Assembly: GCF_030253575.1 (NCBI RefSeq)
Contig: NC_080564.1
Location: forward strand, 4,322,501 to 4,386,500
Length of the DNA: 64,000 nt
Source of the DNA: Rhododendron vialii
Lineage: Eukaryota; Streptophyta; Magnoliopsida; Ericales; Ericaceae
Direction: 5' to 3'
The position numbers and the translations under genes were made by a program. Below the pieces are notes generated by a model, which saw only the letters and a list, made by a program, of their open reading frames with translations, was not told the origin of the DNA and did not search any database. Below, piece by piece: positions 1 through 64,000 of this stretch (the first letter of the stretch is position 1; every line of letters begins with the position of its first letter).

Positions 1-413
1 GTCTAAGACGGGCACGGCACATCCACGACATGGAAGTGGGCCGAGCATGGCACAACGCGGTTCTAGACGGGCATGGTGCATGGCACAACAAATACTAAAG
101 TTGTTAGTTGTTACAAAACACGGTTGGAGATGGGCCGGCATGGCACGGCGAGAAGCACGACCGTATGACACCTCTACTTCTTTCCTTACTTCCTATTTCT
201 AACACCAACAGGCTCTAGAGATCAGTTCAGTTAGGCTAACGCCAATAACAAAACAAAAAAAAGAAGACCTTAAAGTGTGAAGTTTTATACCCAAACGTCT
301 GAAAAAGATATCCACGATCAATTATTCAAATTGGCCGAATTAAAAACAAGATTGAATGCAACAATTAGAAGGACTGCTGAATGAAATATGAGGGATAGAT
401 TGAATTTAGGGCT
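1..413. other. Gap at window start; GC-rich repeat scraps, no gene seen
   Basis: The first 170 bases repeat short motifs of the form GGGCAYGGCAC and ATGGGCCGGCATGGCAC, unlike the AT-rich DNA that follows. Such G/C-rich, near-tandem motifs often belong to transposon ends, but no terminal repeat or target duplication could be matched inside the window. The rest is AT-rich and shows no exon. The second exon of the small gene just to the right should lie at or beyond this edge, but I could not find it. Confidence 0.4.
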
Positions 414-468
414 TTAAAAGTAGAAGAAGCTGATAAGAGCAAAGACACTGTGGTGGAAGGTAGCGTAC

Positions 469-617
469 TTGGCGGCAGCGGTGGACTCTTGTTCGAGCCA
501 GTGGCGAATCTGACGGACGTTTCGCCTGAAGATTGTGGCCGTTTGCTTTACATCGCTCCTCATCAGCAGAACCACTGCGCTCACTCCGGCCACCGTCAAT
601 ATCAAGTTCGTCAAAGC

Positions 618-620
<3 letters not shown>
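469..620 (-). CDS. First exon of a small membrane-anchored plant protein (partial)
   Basis: The start codon is at 620 on the minus strand. The exon encodes 50 codons plus two bases: MALTNLILTVAGVSAVVLLM, then a basic stretch (RSDVKQTATIFRRNVRQIRHWLEQES). A GTACG splice donor follows directly, giving an end at 469. Residues 3-20 form one hydrophobic helix, which suggests a signal anchor or single membrane span followed by a charged amphipathic segment. I recall short plant proteins of this shape but cannot name a function. The rest of the protein should lie at lower coordinates and was not located, so the gene is truncated by the window or its next exon is unrecognised. A (GA)n tract on the sense strand sits immediately before the start codon. 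Confidence 0.6.

Positions 621-648
<28 letters not shown>
621..648 (-). promoter_or_regulatory. (GA)n tract abutting a start codon
   Basis: A (CT)n run on the plus strand reads GAGAGA on the coding strand of the small gene and ends at its ATG. GA tracts in plant leaders and promoters are known targets of BBR/BPC GAGA-binding proteins. Whether this one is regulatory is inference. Confidence 0.4.
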
Positions 649-651
<3 letters not shown>

Positions 652-758
652 AATTACTACTACTCCTATCACTTTTTCTTCAAGTTCAAGATAATTGAAA
701 AAACCTAGTACTACTGTATATGAAATAATTTTGAAAACAACAAAATAGGTTAATTGAG

Positions 759-1239
759 GGGCAAATTTCACTGACCTCCCCCGAGGTTTCTGACATGAAC
801 AGAAACCTCCCCTGAGGTTTCTGAAATGACACTGCCCTCCCCTCCTTTACCCGACAATACCAAGGGACCCCCCTGCCGTTAACTTTCCGTTAGAAAATGG
901 ATGGAAAAGGTGATGTTGTACTATACTTTTTACAATACCTATACTACTCTCATCAGACTCTTTACCGCTCTCATTTATAAAATATAAAATACAAACATTT
1001 CTACACTTTGCGCTCATTTCTCTTTGAGAGCGGTAAAGAGTCTGATAAGAGTAGTATAGGTATTGTAAAAAGTATAGTACAACATCACCTTTTCCATCCA
1101 TTTTCTAACGGAAAGTTAACGGCAGGGGGGTCCCTTGGTATTGTCGGGTAAAGGAGGGGAGGGCAGTGTCATTTCAGAAACCTCAGGGGAGGTTTCTGTT
1201 CGTGTCAGAAACCTCAGGGGAGGTCAGTGAAATTTGCCC
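759..1239. mobile_element. MULE-type foldback MITE, 481 bp, with 9-bp target duplication
   Basis: The element begins GGGCAAATTTCAC and ends GTGAAATTTGCCC. Its two arms, about 759-976 and 1024-1239, are near-perfect inverted copies of roughly 217 bases, separated by a short AT-rich loop. It is flanked by the direct repeat TTAATTGAG at 750-758 and 1240-1248. Very long terminal inverted repeats and a 9-bp target duplication are hallmarks of Mutator-like elements. No transposase is present, so it is non-autonomous. The high arm identity suggests it is not very old. It lies about 140 bp upstream of the small gene's start codon. Confidence 0.92.
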
Positions 1240-1248
1240 TTAATTGAG

Positions 1249-2262
1249 AGTAAGAAATAAAAAGTTGATTTAGGGAGTACGGAAATGACTCCCCATTTTT
1301 TAAACATAGATATATGAGTTGATTTTCACCCCATTTTTGAAACATAAATATATACTACTACTAGTTTTTGTGATTTTAAGATTAAACATGAAGCAAAATT
1401 TGTTATGTTCACTCAGCTATGTTCAATCAATCTTATTTTTGTATGAGTAAAAAAGCTCGACGAGGTGAATCGTATTACAAGACTCGAGATGGGTCCGAAC
1501 ATAATGGCACAGCTCTCTAGTGTGCTCTCAACTCGAAGCATAATTTCAACTCCGTCCCTCTCAAGTAACCCACCAAAAATTATTCATAGCTCGAATATGT
1601 GGTGACCATATGAGTTAGAGTTAGAGAGTGATTGATACTATGAGATCCATGATTTTATTTTCCTATTGGAGAAACAATACCATAGATAACATTTTGGGAG
1701 TGAATTAGAGCAACGACTCGAGACTATCAAATAATTTCTTTTGCCACAATTTTTAAGGAATTGGCTCAGAACATCAAACAAGCGACTACTATAGTAGTAT
1801 TTCATCATCGCCAGTTCGGCTTTTACAGTTGGTAACAAAAAAAAACTTTGTTGCAAATAATGCCTAATGATTGTGAAATTAATCAAGTTACGTGTAAGCT
1901 GATTCGAACACGCCGTTATATGAGCGTGTGAAACACACAAACGAGATAGTAAAAAACTCGCTATATAACTGGAATGTGGGTTCTTTTATTGGATGGCGTT
2001 AGCCTTTTGGTGGGTGGGACTAGGTCCAATATGCAAGAGTCCAGTATCCACCCAAAGATCACTTTAGCCTTTTGTGAGTCGGACCATTTCCAGTATAAGC
2101 AATTTTAGGATCTTCCTACTGTTGGGCTTGAGCACATTTGACCCAGGTTCATCTATTTGTGAGTGCGCACTGCTAGTGGATCAAAAAAGTTGTGATCTTT
2201 ATCAGTGGCTTACACTATTACCGAACTCGTTTTTGGTCAGCTTTGCATTATGTGTTAGAGAG
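1249..2262. other. Gap without recognisable gene
   Basis: AT-rich intergenic DNA. Open frames here are short, lack splice context and show no family signature. Nothing specific seen. Confidence 0.5.
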
Positions 2263-2501
2263 GGACCCGGGATGCTGCAAAGCAGCTTTCTGTAGAGCGC
2301 CTTGCAGGACGCATTCGGACCGTTCATCTTGGCAATCAATGATCCGGATTGAAAACAAACTCTTCCCTGAAAGAGTTAGGGTAGAGTTAACTTTTTTTTG
2401 GAAGAGTTTGTTTTTAATCCGGACTGTTGAAAATGCTTTTGGACGGTCCGTGTGCGCCACGCAGTGCTCTACAGGGAGCTGGTTTGCTGCATCCCCGGAT
2501 C
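2263..2501. mobile_element. MITE-like inverted-repeat element, ~239 bp
   Basis: Outer inverted repeats of about 60 bp match imperfectly: one side reads GGGATGCTGCAAAGCAG, the other, reversed, GGGATGCAGCAAACCAG. Both continue to a CTGTAGAGC block and a CGGACCGT block. An inner hairpin pairs ATCCGGATTGAAAACAAACT (2341-2360) with AGTTTGTTTTTAATCCGGAC. The flanks TTAGAGAG and TGAGAGAG could be a diverged 8-bp target duplication (7 of 8 match), which would fit hAT. That part is uncertain. Confidence 0.65.
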
Positions 2502-3211
2502 TGAGAGAGAGCTTATGCTCATGTCTAGATGAACGATGCAAGTTATCTTATTTTGACGAAATCCCTTGTAACTGCCATTAGACTTTTCGCGAATGAAATT
2601 CACTTGTTATTGATAAAAAAGAAAAGAAAAGAAAATTCTAGTGAATTGTTGGCCATGAGATAAAAGTGGAAATCTCATGTAAGCCATACAAGTAGTGCAC
2701 TTTTGTGTAGAACATAGCCTTGCTCGCTTGGGAGATTCAAAACCCCTATTCATAATCCACGATAAATTTTCTTTATCTATCTCTCGTCACTTATTACACT
2801 CTAAAGATTCCCTCAATAACCAAATCGAACGGGGTCCGGAATTCCACCTTTTCTTTTCCACTTTTCCCCTTCTTCAACAAAGAAAAGTGGAAAGATAAAG
2901 TGGGGAAAAGCCTAAAGCAAAAGATGAAGAATGGGCTGAATAGGCTTTCAAAAGGGCAAATGAGTGGAAACTATTGCAGTACGTGATGCTATATATTTTC
3001 TTATTCTAGATTCTGCAACTCTGTGGCGGCTATTGATCAAGGAGAGATACGTGTATGAAGATGAGAAAGATACCAATCCATGTTTCGGATAATAATAGCA
3101 CTCCATCCACGTAAAAAGGAAAGGAGAGGAGTAGGAGGCCTTAGCCTTACAAAAAGTGGATTCCAAGCAAGTTGATTCAAACCCTTTTATCAAGAGGAAA
3201 ACTTTTTTTTG
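2502..3211. other. Gap without recognisable gene
   Basis: No exon or named repeat recognised. A small hairpin at about 2847-2893 pairs CTTTTCTTTTCCACTTTTCC with AAAGAAAAGTGGAAAG. Otherwise the DNA is plain and AT-rich. Confidence 0.45.
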
Positions 3212-3345
3212 CGGCGGAGCCGTGAATTTACTTCACGGCGCTCAATCACGTGCGCCTAATGGGTTTTGGACGGTCCGGATTTTAAAAAAAACTATTCGCC
3301 GGAAGAGTTTTTTAAATCCGGACCATTGATTGCCGAAACGGACAA
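3212..3345. repeat. Second member of the CCGGATT hairpin family
   Basis: It contains GCCGTGAATTTACTTCACGGC, a perfect small hairpin apart from its centre. TTTTGGACGGTCCGGATTTT follows, then a hairpin pairing CCGGATTTTAAAA with TTTTTTAAATCCGG. The inner hairpin and the GGACGGTCCG block match the element at 2263-2501, so the two are relatives. Boundaries are approximate and no target duplication was found. Confidence 0.5.
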
Positions 3346-3631
3346 CTAAAATTGCGCAAAGTTGTGAAAAAGTTTATCTCTTTAATCAATCTGTCATGTC
3401 TCCTTTTTTTTTTTTTTTTTTATTCTCCCTCTTTTGAAACGTTTTAAGAACCTCATAGATAGATCCAATTTGGGGTGAGAAATGGAACTCATCATAAATG
3501 ATAGTAGTCATACGTGATTTTTACAAAGAGAGTGCCTATGGACAGTCCAAAAAGTTCGACAATATGACAATGGCTTGAGACCTCTGGATAGTGAAGAGTA
3601 TGTGCAATTTAAGAGTGCATATGGACGCTTA

Positions 3632-4054
3632 GGCATGTTTGTCAAGGGTGTTAAGAAGGGGGACATGAGAAGGAGGGGATAAGGGAGGGAGAGGGAAAAA
3701 GAATATGGTGTTTGGTAGGGGGTGAAGGAAAGGGATAAGGGAGAGGGGGAAGAGCTTATGCCTTTGAAGGGGCCTTAACTAATCCCACCCCCCACCCTAG
3801 GAAAAGCTTATTCGGGTGGGGAGAAAGACCAAATTGACCTTCAAACCTTTTTTGTATTCTCAATGTAATTATTTAATAAGGGTAATTAAGTAAATTTATA
3901 CATCATCCACTGTTATCTAACTACTCTTATCCACCCACATCAACTAGTATTACTTAAACCGAGTATAAGATAATCCATCCTCTTAGCTAATCCTCCCTCA
4001 TTACATATCTGCTTCTTATCCACCCAAAACCTTATCTGTCCAACAAACGAGCCC
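3632..4054. mobile_element. Candidate PIF/Harbinger-type MITE with TTA flanks
   Basis: The left end reads GGCATGTTTGTCAAGGGTG. The right end, reversed, reads GGGCTCGTTTGTTGGACAG. These are diverged terminal inverted repeats of the GGGC-TGTTTG kind common in Tourist-like MITEs. A TTA trinucleotide sits on both sides (3629-3631 and 4055-4057), the expected Harbinger target duplication. The interior is purine-rich on one half and pyrimidine-rich on the other. The termini have diverged, so the call is moderate. Confidence 0.5.
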
Positions 4055-4314
4055 TTATGGTTTAGTTGTTGTCACCGTGTACCACTATCACCACTTCACA
4101 TTTGTCGCACTCATCAATTTATGAATGTTGTCACTTGTTTGTGAGTGTTTATGGTTGTAGGATCTTTCGTAGCAATATTGATGGTGGATTTGCAAGTTGC
4201 GAACTTGCGATGTAATGATGGTGTGTACTTGTGTGTGAAAGTATGTGGTTGGAGCGTTATTGCATCTCCACTACTACCACCGTCAAAGTTATACAAGGTA
4301 GCAATGTAAAAAGG

Positions 4315-4507
4315 AAGCGTTGGTGCATCAAGGGGATCATTCGGGACAACGATGGCCAATGGGTTGCTGGGTTCGGGCAGAGTATGTGGATTACGTCAAT
4401 TCTTGCCATTGAATTTTTGGGCCTCAGGGATGGTTTGCGTTGGAGAATAACATCCAGAATCTTTACATTGAGACTTATTGAAATCACCCTCTTTTTCAAC
4501 TGATCAT
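4315..4507 (+). mobile_element. LINE RNase H fragment, 5' part
   Basis: The reading GIIRDNDGQWVAGFGQS followed by LRDGL matches the RNase H-like region at the 3' end of plant L1-type LINE second ORFs (pattern GGIIRD.DG.W..GF...ALRDGL). The fragment carries several frame breaks after about 4460, as expected for an old copy. It ends at the 5-bp repeat ATCAT where the next element begins, and it resumes at 6447. No reverse transcriptase or endonuclease region was recognised upstream, so the copy is heavily 5'-truncated. Confidence 0.7.
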
Positions 4508-6446
4508 TGATCGAGCCCAATTCGGTAGTCGTTGAAGTTTACCAAACGGCTGTCAAATTCAATTATTTATTAACCGGACTACAACTAAAGATTTGCATAG
4601 TATAGTGAGGAAGTCCGAGTCGATCCACATGGAGTTCGAATATAGCTTGTTCGGATTGAAGATGTAAGGGTTTGTGGCGTTAAGGCGGCCAACTTTTAGT
4701 TTTCCTTTGAAAGGTAAGAAATACCCTTATGAAAAATACTAGAAAATGAGTTTTAACTAAGAATTAAAGGCGGCAAGGCAATGGAGTTACTAACGCCTGC
4801 AACTTAAGCCATCTAACAATTCTCAACGAAAACACGGTTGAATCGCACGGCATAGGCTATCAACCGGAAGATTTAGCTATGAAAATAGTTAGACTTGATA
4901 TAGAGTTTGAATAACAAGCTAAACACAAGGCGTGGCATCGCTCTCGGAACCATATGAGCGAGCACATGATCACTGGAGATTAACAACGCCAAGACTTGCA
5001 TTCAAACTAAATATCAAGGTCAAGAACTAGAAGCGTGGTTTGGAAAGCGAGCAAGTTCTTCGGTTCTTTTGGCAAACACGAGGCGAGACATAGCTCACGG
5101 AACCATATGTGCAAGCATATGATCACCGGAGGTTAACATCGACAAGTTTTGTTACATAAAAGGCGAACCACTCACATTTCCAAACAAAACCTCAAGTCTT
5201 AAGTTGAGAAAAGCAAGATTAACCAAAGTCACAAAGTGTTATTCACCCCATAGCCAAGCCTTATAGACTACTCACACATATTGAAAAGACTATAAAGCAT
5301 GGAAGGAATGATAAACATGATTAACCGATAAAAACGAAAATAAACTTGATTTATATGAAGATCCAACTAGTAGCTACAACATTAAAGAACAAGAAAACAA
5401 GAAATGATCAATACCTTAAGTGGTTCTTGAAGAAAATAACTTAAGAAAGCTCCAAAAATATTAATGGGGTAAAAACTAACCTAAACTAACTACCTACCCT
5501 CTTTCAAGAGAGAGAGAGAAGAGTATTTATACAACTCAGCATTTTCTCTCCACAAAATATCCCTGAACTTGCCAAAAATGGCAAGTATTCCATAAATGGA
5601 AAGTCCAAAAAGCAGTAAAAATATCTGCAGGAGACAAAAGTTATCGATACCATAGGCTAATGTATCGATAACATCCTTGAAAAGATCCCCCGGAGAAAAT
5701 AGATATCGATAACTCCAACAAAATGTTATCGATTCCCTCGGGTCTGGACAACTTGTGGACCAAAATGGAGCAAATGGTATCGATACCATTGAGGATGTTA
5801 TCGATAACATTCTTCAAAACTGCAGATTTCAGGTTGGCTTCAGCTTCAGCAAACAGCTCCCAGCAACTTCACAGCTCCTCAGCATCTTATTTTCATTCTC
5901 TAAACTTAAGTAAATGCTACATTTTAAACCTTTCTTTTACGTTTCCTTTACTTTAATTTATTTAATGAAAATAAGAAAGTACCCCCCATTTGGGAACAAT
6001 GACATTACCAGAATTTCAAGATTCCATTTAAATCAAAATGTCAACCCCCCACTTTTAGTGTAAAATGGAAAACTGGGATTTTTCTCAAGAGAAAATGGAT
6101 CAAAACATGACATTGCTCTTCAAATAAAACCTTGTAACTTTGTAGTTACTCTTAGAAAAATTCAAGAATCAATTACTGCCATTTTTTATCTCGAAAATCG
6201 ATACTTTTTCAAAAAGTCATTTTTCCATACTTAGACAGATTTTAAGGGGCCGACAGGGTCTTCGGGTACTTGGAAGCACTTAGGCCATTCATGGCGTTGA
6301 AATACGCCTTATTTATACGAATTACCTGAAACACACAAAAACCTACCTTACGTGCAATATCGTTATAAAAACTAAATAAACGCAAGTTAAAACAACAAAG
6401 AACGGAACTAGTCGCACCAAATATCAGCAATATTAGGTGCTCATCA
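4508..6446 (-). mobile_element. Solo LTR, ~1.94 kb, inserted in a LINE
   Basis: It begins TGATCGAGC and ends GGTGCTCATCA, so it runs TG...CA with short imperfect inverted termini. It is flanked by the direct repeat ATCAT at 4503-4507 and 6447-6451, the 5-bp duplication expected of LTR retrotransposons. No second LTR copy, primer-binding site or coding domain was seen inside, so it is read as a solo LTR left by recombination. The minus orientation is a guess. The superfamily is probably Ty3/gypsy, from length and general look only. Inside are two ~80-bp direct repeats (about 4925-5115) and a cluster of six ATCGAT palindromes (5643-5804). Confidence 0.75.
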
Positions 6447-6705
6447 ATCATCTGTGATTGCAGGACTCTTCTGGAGAGATTCTAATTAACCGAGATCAAA
6501 CATGTGTTTAGAGAAGCTAATAGATGTGCGGATTTACTTGCCAAACCAGTTGTCAGATCAGATTTAGGATTATCTATATTCTCTTCTCGCCCTACAACTT
6601 TACATTTTAAGTTTCACGAAGACCTTTTAGGGTGCTACACCCCAGACTTCTTGTTTCTTAATTTAATGCAGAATCTTTTACTAAAATAAATAAATAAATA
6701 TAAAT
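6447..6705 (+). mobile_element. LINE RNase H fragment, 3' part, with (TAAA)n tail
   Basis: The reading continues with CDCRTLLERF and HVFREANRCADLLAK, the conserved C-terminal end of plant LINE RNase H domains. It closes with LLGCYTPDFLFLN and a stop near 6687. A short (AAAT)n run follows, consistent with a LINE tail. The order and spacing relative to 4315-4507 show that both pieces were one copy, split by the LTR between them. One in-frame stop sits between LLERF and HVFRE, so the copy is dead. Confidence 0.75.
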
Positions 6706-6817
6706 ATGCTTGTTATTTGAAAAGATAGCTATTATTCTCCTTTTTTAATTCTATATATAGTCTTCTATGCAACTACACAAGACTTTTAAGACAATGCTTT
6801 ACTTTATGCTAAATTTG

Positions 6818-6959
6818 TGACATCCTCAATCCCACATCGGGGAAACTAAGAAAAGTCAAATGGTTTATAAGTAAAGTCTCACCAGCTACTATATAACTTG
6901 AGATTAACATTTTGAATCATGCGGTTAGGCAAATGGTTAGCAGGTCACGAGTCGTTACA
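6818..6959 (+). repeat. Short LTR-like repeat between 21-bp direct repeats
   Basis: TGACATCCTCAATCCCACAT near the left end and GTCGTTACA at the right end give a TG...CA unit. CCCACATCGG is a motif often seen at starts of small plant LTR/TRIM-type repeats. It is flanked by direct copies of CAATGCTTTACTTTATGC (6792 and 6969), longer than a normal 5-bp target duplication. The unit may therefore be part of a larger tandem duplication. Confidence 0.4.
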
Positions 6960-7100
6960 TAATTAAAGCAATGCTTTACTTTATGCCTAATTAGGAGATT
7001 AGAAGCTAGACTCTACTAACAAAATGAAGTTATTCGATAAAAATGGAACTAGTTCTTTTATTCTTCCCCCTCAAAGGAACTATACTTGTATACTTGTTTA

Positions 7101-7184
7101 AAGATTCAAAGTCGTTCCTTCGGGGACATTCGATAATAGTTTAAGGATTCAGAGTCGTTCCCTCGGGGACATTCGATAAAATTG
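7101..7184 (+). repeat. Two tandem ~42-bp repeats
   Basis: Two adjacent copies share AGTCGTTCC, CGGGGACATTCGATAA and the spacing between them. They lie about 310 bp upstream of the MADS-box start codon, so they may fall in its promoter. No function is claimed. Confidence 0.7.
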
Positions 7185-7476
7185 GAACGAAGATTTAGAG
7201 TCACAAATCAAAAAACCTTTTGTCATGAATCAACTTGTGAGCTGTGGGGTAAGCGTATCAAAATCCCTAAGGCTATGGATCAACTGGTGGGGTCCGCGTA
7301 CCGTATCGTAGGTTCCTGATATCTACGGCTTTGCCACTGTGATCACTGGAACCGTATGATACAAATTAAATCGTCACCTCTTCATTTTTCGCTCCAAAAC
7401 GAAATGAAAAAACCAATCAAAGAGGGGCGATTTTCGCATTGATTTCAGTGAATACGATAAGCTAGGATTAGGCCTC

Positions 7477-7494
7477 GGAGAGAGAGAGAGAGAG
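7477..7494 (+). promoter_or_regulatory. (GA)n tract directly before the MADS-box ATG
   Basis: About nine GA units end at the start codon. GAGA-type motifs bind BBR/BPC factors, which are known regulators of MADS-box genes in Arabidopsis. A regulatory role here is inference from position. Confidence 0.45.
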
Positions 7495-10400
7495 ATGGGG
7501 AGAAGGAAGCTGGAGTTGAAGACAATCGAAGACAAGAGCAGTCGGCAGGTGACATTCTCGAAGCGGCGGAGCGGGTTGATGAAGAAAGCTCGCGAGCTCT
7601 CTGTGCTGTGCGACGTCGAGATCGCTGTCTTCGTCTTCTCCGGCGGCGGCAAGCTTTACGAGTTCTGCACCGGCGATAGGTACCTTCGCATACTCATCAA
7701 TTTCTATTCCATTTTACTTTAGTACGCCCACTCGATATCTTCAGCTGTACATATAGTACCATACTACTTGGATTGAATTCATTACACTGTGATTCCAAGT
7801 TTTTGAATATGGAGTTCGATTTATCATTTTGAAGTTTCTACGTAGTATGTTTCAGATTGTGTTTGCTAGATTTATTTACGAAATGTCCCTTGTCATGTAG
7901 CCTGAGAAGAATCTTTGAGTGCTACCAGATCCATGGAGATGCAGGCAGGAGCGGTCAAGAATCCAAGGTTGGACAAATTATCGAGCTCCAATTTAAAGAA
8001 GTGGTTTCTTGAGTAGGCTGATAAACGAGTCAGATGAGCTGAGCAGTGAATTTTGCAAACTTGATTTAAAAACTTAATTAGTTTCAAATCCAACCTCAAA
8101 TAAGCTTTAATGTAGTCGATCAAGAGCAAGTCTTGAGCAGCTTGGATTTTTTAAACACCAAAAATGAGACGGGACTAATAGTGGCTTGATCAAACTGGGT
8201 GAAAGGTCAACTAGCTTCAAACAAATGTCCAAGTTTTATTTGTTTATGTAAGCACCATTTGGAAACGAACTTTCAACGAGTAGATCCAAGTTTGAACTCG
8301 AGTAGCTTGGTTTGTTTATTAGCCACATTATTGAGGAAAGCTGCAATGTTGAAGTAATTTAACAACTAATTGGGATGCATCTTTGACCTCCTTACGGACC
8401 TTACGTGGTGGACGAAATACAATGGCCGGGATTATTGTATTGATTGTGTAGCTACAGATGATATTTAAATAACAAACTTGCAAAAAGCATGCATCTTTGA
8501 CCTCCTTTTGCGGTTATTTAAGTGAAAACTGAAAAGCATGCATATTATAGAGCTAAAAAGGAAAAGAGGATTCTTCTTGCCTCTATGTTGTTAAGCATGC
8601 GATAATACTTGGCACAATTCAGTTGAAAAAATTCCGCCACTTAGATCTGATTTAGGCCTTTCATCATGTTATCAATAATATCATTCCCAACAAAGTCAAG
8701 TTCTTTTTAGGAGATATTTCCATAGTTGGATGGAACACAATCGTAAATCTCATATTGGTGTGTTCAAAAGCGTACAGTCAACCAAGTTTATCCTAATATG
8801 CGCCTCATATGCATAAAGTGGAGGATTAATGAATCGATTATATCAGGTGATATTATTTTGCATTTGATGGGGCAAAGAGAAAGTATCATATTCACTTTTT
8901 CTGTCTTTTGGTATGCTAACAGAAGCATAATGAGGAATATATGGATCTATGGAATGGCACTAACCTACTGCCAATTGTCCATAGGTAACAATTCTAGCGC
9001 TGGCTTTAATGTGCTCGCAACATGTTTCCCAACGGTGAATTTGTCAAGGTGTTTTTCTGTTTTCATATTTGCAGGCTTTTTGAAGAACATAAAGTTGATC
9101 AGCTTGATGTGACAGAGCTCACTCAACTGGAGCATAAGTTGGATACCACACTACGCCAAACCAGGAAGAGAAAGGTTAGTTACATGTCCTGATTAAATAT
9201 TTACATTTTCGTCCTTTAAGAGAGAAAACTACAAGGGGAAATGATAATAAGCACCTAAACATCAGATACTAATCCTGTAAACTGATTAGAAGAAGAGCAT
9301 AAAAGATAAGAAAGCAACTAAAAATGTCTTTTAGTCCCTCATAGTGGCTGAACATCTGTAGAATCTTTAGTTTGCCGGGTGGAAGTTGAAGGGTACACTT
9401 AGCTTTGAAAGCAACACTTAGAGAAGAAAACATAAGTTGATTGCCCAAAAAAGTACATTGCTGGTGATGCTCACCAATGGTAAATTTTGTGCAGTCGCAG
9501 CTTATGATGAAAGCTGTTGCGGCTCTCCATGAAAAGGTATGTCATCTTTATAATTCTGGCTTACCTAACTTAATAGTATCCCTAAATTCCATTGTCAGAA
9601 TGTTCTTGTTCAATACCTCTGCACTTGACTTTAAGCGCTTAGGAAATGCCTACGTCTGTTGTGTGTAAGCACTTTGTCAGGCATGGCACATGTATTGGAA
9701 CGTGATGGTATAGAGATTGATATATCTATTTGATTTGAAATGAAGGACTAAACGGTGTTGCTCCAAGATCTTTCAGGACTGTCAGAAACAAGCATAGAAT
9801 TTAAAAAGCATGTAAAACTCCATATAGGACGAGTTATTAGTATTGTCTGTTGTGTAAACTATCAATTGGGCAACTTTGGTTGTGTAAGGTAGCAACAATA
9901 ACATGAAAATAAAACGGAAAAGGAAGGAGAAGAAGGAAAGATGGTGAAAACAACCAAATAACAAAGTGGAAATTGCAGGAGCAGAGTATGCATACAGCAG
10001 TTGCTGACAAACCTACCAGGTCAAAATTCAATCTGGAAAAAAGATCTAATTTAACTATTTTTCACTCGGGAAAAGCTTTTCGTATGATGTTTCAGCCACA
10101 TACTAGAGTAGAATGGCCAAGGGGTAACTATTCTGTTTAGCATGGATGCCAAACTGATAAGATTGGCCGACTGACTTCTATTGTTGGCCACGAAAAAGGG
10201 ATGGATGATTTTATTTATGACCTGTGTCTGACCGGTCTAACTCTGAAGTTCAATAACACTAGGGCACAAAGAATTCATGGTTAGTACATGTTTCTTTCAT
10301 AGGGTAAATTGATGTTACAAACTAAAATAAGTATTTTTTTTCCTCATATAATCAGAGTATCAGGCAACAAGCATAGCCATAACTACTTGTGAGTACTTGA

Positions 10401-12318
10401 TGGGTTCTTGTCCATTTAAGCATGGCAGACGCATATCTAGTGCCCTTCAAGCGTCAAGTGTCCAATGTGGATACGAGTCAATGTAACATTGGCTCTAACG
10501 ATTGCAGGACCTTTCCCTTCAAATGGTGTTTAGCATCTCTGAGTGGTAGGTTTGCATTGACATGGTCAGAAAATTTTCAGGGACAAAATATTATCTGTAC
10601 ATAGTAGTTGTTCAATAGTGAAATCCAATTGGAAGGATATCTGGGGTGAAATTCCAAAACTCTGCTTATCTATTTTTCCAGTCAAAGATCAATTGTTCCC
10701 CAAACCAAGTTCAAGCACTTGAGCTCCGAGTGTCTGCACTGAGCTGTGTATGGTAGTTTCTCAGATCCCGCTAGGCCAACAAAACTAAATTTCTTTCTCA
10801 ATTCACCAAACCAGTTGTTGATTGTATTGTTGCATTTGTCTAGATTCAGTAGATCAAAAGGCATACGAAGAGACTTTGGTGCCTGAAAGATACGGGAAGA
10901 ATGCTCGAATTGGCAGGCGAAGTCTTTTTCATTTTTCTGAGTCTTTCTAGGTGTCCAAAGAAAGACCCATCATGACCAATTAAAACCTCGTCACTGCCCA
11001 ACTATGACTAAGTGGCACCTATAAAAGTACCCTCGTGACCTTCTCCGAGGCACTATGCACATATGATGGCAGAGAGAGGATATTTCTGGAAGTTCTCGAT
11101 GGTTCAGACATTTGTAAGTCCAAATAGCTGGTTTGAGTAGTCAAACCACCAAAATGAACTTTTTCCCTGCTGAGGGTGGATAAAGATGAAATCAGAGAGC
11201 CATTCCAGAACTTGAGCAGTGTACGGTACACAAACTTAATGGATGAGAATTGAGAGAGAGCTTTCATTCAATGAAACCAGTGGTTTCATTCACTCTTGTA
11301 AGTTCTAGTGATGGCGTATAGCATTGTTCTATTACAAATTAATACACAGTTGGAGGTTGTGATCTGTTGTGGTGGTTGCTGTCATCCGCTCCCAATTTTA
11401 TGCTTCAGGGTTTGAGCAACGAGAAGAGTCTCTCTACCAAAAAGTGGGTGCAAGTGTCATCAGCTCCGCTTGGGCAACGGGTAGGACTTTTTATAGTAGT
11501 GCCCAAAAGAAGCATGATGCTCTGAGTTCTGAAGAACAATGCTGCTCAGAAGATCACACTGAAGGTGACAAAAGGTCTCATGTTAGTTGTTAGACACAGT
11601 GTTAGGCACTCCAACATGAGTCTGACACATCCAATCGAATTTTATTTTTCTTACAGAAACTCTTGACCTAAGCAAGTGTTTATCTACTAGAAAACCGGAG
11701 GAACTTAGTACTCAACACAATTATAGGGTGGCATATTAGCAAGAAGCCAAGATTAGAATGCGTAGAGCGAATGCAGGGACGAAGGTAGGATTTTGCTTTT
11801 AGGGCTGCCAAGAACACGTCCACAAAAAATAAATTATAGCTGCTGTTTACTACAGAATGCAAATGGTACATGTCATGTTGTAGGTCGACACAAATAACCT
11901 CCCACGGAACGTCAGATTCATAACTTGAAAAGACTATTGGTGGACAACGTGATGTGAGTATGGAGTCAAGGATGTATTTACCAGATTCATGTATATCCAT
12001 GTTTTACTATATTTCATCTAATGTTTTACCAACTATTGACGACGAACAGAGGGAGCATAGAAGAGAACAGAGGCTGTTCACGCAAATAGAGGTACGAAAA
12101 GGTATTAGAAAATAAAATCGTCGCAGAGATGTCAAAACGAGAAACACTCACTGGACATGTTTTTTGTTAATCAGATGGCCGCCGCGGCAACGATCAACGA
12201 CCATCTGCAGGACCCAGCTGGGAACCAGGAGCTCTGTGGCTACCCTAACACGAACCAGAGCAGCGTCCCTGAGCCTCCACTCCAACAACATGAAGCAACC
12301 ATGTTTTATTTGCCATAA
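7495..12318 (+). CDS. FLC-like MIKC-type MADS-box transcription factor, seven exons
   Basis: Exons: 7495-7679, 7901-7967, 8923-8984, 9075-9174, 9495-9536, 12050-12091, 12175-12318. The sizes 185/67/62/100/42/42 match the conserved MIKC exon pattern, all introns are GT-AG, and the chain gives 213 residues. Residues 1-60 are the MADS DNA-binding domain ([36 protein letters not shown]). The I region is 61-105. The K domain starts near 106 ([19 protein letters not shown]) and includes [20 protein letters not shown]. The C-terminal tail ends ATMFYLP. The 62-bp exon 3 ([20 protein letters not shown]) was found by phase and length. The closest group from memory is the FLC/MAF clade of flowering repressors. 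Oddities: T10 where the family has R, and SGGGKLYEF where SSRGKLYEF is usual. Intron 1 is only 221 bp while intron 5 is 2.5 kb, the reverse of Arabidopsis FLC. It appears intact. Confidence 0.92.
9537..12049 (+). other. Large intron 5 of the MADS-box gene
   Basis: A 2.5 kb intron between two 42-bp exons. It starts GTATGT and ends GACGAACAG. I saw no coding exon or named transposon in it. A 17-bp hairpin (TGAAACCAGTGGTTTCA) lies near 11270. Its length may come from old, unrecognised insertions. Confidence 0.6.
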
Positions 12319-14058
12319 AGGTGATATATGCCAAATCCTTGTTCTGCCACTACTGGTGGTAAGCGATGGTTTGCCAGTATGCCATATCCTGTAACGCCAC
12401 TTGGCACATTCTCTACCCTAATTTCCACCTTTGGTTTTCTTGACTCCTTTCTTGTGGTACCGCAGCCTTTTTATAGAAAGGGCATTTATATATATATATA
12501 TATATTATATAAAATACGCATTATTATTACATCATCCAAAACACCAAGGAAGATGTCGTTTGAACTTTCAGTCCTTTGTTCTTCCTCTCCTTGCGAAATG
12601 CTACATTTATATTCCCTTTATGCCAAATGGGACAAGGGAGAGATATCCTCACTCTTTGTGCCCATTGAGTTGACTGAAAAGAGTGGTCAAGTTATGCATC
12701 AAGGGAAAAGCTAGTGATTCAATAAAAAGTGGTCAAGGGACGCCTCCCCAACAGGAGAATTTTTGGGTTGCCGAGTGGGTATCCGTCGGCGATCCCAACC
12801 GTCCAAACGTGTTTTGGATCGTCCAGACACTTTGCAAACTTCCCACTGGAGAGCAAAAAGCAACTTGTCATCAAACATGCATGTGGCCAGAATAATGTCC
12901 CCAAAATGAGGATATAACAACTCATCAACAATTGTGTGCAGTTAAAAAAATGTGTGGTTGTGGTATACTCGTGTTCTTGGAGCATTGCTCTTCCAAAAAA
13001 TAGATATTCAAGGAGGGAATAAAGAGGTGGATATGATTGAAGGGGAATTATTTTAGAAGGGAAGTTTAAAAGTTACTTGGTTTGTTTTGTAGTATTCGAT
13101 AAGAAGGGTGGATAAAATATAATAATCTGGGCAGCTCTCTCATTCCAAATCACTCACTCACTCTAACCCAGTAACCCTCCCAAATAATCTCACACCAATT
13201 TGCTACACCAAAGACATGCCGATTTGGAGAAACCCACCCACATCTGTTGGGATTTCATGTTTGGGAGTTGCAGAAAACAAACCGATTTCTATTGGGTTTA
13301 CTAATCTCTGTTTGTCGCAATGGAAATCGCAAAGGGGAAAAACCAGCCGAAGATAACCCCTCCAAGGGGATATGTATATCCAAGCCAAAACTTATCCGGG
13401 TTCAACAAACGCCGGATATAGCACACCCGGATTCCTATATCCGGCTTCTATATCCTTCTAACAAACAGCCCGACCTTAGAGATAAGCTAACTTAGGCACA
13501 CTCTTATCCAGTGTTCAATTCTCCTTTGCACTCGAACTGCTTAGCCGTTGAATATGCTGAGACCCCTGCATATCTGGGTGGGTGGGTTTCTTTGAGAAAC
13601 CCACCCCACCCCATCATTAGCTTACCTAGGCGGCCGTAATTACCGGGTGTGCCTCTCAGACCTCTCCAATCCCTTTTTGTATCCTCATTACAAGGAACAA
13701 CAAAGTAAACGCTCGCGAGTTTTTTTTATCTACTCACTCTTATTCATCCATTTCAACTACTAAACGAATGCCTTCTAAGTTATATTATTTTTCTAGCCCC
13801 CCCTCCCCCCCCCTTATTCTAAAATCTTACCCATCCACCGAGTCTTTACTACGGCAGTATTACGCCCACCGCTCTGTTTTACCGCTAATCTCACTGTCTG
13901 GCTTGACAATCAGTGACTCTTTCTTGATAAAGTGTTTTTAAAATCCGAACCTTTTTGGACGGTGAAATTAAGAGCGATGGAAAAACGATAAAAGTGAAGC
14001 GATAGGAAAGCGATAAAAGTGGAGTGGTGTGCGTAGACTTTGTTCAATTAAATGGAGT
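12319..14058. other. Intergenic region with MITE-like debris
   Basis: No gene seen. A (TA)n run lies at about 12486-12507. At 12745-12835 is CCAACCGTCCAAACGTG followed by TTTTGGATCGTCCAGAC, and at 13900-13965 is AAAATCCGAACC followed by TTTTTGGACGGTG. Both resemble pieces of the CCGGATT/GGACGGT hairpin family at 2263 and 3212. A C-rich run (CCCCCCCTCCCCCCCCC) lies near 13800. The short open frames look like repeat read-through. Confidence 0.5.
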
Positions 14059-14870
14059 TAGGGATGGCAATTCCGGCCGCCCCGTTCCCCGCCCCAAATG
14101 AGTAGGGGATTCGGGGATTATTTGGGGATCGGGTTGGATATGAGGATAATTTTTTTTAAAAAGTGGGGAACGGGTAGGGATGGATATGAGATAGTACCCA
14201 CCCAATCCCCGCCCCACTAGCCCACTATATATAATACATAATTATATATATATACATAAGTTAGGGACTTAGGGTTCCTGATCTCCGCCCCACTAGCCTA
14301 CTATATATAGCCCCACTAGCCTACTATATATATAGATAAGTTAGGATTTTCCCATTTCCCAGTCGTCACTCTAGAGACTTACGTCTCCAATCCCCAGCCC
14401 CACTAGCCGACTCGTCTTGTTTGTTTGAAACTGTTTTTATTTCAATTTGGTTTGTAATGCACTATGGCAGCAACTATGTGATTGTTTTAATTTAAATTTG
14501 GTTTATAATGGCACTACGGCAGCAGATGTGACTGTTTTCATTTTGATTTGGTTTGTAATGGTACTATGGTATTAACTGTGGCTATTTTTCTTGGCATTTG
14601 GTTTGTAATGGCAGCGCAGATTGTTTTGTTTTTTTTTGAATTTAGTTTCTTGGTTCGTATTTTATGGCAGTTGACTTTTTGTTTTAAAAGTTTTGGGATC
14701 TTTGAATCCCCGATCCCCCACGGGGATCCCCGTTCCCCGTTTGGGCGGGGATGGAGGGTAAAAATAAATCTCCGGTGGAAATTGGGGCGGGAATGAGGAG
14801 GAATTTGAGTTCGGAGATCGAAAACGGGGATAGTGGTATCCACCCCCAACCCTCCCCATTGCCATCCCTA
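14059..14870. mobile_element. Non-autonomous hAT-type element, 812 bp, with 8-bp target duplication
   Basis: The termini TAGGGATGGCAAT and ATTGCCATCCCTA are perfect 13-bp inverted repeats. The direct repeat AATGGAGT flanks the element at 14051-14058 and 14871-14878, the 8-bp duplication of hAT elements. Subterminal DNA is rich in GGGGATCGGGG and CCCCGCCCC blocks. The interior has three to four diverged ~50-bp tandem units starting GTTTGTAATGG (14450, 14501, 14550, 14600). No transposase reading frame was seen. The perfect ends and target site suggest a fairly recent insertion. Confidence 0.92.
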
Positions 14871-15156
14871 AATGGAGTCCACTTCCAAATAATTTCCCTC
14901 CGGTCTGCTGCTGGGACAGAGAAACTTGGCGCGAACATGTAGAGTTTCTGCGCTGCAGCTGCTGCGTCTCTCTCTCTCTCTCTCTCGAGAGAGATGAAGA
15001 TAAAGCATGTGATGTCCTACACTACACTCGCAGCCACCTCTCGCCCACACCTCCTCATCCCCTTGCTTACGTCTGCACCATATCAAAACTGACCCTGAAA
15101 GCAAGAAGACAAATTCCCCCAGCTTATCCTCTTGCCTTGTTTTCAGAAGAATCAGA

Positions 15157-15173
15157 ACACACACACACACACA

Positions 15174-15243
<70 letters not shown>
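15157..15243 (+). repeat. Compound microsatellite (AC)n-(GA)n
   Basis: About ten AC units run directly into about thirty-two GA units on the plus strand, ending about 117 bp before the next start codon. Such long GA tracts mutate quickly. This one probably lies in the leader or proximal promoter of the downstream gene. Confidence 0.9.
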
Positions 15244-15244
<1 letters not shown>

Positions 15245-15359
15245 CATGCAAGTGGTGTAAATGTACTTTTCCTTCATCATCGGAGAGAAACCGGTTTGTT
15301 TTCACTTCTATCTTTGGTGCATTATTTATGTGTTGCATCTAATTTGTGATTCTCGAGCA

Positions 15360-16404
15360 ATGGGGGAGCAGAACGAACAGCAAACTAGGGTTTTACACGA
15401 GATGTGTTCAATGATCCTTCAAATCCTTCGATCCCCACCTTTTCCCAACCCATTCGACTCCTCCTCCTCTTCCTCCCTTTCGTCCCTATACCGAACGACG
15501 TCGCCCGTGTCCTCGCCCTCCGCTTTCGCCTCTCTGTTCCTCGCAATTTCGCTCGCTCTGATGATGCTGGGGTTGGTGACGTTCGCGATTGGGTTCATAT
15601 TGATGCCTTGGGTCGTCGGACTGGTCCTGTTGTTCTGTTTCGTCGCCATTGTTTCCGATTTGTTGGAACTGGGCCGCTCCATTCTCTGCCCTACCGCCTC
15701 ATCGAAGGACGTAAATGGTGAGAATTTCGCTATTAGTCATGTATAGTATTTAAGAAATTTTTTACCGTCTGAGAACCTATCCATATAGATTGCGCTCTTG
15801 GTCATACGAATATATTTATTGATGTCCGATTAAGCTGATTTTTCAAAGATATGTTATAGTCTGCCATATCTACGAAGTGAACGATTCGGAGTGCAGTGGG
15901 GAGCTGATCTAATGCCTGCAATGGCATTCCTTGAATATTTGAAAGTTGTGGTTGTTAGCCTGAGGCTATGATTAGCTTTGACAGCTGAAACTTACCATTC
16001 CAATAGCTAAAGATTGGTTTATCTGCTATGGCACTGGTGTAAAACAAAGCCAGAAATCTTTATTAGGGGATTAAACAAAGTTACATATTTGCTTATCATT
16101 TGCTTAAACCTTTTTGACAAGTAGTAGTAATTTACTTGCTGTGAATTGCATTTTTTAAGGGAACTAGCTAGAAAGTCTTTCTGATGTTCAACTGTGCTTT
16201 AAGCTTGTTCATCTGAACTCTTTATACATTCACGTCTAAGCAAATGCTTCTTCGTATTCTTAGGATTCTTATAGTTAATGAGAAACCGAGCAACCGTTTT
16301 CTTGCTGCATGTGCCTTGGGTTTAATTGGTAAAGATAGCTGGTTCACAATTAATACTAATTCGGCGTTTTCATGTCTGCAGGATGGAAATTTTCATGGAG
16401 CTGA
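15360..16404 (+). CDS. Small two-helix membrane protein, function unknown
   Basis: Exon 1 is 15360-15717 (donor ATG|GTGAGA) and exon 2 is 16382-16404 (acceptor CTGCAG). Together they give 126 residues ending GWKFSWS. I chose the ATG at 15360 (MGEQNEQQTRVLHEMCSMIL) over an in-frame ATG at 15261, because the longer leader reads through the GA-rich untranslated zone. Residues 33-53 are serine-rich. Residues about 54-81 and 83-98 are two hydrophobic helices (FASLFLAISLALMML; GFILMPWVVGLVLLFCFVAI), so a hairpin membrane protein is likely. If intron 1 were retained the frame would end at 15746 with a slightly longer tail. I do not recognise the family. Confidence 0.7.
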
Positions 16405-17534
16405 GACAAGTGGTTGAAGAAGCTACAGATAGGGGCGCATCCCTTGGGTTGGATAGAGATATCGGTATCGCTGAGTTCATCTTGCCTGTAAAGGGTAGGG
16501 GTTACCGCTGCATACTTGGCAAGAGTGTCTACTTAAATTGTACCATGATCGTTATTTTGCGTCCTGCAAAAGATATCTTTGTTTCATGTTGCTCAGTTTC
16601 CCATGGTCTTAGTAGATGTACTTAACGAATTATGTTCAATTATTGATCATTGATTAGCATGAAAATTTCCTTGCTCCCTTTCAGTCCTTGGGACTGCTGG
16701 GCATATGCCTGAACTGGTATCATTAGACTAGTTAGTTGCCGATGCAACAATTAATTGCAGAAACTTGAAAGATTCTAAAAGAAAAGAAAGGTAGGATTTG
16801 AGCTCATATCTATGATTAGGTAACGAGAAGTTGTTGGGTTTATTGCTTAGCTATGGATATCGGGAGGACCAAAAAAAAAAAAAAAAACCTATGCATAATG
16901 GGGCTGTACTTTACAGTTTGCCGTACTCAAATATGATAACTTTAGTGGGCCGGATTCCATACCCGCTCTGTAACGCTCCGCTTTACAGACTAGGCCTGCG
17001 AAGATTTTGCCCTCTAATAGTGAAGTTACGTGGATTGCCGTTCCCAGGGGTTCTGTCTCTACTCTCTAGAGTCTAGTCCAAGTGATTTATAACACGATGC
17101 ATGCAGATATGAAGGAATGCAAAGCTCCATAAGGTCTGAACACGTGTGCTAAACAGTATAAGCGTACCTTGTGTTGTGTTAATCAAATCTTTGTGACCTA
17201 GTTTGTAAAGCGGGGCATTACACTGCCTGTCTGAATAAGCCCAACAAGGACGGAAGGCTTCACGGCCCAATAGCCAAGCCCAAACAGCCGAGTGGTCCAT
17301 TTTGGCTCTTGGAATTGCAGGTTGGGGGGTTGGGCATGGTGTCAGGTCAAAACATTGTAGAGGACATATGACAAAGAACGAAGCCACGTTGATGCCAACT
17401 GGCACGGCTTGGGCACGTGGCGTCCAACAACGTTTTGCGTTCGGAAATCGTCATGCATGACGTCAAATCGAGAGGTGGTTATTCGTGATGATACGGAAGG
17501 CATGGGCTCACTCGGAGACTAAGGCAAGTCTTTC
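16405..17534. other. Intergenic region, mostly 3' flank and repeat
   Basis: A 100-codon open frame at 16326-16625 overlaps the last exon in another frame and is not supported as a gene. An inverted-repeat unit lies at 16972-17224. Motifs near the right end (a G-box GCACGTGGCG near 17413 and TGACGTCA-like sequence near 17458) belong to the putative promoter described next. Confidence 0.45.
16972..17224. repeat. Inverted-repeat unit with ~40-bp ends
   Basis: The left end TGTAACGCTCCGCTTTACAG (16972-) matches the reversed right end TGTAATGCCCCGCTTTACAA, and both continue ACTAGG and AAGATTT. The arms are about 40 bp and the whole unit about 250 bp, MITE-like. No convincing target duplication was found. 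Confidence 0.55.
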
Positions 17535-17546
17535 TCTATATAAAGT
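17535..17546 (+). promoter_or_regulatory. TATA box of a putative small gene
   Basis: CTATATAAAG is a near-perfect plant TATA box. It lies about 85 bp ahead of the ATG at 17624, with a C/T-rich leader between. A G-box core lies about 120 bp upstream. The arrangement looks like a real promoter, but no transcript evidence is available. Confidence 0.5.
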
Positions 17547-17623
17547 ACTGTACAATTCTAAACCATATCTTGGACACAACTCTCAAAGTCCTCTTGCTCC
17601 TATAGAACCCAGTAGTACTGCAG

Positions 17624-17839
17624 ATGAACTTGTCTGACACTATTGTAGTACTATATTTTTGCCTAATTATTGTGCACTTGGCCGGCTTTGTTCAAAAGGC
17701 ACAAATAAGAAAACCAGCAAGCAATTTCCTGACCAACCTGGCTTTCCTTCATCCAGCATTACACCTCCCACTTGCTTTGTTGCACTCTTTTTTATGGATG
17801 CTTCTTGAAAGCAAAGGGAAAAGGAACCATTCAGGGTAA
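17624..17839 (+). CDS. Putative 71-residue hydrophobic micro-protein
   Basis: The frame encodes MNLSDTIVVLYFCLIIVHLA and continues to a basic end (ESKGKRNHSG). Residues 6-22 are a strong hydrophobic segment that could act as a signal peptide or anchor, and a second hydrophobic stretch lies near 45-60. It is the first ATG after a good TATA box, which is the main reason to list it. I do not recognise any family. It could equally be untranslated leader of another transcript, so confidence is low. Confidence 0.3.
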   Translation: MNLSDTIVVLYFCLIIVHLAGFVQKAQIRKPASNFLTNLAFLHPALHLPLALLHSFLWMLLESKGKRNHSG

Positions 17840-18132
17840 TCAACGTAGTGGAAGCTTATTAAAGAAAGAAAAACAAGTTGTTTCTTTTGAATTTTCTATT
17901 AAAGCAAATTCCACTACATAAAAATACCTTTCCTCCCTTTTAATCCCATTGTCTTCCTTCTTTCCAAGTTTTGCATCATCAATTTCCTTCTTCCCTAAGA
18001 AAACTGGCTCTACATATCCCTCTTACCTATTTGCAGACAACATTAATTCTGTCCCAACTATCATCCTGCACTTTTCCAGAGCGATATCGAAATCAATCCT
18101 CGCCTTTAGAGAGAGAGAGAGAGAGAGAGGAG

Positions 18133-18342
18133 ATGGGTGCTGATTGGGGACCGGTCGTGGTTGCGGTGGTTTTGTTCATTCTTCTGTCACCAGGGCTTCT
18201 GTTCCAGTTCCCAGCAAGGATGAGGGTGGTGGAGTTTGGCAACATGTACACCAGTGGGATTTCAATCCTAGTTCATGCAATACTCTATGCTTGTATTTAC
18301 ACCATCTTAATCGTCGCAATTGGGATTCACATACGTCCCTGA
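18133..18342 (+). CDS. DUF3339 mini membrane protein (copy 1)
   Basis: Single-exon frame of 69 residues beginning MGADWGPVVVAVVLFILLSP and ending IVAIGIHIRP. It matches the plant DUF3339 family: about 68 residues, opening with M-x-DWGPV, a first hydrophobic helix, a short loop with VEFGNMYTSG, and a second helix ending before a basic tail. The family is found only in plants and its role is unknown; two membrane spans are predicted. A (GA)n tract at 18109-18129 ends just before the ATG. Two more copies follow on the opposite strand (19463-19672 and 21636-21845), so the three form a local cluster. The loop reads PARMRVVEFG where the other two have PGH, so this copy is the most divergent. Confidence 0.9.
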   Translation: MGADWGPVVVAVVLFILLSPGLLFQFPARMRVVEFGNMYTSGISILVHAILYACIYTILIVAIGIHIRP

Positions 18343-19462
18343 TTCATCCAAACTCTGCACAGTTTCCTTCCTCCCATAACTGGGTTGCCTTTAATTTGCC
18401 TTCTTTTTCTTTCCTTTTTTATTTCCTTAACTGGGCTCTGTTTCTGAGTAATAATACTGTAAGAGTTTTTACCCATGGTTGGGTTTAAAAGACAAGGGAA
18501 CATGTTGAAACTTCCGTTTTAAGTGTGGCTCCGGTGTTAAAAATTAATGATCTAGTTCTATCTCGAACATGGATCGATTATGCTATGAGATCAGCTGCAT
18601 CGATCTCGCACTGGTTAAGCTCATTCTTCGTATTCGGTAAGTTGACTATGAGCTCTTGAGCGTTGAGCATTGCTTATTTACTTGCCGACTGGTTTTTAAG
18701 GTTGAACTCCCACCTGACTATTTGGTACCCAAATGAAGGCTAAATTTCTCTACTGTTGGCATTATGTTTGTTTCGCATTTAGAATTGGAATCCGAACATC
18801 ATTGTGGTGGTGTGAGAATTGTTTCTTCACTAATATTTTGATAAAGTAATTACAGCTTGAACAGGTTATCTGGAGTTTGTTTCATTTGTAATCTGATTGA
18901 ATAATATCATCCGAAACGTAAGCGAAACAGAATCATATGACCATTTCTCCCGGATGAGCCTTGTAGGAGAATGAGCAGTGCAATTGATAAAAGAGAGTCA
19001 ACCGTATGATGAACGTGAGTCTCAATCAATGCATATAGGACCCACATACATAGGACAATATCCACAATTCGAAGATCATTATATGGTATACGCATCAAGT
19101 TAATTTTTTCCCCGAGACGATGGGATGTTTGGTGGGATTAATAGTTACAAAAGGAGTCGAACACCTCCTCCATGAGATCACGATCGAACTCAAGATCTCT
19201 CTCCCTTCTTTCTTAGAAGAGAGAGAGAGTAACGATTAACCAACAACACTAGCCGTGGTATTCATGCACCAAGTTAATTGAGAGCAAAAATCCAACACAA
19301 GCCACAAACTAGAACAAGAATTAGGTAATCAAAAACGGCAAGAAAGAAAGATAATAGAAAATGTACAAAGGTACTTCAGATCTGCTTCAGTAATCTATGC
19401 TTTCTTAAAAGGAAGTTCGCTATCCCAAAGATACTAAAACTCTAGAGAGAGAGAGAGAGAGA
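18343..19462. other. Gap between DUF3339 copies 1 and 2
   Basis: Probable 3' untranslated regions of two convergent genes and plain AT-rich DNA. Another GA tract (about 19443-19461) lies just past the stop codon of copy 2. No exon seen. Confidence 0.5.
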
Positions 19463-19672
19463 TCAGCCGGTGTAGATGTGGACGTGAACGGCGATGATGA
19501 GGATGGCGTAGAGTGCAAAGAAGAGAAGAGTGTGGAAGGCTATGGCCTTGCCGTTGGTTTTCATGCTCCCGAACTCCACCTGTTTGTTGTGCCCTGGTAT
19601 CTGGAACAGCAACCCCGGTTGCAACAGCACGAACAGCACCACTCCGATCAGCACCGGCCCCCAGTCCGCCAT
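19463..19672 (-). CDS. DUF3339 mini membrane protein (copy 2)
   Basis: Single-exon minus-strand frame of 69 residues: MADWGPVLIGVVLFVLLQPG, then LLFQIPGHNKQVEFGSMKTNG, a second helix (AFHTLLFFALYAILIIAVHV) and HIYTG. It has the full DUF3339 layout of two membrane helices around a conserved VEFG-x-x-K/T loop. A plus-strand GA tract at 19707-19739 lies just upstream, so the sense strand reads CTCTCT. That is the opposite polarity to copy 1. The high G+C of this frame compared with its flanks also supports real coding sequence. Confidence 0.92.
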   Translation of the reverse strand: MADWGPVLIGVVLFVLLQPGLLFQIPGHNKQVEFGSMKTNGKAIAFHTLLFFALYAILIIAVHVHIYTG

Positions 19673-19705
19673 TGTTGAGTCTCCAAGTTAACACAGACAC
19701 AGATC

Positions 19706-19740
<35 letters not shown>

Positions 19741-21635
19741 GTGAAAAGTGGAAACCCTCACACTTTATGAGAGAAGTGAGTAGAGAGGAATATTGTTGGC
19801 AATTTTGGCAAGCATAAAGTGGGGGCCAGTCGAGTTTCGGTCCCGGTGAAAATCATTCCAATCTGTTTAACCTGTCAATTGCAAAACTTCTGTTCATCCG
19901 TTTAAGGGTGGCAAGTGGTGGAGGGACAACTCTGGGGTGTTATTAACCCCCGGAAACCTAATCGCAAAGAAGATTAGTAGAAAATTATGCAAAAAAAATT
20001 TATTTGGGTTTATTTTGAGTTTCATAAAAATCTAAAAAAATATTTATAAATTTTTGAATATTATTTTATGAAGCTTTATAAAAAATCAGCTCTAATGGTT
20101 ATCGGTAAGTATTATTTTTGGATTCGTAGAGGTGAACCCCCAACACAAACACAAGAATTTGATTCTTGGGGTTGTAAGTCATAATGACAAGAAAGTAAAA
20201 TCTTCATTTCAGTCACATAATCACTTAAAATGACATTCGTTTCCGTTCTCAATTTTTGTTCTGCGTTCGCGCTTTCAATCCTCGCACTCACGTATTATAG
20301 TTGTTTGGAAGATTTTTAAAATACACTTTCACGCTCCCGCTTGCGCATACACATCATGTGACTTATCTCTCACCATGGATGACAAGGCTTTTAACGCAAC
20401 CAAACCTGTCATAGTGTCATGTATCCTATTAAAACTGCATTGAGATTTCAAAGCATATTGTATTGCGAACCAACCACCCCATGCCGCTTGTAGTAAAGGC
20501 CTTTTGACCGCTCTTTAATCAAGAAAGACAATGATGCTTTGCCTTATCCTACTACTGCCCACACCCACTCGACACAATGTGACAAGAAAAGAGTGAGCGG
20601 GCGATTATCAGTTTCCTTACCGATAAAATTACGGCACACTGCGTTGTGTGGGATCCATCTCGGATTCTTCCACCTCTTTATCTCACATACATCATGTGGG
20701 GCTCATATATAATAATGTATGTAAGAGATTGTGTTTGATATTGTGTTTGAATTATTGTGTGAGTAGCATTTTTGCATTTATCTCTCTCCTCTCGGTATTG
20801 CTTCTTCCTTCTGAATTCTACCCAATTAAACTTGCTAGTTACACATGATTTTTCTGTGTCTTCTACAGACTGTTTCTGTGCAAAATTCGTCTATTCTTTC
20901 TATTCCTGGTTGGGTGGAGGCAACGGGGGCTTGCAGGGTACAGAGAACCCAATAGATAATTGGACTCGGAGATCCAGATATGGAGTTTTAAATCTGGGTG
21001 CTGGCTCTTGAATCGATCCGGGAGACAGTGTTCTTGGGCTCTTCAAAAGCAACGATGAAGGCGTCAAGATGTAGACCCTGTGCAGATCCAACAGCGAGAT
21101 TAGATCCATTGGCAATCGTCCACCCACTTTCATGAGCGAAGTGTTGGATTCAACATCAGAGCTGAGCGGCATTTCCTTTTCTTTTTTTTGTTCTTGTTGT
21201 TTCTGTGTTTTTTTTTCCTTGTTTTCTTGTATTTGTTGTTTCGGCCTTTGGGCCGCACAGTTTGTTTTTGATTTGTATCAATATAACTTGCATAAGAAGT
21301 TGAAGTTATGGAATTGGAAAAATATTAGTTTCAAGTCCTTTGCATACAATTACAAGAGCAAGCCAAATAAAAAGTTCCTTTTTTCTTCATCATACGCTCA
21401 TTTTGCCCATTTCACAGAAATAAAGATACCACCTTATCCCCAAACAAATTCCTTATTTAAATGTACGGCAGAGACGCAGAGGCAAAAGAAATTAGAAGAC
21501 ATAAATAACACGAATTCACATCTCGACTCAGAGAGATCATGTACTATTTATTTTCTCATATTTGAATGCAGAAAAAAAGAATAGAGATCCGATAAAATTA
21601 AATCAAAAGCAACAAATCGGAGTTGGCGATTGTCA
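19673..21635. other. Gap between DUF3339 copies 2 and 3
   Basis: Promoter of copy 2, then AT-rich DNA. At about 21170-21300 a T-rich segment with CGGCCTTTGGGCCGC and TTTGTATCAATATAACTTGC looks like the 3' end of a LINE or a transcript end. No poly(A) run or target duplication confirms it. No exon recognised. Confidence 0.4.
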
Positions 21636-21845
21636 TCAACCCATGTAGACATGGACCCCAATAGCTAAGAGGAAGATGCAGATGAGGGCAAAGTAGAGGA
21701 TGGAATGAACCAATATGGACACACCGCTGGTTTTGAAGTTTCCAAACTCTACGTGCCGGGTGTGACCGGGTATCTGAATCAGCAGTCCCGGTGTTAACAG
21801 TATAAACAATACCACTGCTACAAACACCGGTCCCCAGTCCGACAT
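21636..21845 (-). CDS. DUF3339 mini membrane protein (copy 3)
   Basis: Single-exon minus-strand frame of 69 residues: MSDWGPVFVAVVLFILLTPG, LLIQIPGHTRHVEFGNFKTSG, a second helix (LVHSILYFALICIFLLAIGV) and HVYMG. All DUF3339 landmarks are present. It shares PGH and the HVxxG end with copy 2, but its second helix begins SILVHxILY like copy 1. The cluster is therefore old, or gene conversion has mixed it. The upstream flank (21846-21900) has a CT-rich leader. Function unknown. Confidence 0.92.
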   Translation of the reverse strand: MSDWGPVFVAVVLFILLTPGLLIQIPGHTRHVEFGNFKTSGVSILVHSILYFALICIFLLAIGVHVYMG

Positions 21846-22830
21846 CTTTCCTTTCCCTCTGTCTATCTCTCCTCTTCTTCCTTCTCTAGTTCCTCTCTAT
21901 ATGAGAATCAGAGAAGTGGAATGGCAAAGAAAAGGGTTGAAGGCATTGCAAGCCAGAACGGTGAGGGTTTACTTATACACAGGTGAAGGTTATTTATGAA
22001 AGAAGAGACAGAGAGAATGATGATAAAAGGTATAAGTAAACGTTACGGAATAAAGCTATAGTTTGGATTCACATTTCTTATTGGTTCGGGGGTCAAAGGA
22101 AAACAAAAAAGAAAATAAAGTGCACGAAACTACTTTTTTTTTTTTTTACTGAGTCAGAAAAATCAGAAAAAGAATAAATATTCCTTCAGAAAAGTCCATG
22201 CCTGTGCAGTTATCCCCAGACAAATTGAACATCACCTAAATTTGATTCCAATTCCATCACGGGCCGAGCTAATTAGAGGATGGTGCTGTCCAAAGTTAAA
22301 AAGGCAAAAAAGAGCACCAAAGCACCTTATGGTTGCTTAATAAGATAGATATTCTGGTGTAAACTCTTAAGGATATCCTCATCATCACTCCACCACCCCT
22401 ACTAAAAGTGGTTTTGTTTGCAGTTGCACACTTTCTCAAGTGACTAGATATTCCCTCATACTTGCCTGTGACTCTAAAGCTTTTCACAACAGATTATTCA
22501 TGAATGTTTTGGCAACAACGCTGTTTTGCTTCTGATTTCAGTTTAACGAAACTGAAAAATGTACGATAAATTTGAGAGGCATCGCATTTCATAACTACAG
22601 TTTCAATGCACAAGCAATCAAGAAGCAATTTAGTGGCACCGGGATCATACTAAGCATTCCAACAGCTGCTGAAAATATGAAAAGCAAACAACAAAGCATG
22701 AGATGTTTTCAATTCAATATTTTTCCAGCCTACCATAACAGCAATATGAAATAGAGCAAGATCGTTTTCAAGTCCTCACATTCAATCAAAATAACAAACC
22801 TATATTGAGCTCCATAATAGTTGACCCCAT
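21846..22830. other. Gap between DUF3339 copy 3 and NTF2
   Basis: Upstream region of DUF3339 copy 3 and downstream flank of NTF2. It holds a poly(T) run near 22135 and no recognised exon or named repeat. Confidence 0.5.
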
Positions 22831-25800
22831 TTAGGCATAATTCAAGCGGAATATGTCATTTTGCACGTAGAAACTCCCTTGTGGTGTTGGCATCAAATGG
22901 AACAACTGTTAGCCAAAAAAATATAGAGAAAAAATTAGTGCCTGATAGATATCCACAAGGAGCAACATATCAATATACAATCTACCAGAATGGCAGTTAC
23001 TATGATAAAGACAGGTGTGTGACAGAAATTCCATTGTATGCACCCAAGATCACATAATTTTTCATGTCCAATGTGTACATACTAATTGGTGCTTTCCTAG
23101 TGCTTTGCGCAAGGAAATATGCCAAAAAAGTACAAAGAAAGGAAGCCATATTACTTGGCAAAAAAAAAAAAGGAGACCCCGGATTCTTCCGGAGATTTAA
23201 ATGACACCATCAGGGATACCCCACTCATCTCTATAACATGAAAATGAGATGATGTTGCAGCAAAAAACTGACACAGTTCACCACAAAAATCTCAAAAATG
23301 AGAATAGATAGGAGCAGAGTATTGCAAGCCTGTGAGCTGTGCATATGAAAAATGAAAAATCCCAGCAAGAACTTGGACTAATTCTCGTACGACTGCGTCC
23401 TGCCACGCAATGGGGATTTATGATGCATTTCCCAAATGTAGTTGAGAAAGCTTTAGATTGTCAAACCAAGAACCACGAGCCACATGCCCATGAGAAGTGA
23501 TGCCAAAGTTCAACAGGTCAACCCTGGTCTCAAAGTAGTCATTTCCTCACCCATGTATACCATGGTTACGATGATCTCCACCACCACCAAGCTCTCCACT
23601 ACCACTCCTCTGTTTATCTAAGACTGCTTCAGGGACAACCAAGTGAAAAAGCTCAATTCCGGTTAAAGGACCCCCTATCATTGACAGTGTTCTAAATGGC
23701 GGCCGCTAAGGCCGCCTAGGCGCTTGGAGGTGCCCTGCTGCCACGCCAATACCCCTTGGCGTTTGATTTGGCGCCCAAGGAGGTTTGGCGATGTTTGGTG
23801 GCCGCCTAGGCAGCCTTGGCGGTCTTGGCGGCAGCATCGGCGTCTTCGGAGGCTTTTGGCGGCAAAAATGTATAGTATTAAACTAAAAGGGCCAGGTTCG
23901 GGACTTACATATGAGGTGGTGGCACTTGCTTGCCACCACTATGGGAGCGGATGAAGTCTTCATGCCTAGAAGAAGTGGTAGAAATGTTGGAGTACGTGAG
24001 CCCCGAGAGCTACATGAAGAAGATTTTGTATCGGAAGATGACTCCGAAGAGGAGGGAAATGAGGAGATTGACTTTGAGTCCAATGGAGATCAAGTTTTGG
24101 AGGGGTATGGAGGAGAAGAGTTAGAGGAAGGAGATGAACTTTGAACTCGGTATTAGGGATCTCCGATCTCGTTTATTTCTATTATTGTCTTATTCAACTT
24201 ATTTGCTAGTTGCTACTACTTAATTTCATTTGGGTTTGTACTTTGAAGTTTGAACATTAAACTTTGCATTATGGTTATTTCTACTTATTGTCTTATTCAA
24301 CTTATTTGCTAGTTGCTACTACTTAATTTCATTTGGGTTTGTACTTTGAAGTTTGAACTTGCATTATGGATACATGGAATATAGTTTGATTGGATTAAAA
24401 AATAAAAAATAAATCTGCCGAATTGCTTGGCGCTTGGAGGTGGGTCTCCGCCTGACTACCGCCAAGCGCCATTTACAACACTGATCATTGAAAGCAGGAA
24501 GTATAAATACTGTAGACTATATGGTATAAATAGCCAACACTACGATCAATAAGCCAATTAAAAGTATACTGGACTGGAGTTAAATAAACTATGTCTCTGT
24601 ACCACCCCAGTAAAACTAATTTGCACAAGCAGTCTCAAAAACAAGTCTAAGGATAATTAACCACTCGAGCTACAAGGACATGATCCAACCCAACAGCAAA
24701 AGCAATTCCAGGAAACATCTCCAGCACAACAAAAGGTTGTTGCCTTTTACATATTCCTTTATAGGATCCTCCCACTAGCAGGGGCGGACCTATGGTTTAG
24801 GGTGGGGGTGCTACCACCAATGCATATGCTATACATACATTACATGCTTATTAGCAAAATTTTAGTATATTGGCACCCCATTTGCAAGCATCAAACCCAA
24901 TTTAAAATAGAAATAAAATCCATATTACGTTGGGGCTTATATTTTGCTCCAACAAGTTGGGATTTTGCTTTACCAATACAAGTAGATGAAATTATTTATA
25001 TTTGTCTCATGAAATTTTAATCTTACATCATATATTTCTCATGCTTGATCTTTTTAATTTGGAATCCCTACAGAAAAATTCTGGTTCCACCAATGACCAT
25101 GGAACTTCAAGTCCCAACAATCATTCCATATCCACCATATGTCACCAGCAACTAGATTATCTCATTTCAGTTGACCAATTTGATTATCACTTAAACAATA
25201 GATATTCTTTTCCCAATTGTGCAAAATACCACTCTTAACCGGTCCTACATGACCCCATCAATTCGATCAGGCACCGACTTTGCATATTCTTAAGTTGTAA
25301 GCACCTTTGCACAACTTCACCTTATATGCCTGCAACAACACTTGCAAAAAACGCTCAAACTGGTAAAAGCAACAATTACTGCATCATGAAAGAACCCTAA
25401 TTAGTTTCAATGGAACAGTAACTCACCGTAAATCAAAAAAAAAAAAACAACACAGATCTGAGTTGTGGGTTACAGACAGAAGAGTCATTTTTGGAGTTGT
25501 TCGGTAATGTGGCTCATGTCTAGTTTATTGATGTGCTACTGTTCGAGTGTTGACGAGGGTAAGGACAAGAAGCAGCAGTTCCAAAGAGTGCTCTACTGAA
25601 GAAAAATTGATGGTAAGCAGGTATCAAATTTGGCCCTACTTCGCTTGATGTGCTTGAATACCCAGATACTGTAATCAGACTATTATCATCACTAACCATT
25701 TCGAGGAGTGCTGAGAAGTTGGATTTGCTTGCTAGACAGGAGTGAATAGCTTTATGTCCTTAGTCCTTACACACTCATTTAAGCCTGATACGACACTACT

Positions 25801-27028
25801 AATAAAGGGAAAACATTAAGTACACATTATGGCCAATTCCAACATGGGGAAATGAAATAAATGCCATTCCTCAAGGACAAAGCAATACACTATAACCTAA
25901 TCAAAGACTACTATACAGTCCAATACGCAACGCAGGGACCAGACACCCAAATAACACGAAATTCAGAACACACTCCAGTAAAACCCCGAAGTCTACAGAA
26001 GCAATAGCATAGTAAGCAATCCAATGGCAATAAACAGGCAAAGATGTACATGTAAATGTTTAAGTATACAAACATCCACATAAGCAGACATATGTGCCAC
26101 AACCGCAATGACCAACCCGTTACTTTGTTAACCATGCAAAAGCAATCGATTCCCCCTTTTGCAAACTCTAGTTTGGGCAACATATTCATTTCACAATTTG
26201 GCGAAGCTGGTCACCTTATTCCAAAGGGAACAAACCCATATACATATGTAACATAACCCAATCGCAGGCTAATTCACAGTCTTATGCGCCACATAGTACA
26301 AACCTTCAACCCAATTTTAACTGATAATTTTACTTTTATCCCCTAAACTACCCAAATTTTGTCTACTCCGTCCCCAAACTATGTAAACAACAATTTTGTC
26401 CCCTCAACTTTCTGATTGTAATCTATTTCATTCAATTTCTAGGTAAAATTATGTTCACGATTGGACAAAATAGAATGCAATTAGAAAGTTGAGGGACAAA
26501 ATTGTTGTTTACATAGGATGAAGTAGATAAAATGTGGGTAGTTTAGGGGATATTTAATTTGTGATACATTGACCCAAATAACCCATAAACTACAACAACC
26601 CCCAATTAAACCTCGAAATCTTCAAAAGTAACCCTACAGTAAGCAGTCTGACCACAATAACCATATCCAACAGCACAGCGAACATCTATACGAACAGACA
26701 ATTATGTCAAACAAGGTGTTGGAAGAAAGACCTGACTGAACTTGAGAGCGTGTTGCTCGCCGGCGAGCTGGAGGTTACCGCTGACGAAGACGATCATACC
26801 GCCGGCGGGGCCAGAGGGCTGGCAGTCGACGGTGGTGATGATGTGCTGGCACTGCTGGAAGGGCAGGCTGGCGAGCTTGGCCGCGATGTTCTGAGCGCCT
26901 TGGAACTGCTGGCCCTCGAAAGTCAACATAGAGGCGTCCTGGTAGAGGTTAGCGAGGCCAGGGCGGTTGGTGTCGAAGGTGGAGTAGTAGTGGTCGACGA
27001 ATGCCTTTGATAGCGCGTTTGGATCCAT
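22831..27028 (-). CDS. NTF2: Nuclear transport factor 2 (NTF2), two exons
   Basis: Exon 1 is 26732-27028 (99 codons, donor CAG|GTCTTT) and exon 2 is 22831-22905 (24 codons plus stop, acceptor CAG). The product is 123 residues, the normal NTF2 length. Landmarks: AFVDHYYSTFDTNRPGLANL, LTFEGQQFQGAQNIAAKL, TTVDCQPSGPAGGMIVFVSG, and the conserved end GSFYVQNDIFRLNYA. NTF2 is a homodimeric cone-fold protein that carries RanGDP into the nucleus and binds FxFG nucleoporins. The two exons are 3.8 kb apart, and that intron holds an hAT-type element (23685-24483) and an inverted-repeat MITE (26334-26554). A (GA)n tract on the sense strand (27067-27101) precedes the start. The start is firm because MDPNALSKAF matches the family N-terminus. 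Plants have two or three NTF2 genes and I cannot say which this is. Confidence 0.95.
23685..24483. mobile_element. hAT-type element, 799 bp, in the NTF2 intron
   Basis: The left end CAGTGTTCTAAATGGCG and the reversed right end CAGTGTTGTAAATGGCG are 17-bp inverted repeats with one mismatch. The 8-bp repeat ATCATTGA flanks it at 23677-23684 and 24484-24491, diagnostic of hAT. Subterminal DNA repeats GGCGCTTGGAGG-like blocks. The plus-strand frame at 23911-24144 reads RRSGRNVGVREPRELHEEDF followed by an acidic stretch. It looks like the leftover C-terminal tail of a transposase, so the element is an internally deleted derivative. A ~100-bp segment (about 24180-24260 and 24280-24365) is directly duplicated inside. 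Confidence 0.9.
26334..26554. repeat. Inverted-repeat MITE in the NTF2 intron
   Basis: The left half (TTTATCCCCTAAACTACCCA, then CAATTTTGTCCCCTCAACTT) pairs with the right half (AAGTTGAGGGACAAAATTG, then GGGTAGTTTAGGGGATA) over about 85 bases per arm. The loop is short. This is a foldback MITE. The termini have diverged and I could not settle a target duplication. Confidence 0.7.
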
Positions 27029-27065
27029 TGGGTTCTGGGTTTCGTCCTTCGTCGAGAGACTCGAG

Positions 27066-27104
<39 letters not shown>

Positions 27105-27263
27105 GATGTCTGCGTCAATGATACGCTACCAGAAAGGGAATTCGCGGGGATCAGGTTAGGTTCAATTGTCGACCCGAATATAAGCTGCCGGAACCCTGTT
27201 TTTCAGGCCCAAAATTTAAAGCCCACGCTCGTCGGTGTTTGCAAAAAATTATTGCGACAGATT

Positions 27264-28085
27264 TGGGAAAATTTCGTCCAGCGCTAATGTTTTGATAGTT
27301 AATATCCGTAAAAAGATATTTTTGGTTTGTTTTTTACAGATATTAATTATCAAAATATGTTTTGGATTGTCATTTTCCCAACAGATTTTTTGATTATAGC
27401 TTCTAAAAATCGGTTAGAATATTTGTTAAAAACTTTAAATAACTAATTCTCAGAACTACATATTCTGAAAACCTGGAAAAAAAAAATCTGAAAAATTCGC
27501 TTTTGGAATTATGCAGCACAAATTCTAAAAAAATAAATGAAATTCTTATACCTCGCAGCTGTAACAAACATGTTTCTCAACTTCTACTGAATTTAGAAAT
27601 CTAAAATTTGTAGCAGAATCTAAATTTAAAAGTCTATAATCCGTATGCATAACTATCGTAAACACCTCCAAACTTGATTTTACATGGGTGCCATCAAACG
27701 AGCAAAAGTTTAGTTTAAAAACTTAACAAATTCTAACTAGTATATGGCGTATGAAATAACAATTTATAGTTTGAAAGTTCAACAATTTTCAAAGCTTGGT
27801 TTGTTCGCTCAACAAAATCTCGTAAAAGATTCGAAGAGTTACTTCGAAAAACTCTATTCGGTTTTAGTTTGGATTTTGAGTGAGTTTTTGAAACAAAAAG
27901 TGAATAGAGATAAATGGAAAAATGGGAGTAATAATTGAAGAGTTAATTCGAGTGCATTGTAGACTCTGTTTGATTTCAAAACCGTGCGCAAAGAAAAGGG
28001 GAAAATGACGGCCAATGACGTATTTTGATAATTAATCATTGACGGATATTAATTATCAAAACACGTTATTGACCGTCATTTTTCA
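27264..28085. repeat. Element bounded by two related palindromes
   Basis: Two imperfect palindromes, 27264-27381 and 28000-28085, each contain the motif TTTTGATAATTAATATC in both orientations, flanked by GAAAATGACGGTCAA-like sequence. The motif thus occurs four times, twice in each palindrome, and the left and right palindromes are also inverted copies of each other. The DNA between is AT-rich and non-coding. This looks like a foldback-type element with hairpin ends, lying between NTF2 and the zinc-finger gene, which are divergently transcribed. Confidence 0.55.
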
Positions 28086-28336
28086 AGAAAAGTTGGTTCT
28101 AGAGATCCGAAGTGAACGCAGTCGGAATGTTTATTAACGGGCCAAATCCCAAATTGGCAATTTAAAAAAAGGCCACCAAGCGTTGGGCTTGGGCCCAAGA
28201 ACGTACCAGAAACTCCGTAGATACACGCGTAAGAACACCGAACCGTTTCTTCGTCCAGGTAAAAATTTGAACCGAGAACACAGCGTCACAGAGAGAGAGA
28301 GAGAGAGAGAGAAGAAACTCGAACTCCCCAGTTTCA

Positions 28337-31300
28337 ATGGCGATGGATATAGAGAACAGATCATCACCGATAGAGTTTCCGTACTGGTCTCCGCTACGTC
28401 GGCACTACGATCCCGATGCTCTTTTCTTTGCACCTGGAAACATTGAAAGAGAGCTTCTAGCCAAACAGGTTCCCTTCTCTTCTCTCCGTCTTCACCTCGT
28501 TTTGTTTACGTTTTCCGGAGTTGTAATTTTTCCTACTAGTTGTTGTATAGTGAAATTCTCTTTCTCGCCTGAGCTCATATCCTTGCAAAATGCTAGTAAA
28601 TCATTTGCGGGAATAGGGATTTTGGTTTCTTTTTTTCACAAGTTTTATTCACGAGGTCATTATTGCCTAGCACAGCTGTTTTATTTTAAGAACAACTTTC
28701 TCGCCGGAGCTTGTTAGTTGTTACTACCTCCGTGCCAAAATGTTTATCCGGTTCGCAAAACCAGTACTTAAAAATAAATTTTTGCGAGAAAAATTCGATG
28801 AACTTTTAACAATTAACTAGATATCATCATATCAATGAGTTCTTTTAAAGTTGAATGTATTTTTTTAAGTCCCGTTTTGCGGACAGACATTGTGGGACGG
28901 AGGGAGATACTCCGAACTTTGCCTGATAGTTTCCAAACTGGAGTTCTGGTTAGTGGTTACCCTTTCAACCACTGCGTTTTGCTTGCCTGCATAAATTTGA
29001 GTGGAACCTGGATGAATTTATTAACTTCATTTAACTCTTCGTTTAGGTTGCATTGGATGTTAGTGAGGATGAAAAGCAACAGCTTCAAACTATGGAAGAT
29101 GTTGAAAACAGGTGTAGTTTGCAATTCCTTCCATGCTATTTAGGTTACACTGTGTTTCATATTTTCGTTGCATGGTCATTCTTTGTTTTCATTTTGGAAG
29201 AAGTACCTGGAATCATAAAACGTAGGTTGCGAAAACATACTAAAATGTTGAAGAGGAAAAGTTGCAATTTTGACAATGTTTAAGAAGCTAAAGATTACTT
29301 TTTCCATATTCCTGCTGTAAGCGTAACTTTTGTTGAAGTTTGTAAAGTATGTTAGCACAATGATCTTGTCTAAAGGACCTCCAACCATCCATCCATCCAG
29401 AACCAGTTGCAGTTCTTGTTGCTAAGTTGATGTAAAAAGATAGTATTTCTTATGCTTTCAATTTAGTTGACTTCTTAGTTATTGGTATACTGAAGACATC
29501 AAGAGATTGCTTTGGAGGTCACAAATATTTTTCCTCCAATTCATAGCCACGATCTGGTCTACTTTGAGTCTCCGATTTCTATCTCGGCACTGATTCCCCT
29601 TCCCCATTTCATACTTCTTGTGTTTGTATATTCCTGACTTTCCTATTAATATTCCTTGATCCTTCTGCTAACGTGGAACTAAATGCAGAAGGAGAAGAGT
29701 ATGAAACTCATTAAATTGTGTATCCATATTTTCTGGATGAATGATCCCTCATTGATATTCAAATTTTGGATTGATTTAAGTGGAAGATTTTACCTTGAGC
29801 TTTCAGATGGGATTATAGATTTGTAACAACTTATGTTTAGGTATTCGGAACATGTTCAAGAGTAGATGTAAAGGCTAATGCTTTGTTTGGAACTTGTGGA
29901 AAAGATGAGAAAGGAAGGGCAAATTAAAACAATTCTCTCCCATTGTTTGGTTTGGAGAGAGAGAGGAGAGAAAATAGAAATATCTAGATTTGTGCATAGT
30001 ACAATTTCCCTTTCATTTTCTCTTTCTCCCATTTTCTTCAAGTTCCAAACAGAGCATAAGTTTCCAGGGCCATATGTATTCTCAGAAAGACCATCCCTTG
30101 TTTACATCCTTTGTGCTAATTTGTGCTAATGGTGACTCTAAGTTGGCCTGTAACCGGAACTTTGGAATTATGTATTTAGTTGCTATGGATGTTGGACTAC
30201 AGATCCACAACCAGATTTAATTTGCTTATCAGTGGTCTAAATGAACTCGCATGGATTCTTAAATTAGGGTGTTTCCATTAAACAGTGTATGGATCATATG
30301 GTTGCGAATCAAGTAATTAGTATGTTTAGTTTGAGACTGTATCATCAGCTCAACTATGGATGCTCATATCTCTAGTCTCTTGTTTTTTTTTTTTTTCCTG
30401 CCTTTTGGCTCTATCGATGAGGTTTTGTAAAATTCAAGCAAGAGTGCGCAAGTTTCTTTAGGCGAGTGCCTGCCACATCTAGTTCCAAAACAGATCCTAG
30501 ATCCAGTTTGTAAACATTATACCATGTTGGTGTATGGGACTGTAGATGTTGAGATGGAACAGTAAATAATGGAGCCTGATACTTTTTATCCTTGCTGCTT
30601 GAGCCTTTAATTGTTTATATTAAAGTATGGTATCTATACTGTGATGTTCCTCGTATCAAAGTTCACTTATCATTCTATTCATTGTTCATTCACCAAGAGT
30701 TCTACATTCTAAGAATGATCTCCGCTCCGCTCTTAGTTGATTTTCTTTATTCAATGATTGGTGTGTGTTTGAGTGGATGGAGAAGTGGTTTCCTCTCTTC
30801 GGGGGTATAGCTTCCTAGTCTCTAGTGAGGAATATTTGAATAAGAGCTGTCCTATTAGTATGAATCAGAAGGTATCATCTGATTACAAAAATTTGTTTAC
30901 TTACCCTCTCTTTTTTTGGTCTTGGTTGATCTAATTCCTCCTCCTTTATGACGTAGAGGCATACATTTCTCCTCGTAGATTTAATGTTCATGTTTTGAAT
31001 TTCCTTGAATCCTACATAATATTTGCTTTCACAACAAATTTCTAAATTTTAACCTCTGCTTAAACTTGTGTCTGACCAGGGAAGTATTTTGTCCAATTGT
31101 GGGTTGTGGTGCTCGTTTGAATACTCTAGATGTCTTTGAAGATCACTACAATGCACGGCACACTGCATCTTGCTCAACTTGTTCAAGAGCGTACCCAACA
31201 TCACGCCTTCTCAGCATACATGTTTCTGAAGCACATGATTCTTTCTTTCAAGCAAAAGTTGCTCGTGGCTATGCTATGGTAATTGCTTTGCATTATTTTG

Positions 31301-32081
31301 TTGCAGAGGGTCTCTTCAGTGCTCAGTTGACTATGTATCTTGCATTATAGCTAGCAGCAAGCATGAAAGGATGTTATTGGATTGTGGATTTGTGACGGAT
31401 TTATCATGAAAAGGGGGAAATGATAGAAAAACAACTGTGATAAATTTAGCTTCTCTATTTTTTATGTTAGTTTCCATCACAAATCCATTATCCAAACACA
31501 ACCAAATATTCAATACCATTTGTTATGCATGTGTAACATGCTCTGCTTGTGCTCGTGTGTACTGTGTGCGTCATCATTACAGATTTTGCATGTCAATTTT
31601 CTGTAATTTGTGTAATTCAACTGCAATTTGAACAGTTTTTGGGTCTCATCTTATCTGGAGTATCTTTGTACGATGAATACTAAAATTGACTTACAATTCC
31701 ATGTGGCAGTATGAATGCCTGGTCGAGGGCTGTGGAATGAAGCTGAAGAGCTACAAAAGCAGGCAGCAGCATCTTGTAGACAAGCATAAATTCCCTGCTT
31801 CATTCGAGTTTCTAAAGAAAACACACCCGTCGAAGAAACAGAGGCAGAAGTCCCAACGAAAACAATCAGGTCAGAGGATGGAGGAGGATTCAAGTTCAAT
31901 GCAAGTAGAACAAGAAACCATAGATGGTCTTGTTTCGGCAGTATCTAAACTGACAACGTCAGACACTTCTCCGTCATCCATCAGCTTTGGCCGTCGGCAC
32001 ACTCGTGGCCTTACGTTTGTCCCTCGGTCTGTTCAGCGCGAAAGAAAGCTGGATTCCTCGCCTGCAGGAACAATGAGATAG
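28337..32081 (+). CDS. C2H2 zinc-finger protein, ZNF511-like, four exons
   Basis: Exons 28337-28468, 29047-29111, 31080-31278 and 31710-32081 give 255 residues, with all introns GT-AG and in phase. Three C2H2 fingers are visible: C70-x4-C75 with H88/H93, C97-x2-C100 with H113/H118, and C135-x4-C140 with H153/H158. Matching blocks are DVFEDHYNARHTASCSTCSR, LLSIHVSEAHDSFFQAKVAR and KSYKSRQQHLVDKHKFP. This layout and the C-terminal basic region (TRGLTFVPRSVQRERK) fit the conserved eukaryotic ZNF511 family, whose human member is a similar length; its molecular role is poorly known. Residues 165-190 are lysine-rich and may act as a nuclear signal. A (GA)n tract (28290-28312) lies just before the ATG. 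Intron 2 is nearly 2 kb and carries a Tourist-like MITE. Confidence 0.92.
29879..30056. mobile_element. Tourist-like (Harbinger) MITE, 178 bp, in a zinc-finger gene intron
   Basis: The left end TGCTTTGTTTGGAACTTG and the reversed right end TGCTCTGTTTGGAACTTG are inverted repeats with one mismatch. Pairing continues inward through AAAATG/GAGAAAG. TAA lies on both sides (29876-29878 and 30057-30059), the 3-bp duplication typical of PIF/Harbinger elements. Short and non-coding. Confidence 0.85.
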
Positions 32082-33425
32082 GCAGTGTACTTTGTGCATG
32101 AGTCTTGAATCTTGGATACTGATGCCATGCATGAATTGCGGAAAAATGGACTTGTGAGTAATGAAAAACATGAAGTAATGAAGTGAAAAGTCTGTATTTA
32201 TTTGGCTTCCCTTTTGTTTCGCTTCACAGCTAGAATCCCTCCTCAACCCCGAATGCCTGATCGGAACAAAACTTGGAAAGTTCCCAAGGTAGCCATCTTT
32301 GTAGATTAGGTTATCGCACAAAAAGATGAGGATTCTTTTTATCTTTTGATGAGGATTCTTTTTATCTTTTGGTGTTGCGTATAAGGTTATTTCTATATAT
32401 GCAGGTGATTTTAGTCGTGCCATTCGAAATTGGTCCACTGAAGGCTATTACTTGGTCGGGAGATCTTGAGTGCGATTTATGTTGTTTGCTAGGTTGCCTG
32501 ATTTTGTCCATGTGAAAATGCATGCCATGCTGTAAGCAGATGAGTTGAGGGCTGCTATTTCCCTTGTTTTGTCGCTTATCATGTTTGATTGAAAGTGAAT
32601 TGAGAGTGAGCTGTAAACGAGCCCTACGAGCTAAAATATGTTTGAGTTTAGCTTCTTTATGGGCGGGAGAGGATCTCAATCAAGCCAATCATAAACTAAT
32701 ATGAGTATATTGATTTTGTATGCATCATAGGCGGAATGAGTCATATACGAGGGGCTCGGTTGGCCACTCTTATATACCATCGATTGGCCCCATATGGATC
32801 CTTAATTTATTGTTTATTGTTCGTTCACTTTCTTTCCATATGGGGCCATTATTTGAATTGTCGTATATTGAGCTTGATTTAATTGTTGTGGACACATAAA
32901 ATTAATTTCAAAAGTAGGCAAAATAATGATCTTTTACCATACATGCTCGAATTGAACCCAAATATTCGAGCTCAAGCTTCGTTTGGGTGCTAAACTACCT
33001 TATATTAACAACTAAGACCATATATACAAGTCGAGTCATGACTACTCGTGACAGGCTTATTTACTAAAAGAGTCAAATACTATGTTCGAGCTTCGTTGTT
33101 TTATCGAGCTTCGTTGTTTTACTACACGAAACGCGTTGAGTTTAGTCTTGCCCAACCTTAGTGACCCGAACCTCAAACTGTGAGACCTCATTCGGGTTTG
33201 TTTAGTCTTGCCCAAGTTTAGAGAGCCGAGCCTCAAACCGTGTGACCTTTTATTCCGGGTTCACTATACGAGTCTAGCCGAGCGGAGCTCAATCTTGCCC
33301 CAACCCAACACACGAATAAACTCGGTTTGTTTGCAATCCACTAGCACATCTTTCTTCCTTCCCGTTTCTCGCTTAACGCCATTTCCAGATCTAAAGTGCT
33401 CTCTCTCTTTCTCTCCGTACAGAGA
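32082..33425. other. Intergenic region with small tandem repeats
   Basis: 3' flank of the zinc-finger gene, then AT-rich DNA. At 33080-33120 GAGCTTCGTTGTTTTA occurs twice in tandem. At about 33139-33250 two ~63-bp units share TTTAGTCTTGCCCAA, CGAACCTCAAAC or CGAGCCTCAAAC, and TGTGAGACC or TGTGACC. The GAGCTTCG/GAGCTCAAG wording resembles the repeat at 33837-34488. SEC61G's CT-rich leader starts near 33395. Confidence 0.5.
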
Positions 33426-33750
33426 ATGGACGCCTTGGACTCCGTATTCGATCCACTCAGAGAGTTCGCCAAGGACAGCGTTCGCCTCGTCAAAAGGTGC
33501 CACAAGCCCGATCGCAAAGGTATTATACAAAACAGCCATGAATCTCCTCCTTTAGTTCTTCAATTTTCAAATCCGCTTCCAATTCACATCTTTTTTCGGA
33601 TGTTGTGATCTAATCTGTTCTGATAATTGTACAGAATTCACGAAGGTCGCGTTCCGTACGGCGATCGGATTCGTGGTGATGGGGTTCGTTGGGTTCTTCG
33701 TCAAGCTCATCTTCATCCCCATTAACAACATCATCGTCGGATCTAGTTAA
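33426..33750 (+). CDS. SEC61G: Protein transport protein SEC61 gamma subunit
   Basis: Exon 1 is 33426-33519 and exon 2 is 33635-33750, giving 69 residues. The sequence opens [20 protein letters not shown] and continues [20 protein letters not shown], then a single membrane helix ([20 protein letters not shown]) and the tail NNIIVGSS. These are the invariant landmarks of eukaryotic SEC61 gamma/SecE, the tail-anchored small subunit that clamps the Sec61 translocon in the ER membrane. The length is exactly that of plant orthologs. The single intron follows codon 31 plus one base. The leader is CT-rich (CTCTCTCTTTCTCTCC) just before the ATG. Intact. Confidence 0.97.
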
Positions 33751-33836
33751 GGTGATATTATTGCTTTCGTATTTATGTTACATCTATTTATAAGTCTTCA
33801 TTTCCGTGATTGATTCTTTTGCGTCATTAGTAGTAA

Positions 33837-34488
33837 TAGGGATGAAAATGAGCCGAGCTGAACCGAGTTTTAAAATGTGCAAGTTTGTTTGTTAAGTTTT
33901 TAGCTGATTTGAACTCGGACTCGAGCCCAATAAAAATTTGGTGGCCAGCTTGAGCAGAGCTTGCCTAGGCTTGAGTGGAGCTCGAGCTTGTTCACGATTC
34001 TAAATTATCCTATATTTATGTTCACGAGCCCTAACGAGCTAAAAATATCATATTCTTGTGTTCAAGAGCCTTGGTGAGCCAAAAATTACTACATATACAA
34101 GTTATAAAACTTCTATTATACACATGTACAAGTTATATAGGTTTGTACATATCAAGTTTATACGTGAAATTTCCATTCATATACATATTCTCTAAGTTTG
34201 CGAGCCAAAAACTACTACATATACAAGTTATAGAACTTTTATTATACACATGTGCATGTTATATAGGTTTGTACATATCAAGTTTATTCATGAAATCCAT
34301 TCATATACGTATTCTCTAAGTTTGCGAGCCTAATTGAGCTGAATACTCTCAAGTTCGGGCTCGGTTATTTATTAAACAAGCCTAAATTGAGGCTCAATTT
34401 CAGTTTGTTTAATAGACGAATCGAACCCAAACAAACGGGTTGAGCCTCAAATAGTTCGTAAACGGCTTGGTTCATTTGCAACCCTAGT
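33837..34488. repeat. MITE-like element with two internal ~125-bp tandem repeats
   Basis: The outer ends, TAGGGATGAAAATGAGCCG and (reversed) TAGGGTTGCAAATGAACCA, are diverged inverted repeats. Inside are two direct repeats, 34076-34201 and 34202-34325, each starting GAGCC and sharing TACTACATATACAAGTTATA and GTTTGTACATATCAAGTTTA. The wording GAGCTCGAGCTTG recurs near 32970 and 60010, so this is a dispersed family. The target duplication is unclear. Confidence 0.6.
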
Positions 34489-36546
34489 TAGTCTATTCAT
34501 TTGCTTTGGTTTTGGCTTCAAAGCCACCCTAGCATAAACGCTCCCAATCCAAATCCCAAGCGTGGCACAGTCAATACTTGTGTAATGTAGTTTGGGCAGA
34601 CTCTGGTTATTTTTGTGGGTCCTGTCATGAGGTATTTAATCACAAATAAATTGTTGAATCTGATGGCTTTTTGTTCTTGCTGACATGACAATAATATGCA
34701 TTTCGATTGCGTGATTGTGAGGATATGTTACTGATGAGTAGATCGAAAATAGGTGTTACAGTAATTAGTTTCAGTTTAGACAAATGATACTCTTTTGAGC
34801 TGAACAGACAAAAGTTAGAACTTTGCTTCTGTATGTGTCCCTTATGTGTAAAGTGAATGATTATGTAGAAGGTGAATGTGTTAATTTGAGGGTATTGTTG
34901 CTTTGGATGTGCACTTGGTTAATTGGAGTTGGTTGACTTATGAACAGGTTTTGGATAGTGTTGCTTTTAACGTGCACTTGGTAAACAGAGACAATGGGTT
35001 CTGAAGTTGAGATTGGATTTTTTAATACGACAACAAACTAAGTAAAATGAATCAAATGATACGATCTAAAATGATTGCGTTCTAATTTTCACTTGTAAAT
35101 GGGGAGTTAACTGCCCAGCTACAAGTCTGAATACCAACCTCTCTGCGTATTTTGATTGAATTGCTCCATTAGACGATTTGCAAACAATCTGTTCCCCTAA
35201 AGAAGCACACTGGGCAATGCTGTCGTGAAAGAAGCACTTTGGGCGGGTGTGCTTCGACGTGCCTGATGTTGATCCGAAAAGGAAAGAAAAATGGAGGCTG
35301 TTTTGGTCCACTTGTTGCACCTCAAGTTTTGTTTTTGAATGTAGTGTGTATTTCGATACTTAATGGAGTTCATTAATTGTTTCATGCTGCTCAAGTTAAG
35401 GCATCAACTTTCTCTCAAGGTTATTTTTTTAAATTACTCGGTTTTTAACTGAAATTAAAGCCAATTCATTTCTCTGTGTATCTTGATTATCTTGGATTCA
35501 CTTTTGTTTCTCATTGTAAAAATTTACAGGTAAGGTGGTAATGCAAGGTTGCCGAAGTAGGAGTTCTCTGGGGTGGAAAACATATAGAGGAAGGAGAACA
35601 AATTACAATCTACGGGATCTTTTTCAGCATAAGCATTTCCTTTTTGAATTAAGACACTTGTTTTTATGAGAATTTCCGTTTAGCTCTGTACTCCTTTACA
35701 CATTTTGTTGTGCTCTCGATCTTGGTACTAAAGAGGTAACATTACTAAACAGTGTAGTCGATTTTGTGCAACATGGAATATGGATGATGGCTTTTGTTCT
35801 GCTCCTGCCTTAAAACAAGTGTAGGAAGAAAGTTTCTAGGGTGTAATTTTTACTTCCCGCGTTATTTCATGAATCACAAAAATCTTATAGCTGAGGCTGG
35901 AAAAACTCGTACTAGGGCTTTCTCCCCGGGCTTTGTGACAGTCCCAGACACAAAGTGAGAGACAGTAATCCCATAAGGGCTCCATTTGGCAATTTCAAGT
36001 GGTATAGTACCGGGGCTTAGCGACCGTCAGTGAGAAAAGGGGCTCCAATTGGCAATTTCAAGTGGTACGGTACCACAGTTTATTACGAGGAACCCGATAG
36101 AACAATAGTAACGAGACAAAAGACCAACCAGAGTCAAAAACCGTTGGCCGAACTGTTATTCATTTCACATGCACTGTACATTATTGAGTATCTTAAGGGC
36201 TAATGGCTGAAATTGGTGTATTGAATTCACATCTCAACTTAATACAAAGAGGATTCTGAGTACGCAGCTATCACAGTACATAAATCACAACTAATACGCA
36301 TCTCAGACCAAAATAAAGAGCATCTCAAACCAAATAAGGAACATCCACGCACGATTAAGTTCGGCATGTTAAATAAGTACTGAATGCAGCACTTACATCA
36401 CGAACAGATGAAAAAGCGTTATTTTTTGACTTGAAGTGAGTTAAAGCTTTACAACTTCCGGCAAGAACTTCGATGAACATCAGATAAAGCAACTACACAC
36501 TTGGAACAAAGAATTACAGAACAAGTAGCCAGGCCAGCTCTATGGA
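34489..36546. other. Intergenic region between SEC61G and bL27
   Basis: No exon recognised. A direct repeat of TTGGCAATTTCAAGTGGTA occurs at about 35987 and 36050, followed by TAGTACC or CGGTACC. The left part may include SEC61G 3' untranslated sequence. Nothing else specific. Confidence 0.5.
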
Positions 36547-39468
36547 TCAGCCAATCGGATTGTTTTCCGCAGCTTCATCAGCCGAAGCTAGTATAATCTG
36601 AGATTGGAGAACTTTGCCTTCCCTTCTTGCTTTTCGGCGCTCGCGCTGTTTTCTGAAAGCGTCTCGCTTCCTTACTCTGTAACTGTTAGGGTTTTCAGGC
36701 TTCGGTTCATATGGATACACACTCACCTGTTGATTAAAAACAATAGTTCTCGCTCATATGAGATCTGTAGTACAATTGTCTAAAGCACAAACTGTAACTT
36801 ACGGAAGTGCAGAAATAACCTTTTTCTTGTCTGGACCAAACTTCTCAAATTTGACGAGTCCATCAATCAAGGACCAGATGGTGTAATCCTTGCCAAGCCC
36901 AACATTCTTGCCTGGGTGGAACTGTAGATATCATCGAAAGCGAGTCAATATATTTGCATTACCCATATGTAGGACAACATAATTCAATCAATCAAGAAAA
37001 GATACACAAACTTCTCCGCCTGATAGTTCAATTCCATATGGAAGGGCACGTCGCAAAATACTCAGACTGGCTCCCGCAATTGTTTCTCAGGCAATAAGTA
37101 GTAACCTTTGGGGCTCCTCTATCAATCACCACAGTTTCGTCAAGCTTCTCTCCTCCGTACCAAAATTCAAATAAAATTTGGAAAAAATAAGGATGATTCC
37201 GGAATGCGCTGCTATCACCATTCCGAGAAGAAACCTCGGGCCACTCCTTAAATCACCCCAACCTAACTCACTACCTTCCAAAGTCAAAGACCTCCCCCAT
37301 ATAATGGAGCAACCGAAACCACTATCTCCAGAACATAAGGCCCTGGGTTACCATGTTTCTACATATCCAATGGTAAATCGTAACATCATCAAAACAGTTC
37401 TTTTTCCCATGGTAAACTGACAATTTCAGAAAGGGCGTAATTATGGAATGAACAAACTCCAGGTTAACCTACTCATACCCAAATGTGAAAGAAGTTATGC
37501 CTGAGAAAAAGACGGCTGTTTACCTTGTCAGATTAAGGCAACTGCTTTTTGGCCCAAATGGACCAAGCTATTGCAAATTCACTCTCCACTATATACCAGG
37601 GACAGGGAGGCAAATCACTTTTACCGGACAGAATATATCATTTTGAGCCGGCGTTTTCATTGACAAGGGTTTTTAGTGCTAAGTTTCTTGCCACAAGTCG
37701 AACTAGTGGCTTAATGGTGCAAGGTGAACTTTACAGCTCATATAACATTGAAATGTTCATCATGTAATGTGAAGGTAATTCGTAAGAACTTAAAACTCAA
37801 ATTCCATATTGGGAAAACTACAAATGATTCAACGAACTAGATAGGATAATCAATTAGTACACATGACCATTGACAAGAATAACTAATCCAAAAAGGACTA
37901 AAAATCCAAAATACACAGGATTTTTAACTTCAACAAACAGTGTCGAGGAGGTTATCCACAATGACTAAGAAGTTGTTCGGTGAAAAACAGTAGAGGATTG
38001 TGTGAAAAATAAGAATAGAAAGGCAAGGGGCTTGCAAAATTCAGCTTCTTCTTTGGAAGGCACGTTGTTTAGTTTTTAACAACTTCAAAACCACGCAAAT
38101 AGTCAGAAGAATATGAAGACACAAGCAACTCAGCTCCGTGCCAAATTGAAGCTATATAACACCAGTGAAATGCAGTAATTTCAAGTTTCCAACCATAACG
38201 AGTGAACTAGAGCACGAAATTTTGATTTGTGAAAAGGCCAAAGGCCCTATGAGCTCCAATTAGAACACAATTACACAAGTCAAATGAAATTTGCACATCT
38301 CATAAACAGGATATAACCACTCGGGTATCTACTTATGTATGGACATAAACAACTTGGAAGCATAGAAACGCAAAATCACTAACAAAAAAGCACTAAAGAT
38401 TTTTGTCAGATTTTGGAAGCCAATCAAAAGACATCATTCTTGTACTTTTCTCTCCATTTCTCCCCAAATTTCTCAATCCAAGCAAGAAACTCTAATCCTT
38501 CCTTTCCTTTTCTTCTCAAATCCCTCGACCCCAAAGGGGCTGTAAAACTAACTATGAGTTGGTTAGGACCATCTTCAGCCCTTGCCCAATTTTAAACTCA
38601 GAACCAAAATCTGAGTAAACCCCCAAAAAACCCACTCCAGCCCTGACTGAAATCAAGGGAGACTCAAATTTATGAAGGTCATTTCCTCCCTCTCAAATTT
38701 ACAACTATGCCATTAATGAACTTTTACTCAAATTTTAAATTTATGCTTAGATTTGACTTTATGAATTGGATTGCTCCATATCAAATGAAGCTTTTTCTCT
38801 ACATTTTACTCATGGTTAAAAAGTTGAGTAACGGCAGGAGATTGGCATCACCATTCACCACTCCTTACCCAAATCTTATTCAAACTCAAATTTGAGTAAA
38901 AATCACCCAAAACCCTCCTCCACTCCTTTCCCAAACCTATACAAACTCAAATTTGGTTAGACTCAAACCCTTGCTCAAAATTTTTTGGCAAATTTCACAC
39001 CTTTAAATTTACGACTTAGCCATTAATGAAGTTTTTACTCATTTGTGCTTGGGTTTGAGTTTGCCCATTGGAGCACACAATACCAAATGAAGCTTTTACT
39101 CATATCTTCACTCAGATTTGAGTAAAAGGTGTTTTCACTCAAATTTTGAGCTCAATTAAGATAAACAAAGTCCGAACCTTTGTTCCGCGCTGCCGAATAA
39201 TGATTGAGCCAGGCTTGGCAACCTGATCGCCGTAAATCTTAACGCCGAGCCTCTGCCCTTTCGAATCTCGGCCGTTCTTAGTACTCCCTGCTCCTTTCTT
39301 GTGCGCGCACGTGATAGTCAGTGTATTTTTCGTCTTCGGAGAGAGCTTAACCCCCAAATTGATCGATCCGAATTCTCCTCTCAGAAAAGAGGAAGACGAG
39401 GTCGAAGAAACCGACAGTCCTTTAAAAGCAGCGAGTAGACTCGTACTCACAGCCATCGTCGCCGCCAT
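36547..39468 (-). CDS. RPL27: Plastid 50S ribosomal protein bL27c, three exons
   Basis: Exons 39178-39468, 36820-36921 and 36547-36726 (minus strand) give 190 residues. Residues 1 to about 54 form a serine-rich plastid transit peptide ([20 protein letters not shown]). The mature part begins near [20 protein letters not shown] and runs through [20 protein letters not shown] and [20 protein letters not shown], all classic bL27 signatures. The tail ([20 protein letters not shown]) is the usual basic plant extension. bL27 sits at the peptidyl-transferase centre of the plastid ribosome and is nuclear-encoded. I chose the ATG at 39468. The frame stays open far upstream (an ATG at 39684 would add 72 residues), but the shorter start gives a normal transit peptide. 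Introns are 2.3 kb and 93 bp. Confidence 0.95.
38560..39165. repeat. Two diverged direct repeats in the bL27 intron
   Basis: Units at about 38631-38830 and 38917-39125 share the order CTCAAATTT, GCCATTAATGAA, TTTTTACTCA or TTTTACTCA, ATTG-CTCC or ATTGGAGCAC, and CAAATGAAGCTTTT. The right unit runs to within about 15 bp of the exon 1 donor. Probably a duplicated AT-rich mobile element; ends not resolved. Confidence 0.5.
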
Positions 39469-40900
39469 TCTGCTGCGAACAAGACCAGAGTCCTTAGGGT
39501 TTGAGCTTACCGGAGAGAAATGTGCAGCGTTAACCAGACCAGAGTGTTCTTTCTGTGAAGGAGGAGGGACAGTGTAAAAGCTTATCTGTTTGGACGTAGA
39601 CGAAGGATGTAATAAGGGACCACCGTAGTATGGTGGGACTCTGGATGAAGAAAGCCCTGATCGTGCCACGTCACTGGAACCCATCGCATTTGGGGCTTTT
39701 ATTACTCTAGTTAGTAATGTTTTAAACACCTGATTTCTCTTCTCAAAAAAGTGATTTTGGCATTTCACTTTTAGCAATTGGCATGCTACTTTTTGTCTTT
39801 TATCATATGTGAAACTATCAAATTATTCTTTATTTTGTTAGCGTTCATACACTTTTTCACACAGAGAAATATATTATTGTAATTTCAAATTAAAAAAAAG
39901 GACAAAAATCGAAGTGTCAATAGGTAAAAGTGGAATGCCAAAATTAATTTCCTTTTTTCTCCGGACCTTTTTCCTCCTCCCTCTCCAAATCTCTCTTCAT
40001 GTGTGCCAACGCAGACCCATATTGATTTTTTTAGGTTTAATAACTTAAGTGTCCGAACAGTTTACGTGCAATGACTAATCATGGAGACCCAATCTCATCA
40101 CCCACTAGCGGGGAGCTCAATAAAAGTCGGAGCAAAACTCTGATGGACTGGCCCAAAGAGTTGATAACATCCAAGCGGTTTCCAGTCCGAGACCTTAGAA
40201 ATGAGCAAACTCTTAAGTCTCAAGTCTTAACCACTAGGCTAATCTCTTGGGATTACAAGAAAACAGTAATTACCGTTGACAAATACAAGTTGTTCACATA
40301 GTTATTCATGTCCAATTAAGTTATATATTTGCAGTGGTTTTCTTCAATACATAGTTAAGGGGTTTGAGTAGTCAATATATAGACCAGGGATGAGGCTCAC
40401 AAAGGGAGCTAAGAGTGGTAAGGTAAGAAAGATAGGGGCATGGATGCAGAGGGACTTGACTCGATTATTTCCAATGAAGCATGCAACCCACCTTTTCCTT
40501 TTGTGTAGGTAACTTTTATTTACTTTTGATGAGACACGTTGTGAATTTCACCTTGATAATCGGAATTGTTCATTTATAAGAATTGATTTGTTAAAATTGC
40601 TGTCCAAAAAAAGAAAAGATATCATGTTAAAACTCATCCCAATCATAATCAACGGCACCACCCTAAGTCATGAGCCTCTCGACTGAATTACAAACATGCT
40701 AAATCGGCCATTGTTTTGGCTTCAAGATAGAGAGAGGACAATTCAAAGAAGCAGAGAAAGCGAAACAAAGAGAGTATAAATCAGATTTCCTTTTGCTCAG
40801 AAGCAATGCAAGTACAAACAACTTCCTTCTGGTGCGAAAAAAATAGAGCTCCCAAACAACAAGAAGGAGCATATGAATGAGTACAAACTAAAGTACCTAA
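39469..40900. other. Intergenic region between bL27 and the next minus-strand gene
   Basis: It holds the bL27 promoter/leader and AT-rich DNA. Around 40090-40250 is a repeat-like block (AACCACTAGGCTAATCTCTT). Similar wording (AGTCTTAGGTTGACCAC) occurs near 59135, which suggests a dispersed repeat. No exon recognised. Confidence 0.45.
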
Positions 40901-43900
40901 CTACCTCGGCTTAAATAAAGGTGTTACCCTTCTCCGGACAATATCCTGGATCTGCTCCGCCGAAAGAACTGATGCCACACTATCAGAGTCCGTCTGCTGG
41001 TGCAACTGTAGAACCACAACACCAAGTTACAAAGTGCACAGATTATGTGTTTGCAGAGAGGACGGTAGGGTTGTCCCAATCAAAGGCAAGAGAGAGAGAG
41101 AGAGAGAGAGGCTTTCTGGGTGCAGCGTAGAAATCTTCCTTCTTGTAAACACACGTAGTTAAAAATAACCAATCTCCATCACGAGGTCCAAGCCTATAAA
41201 CAGTAACAAGTCCACAAAACGGAGATGTACCTTGTCAAGGATCGCAGACTGGTCATCCAAGTGAAATTTGCGCATGTGTTTTAGCATCTCCAGTTGCTGC
41301 AAATATTTCAAAGATGTTATATATCCCTTTGAACTGATTTTGATCCACATACTGAATATTTCTACCTGTTCTTGTAGTTTATGTTGCATTTGCAGTTTCT
41401 TAGAGAATTGGTCTGGTCCAAGCTCAGCTTCCTCGCAAGCCATCTCTTCCCTGTCATTTCCATAGTGTCAGCAACATTAGCAAAGTCCGGACATTGACAC
41501 GTGCTATACCAATATGAACGTCTTAGATACAACCGAAACTATCATCCCCACCTATGACAGGACAACGAAAGGAAGCAGAACAATGTAGAAAACTACAACA
41601 CTAACAAGAAATATGTTGAAGGCCCCATCCCAGATTAGATGTGGATGGATGTCTGTGAACTGCTTGACTGTAAACAAAATTGAGTCCATACGAAATTCTG
41701 TTCCCCGAAAGTTTATAACTTCGAAGAAATCTCTAACACAGATACATCAAACGAGAGTTTGAGAAAGCTCAGAATTTAGTATAGCATTTCCAAAGACCTG
41801 CCTCTCAAACTGCTACAGAAACGAATATCAGCTTTGCACTCATTCCCCACCCCCGACCCATAGACAAGCATGCACGCAACACTCAGCGACAAACATTCAC
41901 AGATACTCAGGGCAAATGTGTATCTATAAACTAAATATATAAACAGTAATAAAAACACATGCACGTACGGCCATACGTACACACACACACAGAGACAGAC
42001 TTACTGCACTACGAATCTATAAAAGTGAACCATCAAATCTTGATCACTCTCGTAGGCCATATTTACTTTCCCCAAGCAAGCTAGACCAAACCTTGGATCT
42101 GCAACAAAAGGGCAATAATTCTGAATGTTTACTTCCTGACCCAAACCTTTGATAGCTAATAAATGACAGCCATTGTTGCAAACATTTATATTCAGCAAGG
42201 CAGTAAAAATTAGACTAATTGCCCAATGAAACTATAACTGCATCCCTTTACCAACAGCCTATACAAAAGCTTTACAACTGCTATGGCAACTCATTGGAAG
42301 AGCTTACAGATCAAGCTACAGATAAAAGATATCCGCATACTTTGACCTTTTAATCTCCTTTGATATACAGAAGGATGTGAGACTGATTCCCCTACTATGT
42401 CAAGTAGTACAGACTTACCAACTCCCATCTCCAAAAATATCTCCTCCTGGAGTTCCGTGGTCACAGCAACTGCTTCCTGCATAGTATTACATGTGAACCT
42501 TAGATAGTTGCCGCTTGACAGAGCAGCATCAAAACCAGTTCGCACTTCCAATAGTCCAACATAAGTCCACATATTGAATAGGAAAATGATCCATGGCACA
42601 TCATTGGCCAATTTTTGTCCAACCACTTAGGCAACAAACAACTGTGTATGTGCGCATGCGCGTGCTCACACACTCTGAAAAAGGAGAAAGGGAGGAGGGG
42701 TATCCAAACTTCTATGAATTCAGTCCCGTGATATGCACGCCAATGGAAAAATAACCCCAACAAGAAGCTAACAACAGAACCACCCCATTCACAATGAATC
42801 TGCCAATTGAACTGAATGTAGCTAGTTTCGATTGGCTTTTTAAGCAGTTTAGGCCCTGACAGTATGGGACAGTGTGCTTCTCATATAGGTATTGCACTTC
42901 AAAGTTCAACCTACTGTATCAAATGTTCTATAGCATGTTGCTGACAAATCAAATTCCAGAAGGTGAGATCTGAAATAAAGGGAAATGATCATCATCCTTG
43001 CACATATGGGTTTATGCTTCACTATGGCACATGTGACAATGTACAAAGCAATTCATGAATTCAGCCTAAACATTTCCATAAGATGTGGACTAGCATAAAG
43101 CAGGTTCCTAATAATGTAGCAATAATTTTCCACACTAATATCCATCATTATCTAACAAGTAAGGACACACGGACGGATGAATTGAACTGACTTCCTTTAG
43201 GACTTTCTTCAAGCATGCACAAGTCAATCACCCATATTTTAGGTGAAGGTCCACTGACTTTTTCCTGTGTAGCAAAGTGTTCATTAAGGTGTTGAGAAAT
43301 TAAACTCTGGGTTCTGTTTGAAGGTTCACCTTCCAGTAGTTGTTATGAGCATCATTGCAATATTATAATCTCACCAAAACAATTCTATGTTACAACAAAT
43401 AGATCTAGTTAAACTTGCCGATCAAAAAAACAAATCGAGATAAACTTCAGTGTCATAAGCCACATTACAAGATGCAAGTTTCTAAAAAACCAAAATATCA
43501 ATATCATAGTTTTGTTCGAACGATGAATTTTGTTAATTAAGAACTTCTCTAATATCTTAAACCTCAAATATGGGACACATTCACAATAGTTCGGTCGACC
43601 TGGTCAGTTTGATGTAACTCTTTAAACAATCTTGAATTGATATCGTTACCACAAAACTCAGAGGGTTTTAATTACACAAGTCTTTACCTTTACCCTTAAG
43701 GCCTTAACAACACAAAAATTTATGCATTAGCGCAAGTTTTCCTCATATCAAGTATAACTCTACAGGGAGCTTTCAGAGCTGGTCCGGACTTTTTAAGGGT
43801 CCAAGGCAAACTTTAAAAGACTGGGCCATTTATACATTTTCATGAGCAAAATGAAAAAGCATAATGCAATTCAACTTTAAAAAGTAAAATTAGTAGCATT

Positions 43901-44402
43901 CAACAAGATAAAAATCTGAAATACTGATACATATTATTGCAAAGATTTGGAACAATCAACTAAAGGTCACTCTTCTTCCATTTTCAGTGACCAAAGTGCT
44001 AAAAAATATATGTACGCTGGTAAATTGAACTACATAGACAAACATTTATTGAATATTACACAACTTTTTAGAGCCCTCTTTTAGCAATTTTTTGGGGCCC
44101 AAAGGCCAAAGAAAAGGCCTTGCTCGGCTTTGATCTGGACCGGTATCAAGTGCTTTTGACTGCTTTACATCAAAGTGAAGTCGGAAAATCCGGGTAGGTT
44201 AAAATAACTCAAAAGGGTAACCAAATCGAACAGGAAAAAATACTACTAATAGTTAAGAATGAGTAATAAGTAGTTCGTTGGAGCGGAAATTCTACCTGTT
44301 TGTCGTCCACAGCGTCCGCAATCCGTTTCTTCACTTCTGAACATTATGCAATCGATATGAAATCAATATATTTGATAAGAAAGGTTGATTGGGACGGGGA
44401 AT

Positions 44403-44448
<46 letters not shown>

Positions 44449-44564
44449 GTAGCTGTGTACGTACCAGGTTGGGAGGTGAGGAAGGAGAAGCGATCGAAGA
44501 GATGAAGCAATTGGTCTCTGGAGAGCATTCCTGAGCTCTGGTACTCGCCATGTGAGGTTGACAT
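40901..44564 (-). CDS. Conserved plant protein of unknown function, seven exons
   Basis: Exons (minus strand): 44465-44564, 44296-44336, 42419-42476, 42005-42098, 41366-41450, 41231-41296, 40901-41005. All introns are GT-AG and the phases agree, giving 182 residues. The protein opens MSTSHGEYQSSGMLSRDQLL and continues HLFDRFSFLTSQPEVKKRIA, EAVAVTTELQEEIFLEMGVD, LGKVNMAYESDQDLMVHFYR, EEMACEEAELGPDQF and KHMRKFHLDDQSAILDK. It ends IVRRRVTPLFKPR. There is no signal peptide or membrane span. It is acidic to mixed in charge, with a likely coiled coil around residues 100-145. I have a vague memory of plant orthologs but can name no function or domain. Intron 1 holds a long (GA)n tract, and intron 2 is about 1.8 kb. 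Confidence 0.85.
44407..44446 (+). repeat. (GA)n microsatellite in intron 1
   Basis: About twenty GA units inside the first intron of the unknown-function gene, 20-60 bases past its 5' splice site. On the sense strand it is CT-rich. Confidence 0.9.
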
Positions 44565-45054
44565 TGTGAGTGGATTTTCCTGCTTCTGTATTTTCTGACT
44601 CTAGTAACTAGAGATTATTTTATTTTATTTTTTAAAATTTATTTTCTTTTAAACTTTTTTTCAAGAGAAATTTAAATTATAAATTTATGATCGAGATTGT
44701 TTAAAGGTTATTGTGGTTTAAAACGATACTTATAAAATTGATATGTTTAGGTAAATTCTATTAGAAGAAATTAAGTTTGTCTAAATTAGTCCTGTCCAGA
44801 CGAGTTTGAAAACTTTGTTTGGATTGGAATTTAAAAAAAATTTTGAAAAATAGTAGGGGTAATAAGTGGAAAGATATAGAGAGAGAAATGTTAAAAGTAG
44901 GGAGAATTTAGGGGGAATTTTTTGAAAAATTCTTTTTAAGTTGCAAAGAGAACAAAAAAAATTGATTAGAAATTAAAAATGTTTCAGAATGACGAAAAAA
45001 GTCTACACACACATTTTAAGTGGATTCATGTGTATCGAACGGGTCGGTACACAA

Positions 45055-45456
45055 TCTGATTTTTCAGATCCGGTGTGGATGGGATGGTGGGCGAATAATC
45101 CGGCGCCCCGTGAGGTTGGCCGACGATGGTGGTTTTTTTGGTCGTCTTGCTCCGTTGGCATTTTTTCGGGGTTAAGATTGAGTTGTTGATTTGGGATCCC
45201 CTGTTTTTCTTGCTTATTCAGTGATTAGGTTTCGTTCATGTAGGTGCTTTCTCTCTATTACGGTGAACAGCTCTATTGGTTGAACTTCGTGTGTCGACTC
45301 TGCTCTGCAGTATGTGCTTATTTCTCGGTGGTAGAGTTTAGGTTCCTACCTATTGTTCTTGTTTAGCTTGTATCTCTGTAATTTCGGTGGATTCCTGTAT
45401 TTGCCCAATAGGCACTTTTAATGAAATGAGATTGACTGACTTTCAAAAAAAAAAAA
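45055..45456 (+). mobile_element. 5'-truncated LINE insertion with 17-bp target duplication
   Basis: The segment ends in a run of about fourteen A residues, preceded by GCACTTTTAATGAAATGAG, a typical LINE 3' end. The 17-bp direct repeat AACGGGTCGGTACACAA flanks it at 45038-45054 and 45457-45473. A poly(A) tail plus a long target duplication is the signature of target-primed reverse transcription. Only ~400 bases of the 3' end are present and no coding domain is recognised. The perfect target duplication implies a fairly young insertion. Confidence 0.9.
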
Positions 45457-45974
45457 AACGGGTCGGTACACAAATGTGTCCCGAGTTGTGCATCAAACAA
45501 TTCCAGACACGTTCAGGATTGTGTTTTAAAGTTACGTGAAAAGGATTGCCCTTGTTAAAGAGATACACAACCGTCGGTGTGTGTTATCGGACCACAGTGA
45601 GAAACAAACGTAACGGAACCTCGCAGAGCCTCTCCACCTGTTAGAGCTTTGCTGATTTTGATAGTTTTGGTTCATTCATGTATTTTGTCCGGATTTTTGT
45701 AAGTTTCGGATGGCGCTGTTTTTATTGAAGGAATGGAAATTTCTCAAATTTTTCTTGGGAAATGATATTAGCATTCAAAAAATTGATACAGGCACTCCAA
45801 AATCAGTGTAACGCCAAAACCACTTTTCTTTGTTTTGTAGAGTATCTTTAAAAAAAAAAAAAGCAATTGCGGAACATGTAAACAAAACCATAAAGAACTC
45901 GCACTACAGAGACGCGAGGTTACTTGAAACGGACAACGACCTGATTTAAATCTCCTGTTATAGGGACTGCAACG

Positions 45975-46185
45975 GCGTCTAATTGGTCGATTGTGAACTC
46001 ATGCCGGATTATTTCCATGATCCAAATTGTTCAAGGATTAAATATTGTCGAGAAGAAAAACCATGTTTAATATTGTATTAATCAAACACAAATTAACACA
46101 TAATTCTCGATGATCTGAATGAATTTTTTTTTTACGAAAATAGATATAGCCATAGCGGATCAAACTCATTTTGTTGGTTTGGTTT
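45975..46185 (+). repeat. Dispersed ~250-bp repeat, copy A
   Basis: It shares ATTGTGAACTCATG, TTCAAGGATT- or TTCAAGTTG-type sequence, ATTGTC(G/A)A, a GAAAATAGAT-type block and GGATCAAACTCAT with the two copies at 60590-60860 and 60866-61110. The family is moderately diverged and non-coding. Confidence 0.55.
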
Positions 46186-46382
46186 TGGCAAGCTTCATGA
46201 AGGCAAATTTTAGTTCAAAACCTGTTGCACCATTTTGTTGATATCATCTTGAAGTATCAAAACTCATTTTTTCATGTGGTGTCTGCTAAAATGAGAAATC
46301 CGAGTCGACCGAACAATATTTTCTTTTCGGAAGGGAATGCTTAATCCATGGAGGCTTCGCGTGGGAAAAAAGGACTACAGCT

Positions 46383-49300
46383 CTAAAAACCATAACTGGT
46401 GCTACCTTCCTCATAATTCGGGACCCCAGCGAAACTAGCTCTCGCCAACTGCCTCAGCTTCTTCATCTCACTCTTTGGCTCTAGTTTAATCCCCTTCAGC
46501 TGTTTTCCTTCCCCGGGTTTCTGCCCATTGAGGGTTGCCTCTCCATTTGTGGAACTTGCAGTGTTTAGGTTGGGTGACACAGCGGGACTGACCACCGGAA
46601 CAACTGTTGCATTCATGGCAGTCGAAGTACTAGGGACTAGATCCAGGCCTGTTTTCGGCTGAGAGGACGATCCAGCAGCTGCGGCTCCTGACCAATGCCT
46701 CCTTGGTAGGAAAGGGATGAGAAGACCCTTAGCTGCATTTTTCAATCCTGACTTGAACGAATTGTCTTGCGGCTGTGATAGTCTGAGTAGGCTCTTCATG
46801 ATAGCATGCCACTCGTTTACGATTTGAGAAACATATGTGAGCAAGAGGAGACCCAACATGGCGAATCCCAAATTGTTTTCTCCAACTAAACTTGAGCCAC
46901 TTGCATTTGTAGATAGGATGAATACCCCTGCTTCACACAAGAGTGAAACACTCTCCACTGCATTTACTCCCCGGCTGATATATGGCTTGAGTGTGAACAA
47001 GTAGAGGAACTGTACTGACGTGATTATAAGTGCGAAAAGGCCTTGGTTGAAACCTCCTGATGGGTAAGCTCCGGCTACAATCCCCAAACTGGTTCTTCTT
47101 AGCAGATCAAGAATGATATACGAGGATCTAGCGTATCCCAAAAACCTGTTGGACGGGGGAACTTTGGTTTCTTCATTACTTTCGTCTGAACTCAAAGCCC
47201 TCATTCTTCCAATGCCACTTAGGCCACTTTCCGTCCACTTGGATTTGTTGTTAGGGTCATTCTGGTCTAGTAAGACAAAAAACGGAGGGCCCCTCCGGTT
47301 CTCAAAGAGAATCCCAAATCTTGGAAGGAAAGACGAGGGCAGCCCTTCTCTATAAAGCCACTTTCCAATTGTTGGTCTCCCGGTGAAGAAATGCTGCAGT
47401 TTCGTACACCATGGTTCCTTGTCGTGAATGTGCTTGACTTCTGTGTACTGCGCAAAGCTCCCATAAAAGATAGCAATCGCAAGAAAGAGGCATACCGATA
47501 GAATGAAACCTGCTGGGATGGCTAGCAACAAAGTCCCAGTGAGTACTCCCCCCGTTGTGCCACCTGTACATAATCTTAATTGAGTGCTGAGATTCTTCAT
47601 GACACAATCAAATCACAAAAGTTTGAGGATGAGCGATCCTTACCTCTGATGACAAAAGCCGCAGATTGAGAAATACAAGGAAGCATGAGAATCAGAAGAA
47701 AGAGCTCAAACCTCGGCACTGAAAGTATGCCGGGAGCTGATCTTTGAGTCCTCCACCGCAGGAAAAGAAAGGTCACTAAGTGGGCTACCAGTAAACTAAT
47801 TCCTCCCACACCAAGCCAGAACAAGTTCATCTCCAAGTCCTGCCATCTATAGAGAGAGTAAGTTCAATGCTATACTTATCTTTATAACGACTTTGCGGAT
47901 ACAGATCTAAAGTAATCAGCAAAAACGAGAAAGGCATCTATACCCTGTATATGTTTGCATTCTCTTCATGACACTGCTAGCTGATAATGGCTCGCCTCGC
48001 TGCAAGTACAGTGATTCAAAATGGGCAAAACTTTTCGAAAAGATTGAAACTTCAGAATATCAAATTAATACTCACCAGAAAATAAGTGAAATATTCATTG
48101 GAACGCAACGGTTGCCCATACGGAATGTTCTTCATGGTTACGTTCTGCTGTCCAGGGAGCCAACTACTCTTCGGGTAAATTACTGTGGGAATAGGTGGTC
48201 CTTGTTGCAAGTTAGAAGAAAAGGTGGTTAAATTTGGTTGATATGCACGGTAAGCCCTTGTATTATACGGGATTCCAATGGATGAATGACTTTCTTCCAT
48301 TTCAAGCTTGGTTTCGCTTTTGTATAAATTGCTGGGCCACATTGAAGAGCTTTTCTTCTTCCATGGAAGATTTTCACGGGGTAAAAGCCACCTAAGACCT
48401 TTTGTTGTCTCCGAATATTCTACCGGTAGTGAAACCAAGATCCAGTCTGCTAGGACAAAAACTTGCAGGTGTCCCACCATCCCCTGGCATGAAACAACAT
48501 TTGCATTGAAGATTAATTCCTTGTCTGGAAATTGAATTTCATGCAGGAAATATATTGAGTATAATACATGATGGAGAGGAATATATAGATACTTACTTGC
48601 AGATTCATCGATGGGTCAGGAAAAACTGTGCCACCGCTAGCCAGAGTTCCGACAGCTCCTAGATTTGCAGAAGAGATTGAAAGAACGGCAGCTGCTAGCG
48701 ATGTTACTAATATGCCCGCAGTCATGAATGAGTGGAGTGCAATTGAAATAGAAGGGGTTGAGACTGGGCAAAAAAGTTTTGTTTGTTACAGGCAAGGCAT
48801 AATATCGTCACAGTAAAGTGCATGCCGAGGAGAACAAAAGAAATCATATTTACCATGCCTGATATTGATTGAGTTAGAAGCCGAGTTCAGATTTCCTGAA
48901 ATATCATTCACTTGTCCTGCTGGAACAATAACCGATACGTCCTGAGATACTGCCCGGACTGTCAAAGAGTATAGGGCTCTTGAAAGTTGTTCAAATCTAC
49001 ACAAAGCAAAATCAAGACTAAGCAACTAGAAAAGAATTTCAAAGGTCTTCAAATCAAAGATCTCTTTTCTTCTTCTATTTGTGCCTCGAGTTCCAGTATT
49101 ACTCCAACGTTAGTACTATCACGCAATATAACACAATATGCACCTGCCTTGTGAGACTCCCCCCTTCAACTTCTACCTTTGAGGCCTTGAAGCCGAAAAC
49201 TGGCTTTGTGAACTCTACGATTATGGCGATGTTTGACTCCTTTGTAACACTTGATGAGCTTGAACTCAATCCCACCCCAGGCTCAGTAGAATCTGGGGAC

Positions 49301-51963
49301 AAACACATTAATTAGGTGTCGTAGTAGACCACTAGATTTATATTCAAAACTTATATTCGAAGAATGCCAACCGTGGCAGTTTTATACCATAGAGAAATGA
49401 AATTGGGGCGACAGGGGAGACGGGAGTGCCTGTTCTTCCGAATAATGAAGCAGCTTCTAGTTCAACTGTGACTATTTGAGTTCTTGAAATATTCTTAAGC
49501 TACAAAACGAAACTTGAGAGGAATTAATAATAGTGCTCATTCTAAATTTTCTGTCATTTTTCAACCCTAACTGTTAGATGCATACTGAACTTTATACTAA
49601 CAAAGTTGAAGCTTCAAGGCTTACTTCAAAAGCAAAACTGCGGTTTCCATGGTTGCCGCCATGACTAGTTATGAAGTTACCCGCATTCACGCGCAAAGCA
49701 CTTAGAATATGTTCTGTCGCATTCATCATAGGAATGCTGAAGTCCAAGAAAACTTTCAAGTCCTCCATCTCGTTAGTTGCAATTACAGTTCTCGGAACCC
49801 CATTTATCACCAGCTCATACGATGGGACGGATGTCCATAGATCCACCAGCACTGGTCTTCTATCTAAGAAGACAGCCATTGAACGATTATCGCAGGAACC
49901 ATTTAACATATTTAACCACTAGTGACTCTTCAATTCATATGTCCTTACCCAAGTGAACTATGAGCATTGAACCATTTGATCTTGTAAACTGGTTCCCTGC
50001 CTTGTCAGTGCACATCTTATCTGCCATTTTAATGATGGCGCGGGCGTAGATACTTCCTTGGGAGAAAACAATGTTTAGGCTGTATTTGCTGTCGGGTTTG
50101 ATTGCGCGTACTGAGGATGCATCTACATGTGCAGGACCGTTCACGATTACCTGCAAGTATGGAAAGAACTTACCATTACCGTCGAGGCACGAAAAGTCGA
50201 AAAGGTGGCTTTTTCCCATGTAATTCAGAGTAAATGCCTCAACTTTCGTTGCGTAACTAGTATAAGTCTCTAGTTGATCACACGTATGAAGCGAGCGAAA
50301 AGACGTACTTACATCACAGTTTGATGAGTTCATACACTTGAAGCCACCCTTTCCGCTGCATGGTTCACTGAACGCAACAACGATTTCTACTTTCCCCGCA
50401 TTCGTGTAACTCTGTTTGCTAGAAATCGTTGCAGTTGGTAGTGTTGTATCTGTTCAGGAACAAAGGTCTTGCCATTAGAAAAAACACTTGAACTTTGGAA
50501 GGAATACATACAGGGAGACGAGGCTTACCGATGAACCACGAATAAGACGATGAATTACTGTTTCCGTGGCCCGTGTTGATGCCTATAACAAAATTGTGTC
50601 TCTGATTTACTGTCAAGTTCTTCAGTACTATGGTATCAGCAGGACATGACCTCAAAGTTTGCCCATCAAGCTGTACAAATTTTGAATTAGATACCCATTA
50701 GATCACTTTCAAAATTCAAATTGGATTTTGGTGTCATCAGTCATTTCCACCTTATTTTAGTTAAAATGTTGACCTCCACATTTCTTCCTTTTTCCGATCG
50801 AATTTCGATGATTTGAATCGCTCAATGTGATCAGAACATGATTTTAAGTGTATCCGTGATAAATCAGCAAAAAAAAAAAATACTGGAAAGGGCTTCATCC
50901 GAGCAGTTTTTTATTGAACGGTTCAATAAAAAACTACTCAAATCAAGCCTTTACCGGTCTTTTTTTTTTCCCGATTTCTCGTGGGTACCCTTAAAATCAA
51001 GTTCGAACACATTGAGCTGCTCGGATCATCGAAAATTTGATCAAAAAAAAGGAGTCCGTATTTTAAGAAGTCCTCATTTGAAACTACACAGGAACTCTTT
51101 CCAATTTGCCCTGCTATTCTTTTCGATAAGGTGTCCAGTTGTGCTTAAGCGGTTACACGAATCTCAACTTATCCCGGATCTTGAAATAAACGACCAGGCA
51201 AACTTCTAGTCTAGTCATCCCAAGGGTCGTCTTTTTTCTAGAGGTGGGAGACGAAATTGCGATTTGGAAGCAATAAGCTCCTTACTTGTTGTCGTGCTCC
51301 TATTCGACTTACCCTGTGGGTGTCTCTAGCACTTATACTGCATTATGGCCATGTTCGATTGGTTGGACTCCTAGGGAGTGATGCATAATACCACATCAAA
51401 ATGTCTAGGAAACCACACATTTGAAACACAATTTTGGGCGCAACCGTGTCCAAAACAGTTAGATGTAGGTGGAATGTGGATCCATGTGTATCTAACGGTT
51501 TCGGAGGCGGACACGGTTTTGTCGGGAGTTGTGTTTTTTAGCATTGCTCATGCCACCTCTCTTATTATTCCATGTTTATTGGAACAGGGTGCCCAATGGG
51601 TACGGTTGCATTCAAATGCTGGAAATGCAGTTCGACATAGTTCGTAATCCAATCCCATGTTCCAACCAACCAAACAGGCCCTAGGAGCATAAATTTTCCA
51701 TTGCACAACACCACCAGAATCTTAAAACAGAGCAAAAGGAGAATATCTTTTACCTTGCAGTGAATGGAGCAGCCATTGTTCTTACACCCACTGGAGCCAC
51801 CCTGCTCCGTGACCGAGTACCGGAAAACAGCGGTGGAGAACCTCGACCGAGCCGGCGGAGCTTGATCGAAACGAATCAGAACCGTTGATTCAATCGTGTT
51901 AGACACGCCCACCACCACCACTGCAATACAAAGGCACAGGCGAAGAATCCAGATCGGACCCAT
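46383..51963 (-). CDS. Large Ig-like-repeat / polytopic membrane protein, 13 exons
   Basis: Exons (minus): 51754-51963, 50529-50670, 50313-50449, 49949-50150, 49625-49863, 49388-49499, 49148-49292, 48854-48996, 48597-48763, 48076-48483, 47944-47999, 47644-47846, 46383-47563. They sum to 3345 bases, 1114 residues in frame. Residues 1-22 are a signal peptide (MGPIWILRLCLCIAVVVVGV). Residues ~118-444 hold three Ig-like repeats resembling bacterial Big-type domains: VEIVVAFSEPCSGKGGFKC, LKVFLDFSIPMM, IIVEFTKPVFGFKASKVEVE with VIVPAGQVNDISGNLNSAS. Residues ~447-970 contain about nine hydrophobic spans (near 726-756, 895-914, 923-940, 952-970). RRTSLGIVAGAYPSGG and LYLFTLKPYI recall fungal TRP-like (Flc) proteins. 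The tail 971-1114 is cytosolic, serine-rich and basic. Exon 7 joins exon 8 in frame only with a GC donor (AAG|GCAGGT). Function unknown. Confidence 0.85.
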
Positions 51964-52449
51964 GTTAGATTCTGCTATGTTTTTCACATTAAAGCAGTGT
52001 TTGGAAAGATATGGTGAATGGGTCTTTATTTTTTTTTGTCTGTGTAATAGTACAGTTCTGAGGCATGGACTTTTTGGCTTGAAGATCCACCAATCACCAT
52101 AGAAGGGGGAGTAACTCAGGGCAACTACCACATCCATTATTGTCAGGATCATAACTGCTGTTTTAATGAAGTTCGTGCTCCTCTTTAACTACCCCTATCC
52201 AGCAGAAAGCTTGAACGCCTGAGCTCAGCTTTAAATTTATTGGGTTGCTTTCACTAGTTAGTACTTTCTAAAAATTGACTGTTTCTTTCTTTCTTTCTTT
52301 CTTTTAACCGGAACCAGATGTTTGATTTCAGTTTACGCGTACCTCTACTAATTCTGAGGCCCTAAAGATCAGCAAAACGGCTGCACAAAGATAGGACCCA
52401 AAAATGGCCACACGCGACAGACCTCAAATGCGGCTGCACGTGAGGGGGA

Positions 52450-52560
52450 TGTTAAGGAAATAGAATCTCACATTGCTTGGGAGTGGAATGGGTGATCACT
52501 TAATAACATCTGGGACCTATTCACTCATTGTCAATTGGTTTTGAGATGGACATAAAGTTT
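52450..52560 (+). repeat. Short LTR/TRIM-like fragment
   Basis: TGTTAAGGAAATAGAATCTC, CACATTGCTTGGGAGTGG and CAATTGGTTTTGAGATGGA follow the common wording of small plant LTR or TRIM ends. Boundaries and target duplication are not settled, so this is a fossil fragment at most. Confidence 0.4.
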
Positions 52561-52565
52561 CTACA

Positions 52566-52835
52566 GTTAATGACCAGGCAAACCTTGAGTGGCCTTGAGG
52601 TTTGCAATGTTTGTCATTGTGGGATTCGAATTTGCATCTCCTTGAGGGGCAAGCCATTTAGTAGTTCTTTTATGCTCACTACATCGACTAATTCTGAGAT
52701 CCTAAAGTTAACAACCAGACAAATCTCAAGTGGCCCTGAGGTTTACAATGTTTAGTTTTCCTGGGATTAGAACTTGTGTCCCCTTGAGGGGCAAGCCTTT
52801 TGGTAGTTCTTTTATGTCCACTTAGTCAAATCCGT
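52566..52835 (+). repeat. Two tandem ~135-bp repeats
   Basis: Units starting at about 52566 and 52707 share GTTAA-GACCAG or GTTAACAACCAGAC, AAGTGGCCCTGAGG or GAGTGGCCTTGAGG, CCTTGAGGGGCAAGCC and TAGTTCTTTTATG. They directly follow the LTR-like fragment and may be part of the same element. Confidence 0.75.
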
Positions 52836-53051
52836 TGGGTTACACTTGTTCCCATATTTTTGGGCAGCGACTGTTTCTGGGGTCGCCGAGTCTTATACCT
52901 GAGGGTCTCTACCAATTGTATAGAAGTAGGGAGGCAAAGATAGTATATTAGAAAGTTGAATAACACCTTTTTATAAAGATCAACAGGCTCCTTGAGGAAG
53001 GCCTAACATGCCAATGCGGCCCTACCAAATTACCAAAATGATATAACCACA

Positions 53052-53165
53052 CACTTGCACAAACACCTGCACAAGGTGTGTCGGGTCCACACACACAAGC
53101 ACATTACTTGTGTGTGTGTGGACAATGCACATTTTGTGAGTGTGTTTGTGCATTTGTGTGTGTTT
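53052..53165. repeat. CA/TG-rich imperfect palindrome
   Basis: CCACACACTTGCACAAACAC and CACACACACAAGCAC are followed by TGTGTGTGTGTGGAC and GTGTTTGTGCATTTGTGTG, so the two halves can pair. Simple-sequence origin is likely. Confidence 0.65.
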
Positions 53166-54397
53166 ATGGCACTACTCTTAGTTATAGAGGGTGGTGCGGA
53201 GGGACAGAGCTCCCGTCCTGTCTTAGGTACCCTAACAGTTCGGTCCACTTTCGGCATCTGTGGGCTCGGGACGGGTCCACAAAAATGATCAGGACAGTTC
53301 ATATTTTATAAGCTCATCGAGAATAGTGGCCACATCAAAAATTGCATTGATCGGATTCCATTTGATAGGATTTTAAATGCATTAAGCTTAAGATAAATGT
53401 GTTAAATTGGTTGCAATCTAGTGCTGCACACCATTTTTTTACAAGATTTCATTTCAAAACGGTATCTGACCAACATAATTTTTAACGTGGCAAATGATTG
53501 AAACTGGACCAAACTGGATGGTACCAAAACTGGACGGGAACTCTGTCCGATGTGTCCCTTTTTTTTCAGGTCTTTTTTCATTATGTAGTTTGCATTTTTG
53601 ACTTTTTAAATCGTAGTCAAGGTATTATAAATCTGTAGAGTATTTGGGTAATATGTGCTAAATATATTTACAATAGGAGTAGTGTTTGATAGATATGTAC
53701 AGAATATAATCTGTAGATCTTTCATGTTTTACCAAACAAGATAAGTGAAAATGAGAAGTAAAAAGCGCGTTTCCTCTCCCTATTTTGCCTTTTGTTCTCT
53801 AGTACCAGAAATCGAATATACCTCATATACATATAGAACAAGAGCTCAGATACAGAGACCTGATTTTGAATTTAGATGTTAATGTTACATGCTTCGGAAG
53901 CTAATAATAAAATGAATTTTTCTGCGGAAACAGCTTACACATCTGAATTTTCAAACCATCAATTGAGATCATAAAAAATGAAAAGCAATATAAATCGTCG
54001 CCTGATGGGGTCGTGATCGTCGTAGCAGCAAAACCTCCCCTCTAATTCAATGTCACAACATGAAGCTGCATACTCGTAATCATCTCCATTTGATTATCAT
54101 GCAACTGCAGAAACATTGTGGTCTAAGAATCTCGAAAATGAAATCCCTGAATGCAACTCCAGTACACATTAAAAAACTGAACTGTGGGGCTTTATATTTC
54201 AGAAATTGCAGCTACAGACCTTCGAAAATACAAGCGATAACTCTGAAAAAATCTAGGTAGCAGCATATAAGCAATAATTCTCCTCCTTAAACCAGTCTAC
54301 GTATGGCGAAAAACATAAGTCCTGGTCCAACAATTTAACTCCCTAAGGGCACAGATATGTTCAACGGAACAGGAAAAAAAGCACTGTGATGAACGTA

Positions 54398-54452
54398 ACC
54401 AAACCAAACCAAACCAAACCGAGCCTTAAATCCCAATCAATTGGGGTCGGTT
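54398..54452 (-). mobile_element. Tiny RTE-type LINE or SINE 3' tail
   Basis: On the minus strand it reads CCGACCCCAATTGATTGGGA, then TTAAGGCTCGG and four GGTTT-type repeats. This follows the wording of plant RTE LINE 3' ends (ACCCCA...TTGGGATTAAGGCTTTGTTG). Direct repeats GTGATGAACGTA and GTGATGAATGTA flank it (54386-54397 and 54453-54464, one mismatch). It is therefore an extremely short, 5'-truncated insertion. It lies just downstream of the TOM20 stop codon. Confidence 0.7.
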
Positions 54453-54510
54453 GTGATGAATGTACTTCCCAAAAATACTCCATAGTTGATACATGAGCCA
54501 AAAGCTCGAC

Positions 54511-57500
54511 TTATCTAGGAGGTGGCGGAGGAACATTAGATTTTGCCAACCCTAACCACGCAACAATGCAGCCTGCAAGGATTACCCATCCAAATATGTC
54601 GTACTTAAGATCAGAGTTCTTCTTCTTCACAGTCTGGAAAGAAAAGAATAGGAGAAATGAGAGAGTTGTCCAACAGTAAAAGCACAACATCAGATGTGAT
54701 GCAGAAAATAACTGAAAAGTGAAAACAAATGTGGATCCACGCAAACATTCACCTATTTTGAATGAGGTGGTAAAAATTTTGTTTGGACAAGTCCAACTAG
54801 ATTGCATAACAATGAAAGCTAGAAGCCTTTGTTATCAACCATGTAGTTAATTATACAGGTAATGTGTCATTGCGGAAATAGAGCCAATACTCTATTACAT
54901 CTTGCATTTACTAGAAAGATGGGACCAACTACACCAAATCCATGCAAAATTCCCCCCTTCATTACCCATTTGGAATCAATTCTCAGAATGCAGAATGTGC
55001 TGAGGCCCCTGAAGCTGTGGGGAAGGTGATTGAACAATATATTAAAGATGGAGTTTGTTAATGGGGTTAAAGCCTTTTTTATCCCTTGAACTTCTCAAAG
55101 TTTTTCTACTTTGTCCCTTAACTATAAATATGGTGTTCTGAGACCCTAAACTATCCAATTTATCACTACTCAGTCAAATTGATTAAGGCGTCAAACTTGT
55201 GGATAGCAAACATCTGTGAGCGCTGCACGAGCCAGTGCACAACCATTTCTCTTGGGGAAAAAAGACATTTACCAGAGGAAAGCTTCTTTTTTTTACTAGA
55301 ATTTACCATGGAAAACTGATCCATCACCCATAACTCATAAGCATATCGTATGGCGTACTCATACATGATGTCGGACAGAAAAAAAGTTTGGTCACCGCCC
55401 GCTGGCCACACCACCGCCACCGGCACAATCGAGTGCCAACACTTGCTCCTCTATCCACCACCATCATCAGCCGCCACCAATGCCTCTCAATGTCGCTGCC
55501 TTCCCCGTCGTCTCCTAGCCCATACGCACCTCTCGATCCCCCACCAACCACCGTACTGCTATGACGTTGCTGGTCTTGGAAGTGAATTCAACTCTTGACA
55601 AAAAGAATTAGCATGACAACAATTATCCCCACCGCCTTCAACCCGATCCATTTATAAAAAAAAACTTACTTTTTCCCCTTTTTAATTCCTTGATTAGGCA
55701 TATCAACATTCAATTCCAATGCAAACCATAAGAAAGGTATAGATTCTTGTAAGACATCGACATATCTCACAAATAAGTCCAATTCCAACTCTTGAACTTT
55801 TGGAGATTTTCAAAACTCGGGTTCTGGGTTTCAAGTAGTGATAAGAGTGTTGAGGAGGAGACCTCGTCGCTTAACACAGATCAGGGTGAGGTTTCGGAAG
55901 AGAGAAAGGGGGGAAGGAAAGTGGGAAGGGATGAAATGGCAAGACTTTGTGGTGGTGGTCCAGAGCAGTTCGTGGTGGCAAGAGTTCAGCATTTGGTTAT
56001 GGAGTTCTGAGGGGGGGACAACAGAAGACTCCAGTCATGGAGATTCATAGGATTGTGAGGTGCACAAAGAAACACCTAGATTTGTATAAAGAACGGGGAA
56101 CTGAGCATTTGGAAACTAAAAATGGAAAATGTTTGGCGGGCAAAAGGTCACTGCAACTCACGTGAGAGGATTTCTGTCCATGAAAGTAACTGGGAGATTA
56201 TCAATTTGACTAAATAGTAAAAGAATTACATGGTAGAGGGATGACATATATAAGATGAGTATTGTAAGGGATAAAAGTGAAGTTAACCATTGTTGATGGG
56301 ATGCTATGGTGAATTCCAATCAAAATCGGCAAGTATGCCTTGCCTGGAATTTCTTTCCTAGATTTCTGACTCAAAGAAGGAACTGGTGTACCTTGCCTTT
56401 TGGTTTGTTGTGCTTAGTTAGGATGATGGTCTAATTTTGCTGGTTGTGCTACTGGGTTTGTTCCCACGCTGTCTCTCTTTATAAGCTTCTTTCGTGGAAT
56501 GATACTTTATTCACCAAAAGCAGACACCCACGCACACACACCCCAACACACAAACATTTAGGTTCTTCCAAGATAGAAATTCCTATTTCTACTTCAGAAA
56601 GCTTAGCTTGCGTGGTTGTTAATGTTCCAACCGTGGGAAGAGGAACTTTGGTCACTCAAACAGTCAAATGGTAGAACCACAGAAAACATGATGAGGGCTC
56701 AAGGCCAACAGTAATCACCTTTGCAGAGGAGGAAGTCGAAGGACCAGCTCCCATAGCCTGTTGACCAAAACCCTGCTTATGAAACTCCAAGTGCAGGCCA
56801 GGTGCCTAGGAAAATTGAAGATATAACCTCGTCAATAAATATTGAAATAAGAAAATCATAATGACCGATTGGATTTGCTACACAGTTAACTCAAACAAGA
56901 CAAAGCCAAGCCTGTTTTTGAAGAACCTGGGTCAATGATAGTAAGATTGTACCTTGTCAGAAACTTCTAAGGATTTGAGATAAAGCTCATTCTCTGGATC
57001 CTACAATACATACTTCCCATTAAGTCTCCAAAACTATGACAACCAGACAAAGATAATTAGCAGTTAACAACTTTGTACAATATAGGTGACGACTCCCACT
57101 AATTTAAGCAGGAGACCCTAATGCCATAAATAGAAAATATGGAACATTGCAACTTACACCACAAGGACAAAATTGCCCCCTTTAAACCCAGTTACTGACG
57201 TCATTGTCTCTTCTTTTAACTTCATTTCTCTCTACCATCCCCACTCTTTCTCTCTCCACTCTCACTTTTCTCTTCATCCACATATCCGTCATCCATGGTA
57301 CGATTGGCCTCATTCGTCGGCTAACCAAAATATTCCTGTTTGGTTTTCAGTATTTTGAGTGCAATCACTTTTGGAGATGAAAAGGTGGGAAAGAGAAAAT
57401 TGGGGATAAAGAGGCTACAGATCAGGTTTGAGATTCCACAATCATGGGCAGCGAGAGAGAGCGAGGTCATAGCTAGAGGCTTTGGTAGACAATGTGGCAT

Positions 57501-59530
57501 TAGGTGTAATAAGGTGGTTTGGGTGGTGGTGGAAAGGCGGTGGAGACTAGAAGGTAGCTAGAGAGAAGTCAATAACGAAACACAGCGCGACTATATATGT
57601 ATCTGTAATTGCTTGCTCAATAAGTCCAGTTTGCAGCATTACACTTCTCCTATTTAAACACATGTAACAGGAACATAAATGTTTGGATTAAGTTGCTAAA
57701 ATTTACCTCATCAACAGCTTGCTGAAAGTACTGGGATGCCTTGTCAAAGTAAACCCTAGCCTCATCTTGATCAGGTGTCATAAATGCTATAGAAGTATGA
57801 GCATTTCCTAAGGAAAAGAGAGCTTGGTGCTTATTTGGATCAACCATCAAAGCCTCCTCCAGCTTTGAAATTCCATCTACACAACCACAAAATATAAATT
57901 TTCAAAACCTTAAATCCTCCCATTAAGTTAGTCTCTCCTTCTTCGCATAGGTAAGCAGTCTCAATACACCAAAATCATAGTTCAACATTTAACCAAACAT
58001 TACAATGTTACAATCTCAGTTGGCGCTAACAATTATAGCAATTTACTCTTAAAATAACTGCATTAAGAAAAATTAGCCATATGCACGTAAATACACAGGC
58101 TTTCTTTTTCTTTTCGATCAGGATTCCAGTATTACTTCTGCCCAGAAACTGAAATTAAACCCAGAATCCTAAAACCCTAAACCCAATGGAACAACCAGGT
58201 CATAAAACCACCAAAATATAAAGTCCTCAAAACCTTCAATCCTCCAGTTAAGTTACAGCCCGTTCGGATTGTGAGAAATGGTGGGGAAAGAGAAGAAAGG
58301 AAAATCCCATAACTTATTTGAAGAACTAATAAAAGAGGTGCGAAACGATGAGAAATGGACAAACCATAAGAGTTTTATTGGTTTATTTTCTTTCTCGTTA
58401 CATCTCACCCGAAATAGAGAATCCACAATCCTCTATTTCTATCCCTTTCTCACAGCGCTTGTTATCTCCTTTTAGGGTAGGTAAGAAACAGTCTCAATAA
58501 GTTCAAATCATACTTCAGCTTTTCACCTAAAATAATAATTAACAATTCCGATTGCCATTATCAATTTCAATTGCCATTAGCATTAGTTAGGATTCCAATG
58601 ATACTTCAGCCCCGAAACTGAAAATAAACCCAGAACCCTAAAATCCTAAACCCTATGAAACACATCCGAACGCATATACTCCTACATAAATGTTGCGTGT
58701 ATGCACAAAAACTTAGGGAGATTGATACCTTAGTCATTTTTTTTGGGTAGGTAAGAAACAGTCTAGAAAAGACCAAAATCGTAGTTCAACTTTTAACCAA
58801 AAATAACTATGTTGCAATCTCTATTGCCATTAACAACCGAGGCAAATTAATATTAACACAACTTCTAAAAGACAAACTAAGCATTTGCCCATGAAATTAC
58901 AGACTTTTTTTTTCCGGTCAGGATTCCAATATTACTTCTAACCCAAAATCGAAACCAAACCCAAAATCCTAAAACCCTAAACCCTATCGACCACATCAAC
59001 CACAGATACTACTATTTTTTTTGGGTAATGCATGGTGTTGACAGCTTGCGTACACCTCGGACTAATTCTGCCCAAGAGTTTCCGGTAAGATGAATCGAAC
59101 AGGAGACCTTAGGAGGGAGCAAACCCTAAGTGGCTTAAGTCTTAGGTTGACCACAGATACTATTACGTAAATGGTACATGTGTACGTCAAAACTGAGGAA
59201 GATATGATACCTCTAGTCATCTTTTTTGCATCTTCAACCTTCTCAAACTGTGACAATTCAATCAACGCACTTCCCCAACCAATCAGATTCTGCAAAAATT
59301 AAATACCGAAAACGTACAAAATAAAAACGGGCCAAGCCAAATCCAAGGAACAAAACAAAAGAGCATTCAAAAGAGATCGACAAGAAATGGTGATAAATTA
59401 TGCACGCATTGTGTGAAAAGATCGGCGTACGAACTTCGGTATCGAGGGGATTCTTGGCGTAGGTGGCTTCGGCGGCCTTGCGGATGTGTTCGAACATGAG
59501 GGCGCGCTCGAAGTCGCTTGGCATTTCCAT
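54511..59530 (-). CDS. TOM20: Mitochondrial import receptor TOM20 (plant type), six exons
   Basis: Exons (minus strand): 59435-59530, 59211-59289, 57707-57876, 56953-57000, 56719-56805, 54511-54633. The 603 bases give 200 residues with GT-AG introns. Opening: [20 protein letters not shown]. Then [58 protein letters not shown] and [20 protein letters not shown], the TPR-like receptor fold that binds mitochondrial presequences. A linker ending [20 protein letters not shown] leads to the single C-terminal membrane anchor ([20 protein letters not shown]) and the plant signature NVPPPPPR. Plant TOM20 is C-terminally anchored, opposite to the animal protein. The first start codon at 59530 matches the family. 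Intron 2 (1.3 kb) holds a threefold repeat with telomere-like motifs. Intact; plants have several paralogs and the specific one is not resolved. Confidence 0.97.
57948..58997. repeat. Threefold diverged repeat in TOM20 intron 2
   Basis: Copies at about 57948-58196, 58479-58667 and 58748-58997 share the same order of blocks: GGTAAGAAACAGTCT or GGTAAGCAGTCT, ATCATAGTTCAAC-type, TTGCCATTA, GGATTCCAATATTACTTC-type and CCTAAAACCCTAAACCC. The closing block matches the plant telomere repeat/telobox (AAACCCTA). An inserted segment (58260-58475) separates copies 1 and 2. It has TGTGAGAAA-type wording at both ends and may be a small MITE. Confidence 0.75.
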
Positions 59531-60579
59531 GTCGACGAACGAGCTGTTGGAAAATTTTCCGGTACCGAGGTGTGTTGTTCTGATCAGATACTGAGGTCTA
59601 TTTGAGGAGCAGATTTTATTAGGGTTTAAGCGAGGGAGACGTGTCGAAATTGGAATTTGGGACGAAAGCAAATGACCGAACCGGCGACTCCGGCCCTAGA
59701 CGAGTCGAGTGGAATAGAGCCTTTGAAGTACTCCGGCTTAGGCCTAGTTTTCCAAAATAAATCTGGTTTTTTTTTTTTTTGCCCTTTTGTTCTTATTCAA
59801 TTTTTTTTTTTTGTATTTGTAAATTTTGTGTCAATTTTTTATAGATTATTGATTTATGTCAGCGAAATAATCGGCCATCGAGATGAACCTACAATCCACA
59901 ATTTTTTGACGCAAAACTAATAAATTTGAAAAAAATTCGAATAAAAATAAAACGGAAAAAAAACTAGGGCTTATTTTGGTATGCTAAACGAGACCTTGTT
60001 TATTTAGCTTAAAACTCGAAATCCTGAGTTGGGCTCAGCTCGTTTACGTCCAAATCTAATTCATTTATTAAACGATCTCTATAAACAAATTGAATTTTAG
60101 AGTGTTGAATTTAACTCGTTTACTACACGAGCTTAAAACTTGAGTTTGAACTCAATCTGATACGAGCACTTGACGAATTGAGCCTCAAACTCTTGAAAAC
60201 AGCTCGGTTCATTTGCCCATTGAGCCCGTTTCCTTTTAACGATTCGACCTATGGGGTTATTCGTACACAACAAACTAAAAATGTGATCAGAAACTCATTG
60301 AGCCCGTTTCCTTTCATCAGTTCGACTTATGGGATTATACCACACGGAGTTTGGACGTGTTGTGACCTTCAAAATTCGTCCACAACAAACAAAAAATGTG
60401 ATCGAAAATTTCTTAAGTTCTATCAGCTCTTGTATGATTGGTTCATTTTAAGTGGTTCACAAGATCCAACGGAGAGAGGAGAGAGAGATTTGTCGATGCA
60501 ATTTGTTCTTTCGTTTTTATTCCGGGCAGACTTAAAAGAAGGGGGCGGGGTCTCATCAATACCTCGCGTCTTCAACCCC
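59531..60579. other. TOM20 upstream region and AT-rich gap
   Basis: The TOM20 leader and promoter lie at 59531-59680. T-rich runs follow at 59767-59815. Near 60000-60200 is GAGCTCGT-type wording of the family seen at 33837-34488 (TTAAAACTCGAAATCCTGAG; CAAACTCTTGAAAACAGCTC). TGAGCCCGTTTCCTTT occurs twice at 60223 and 60299 in ~75-bp tandem units. No exon recognised. Confidence 0.5.
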
Positions 60580-60589
60580 GGAGGTCCGT

Positions 60590-61110
60590 CAAAACGGTGT
60601 CGCTCTAATTTCATTAGGACTTCGCATGTGGAACATGAGAAGTGTATTTGCAACAAGTAATTGGCAAATTGTGAACTCATTTAGGGTTTAGTTTTCGATC
60701 GAGTCTGTTCAAGTTGTAGCTATTGTCAATAATATAAAACCTGTTAAAAATCATGTTAATCTGATCATGTTTAGTACTCAATCGAAGAGGATTTGTGCGA
60801 ATTTATTTTTATGAAAATAGATTTGGCCTTACCGGATCAAAACCATTCTATTGTCGAGGCTTCGCAAGGTCCTGTAAAACGACGTCGCGCGTATCTGAAG
60901 CTTCCATTGCTGAAGTGCAGCGAGTAATCGGTAAATTGTGAACTCATGCTGTGTTTATTTCTTGATCGGAATTTTTCAAGTTGTAGAAATTGTCAAGAAG
61001 TTATACTGCATCAAAGATCATGTTAATCCAACAACGATTTCCACACAATCGGAGATGATCGGAGTGAATTTAATTTTGTGAAAATAAATTTGGTCACACT
61101 GGATCAAACC
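60590..61110 (+). repeat. Dispersed ~250-bp repeat, copies B and C in tandem
   Basis: Copy B (about 60590-60860) and copy C (about 60866-61110) share AAATTGTGAACTCAT, TTCAAGTTGTAG, ATTGTCAA, AATCATGTTAAT or GATCATGTTAAT, CAATCG-AG, GAAAATA-ATTTGG and GGATCAAA-CCAT. Copy A lies at 45975-46185. A GAGGCTTCGCAAGGTCCTGT block joins B to C. Confidence 0.7.
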
Positions 61111-61560
61111 CATGCGATTTACAGGACAAATTTCTTCACCGAGGGAGGGAACACCCGCCATTGTTTCCGGCGGCCAGTTCTCTTCGAGTCTGATTTCCAG
61201 CGCCGGGCGATTTGGTATGCGCCTGATTCCTCCTCACAACTCTACTTATATACTCCATACGTGTGTACACATAATTCTTATTTGTGGATGAGGGTGTATG
61301 TATATCTCCGTCACATAATCCTTCAAAATGACTGATATTTTTTCTCTGTACTTGCACTATGGGTGTAGGGTAGTCCTATGGTACACACCCTTTATTCGGG
61401 GGTGTACCGTACGCATCATGATTTTAAACCCTTGGATTTCAAAGTAAATAATCCAGACCACCCATTTCTTAAATCAATTAATAAAATAAAAAAAGGGCTT
61501 AGCAGGTAACAGGTTGTTCTCTCTTCTTTGACTTTCTCTCCCTCTCCCTCATGTGTAAAA

Positions 61561-61735
61561 TACTACAAATTATACAACATAACCACAATTATTATGACAA
61601 CACAAAAATTTGACACTTTCTTACCACAATGTGTCGTACCAAAAGAAATCGATCAAAAGATATTAGATACAAGATCAAAATATATCGTTGCACAATCAAT
61701 AATTATTATACCCAAACAAGATACATGTCTAAAAT
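61561..61735 (-). repeat. Inverted copy of the AT-rich satellite unit
   Basis: Read on the minus strand, this segment matches 63814-63990 on the plus strand. Both contain GGTTTGGGTATAATAATT or GTTTGGGTATAATAATT, ATATTTTGAT, TTGGTACGA or TTTGGTACGACACATTGTGG, and a GTGTTGTCATAATAATTGTGG-type block. The two regions face each other across about 2 kb. Confidence 0.75.
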
Positions 61736-63199
61736 ATCACAAATTAAATATTGTATAACTTAACATCCTAACAGTCCTGATCGATCATTTTAAAAATACA
61801 CTCACTAACGACATTTAGATTGTTCAGTCAATTTATATTTGGTATGAAACCTAGTCCTCTATTGTAGTTGAATGTAATGTGGCCATGCGACTGTGACACA
61901 ATAATGACGATCAAATCCGTTGAATTTTTTCATGTTTGTTGATTAAGTCACCTACGTAATTTTTTATCTCTATCAAGTTTAGAAAGCTCCATCATCGGCA
62001 CGCAAATTGAATAATAGAATGATATTTTCCATCCAATTAAGTGTCTAGCTATAAGCCATCAACTTCATTCTTGGTACAAATGACTTAATTAATATTATGT
62101 AAAAGATAGACGATTTTGATAATAAAAAAAACGCCTTACGTGGGGCTCAGATGGTGCATTATTATATTTTAATGTTGTATTGAAATTGAACGACGAGATT
62201 TGTTGAAGTATGAAACTTCAAGGACTAACTATGTGATTTATTCTAAAAAATAACAACATTCTTTATAAAAAAAAAAGGAACGAAGGGTTTAAGACTTGAA
62301 CCCCTGATCTTTTAGATAAATCTCCAAACTCTAACACCTTATCACTATGGTACATAATTGAGAATTTGTAATTCTAAATGCTATTAATTATATAATATTT
62401 TCTTGTATGTAAGGGCTTTATTTTCAGGCTGAAAATTTGAGAAGACAGAGGCTTCAAATGCCTCCATCCTAGTGCTGGGCCTACACTTGTAGATCAATAT
62501 TATAGCCTATGTCATCGGTGTAAATCAAAATGTCGACTATAATAATTTTTTTTGAAAGAAAGTACAATGACAAAAAATTTACAAAATTATTTAGATTTTA
62601 CTTTCACGACCTAGTTCCAAGGACCACCATTAAATTTGGATTGGTACGCATAGGGTGAAGGTTTGACACCGATCCATGTGTCAAGTATATAGTGCCAATT
62701 GTTAAGTGCACCGCCCTGAATATTGATAAGATTGGGTATTAATATAATTAATTTCACCAATTAAAAAAAGGAGAGTAATTTTCACACTCTATTTTTTGAT
62801 ATTCACACTTATTTTTTGTACTCCATTTTAGTGTTGAAATTGTATGCATTTGAGACAGTTGGATAATTATTTTTTTCGTGACCTCTCATTTTTCCACGAA
62901 GGAATTTTGATTTTTTGAATTAAATTTTGTAGAAAAATAATTTGATTTAGACTAATATTTTGAGAGGAAATTGTAGTTGTATTCAAAAATTTGGGTATAA
63001 TACTTACTTTTTGGTGAATTTCTTGGATGAAAATTTTGTGCGAGAACTTCATTTTTAGTTTAAATTATTGAGGTATTGTGTAGGGACAAATAAGAATTTG
63101 AAAAAATAGTGTAGAGGGAATCGAAAATTAAGATAATATGGTGGAAATTTTAAAATTTGAAAAAATAATGTGGCGGGAATTGAAAATAATTAGTGGTAT
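61736..63199. other. AT-rich DNA between inverted satellite arms
   Basis: No exon recognised. Wording near 62285-62345 (ACTTGAACCCCTGATCTTTT; CTCTAACACCTTATCACTAT) resembles a degenerate dispersed repeat. The region could be the centre of a large foldback-type element whose arms are the satellite units. Confidence 0.4.
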
Positions 63200-64000
63200 T
63201 GTATTTTGTCAATTATAACTATCGTTTACTGAACATTCCGATTGAATTTTTTTATACGACACGTTATGGATATGAAAACGCCAATTTATGATGTTGTCAT
63301 AACAAATGTGATTATATTACTAAATTTGCGGTATGGTATTTTGCTAATAATAACTATCGTTAACTGAGCATTTCAATTAAATTTTTTTTATACGAAACGT
63401 TGTGGGTATGAAAACATTAATTTATGGTGTTGTCATAACAAATTTGGTTATATTACTGAATTTGAGGTATGATATTTTATTGATTATAACTATCGTTAAT
63501 TGAACATTCTGATTGAATTTTTTTATACGAGACGTTGTGGGTATGAAAACGTCAATTTATGGTGTTGTCATAACAAATTTAGTTATATTACTGAATTTGT
63601 GGTATTTTAGACATGTGTTATTACGGAATATTTTAATTAATTTCCTTTGGTACGACACATTGTGGTAAGAAAACGTCAATTTATGGTATTGTCATAACAA
63701 TTATGGTTTGTTATAAAATTTGTGGTATTTAAATATGTTTTCTTTTGATATGACACGTTGTGTTAAGAAAATGACAATTTTAGGTGTTGTCATAATAATT
63801 GTGGTTATTGTATAAAATTTGTGGTATTTTACAAATATTTTTGGTTTGGGTATAATAATTGTTGATTCTGGTACGACATATTTTGATTTTGTTACGAAAT
63901 ATCATTCGAGTCAAAAAAAATTGGTACGATTCATTGTGATAAGATAATGCCAATTTATGGTGTTGTTATAACATTTGTGGGTAACATTATTTAATTTTTG
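63200..64000 (+). repeat. AT-rich tandem repeat array, at least six units, cut by the window end
   Basis: The block CAATTTATGGTGTTGTCATA recurs, with changes, at about 63281, 63415, 63550, 63673, 63771 and 63949. Each is preceded by TACGACACGTTGTGG-type sequence and followed by TTTGTGGTAT-type sequence. Spacings are about 134, 135, 123, 98 and 177 bases, so units vary by internal deletion. The array continues to the last base. Confidence 0.85.

Follow-up and report, generated by a model that had tools for sequence, protein, structure and literature searches.

Bacterial-type Ig-like modules ahead of a predicted multi-span membrane domain in an uncharacterised Rhododendron vialii protein

Big-type immunoglobulin (Ig)-like domains are common in the adhesive surface proteins of bacteria. 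Among plants, GEX2 and the filamin-repeat proteins carry Ig-like repeats, which we take to be of the filamin type and not of the Big_12 type, and we know of no polytopic domain in these proteins resembling that of the protein described below. Both have been linked to adhesion. Fungal Flc proteins are described as an ML-like N-terminal domain paired with PF06011 (PMC9600462), and land plants are stated to be without TRP channels (PMC11085791).

The window, by which we mean the whole 64,000-nucleotide stretch of the R. vialii genome that was analysed, lies at C8:4322501-4386500 in an assembly of 532,647,506 bases and 13 contigs. It contains a gene whose predicted product joins bacterial-type Ig-like modules to a conserved multi-span domain, for which no Pfam model matched above chance. 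The product shares with fungal Flc/TRP-like proteins (PF06011 plus PF14558) the order of a signal segment, a beta-rich domain and many spans, whereas matches to PF06011 and PF14558 are missing from it and from its paralog. With bacterial proteins it shares the Big_12 (PF19078) family, but here the family occurs in an intron-containing nuclear gene of a plant, ahead of a polytopic membrane domain. As it stands, the locus is a well-defined gene with a testable layout, encoding an uncharacterised membrane protein. Among the titles of the matches listed, a literature search, for which the name of the gene in a model plant was not known, gave nothing on this plant protein, a result that is no evidence of absence.

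Gene model and a second copy

Thirteen minus-strand exons, running from 51963 to 46383 (Table 1), join in frame into exactly 1114 residues with a single terminal stop, which confirms the exon assembly of the original prediction. Eleven of the 12 introns are of the GT-AG type and one, intron 7, is GC-AG, with the donor CAAG/GCAGGT. Two alternative ends for exon 7, at 49149 and 49144, were ruled out, since both break the frame and bring in 41 and 31 stops, respectively. The intron phases after exons 1–8 are 0, 1, 0, 1, 0, 1, 2 and 1.

When the genome was searched with the last exon, two loci were found, the window gene itself and C12:29074265-29075104 (33% identity). The ectodomain as query gave at least 15 matches, eight of them in the window gene, six in the same order on C12 (one with an E value of 1.99) and one on C2, which at E 4.66 is taken as chance; the match counts of these searches are lower bounds. 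A full-length paralog of 13 exons and 1079 residues, with no internal stops, occupies C12:29082379-29073941 on the minus strand, and is 33.7% identical to the window protein over residues 3–1010 (E 3.3e-168). Exons 2–7 of this paralog were obtained by automatic spliced alignment, while its start codon and exons 8–13 were placed manually, using splice sites and reading frames and taking the window gene as a guide. Exon lengths are equal in eight of the 13 exons (1, 3, 4, 5, 6, 7, 8 and 11), an agreement that for exons 1, 8 and 11 is partly guided by the use of the window gene as template, and the intron phases after exons 1–8, as given by the exon lengths, are identical in the two genes.

Because the paralog is full length, with a matching exon plan and this level of identity, the locus most probably holds one gene and not a fusion of two, chance or fusion being very unlikely; the single gene originally proposed is thereby borne out. 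By the same comparison, the genome keeps at least two intact copies, which are diverged sisters. In other plants, orthologs of the gene would be expected among the uncharacterised entries of public databases.

Table 1. Exons of the window gene and its GC-AG intron, in window positions and in order of translation
Feature	Position	Strand	Content	Evidence or paralog counterpart
Exon 1	51754..51963	-	ATG, signal-peptide-like segment (residues 2-20), first half of putative N-terminal Ig-like module	Hydropathy; paralog exon also 210 nt
Exon 2	50529..50670	-	Second half of putative N-terminal Ig-like module, ending YSWFID; phase-1 end	Weak alignment to bacterial repeat
Exon 3	50313..50449	-	First half of Ig-like module 2, from residue 118	Sub-cut-off Big_12; paralog exon also 137 nt
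Exon 4	49949..50150	-	Second half of Ig-like module 2, to residue 231; phase-1 end	Paralog exon also 202 nt
Exon 5	49625..49863	-	First half of module 3	Ig reading from module position and intron phases; paralog exon also 239 nt
Exon 6	49388..49499	-	Second half of module 3, to residue 348; phase-1 end	Paralog exon also 112 nt
Exon 7	49148..49292	-	First half of Ig-like module 4	Big_12 (348-441) above cut-off; paralog exon also 145 nt
Intron 7	48997..49147	-	Non-canonical GC-AG, CAAG/GCAGGTGC ... TGTGTAG	GT at homologous paralog site
Exon 8	48854..48996	-	Second half of Ig-like module 4, to residue 444; phase-1 end	Paralog exon also 143 nt
Exon 9	48597..48763	-	Predicted membrane span 1, within about 448-484	Hydropathy in both paralogs
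Exon 10	48076..48483	-	Hydrophobic segment 2 (about 500-520), then long loop	Conserved HxQVFxLxxWxxVxLPVEYxE; 408 nt against 309 nt in paralog
Exon 11	47944..47999	-	Short loop exon	56 nt in both paralogs (paralog exon hand-set)
Exon 12	47644..47846	-	Predicted spans at about 660-685 and 691-722	Conserved PRFE(L/I)FLxILxLPCI
Exon 13	46383..47563	-	Predicted spans at about 724-761, 868-888 (weak), 895-915, 920-938 and 952-971; loop 754-867; basic serine-containing tail; stop	

Ig-like modules of the ectodomain

With the whole protein as query, Big_12 was the only Pfam family found (E 3.6e-12, 46.9 bits against a cut-off of 27), in two stretches, the better of which (residues 348–441) spans positions 1–100 of the 102 in the profile; the whole paralog protein matched Big_12 as well. 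Nine pieces of the two paralogs were also scanned separately at E values up to 10. Residues 346–446 alone scored 41.2 bits against Big_12 (cut-off 27) and the equivalent module of the paralog 39.1 bits. Residues 114–231 reached 22.1 bits (E 1.9e-4), under the 27-bit cut-off, and their paralog counterpart gave two sub-cut-off matches, to Big_12 (16.1 bits, E 0.014) and Big_5 (14.3 bits, E 0.07). These matches support the presence of bacterial-type Ig-like sequence in the predicted ectodomain, and the resemblance to bacterial Big-type domains claimed at the outset holds in that residues 348–441 score above the cut-off. Over the proposed region 118–444 as a whole, the agreement with the Big families is partial: its last module passes, its first falls below the cut-off and its middle one (226–348), with E values up to 10 allowed, matches no Pfam family in the window protein or in the paralog.

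The exon plan bears on this middle module. Phase-1 introns end exons 2, 4, 6 and 8, that is, at the proposed module borders 118, 231, 348 and 444, in both genes, so that modules 2, 3 and 4 are each a two-exon unit with phase 1 at both ends. Units flanked by phase-1 introns are a usual sign of modules spread through exon duplication. Since module 3 has the same two-exon, phase-1-bounded form as its neighbours, we infer that it is probably a diverged Ig-like unit, an exon plan being no proof of this. Comparison of modules 2, 3 and 4 with one another by hhalign, with alignments of two sequences each, gave nothing.

Upstream of these modules, residues 21–117 contain cysteines at 60, 65, 69 and 79 and end in YSWFI (YNWTV in the paralog); the next residue is the aspartate with which module 2 begins. 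Pfam gave only chance-level matches to other families for this segment (E 0.23 and 0.3). A tblastn search of plasmids with the first two modules of the paralog (202 residues) returned 55 records with a best E of 0.4; among the 15 matches listed, 12 were TrbI/VirB10 sequences at E 6–7, taken as chance. The weak match at E 0.4 is to a repeat protein, RTX-like by eye, encoded on a Microvirga lotononidis plasmid. Its Ig-like repeat aligns along the N-terminal module such that LDG, GL-DG-H and Y-x-W-x-VD coincide, and the plant module has the same spacing of F-x-F ... LDG ... GL-DG-H ... Y-x-W-x-VD. This weak evidence hints that residues 21–117 may form a fourth Ig-like module that carries additional cysteines. 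Of the three Ig repeats in the original prediction, therefore, two match Big_12 (one below the cut-off) and the middle one matches no profile, while the candidate module at 21–117 had been missed.

Relatives were sought more widely. Pattern searches of viral contigs (90 and 76 matches) and of bacterial and archaeal genome contigs (30 matches) yielded no relative confirmed by tblastn, and NCBIfam, searched with both paralogs at E up to 1, gave a single chance-level match (E 0.13).

Membrane part and predicted topology

Hydropathy was assessed by the Kyte–Doolittle scale with a 19-residue window and a threshold of 1.5. A signal-peptide-like hydrophobic segment is present at residues 2–20 of the window protein, as had been proposed, but the N-terminal segment of the paralog stays under the same threshold. 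Leaving this segment aside, each protein has eight peaks, not the same eight: the peak at 500–520 (span 2) exceeds the threshold in the window protein only, that at 951–971 (paralog numbering) in the paralog only, and span 6 falls below it in both. When exon 13 was folded alone, the model was too poor to use (mean pLDDT 41.7, pTM 0.24), and a further helix near 859–886 appears only in that model. The polytopic part of the original prediction thus stands, with its figure of about nine spans to be read as approximate.

The serine-rich basic tail was likewise recovered, as a basic, serine-containing stretch with 17 lysines plus arginines and 18 serines in 143 residues; the paralog tail has 19 lysines plus arginines, and a MK(K/Q)LRxxA(R/K)ASF motif is conserved in both. 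Charges were counted loop by loop on nine spans chosen by hand from the hydropathy profile and the exon-13 model. On this assignment both paralogs have a basic tail and basic loops behind spans 3 and 7, and the three short loops predicted to lie outside hold no or one lysine or arginine. The basic loops and basic tail fit a location of the tail inside the cell. Nevertheless, the long loop 522–661, predicted to lie outside, has 16 lysines plus arginines in the window protein, equal to the long inside loop, and the loop that follows span 1 and is predicted to lie inside has 0 and 1 in the two paralogs. For this reason, the nine-span topology with a cytosolic tail is put forward as a proposal.

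The sole Pfam matches were to Ycf70 for residues 444–1012 (E 0.22) and to CbtA for the membrane part of the paralog (E 5.7), and neither came near its cut-off. A sequence search of the PDB gave no match for the window protein, the paralog pair or the membrane part.

Possible roles

The reading we favour, tentatively, is that of an ordinary nuclear plant gene whose product is a multi-span protein of the secretory pathway, its Ig-like stack exposed outside the cell or in a lumen and its basic tail in the cytosol; it may serve as a sensor or channel. The protein would enter the secretory pathway and place four Ig-like modules outside the cell or in the lumen of an endomembrane compartment, followed by about eight or nine spans and the cytosolic tail. 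The Ig-like stack may bind a ligand in the wall, matrix or lumen, or else a partner molecule; this binding, or a pull on the stack, would then be relayed to the membrane domain, which could respond as a sensor and possibly as a putative ion channel. Taken as a whole, such a relay is conceivable but somewhat doubtful, and a channel or sensor role is a guess from the layout.

It is rather unlikely, in our estimate, that the product instead serves in adhesion, as a scaffold or as a transporter, its membrane part only anchoring the molecule or moving a solute and having no sensing or channel role. The use of Big-type domains in bacterial adhesion is in keeping with this, and no pore is visible in the sequence. 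Eight or nine spans, carrying motifs conserved between proteins at about 34% identity, are nevertheless more than an anchor needs.

Unlikely, too, is that the membrane part is a distant Flc/TRP-like (PF06011) member in which Ig-like modules have replaced the ML-like domain, the protein acting in Ca2+ handling as a channel in the plasma membrane or endoplasmic reticulum. Its attraction lies in the broad order of parts, since a signal segment, a beta-type outside domain, many spans and a tail recall the pairing described for fungal Flc proteins; the span-2 pattern may also resemble that of protist TRP-C-like proteins, which is a lead only. Against it, a Pfam search at E up to 10, the filters of which drop most matches with E above about 0.1, reported PF06011 for neither whole protein and neither membrane part; ML-like PF14558 was absent from the Pfam results for both paralogs; and the PDB, as noted, offered no match. 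The TRP/Flc-like label of the original prediction is thus not supported by the sequence: kinship of the membrane part with these proteins rests on layout. A land-plant Flc/TRP-like channel hidden from profile searches, whose gating would depend on wall or ligand binding by stacked Ig domains of bacterial type, seems improbable; if true, it would be a surviving relative in a group that is stated to lack TRP channels (PMC11085791).

A merged model of two genes, or a decayed gene, for which the GC-AG intron and a first intron of 1083 bp might have spoken, is scarcely credible and is rejected on the full-length paralog, which has the same 13 exons and no internal stops, and an ordinary GT donor at the position homologous to the GC donor.

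Should the membrane part of the favoured secretory-pathway protein conduct ions, the protein would be relevant to the question of how, without animal-type TRP channels, plants sense the wall or handle Ca2+.

Elsewhere in the window, an Rfam scan gave no match, and four of the seven other open reading frames scanned had Pfam matches at E up to 0.01, namely to the plant-specific TOM20 subunit, ribosomal L27, NTF2 and DUF3339.

Exon 10 and intron 7 compared with the paralog

Exon 10 (window 48483-48076) is 408 nt long, as compared with 309 nt in the full-length sister copy elsewhere in the genome, an excess of 99 nt in the window gene. This exon carries the loop that follows span 2, the second hydrophobic segment of the membrane part, and most of the additional sequence falls within that loop. 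Intron 7 (49147-48997, minus strand) is of the GC-AG type, while the donor at the same position in the paralog is GT.

Neighbouring genes

The block of neighbouring ORFs with TOM20, L27 and DUF3339 matches may reflect old synteny, because TOM20, plastid L27 and DUF3339 genes are grouped together on Arabidopsis chromosome 5.

Neighbouring ORFs with Pfam matches, and tandem repeats, in the window
Feature	Position	Strand	Source
DUF3339 match	17944-18339	+	Pfam scan
103-bp unit, two copies, 98% matches	24173-24358
NTF2 match	26705-27202	-	Pfam scan
126-bp unit, two copies, 92% matches	34076-34330
Ribosomal L27 match	39142-39822	-	Pfam scan
Plant TOM20 match	59261-59695	-	Pfam scan

The AT-rich window end

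GC content is 0.279 at this end, within which a 135-bp unit is repeated in tandem in 3.1 copies (63188-63605). Beyond this array come further repeats with short units of 19-21 bp.
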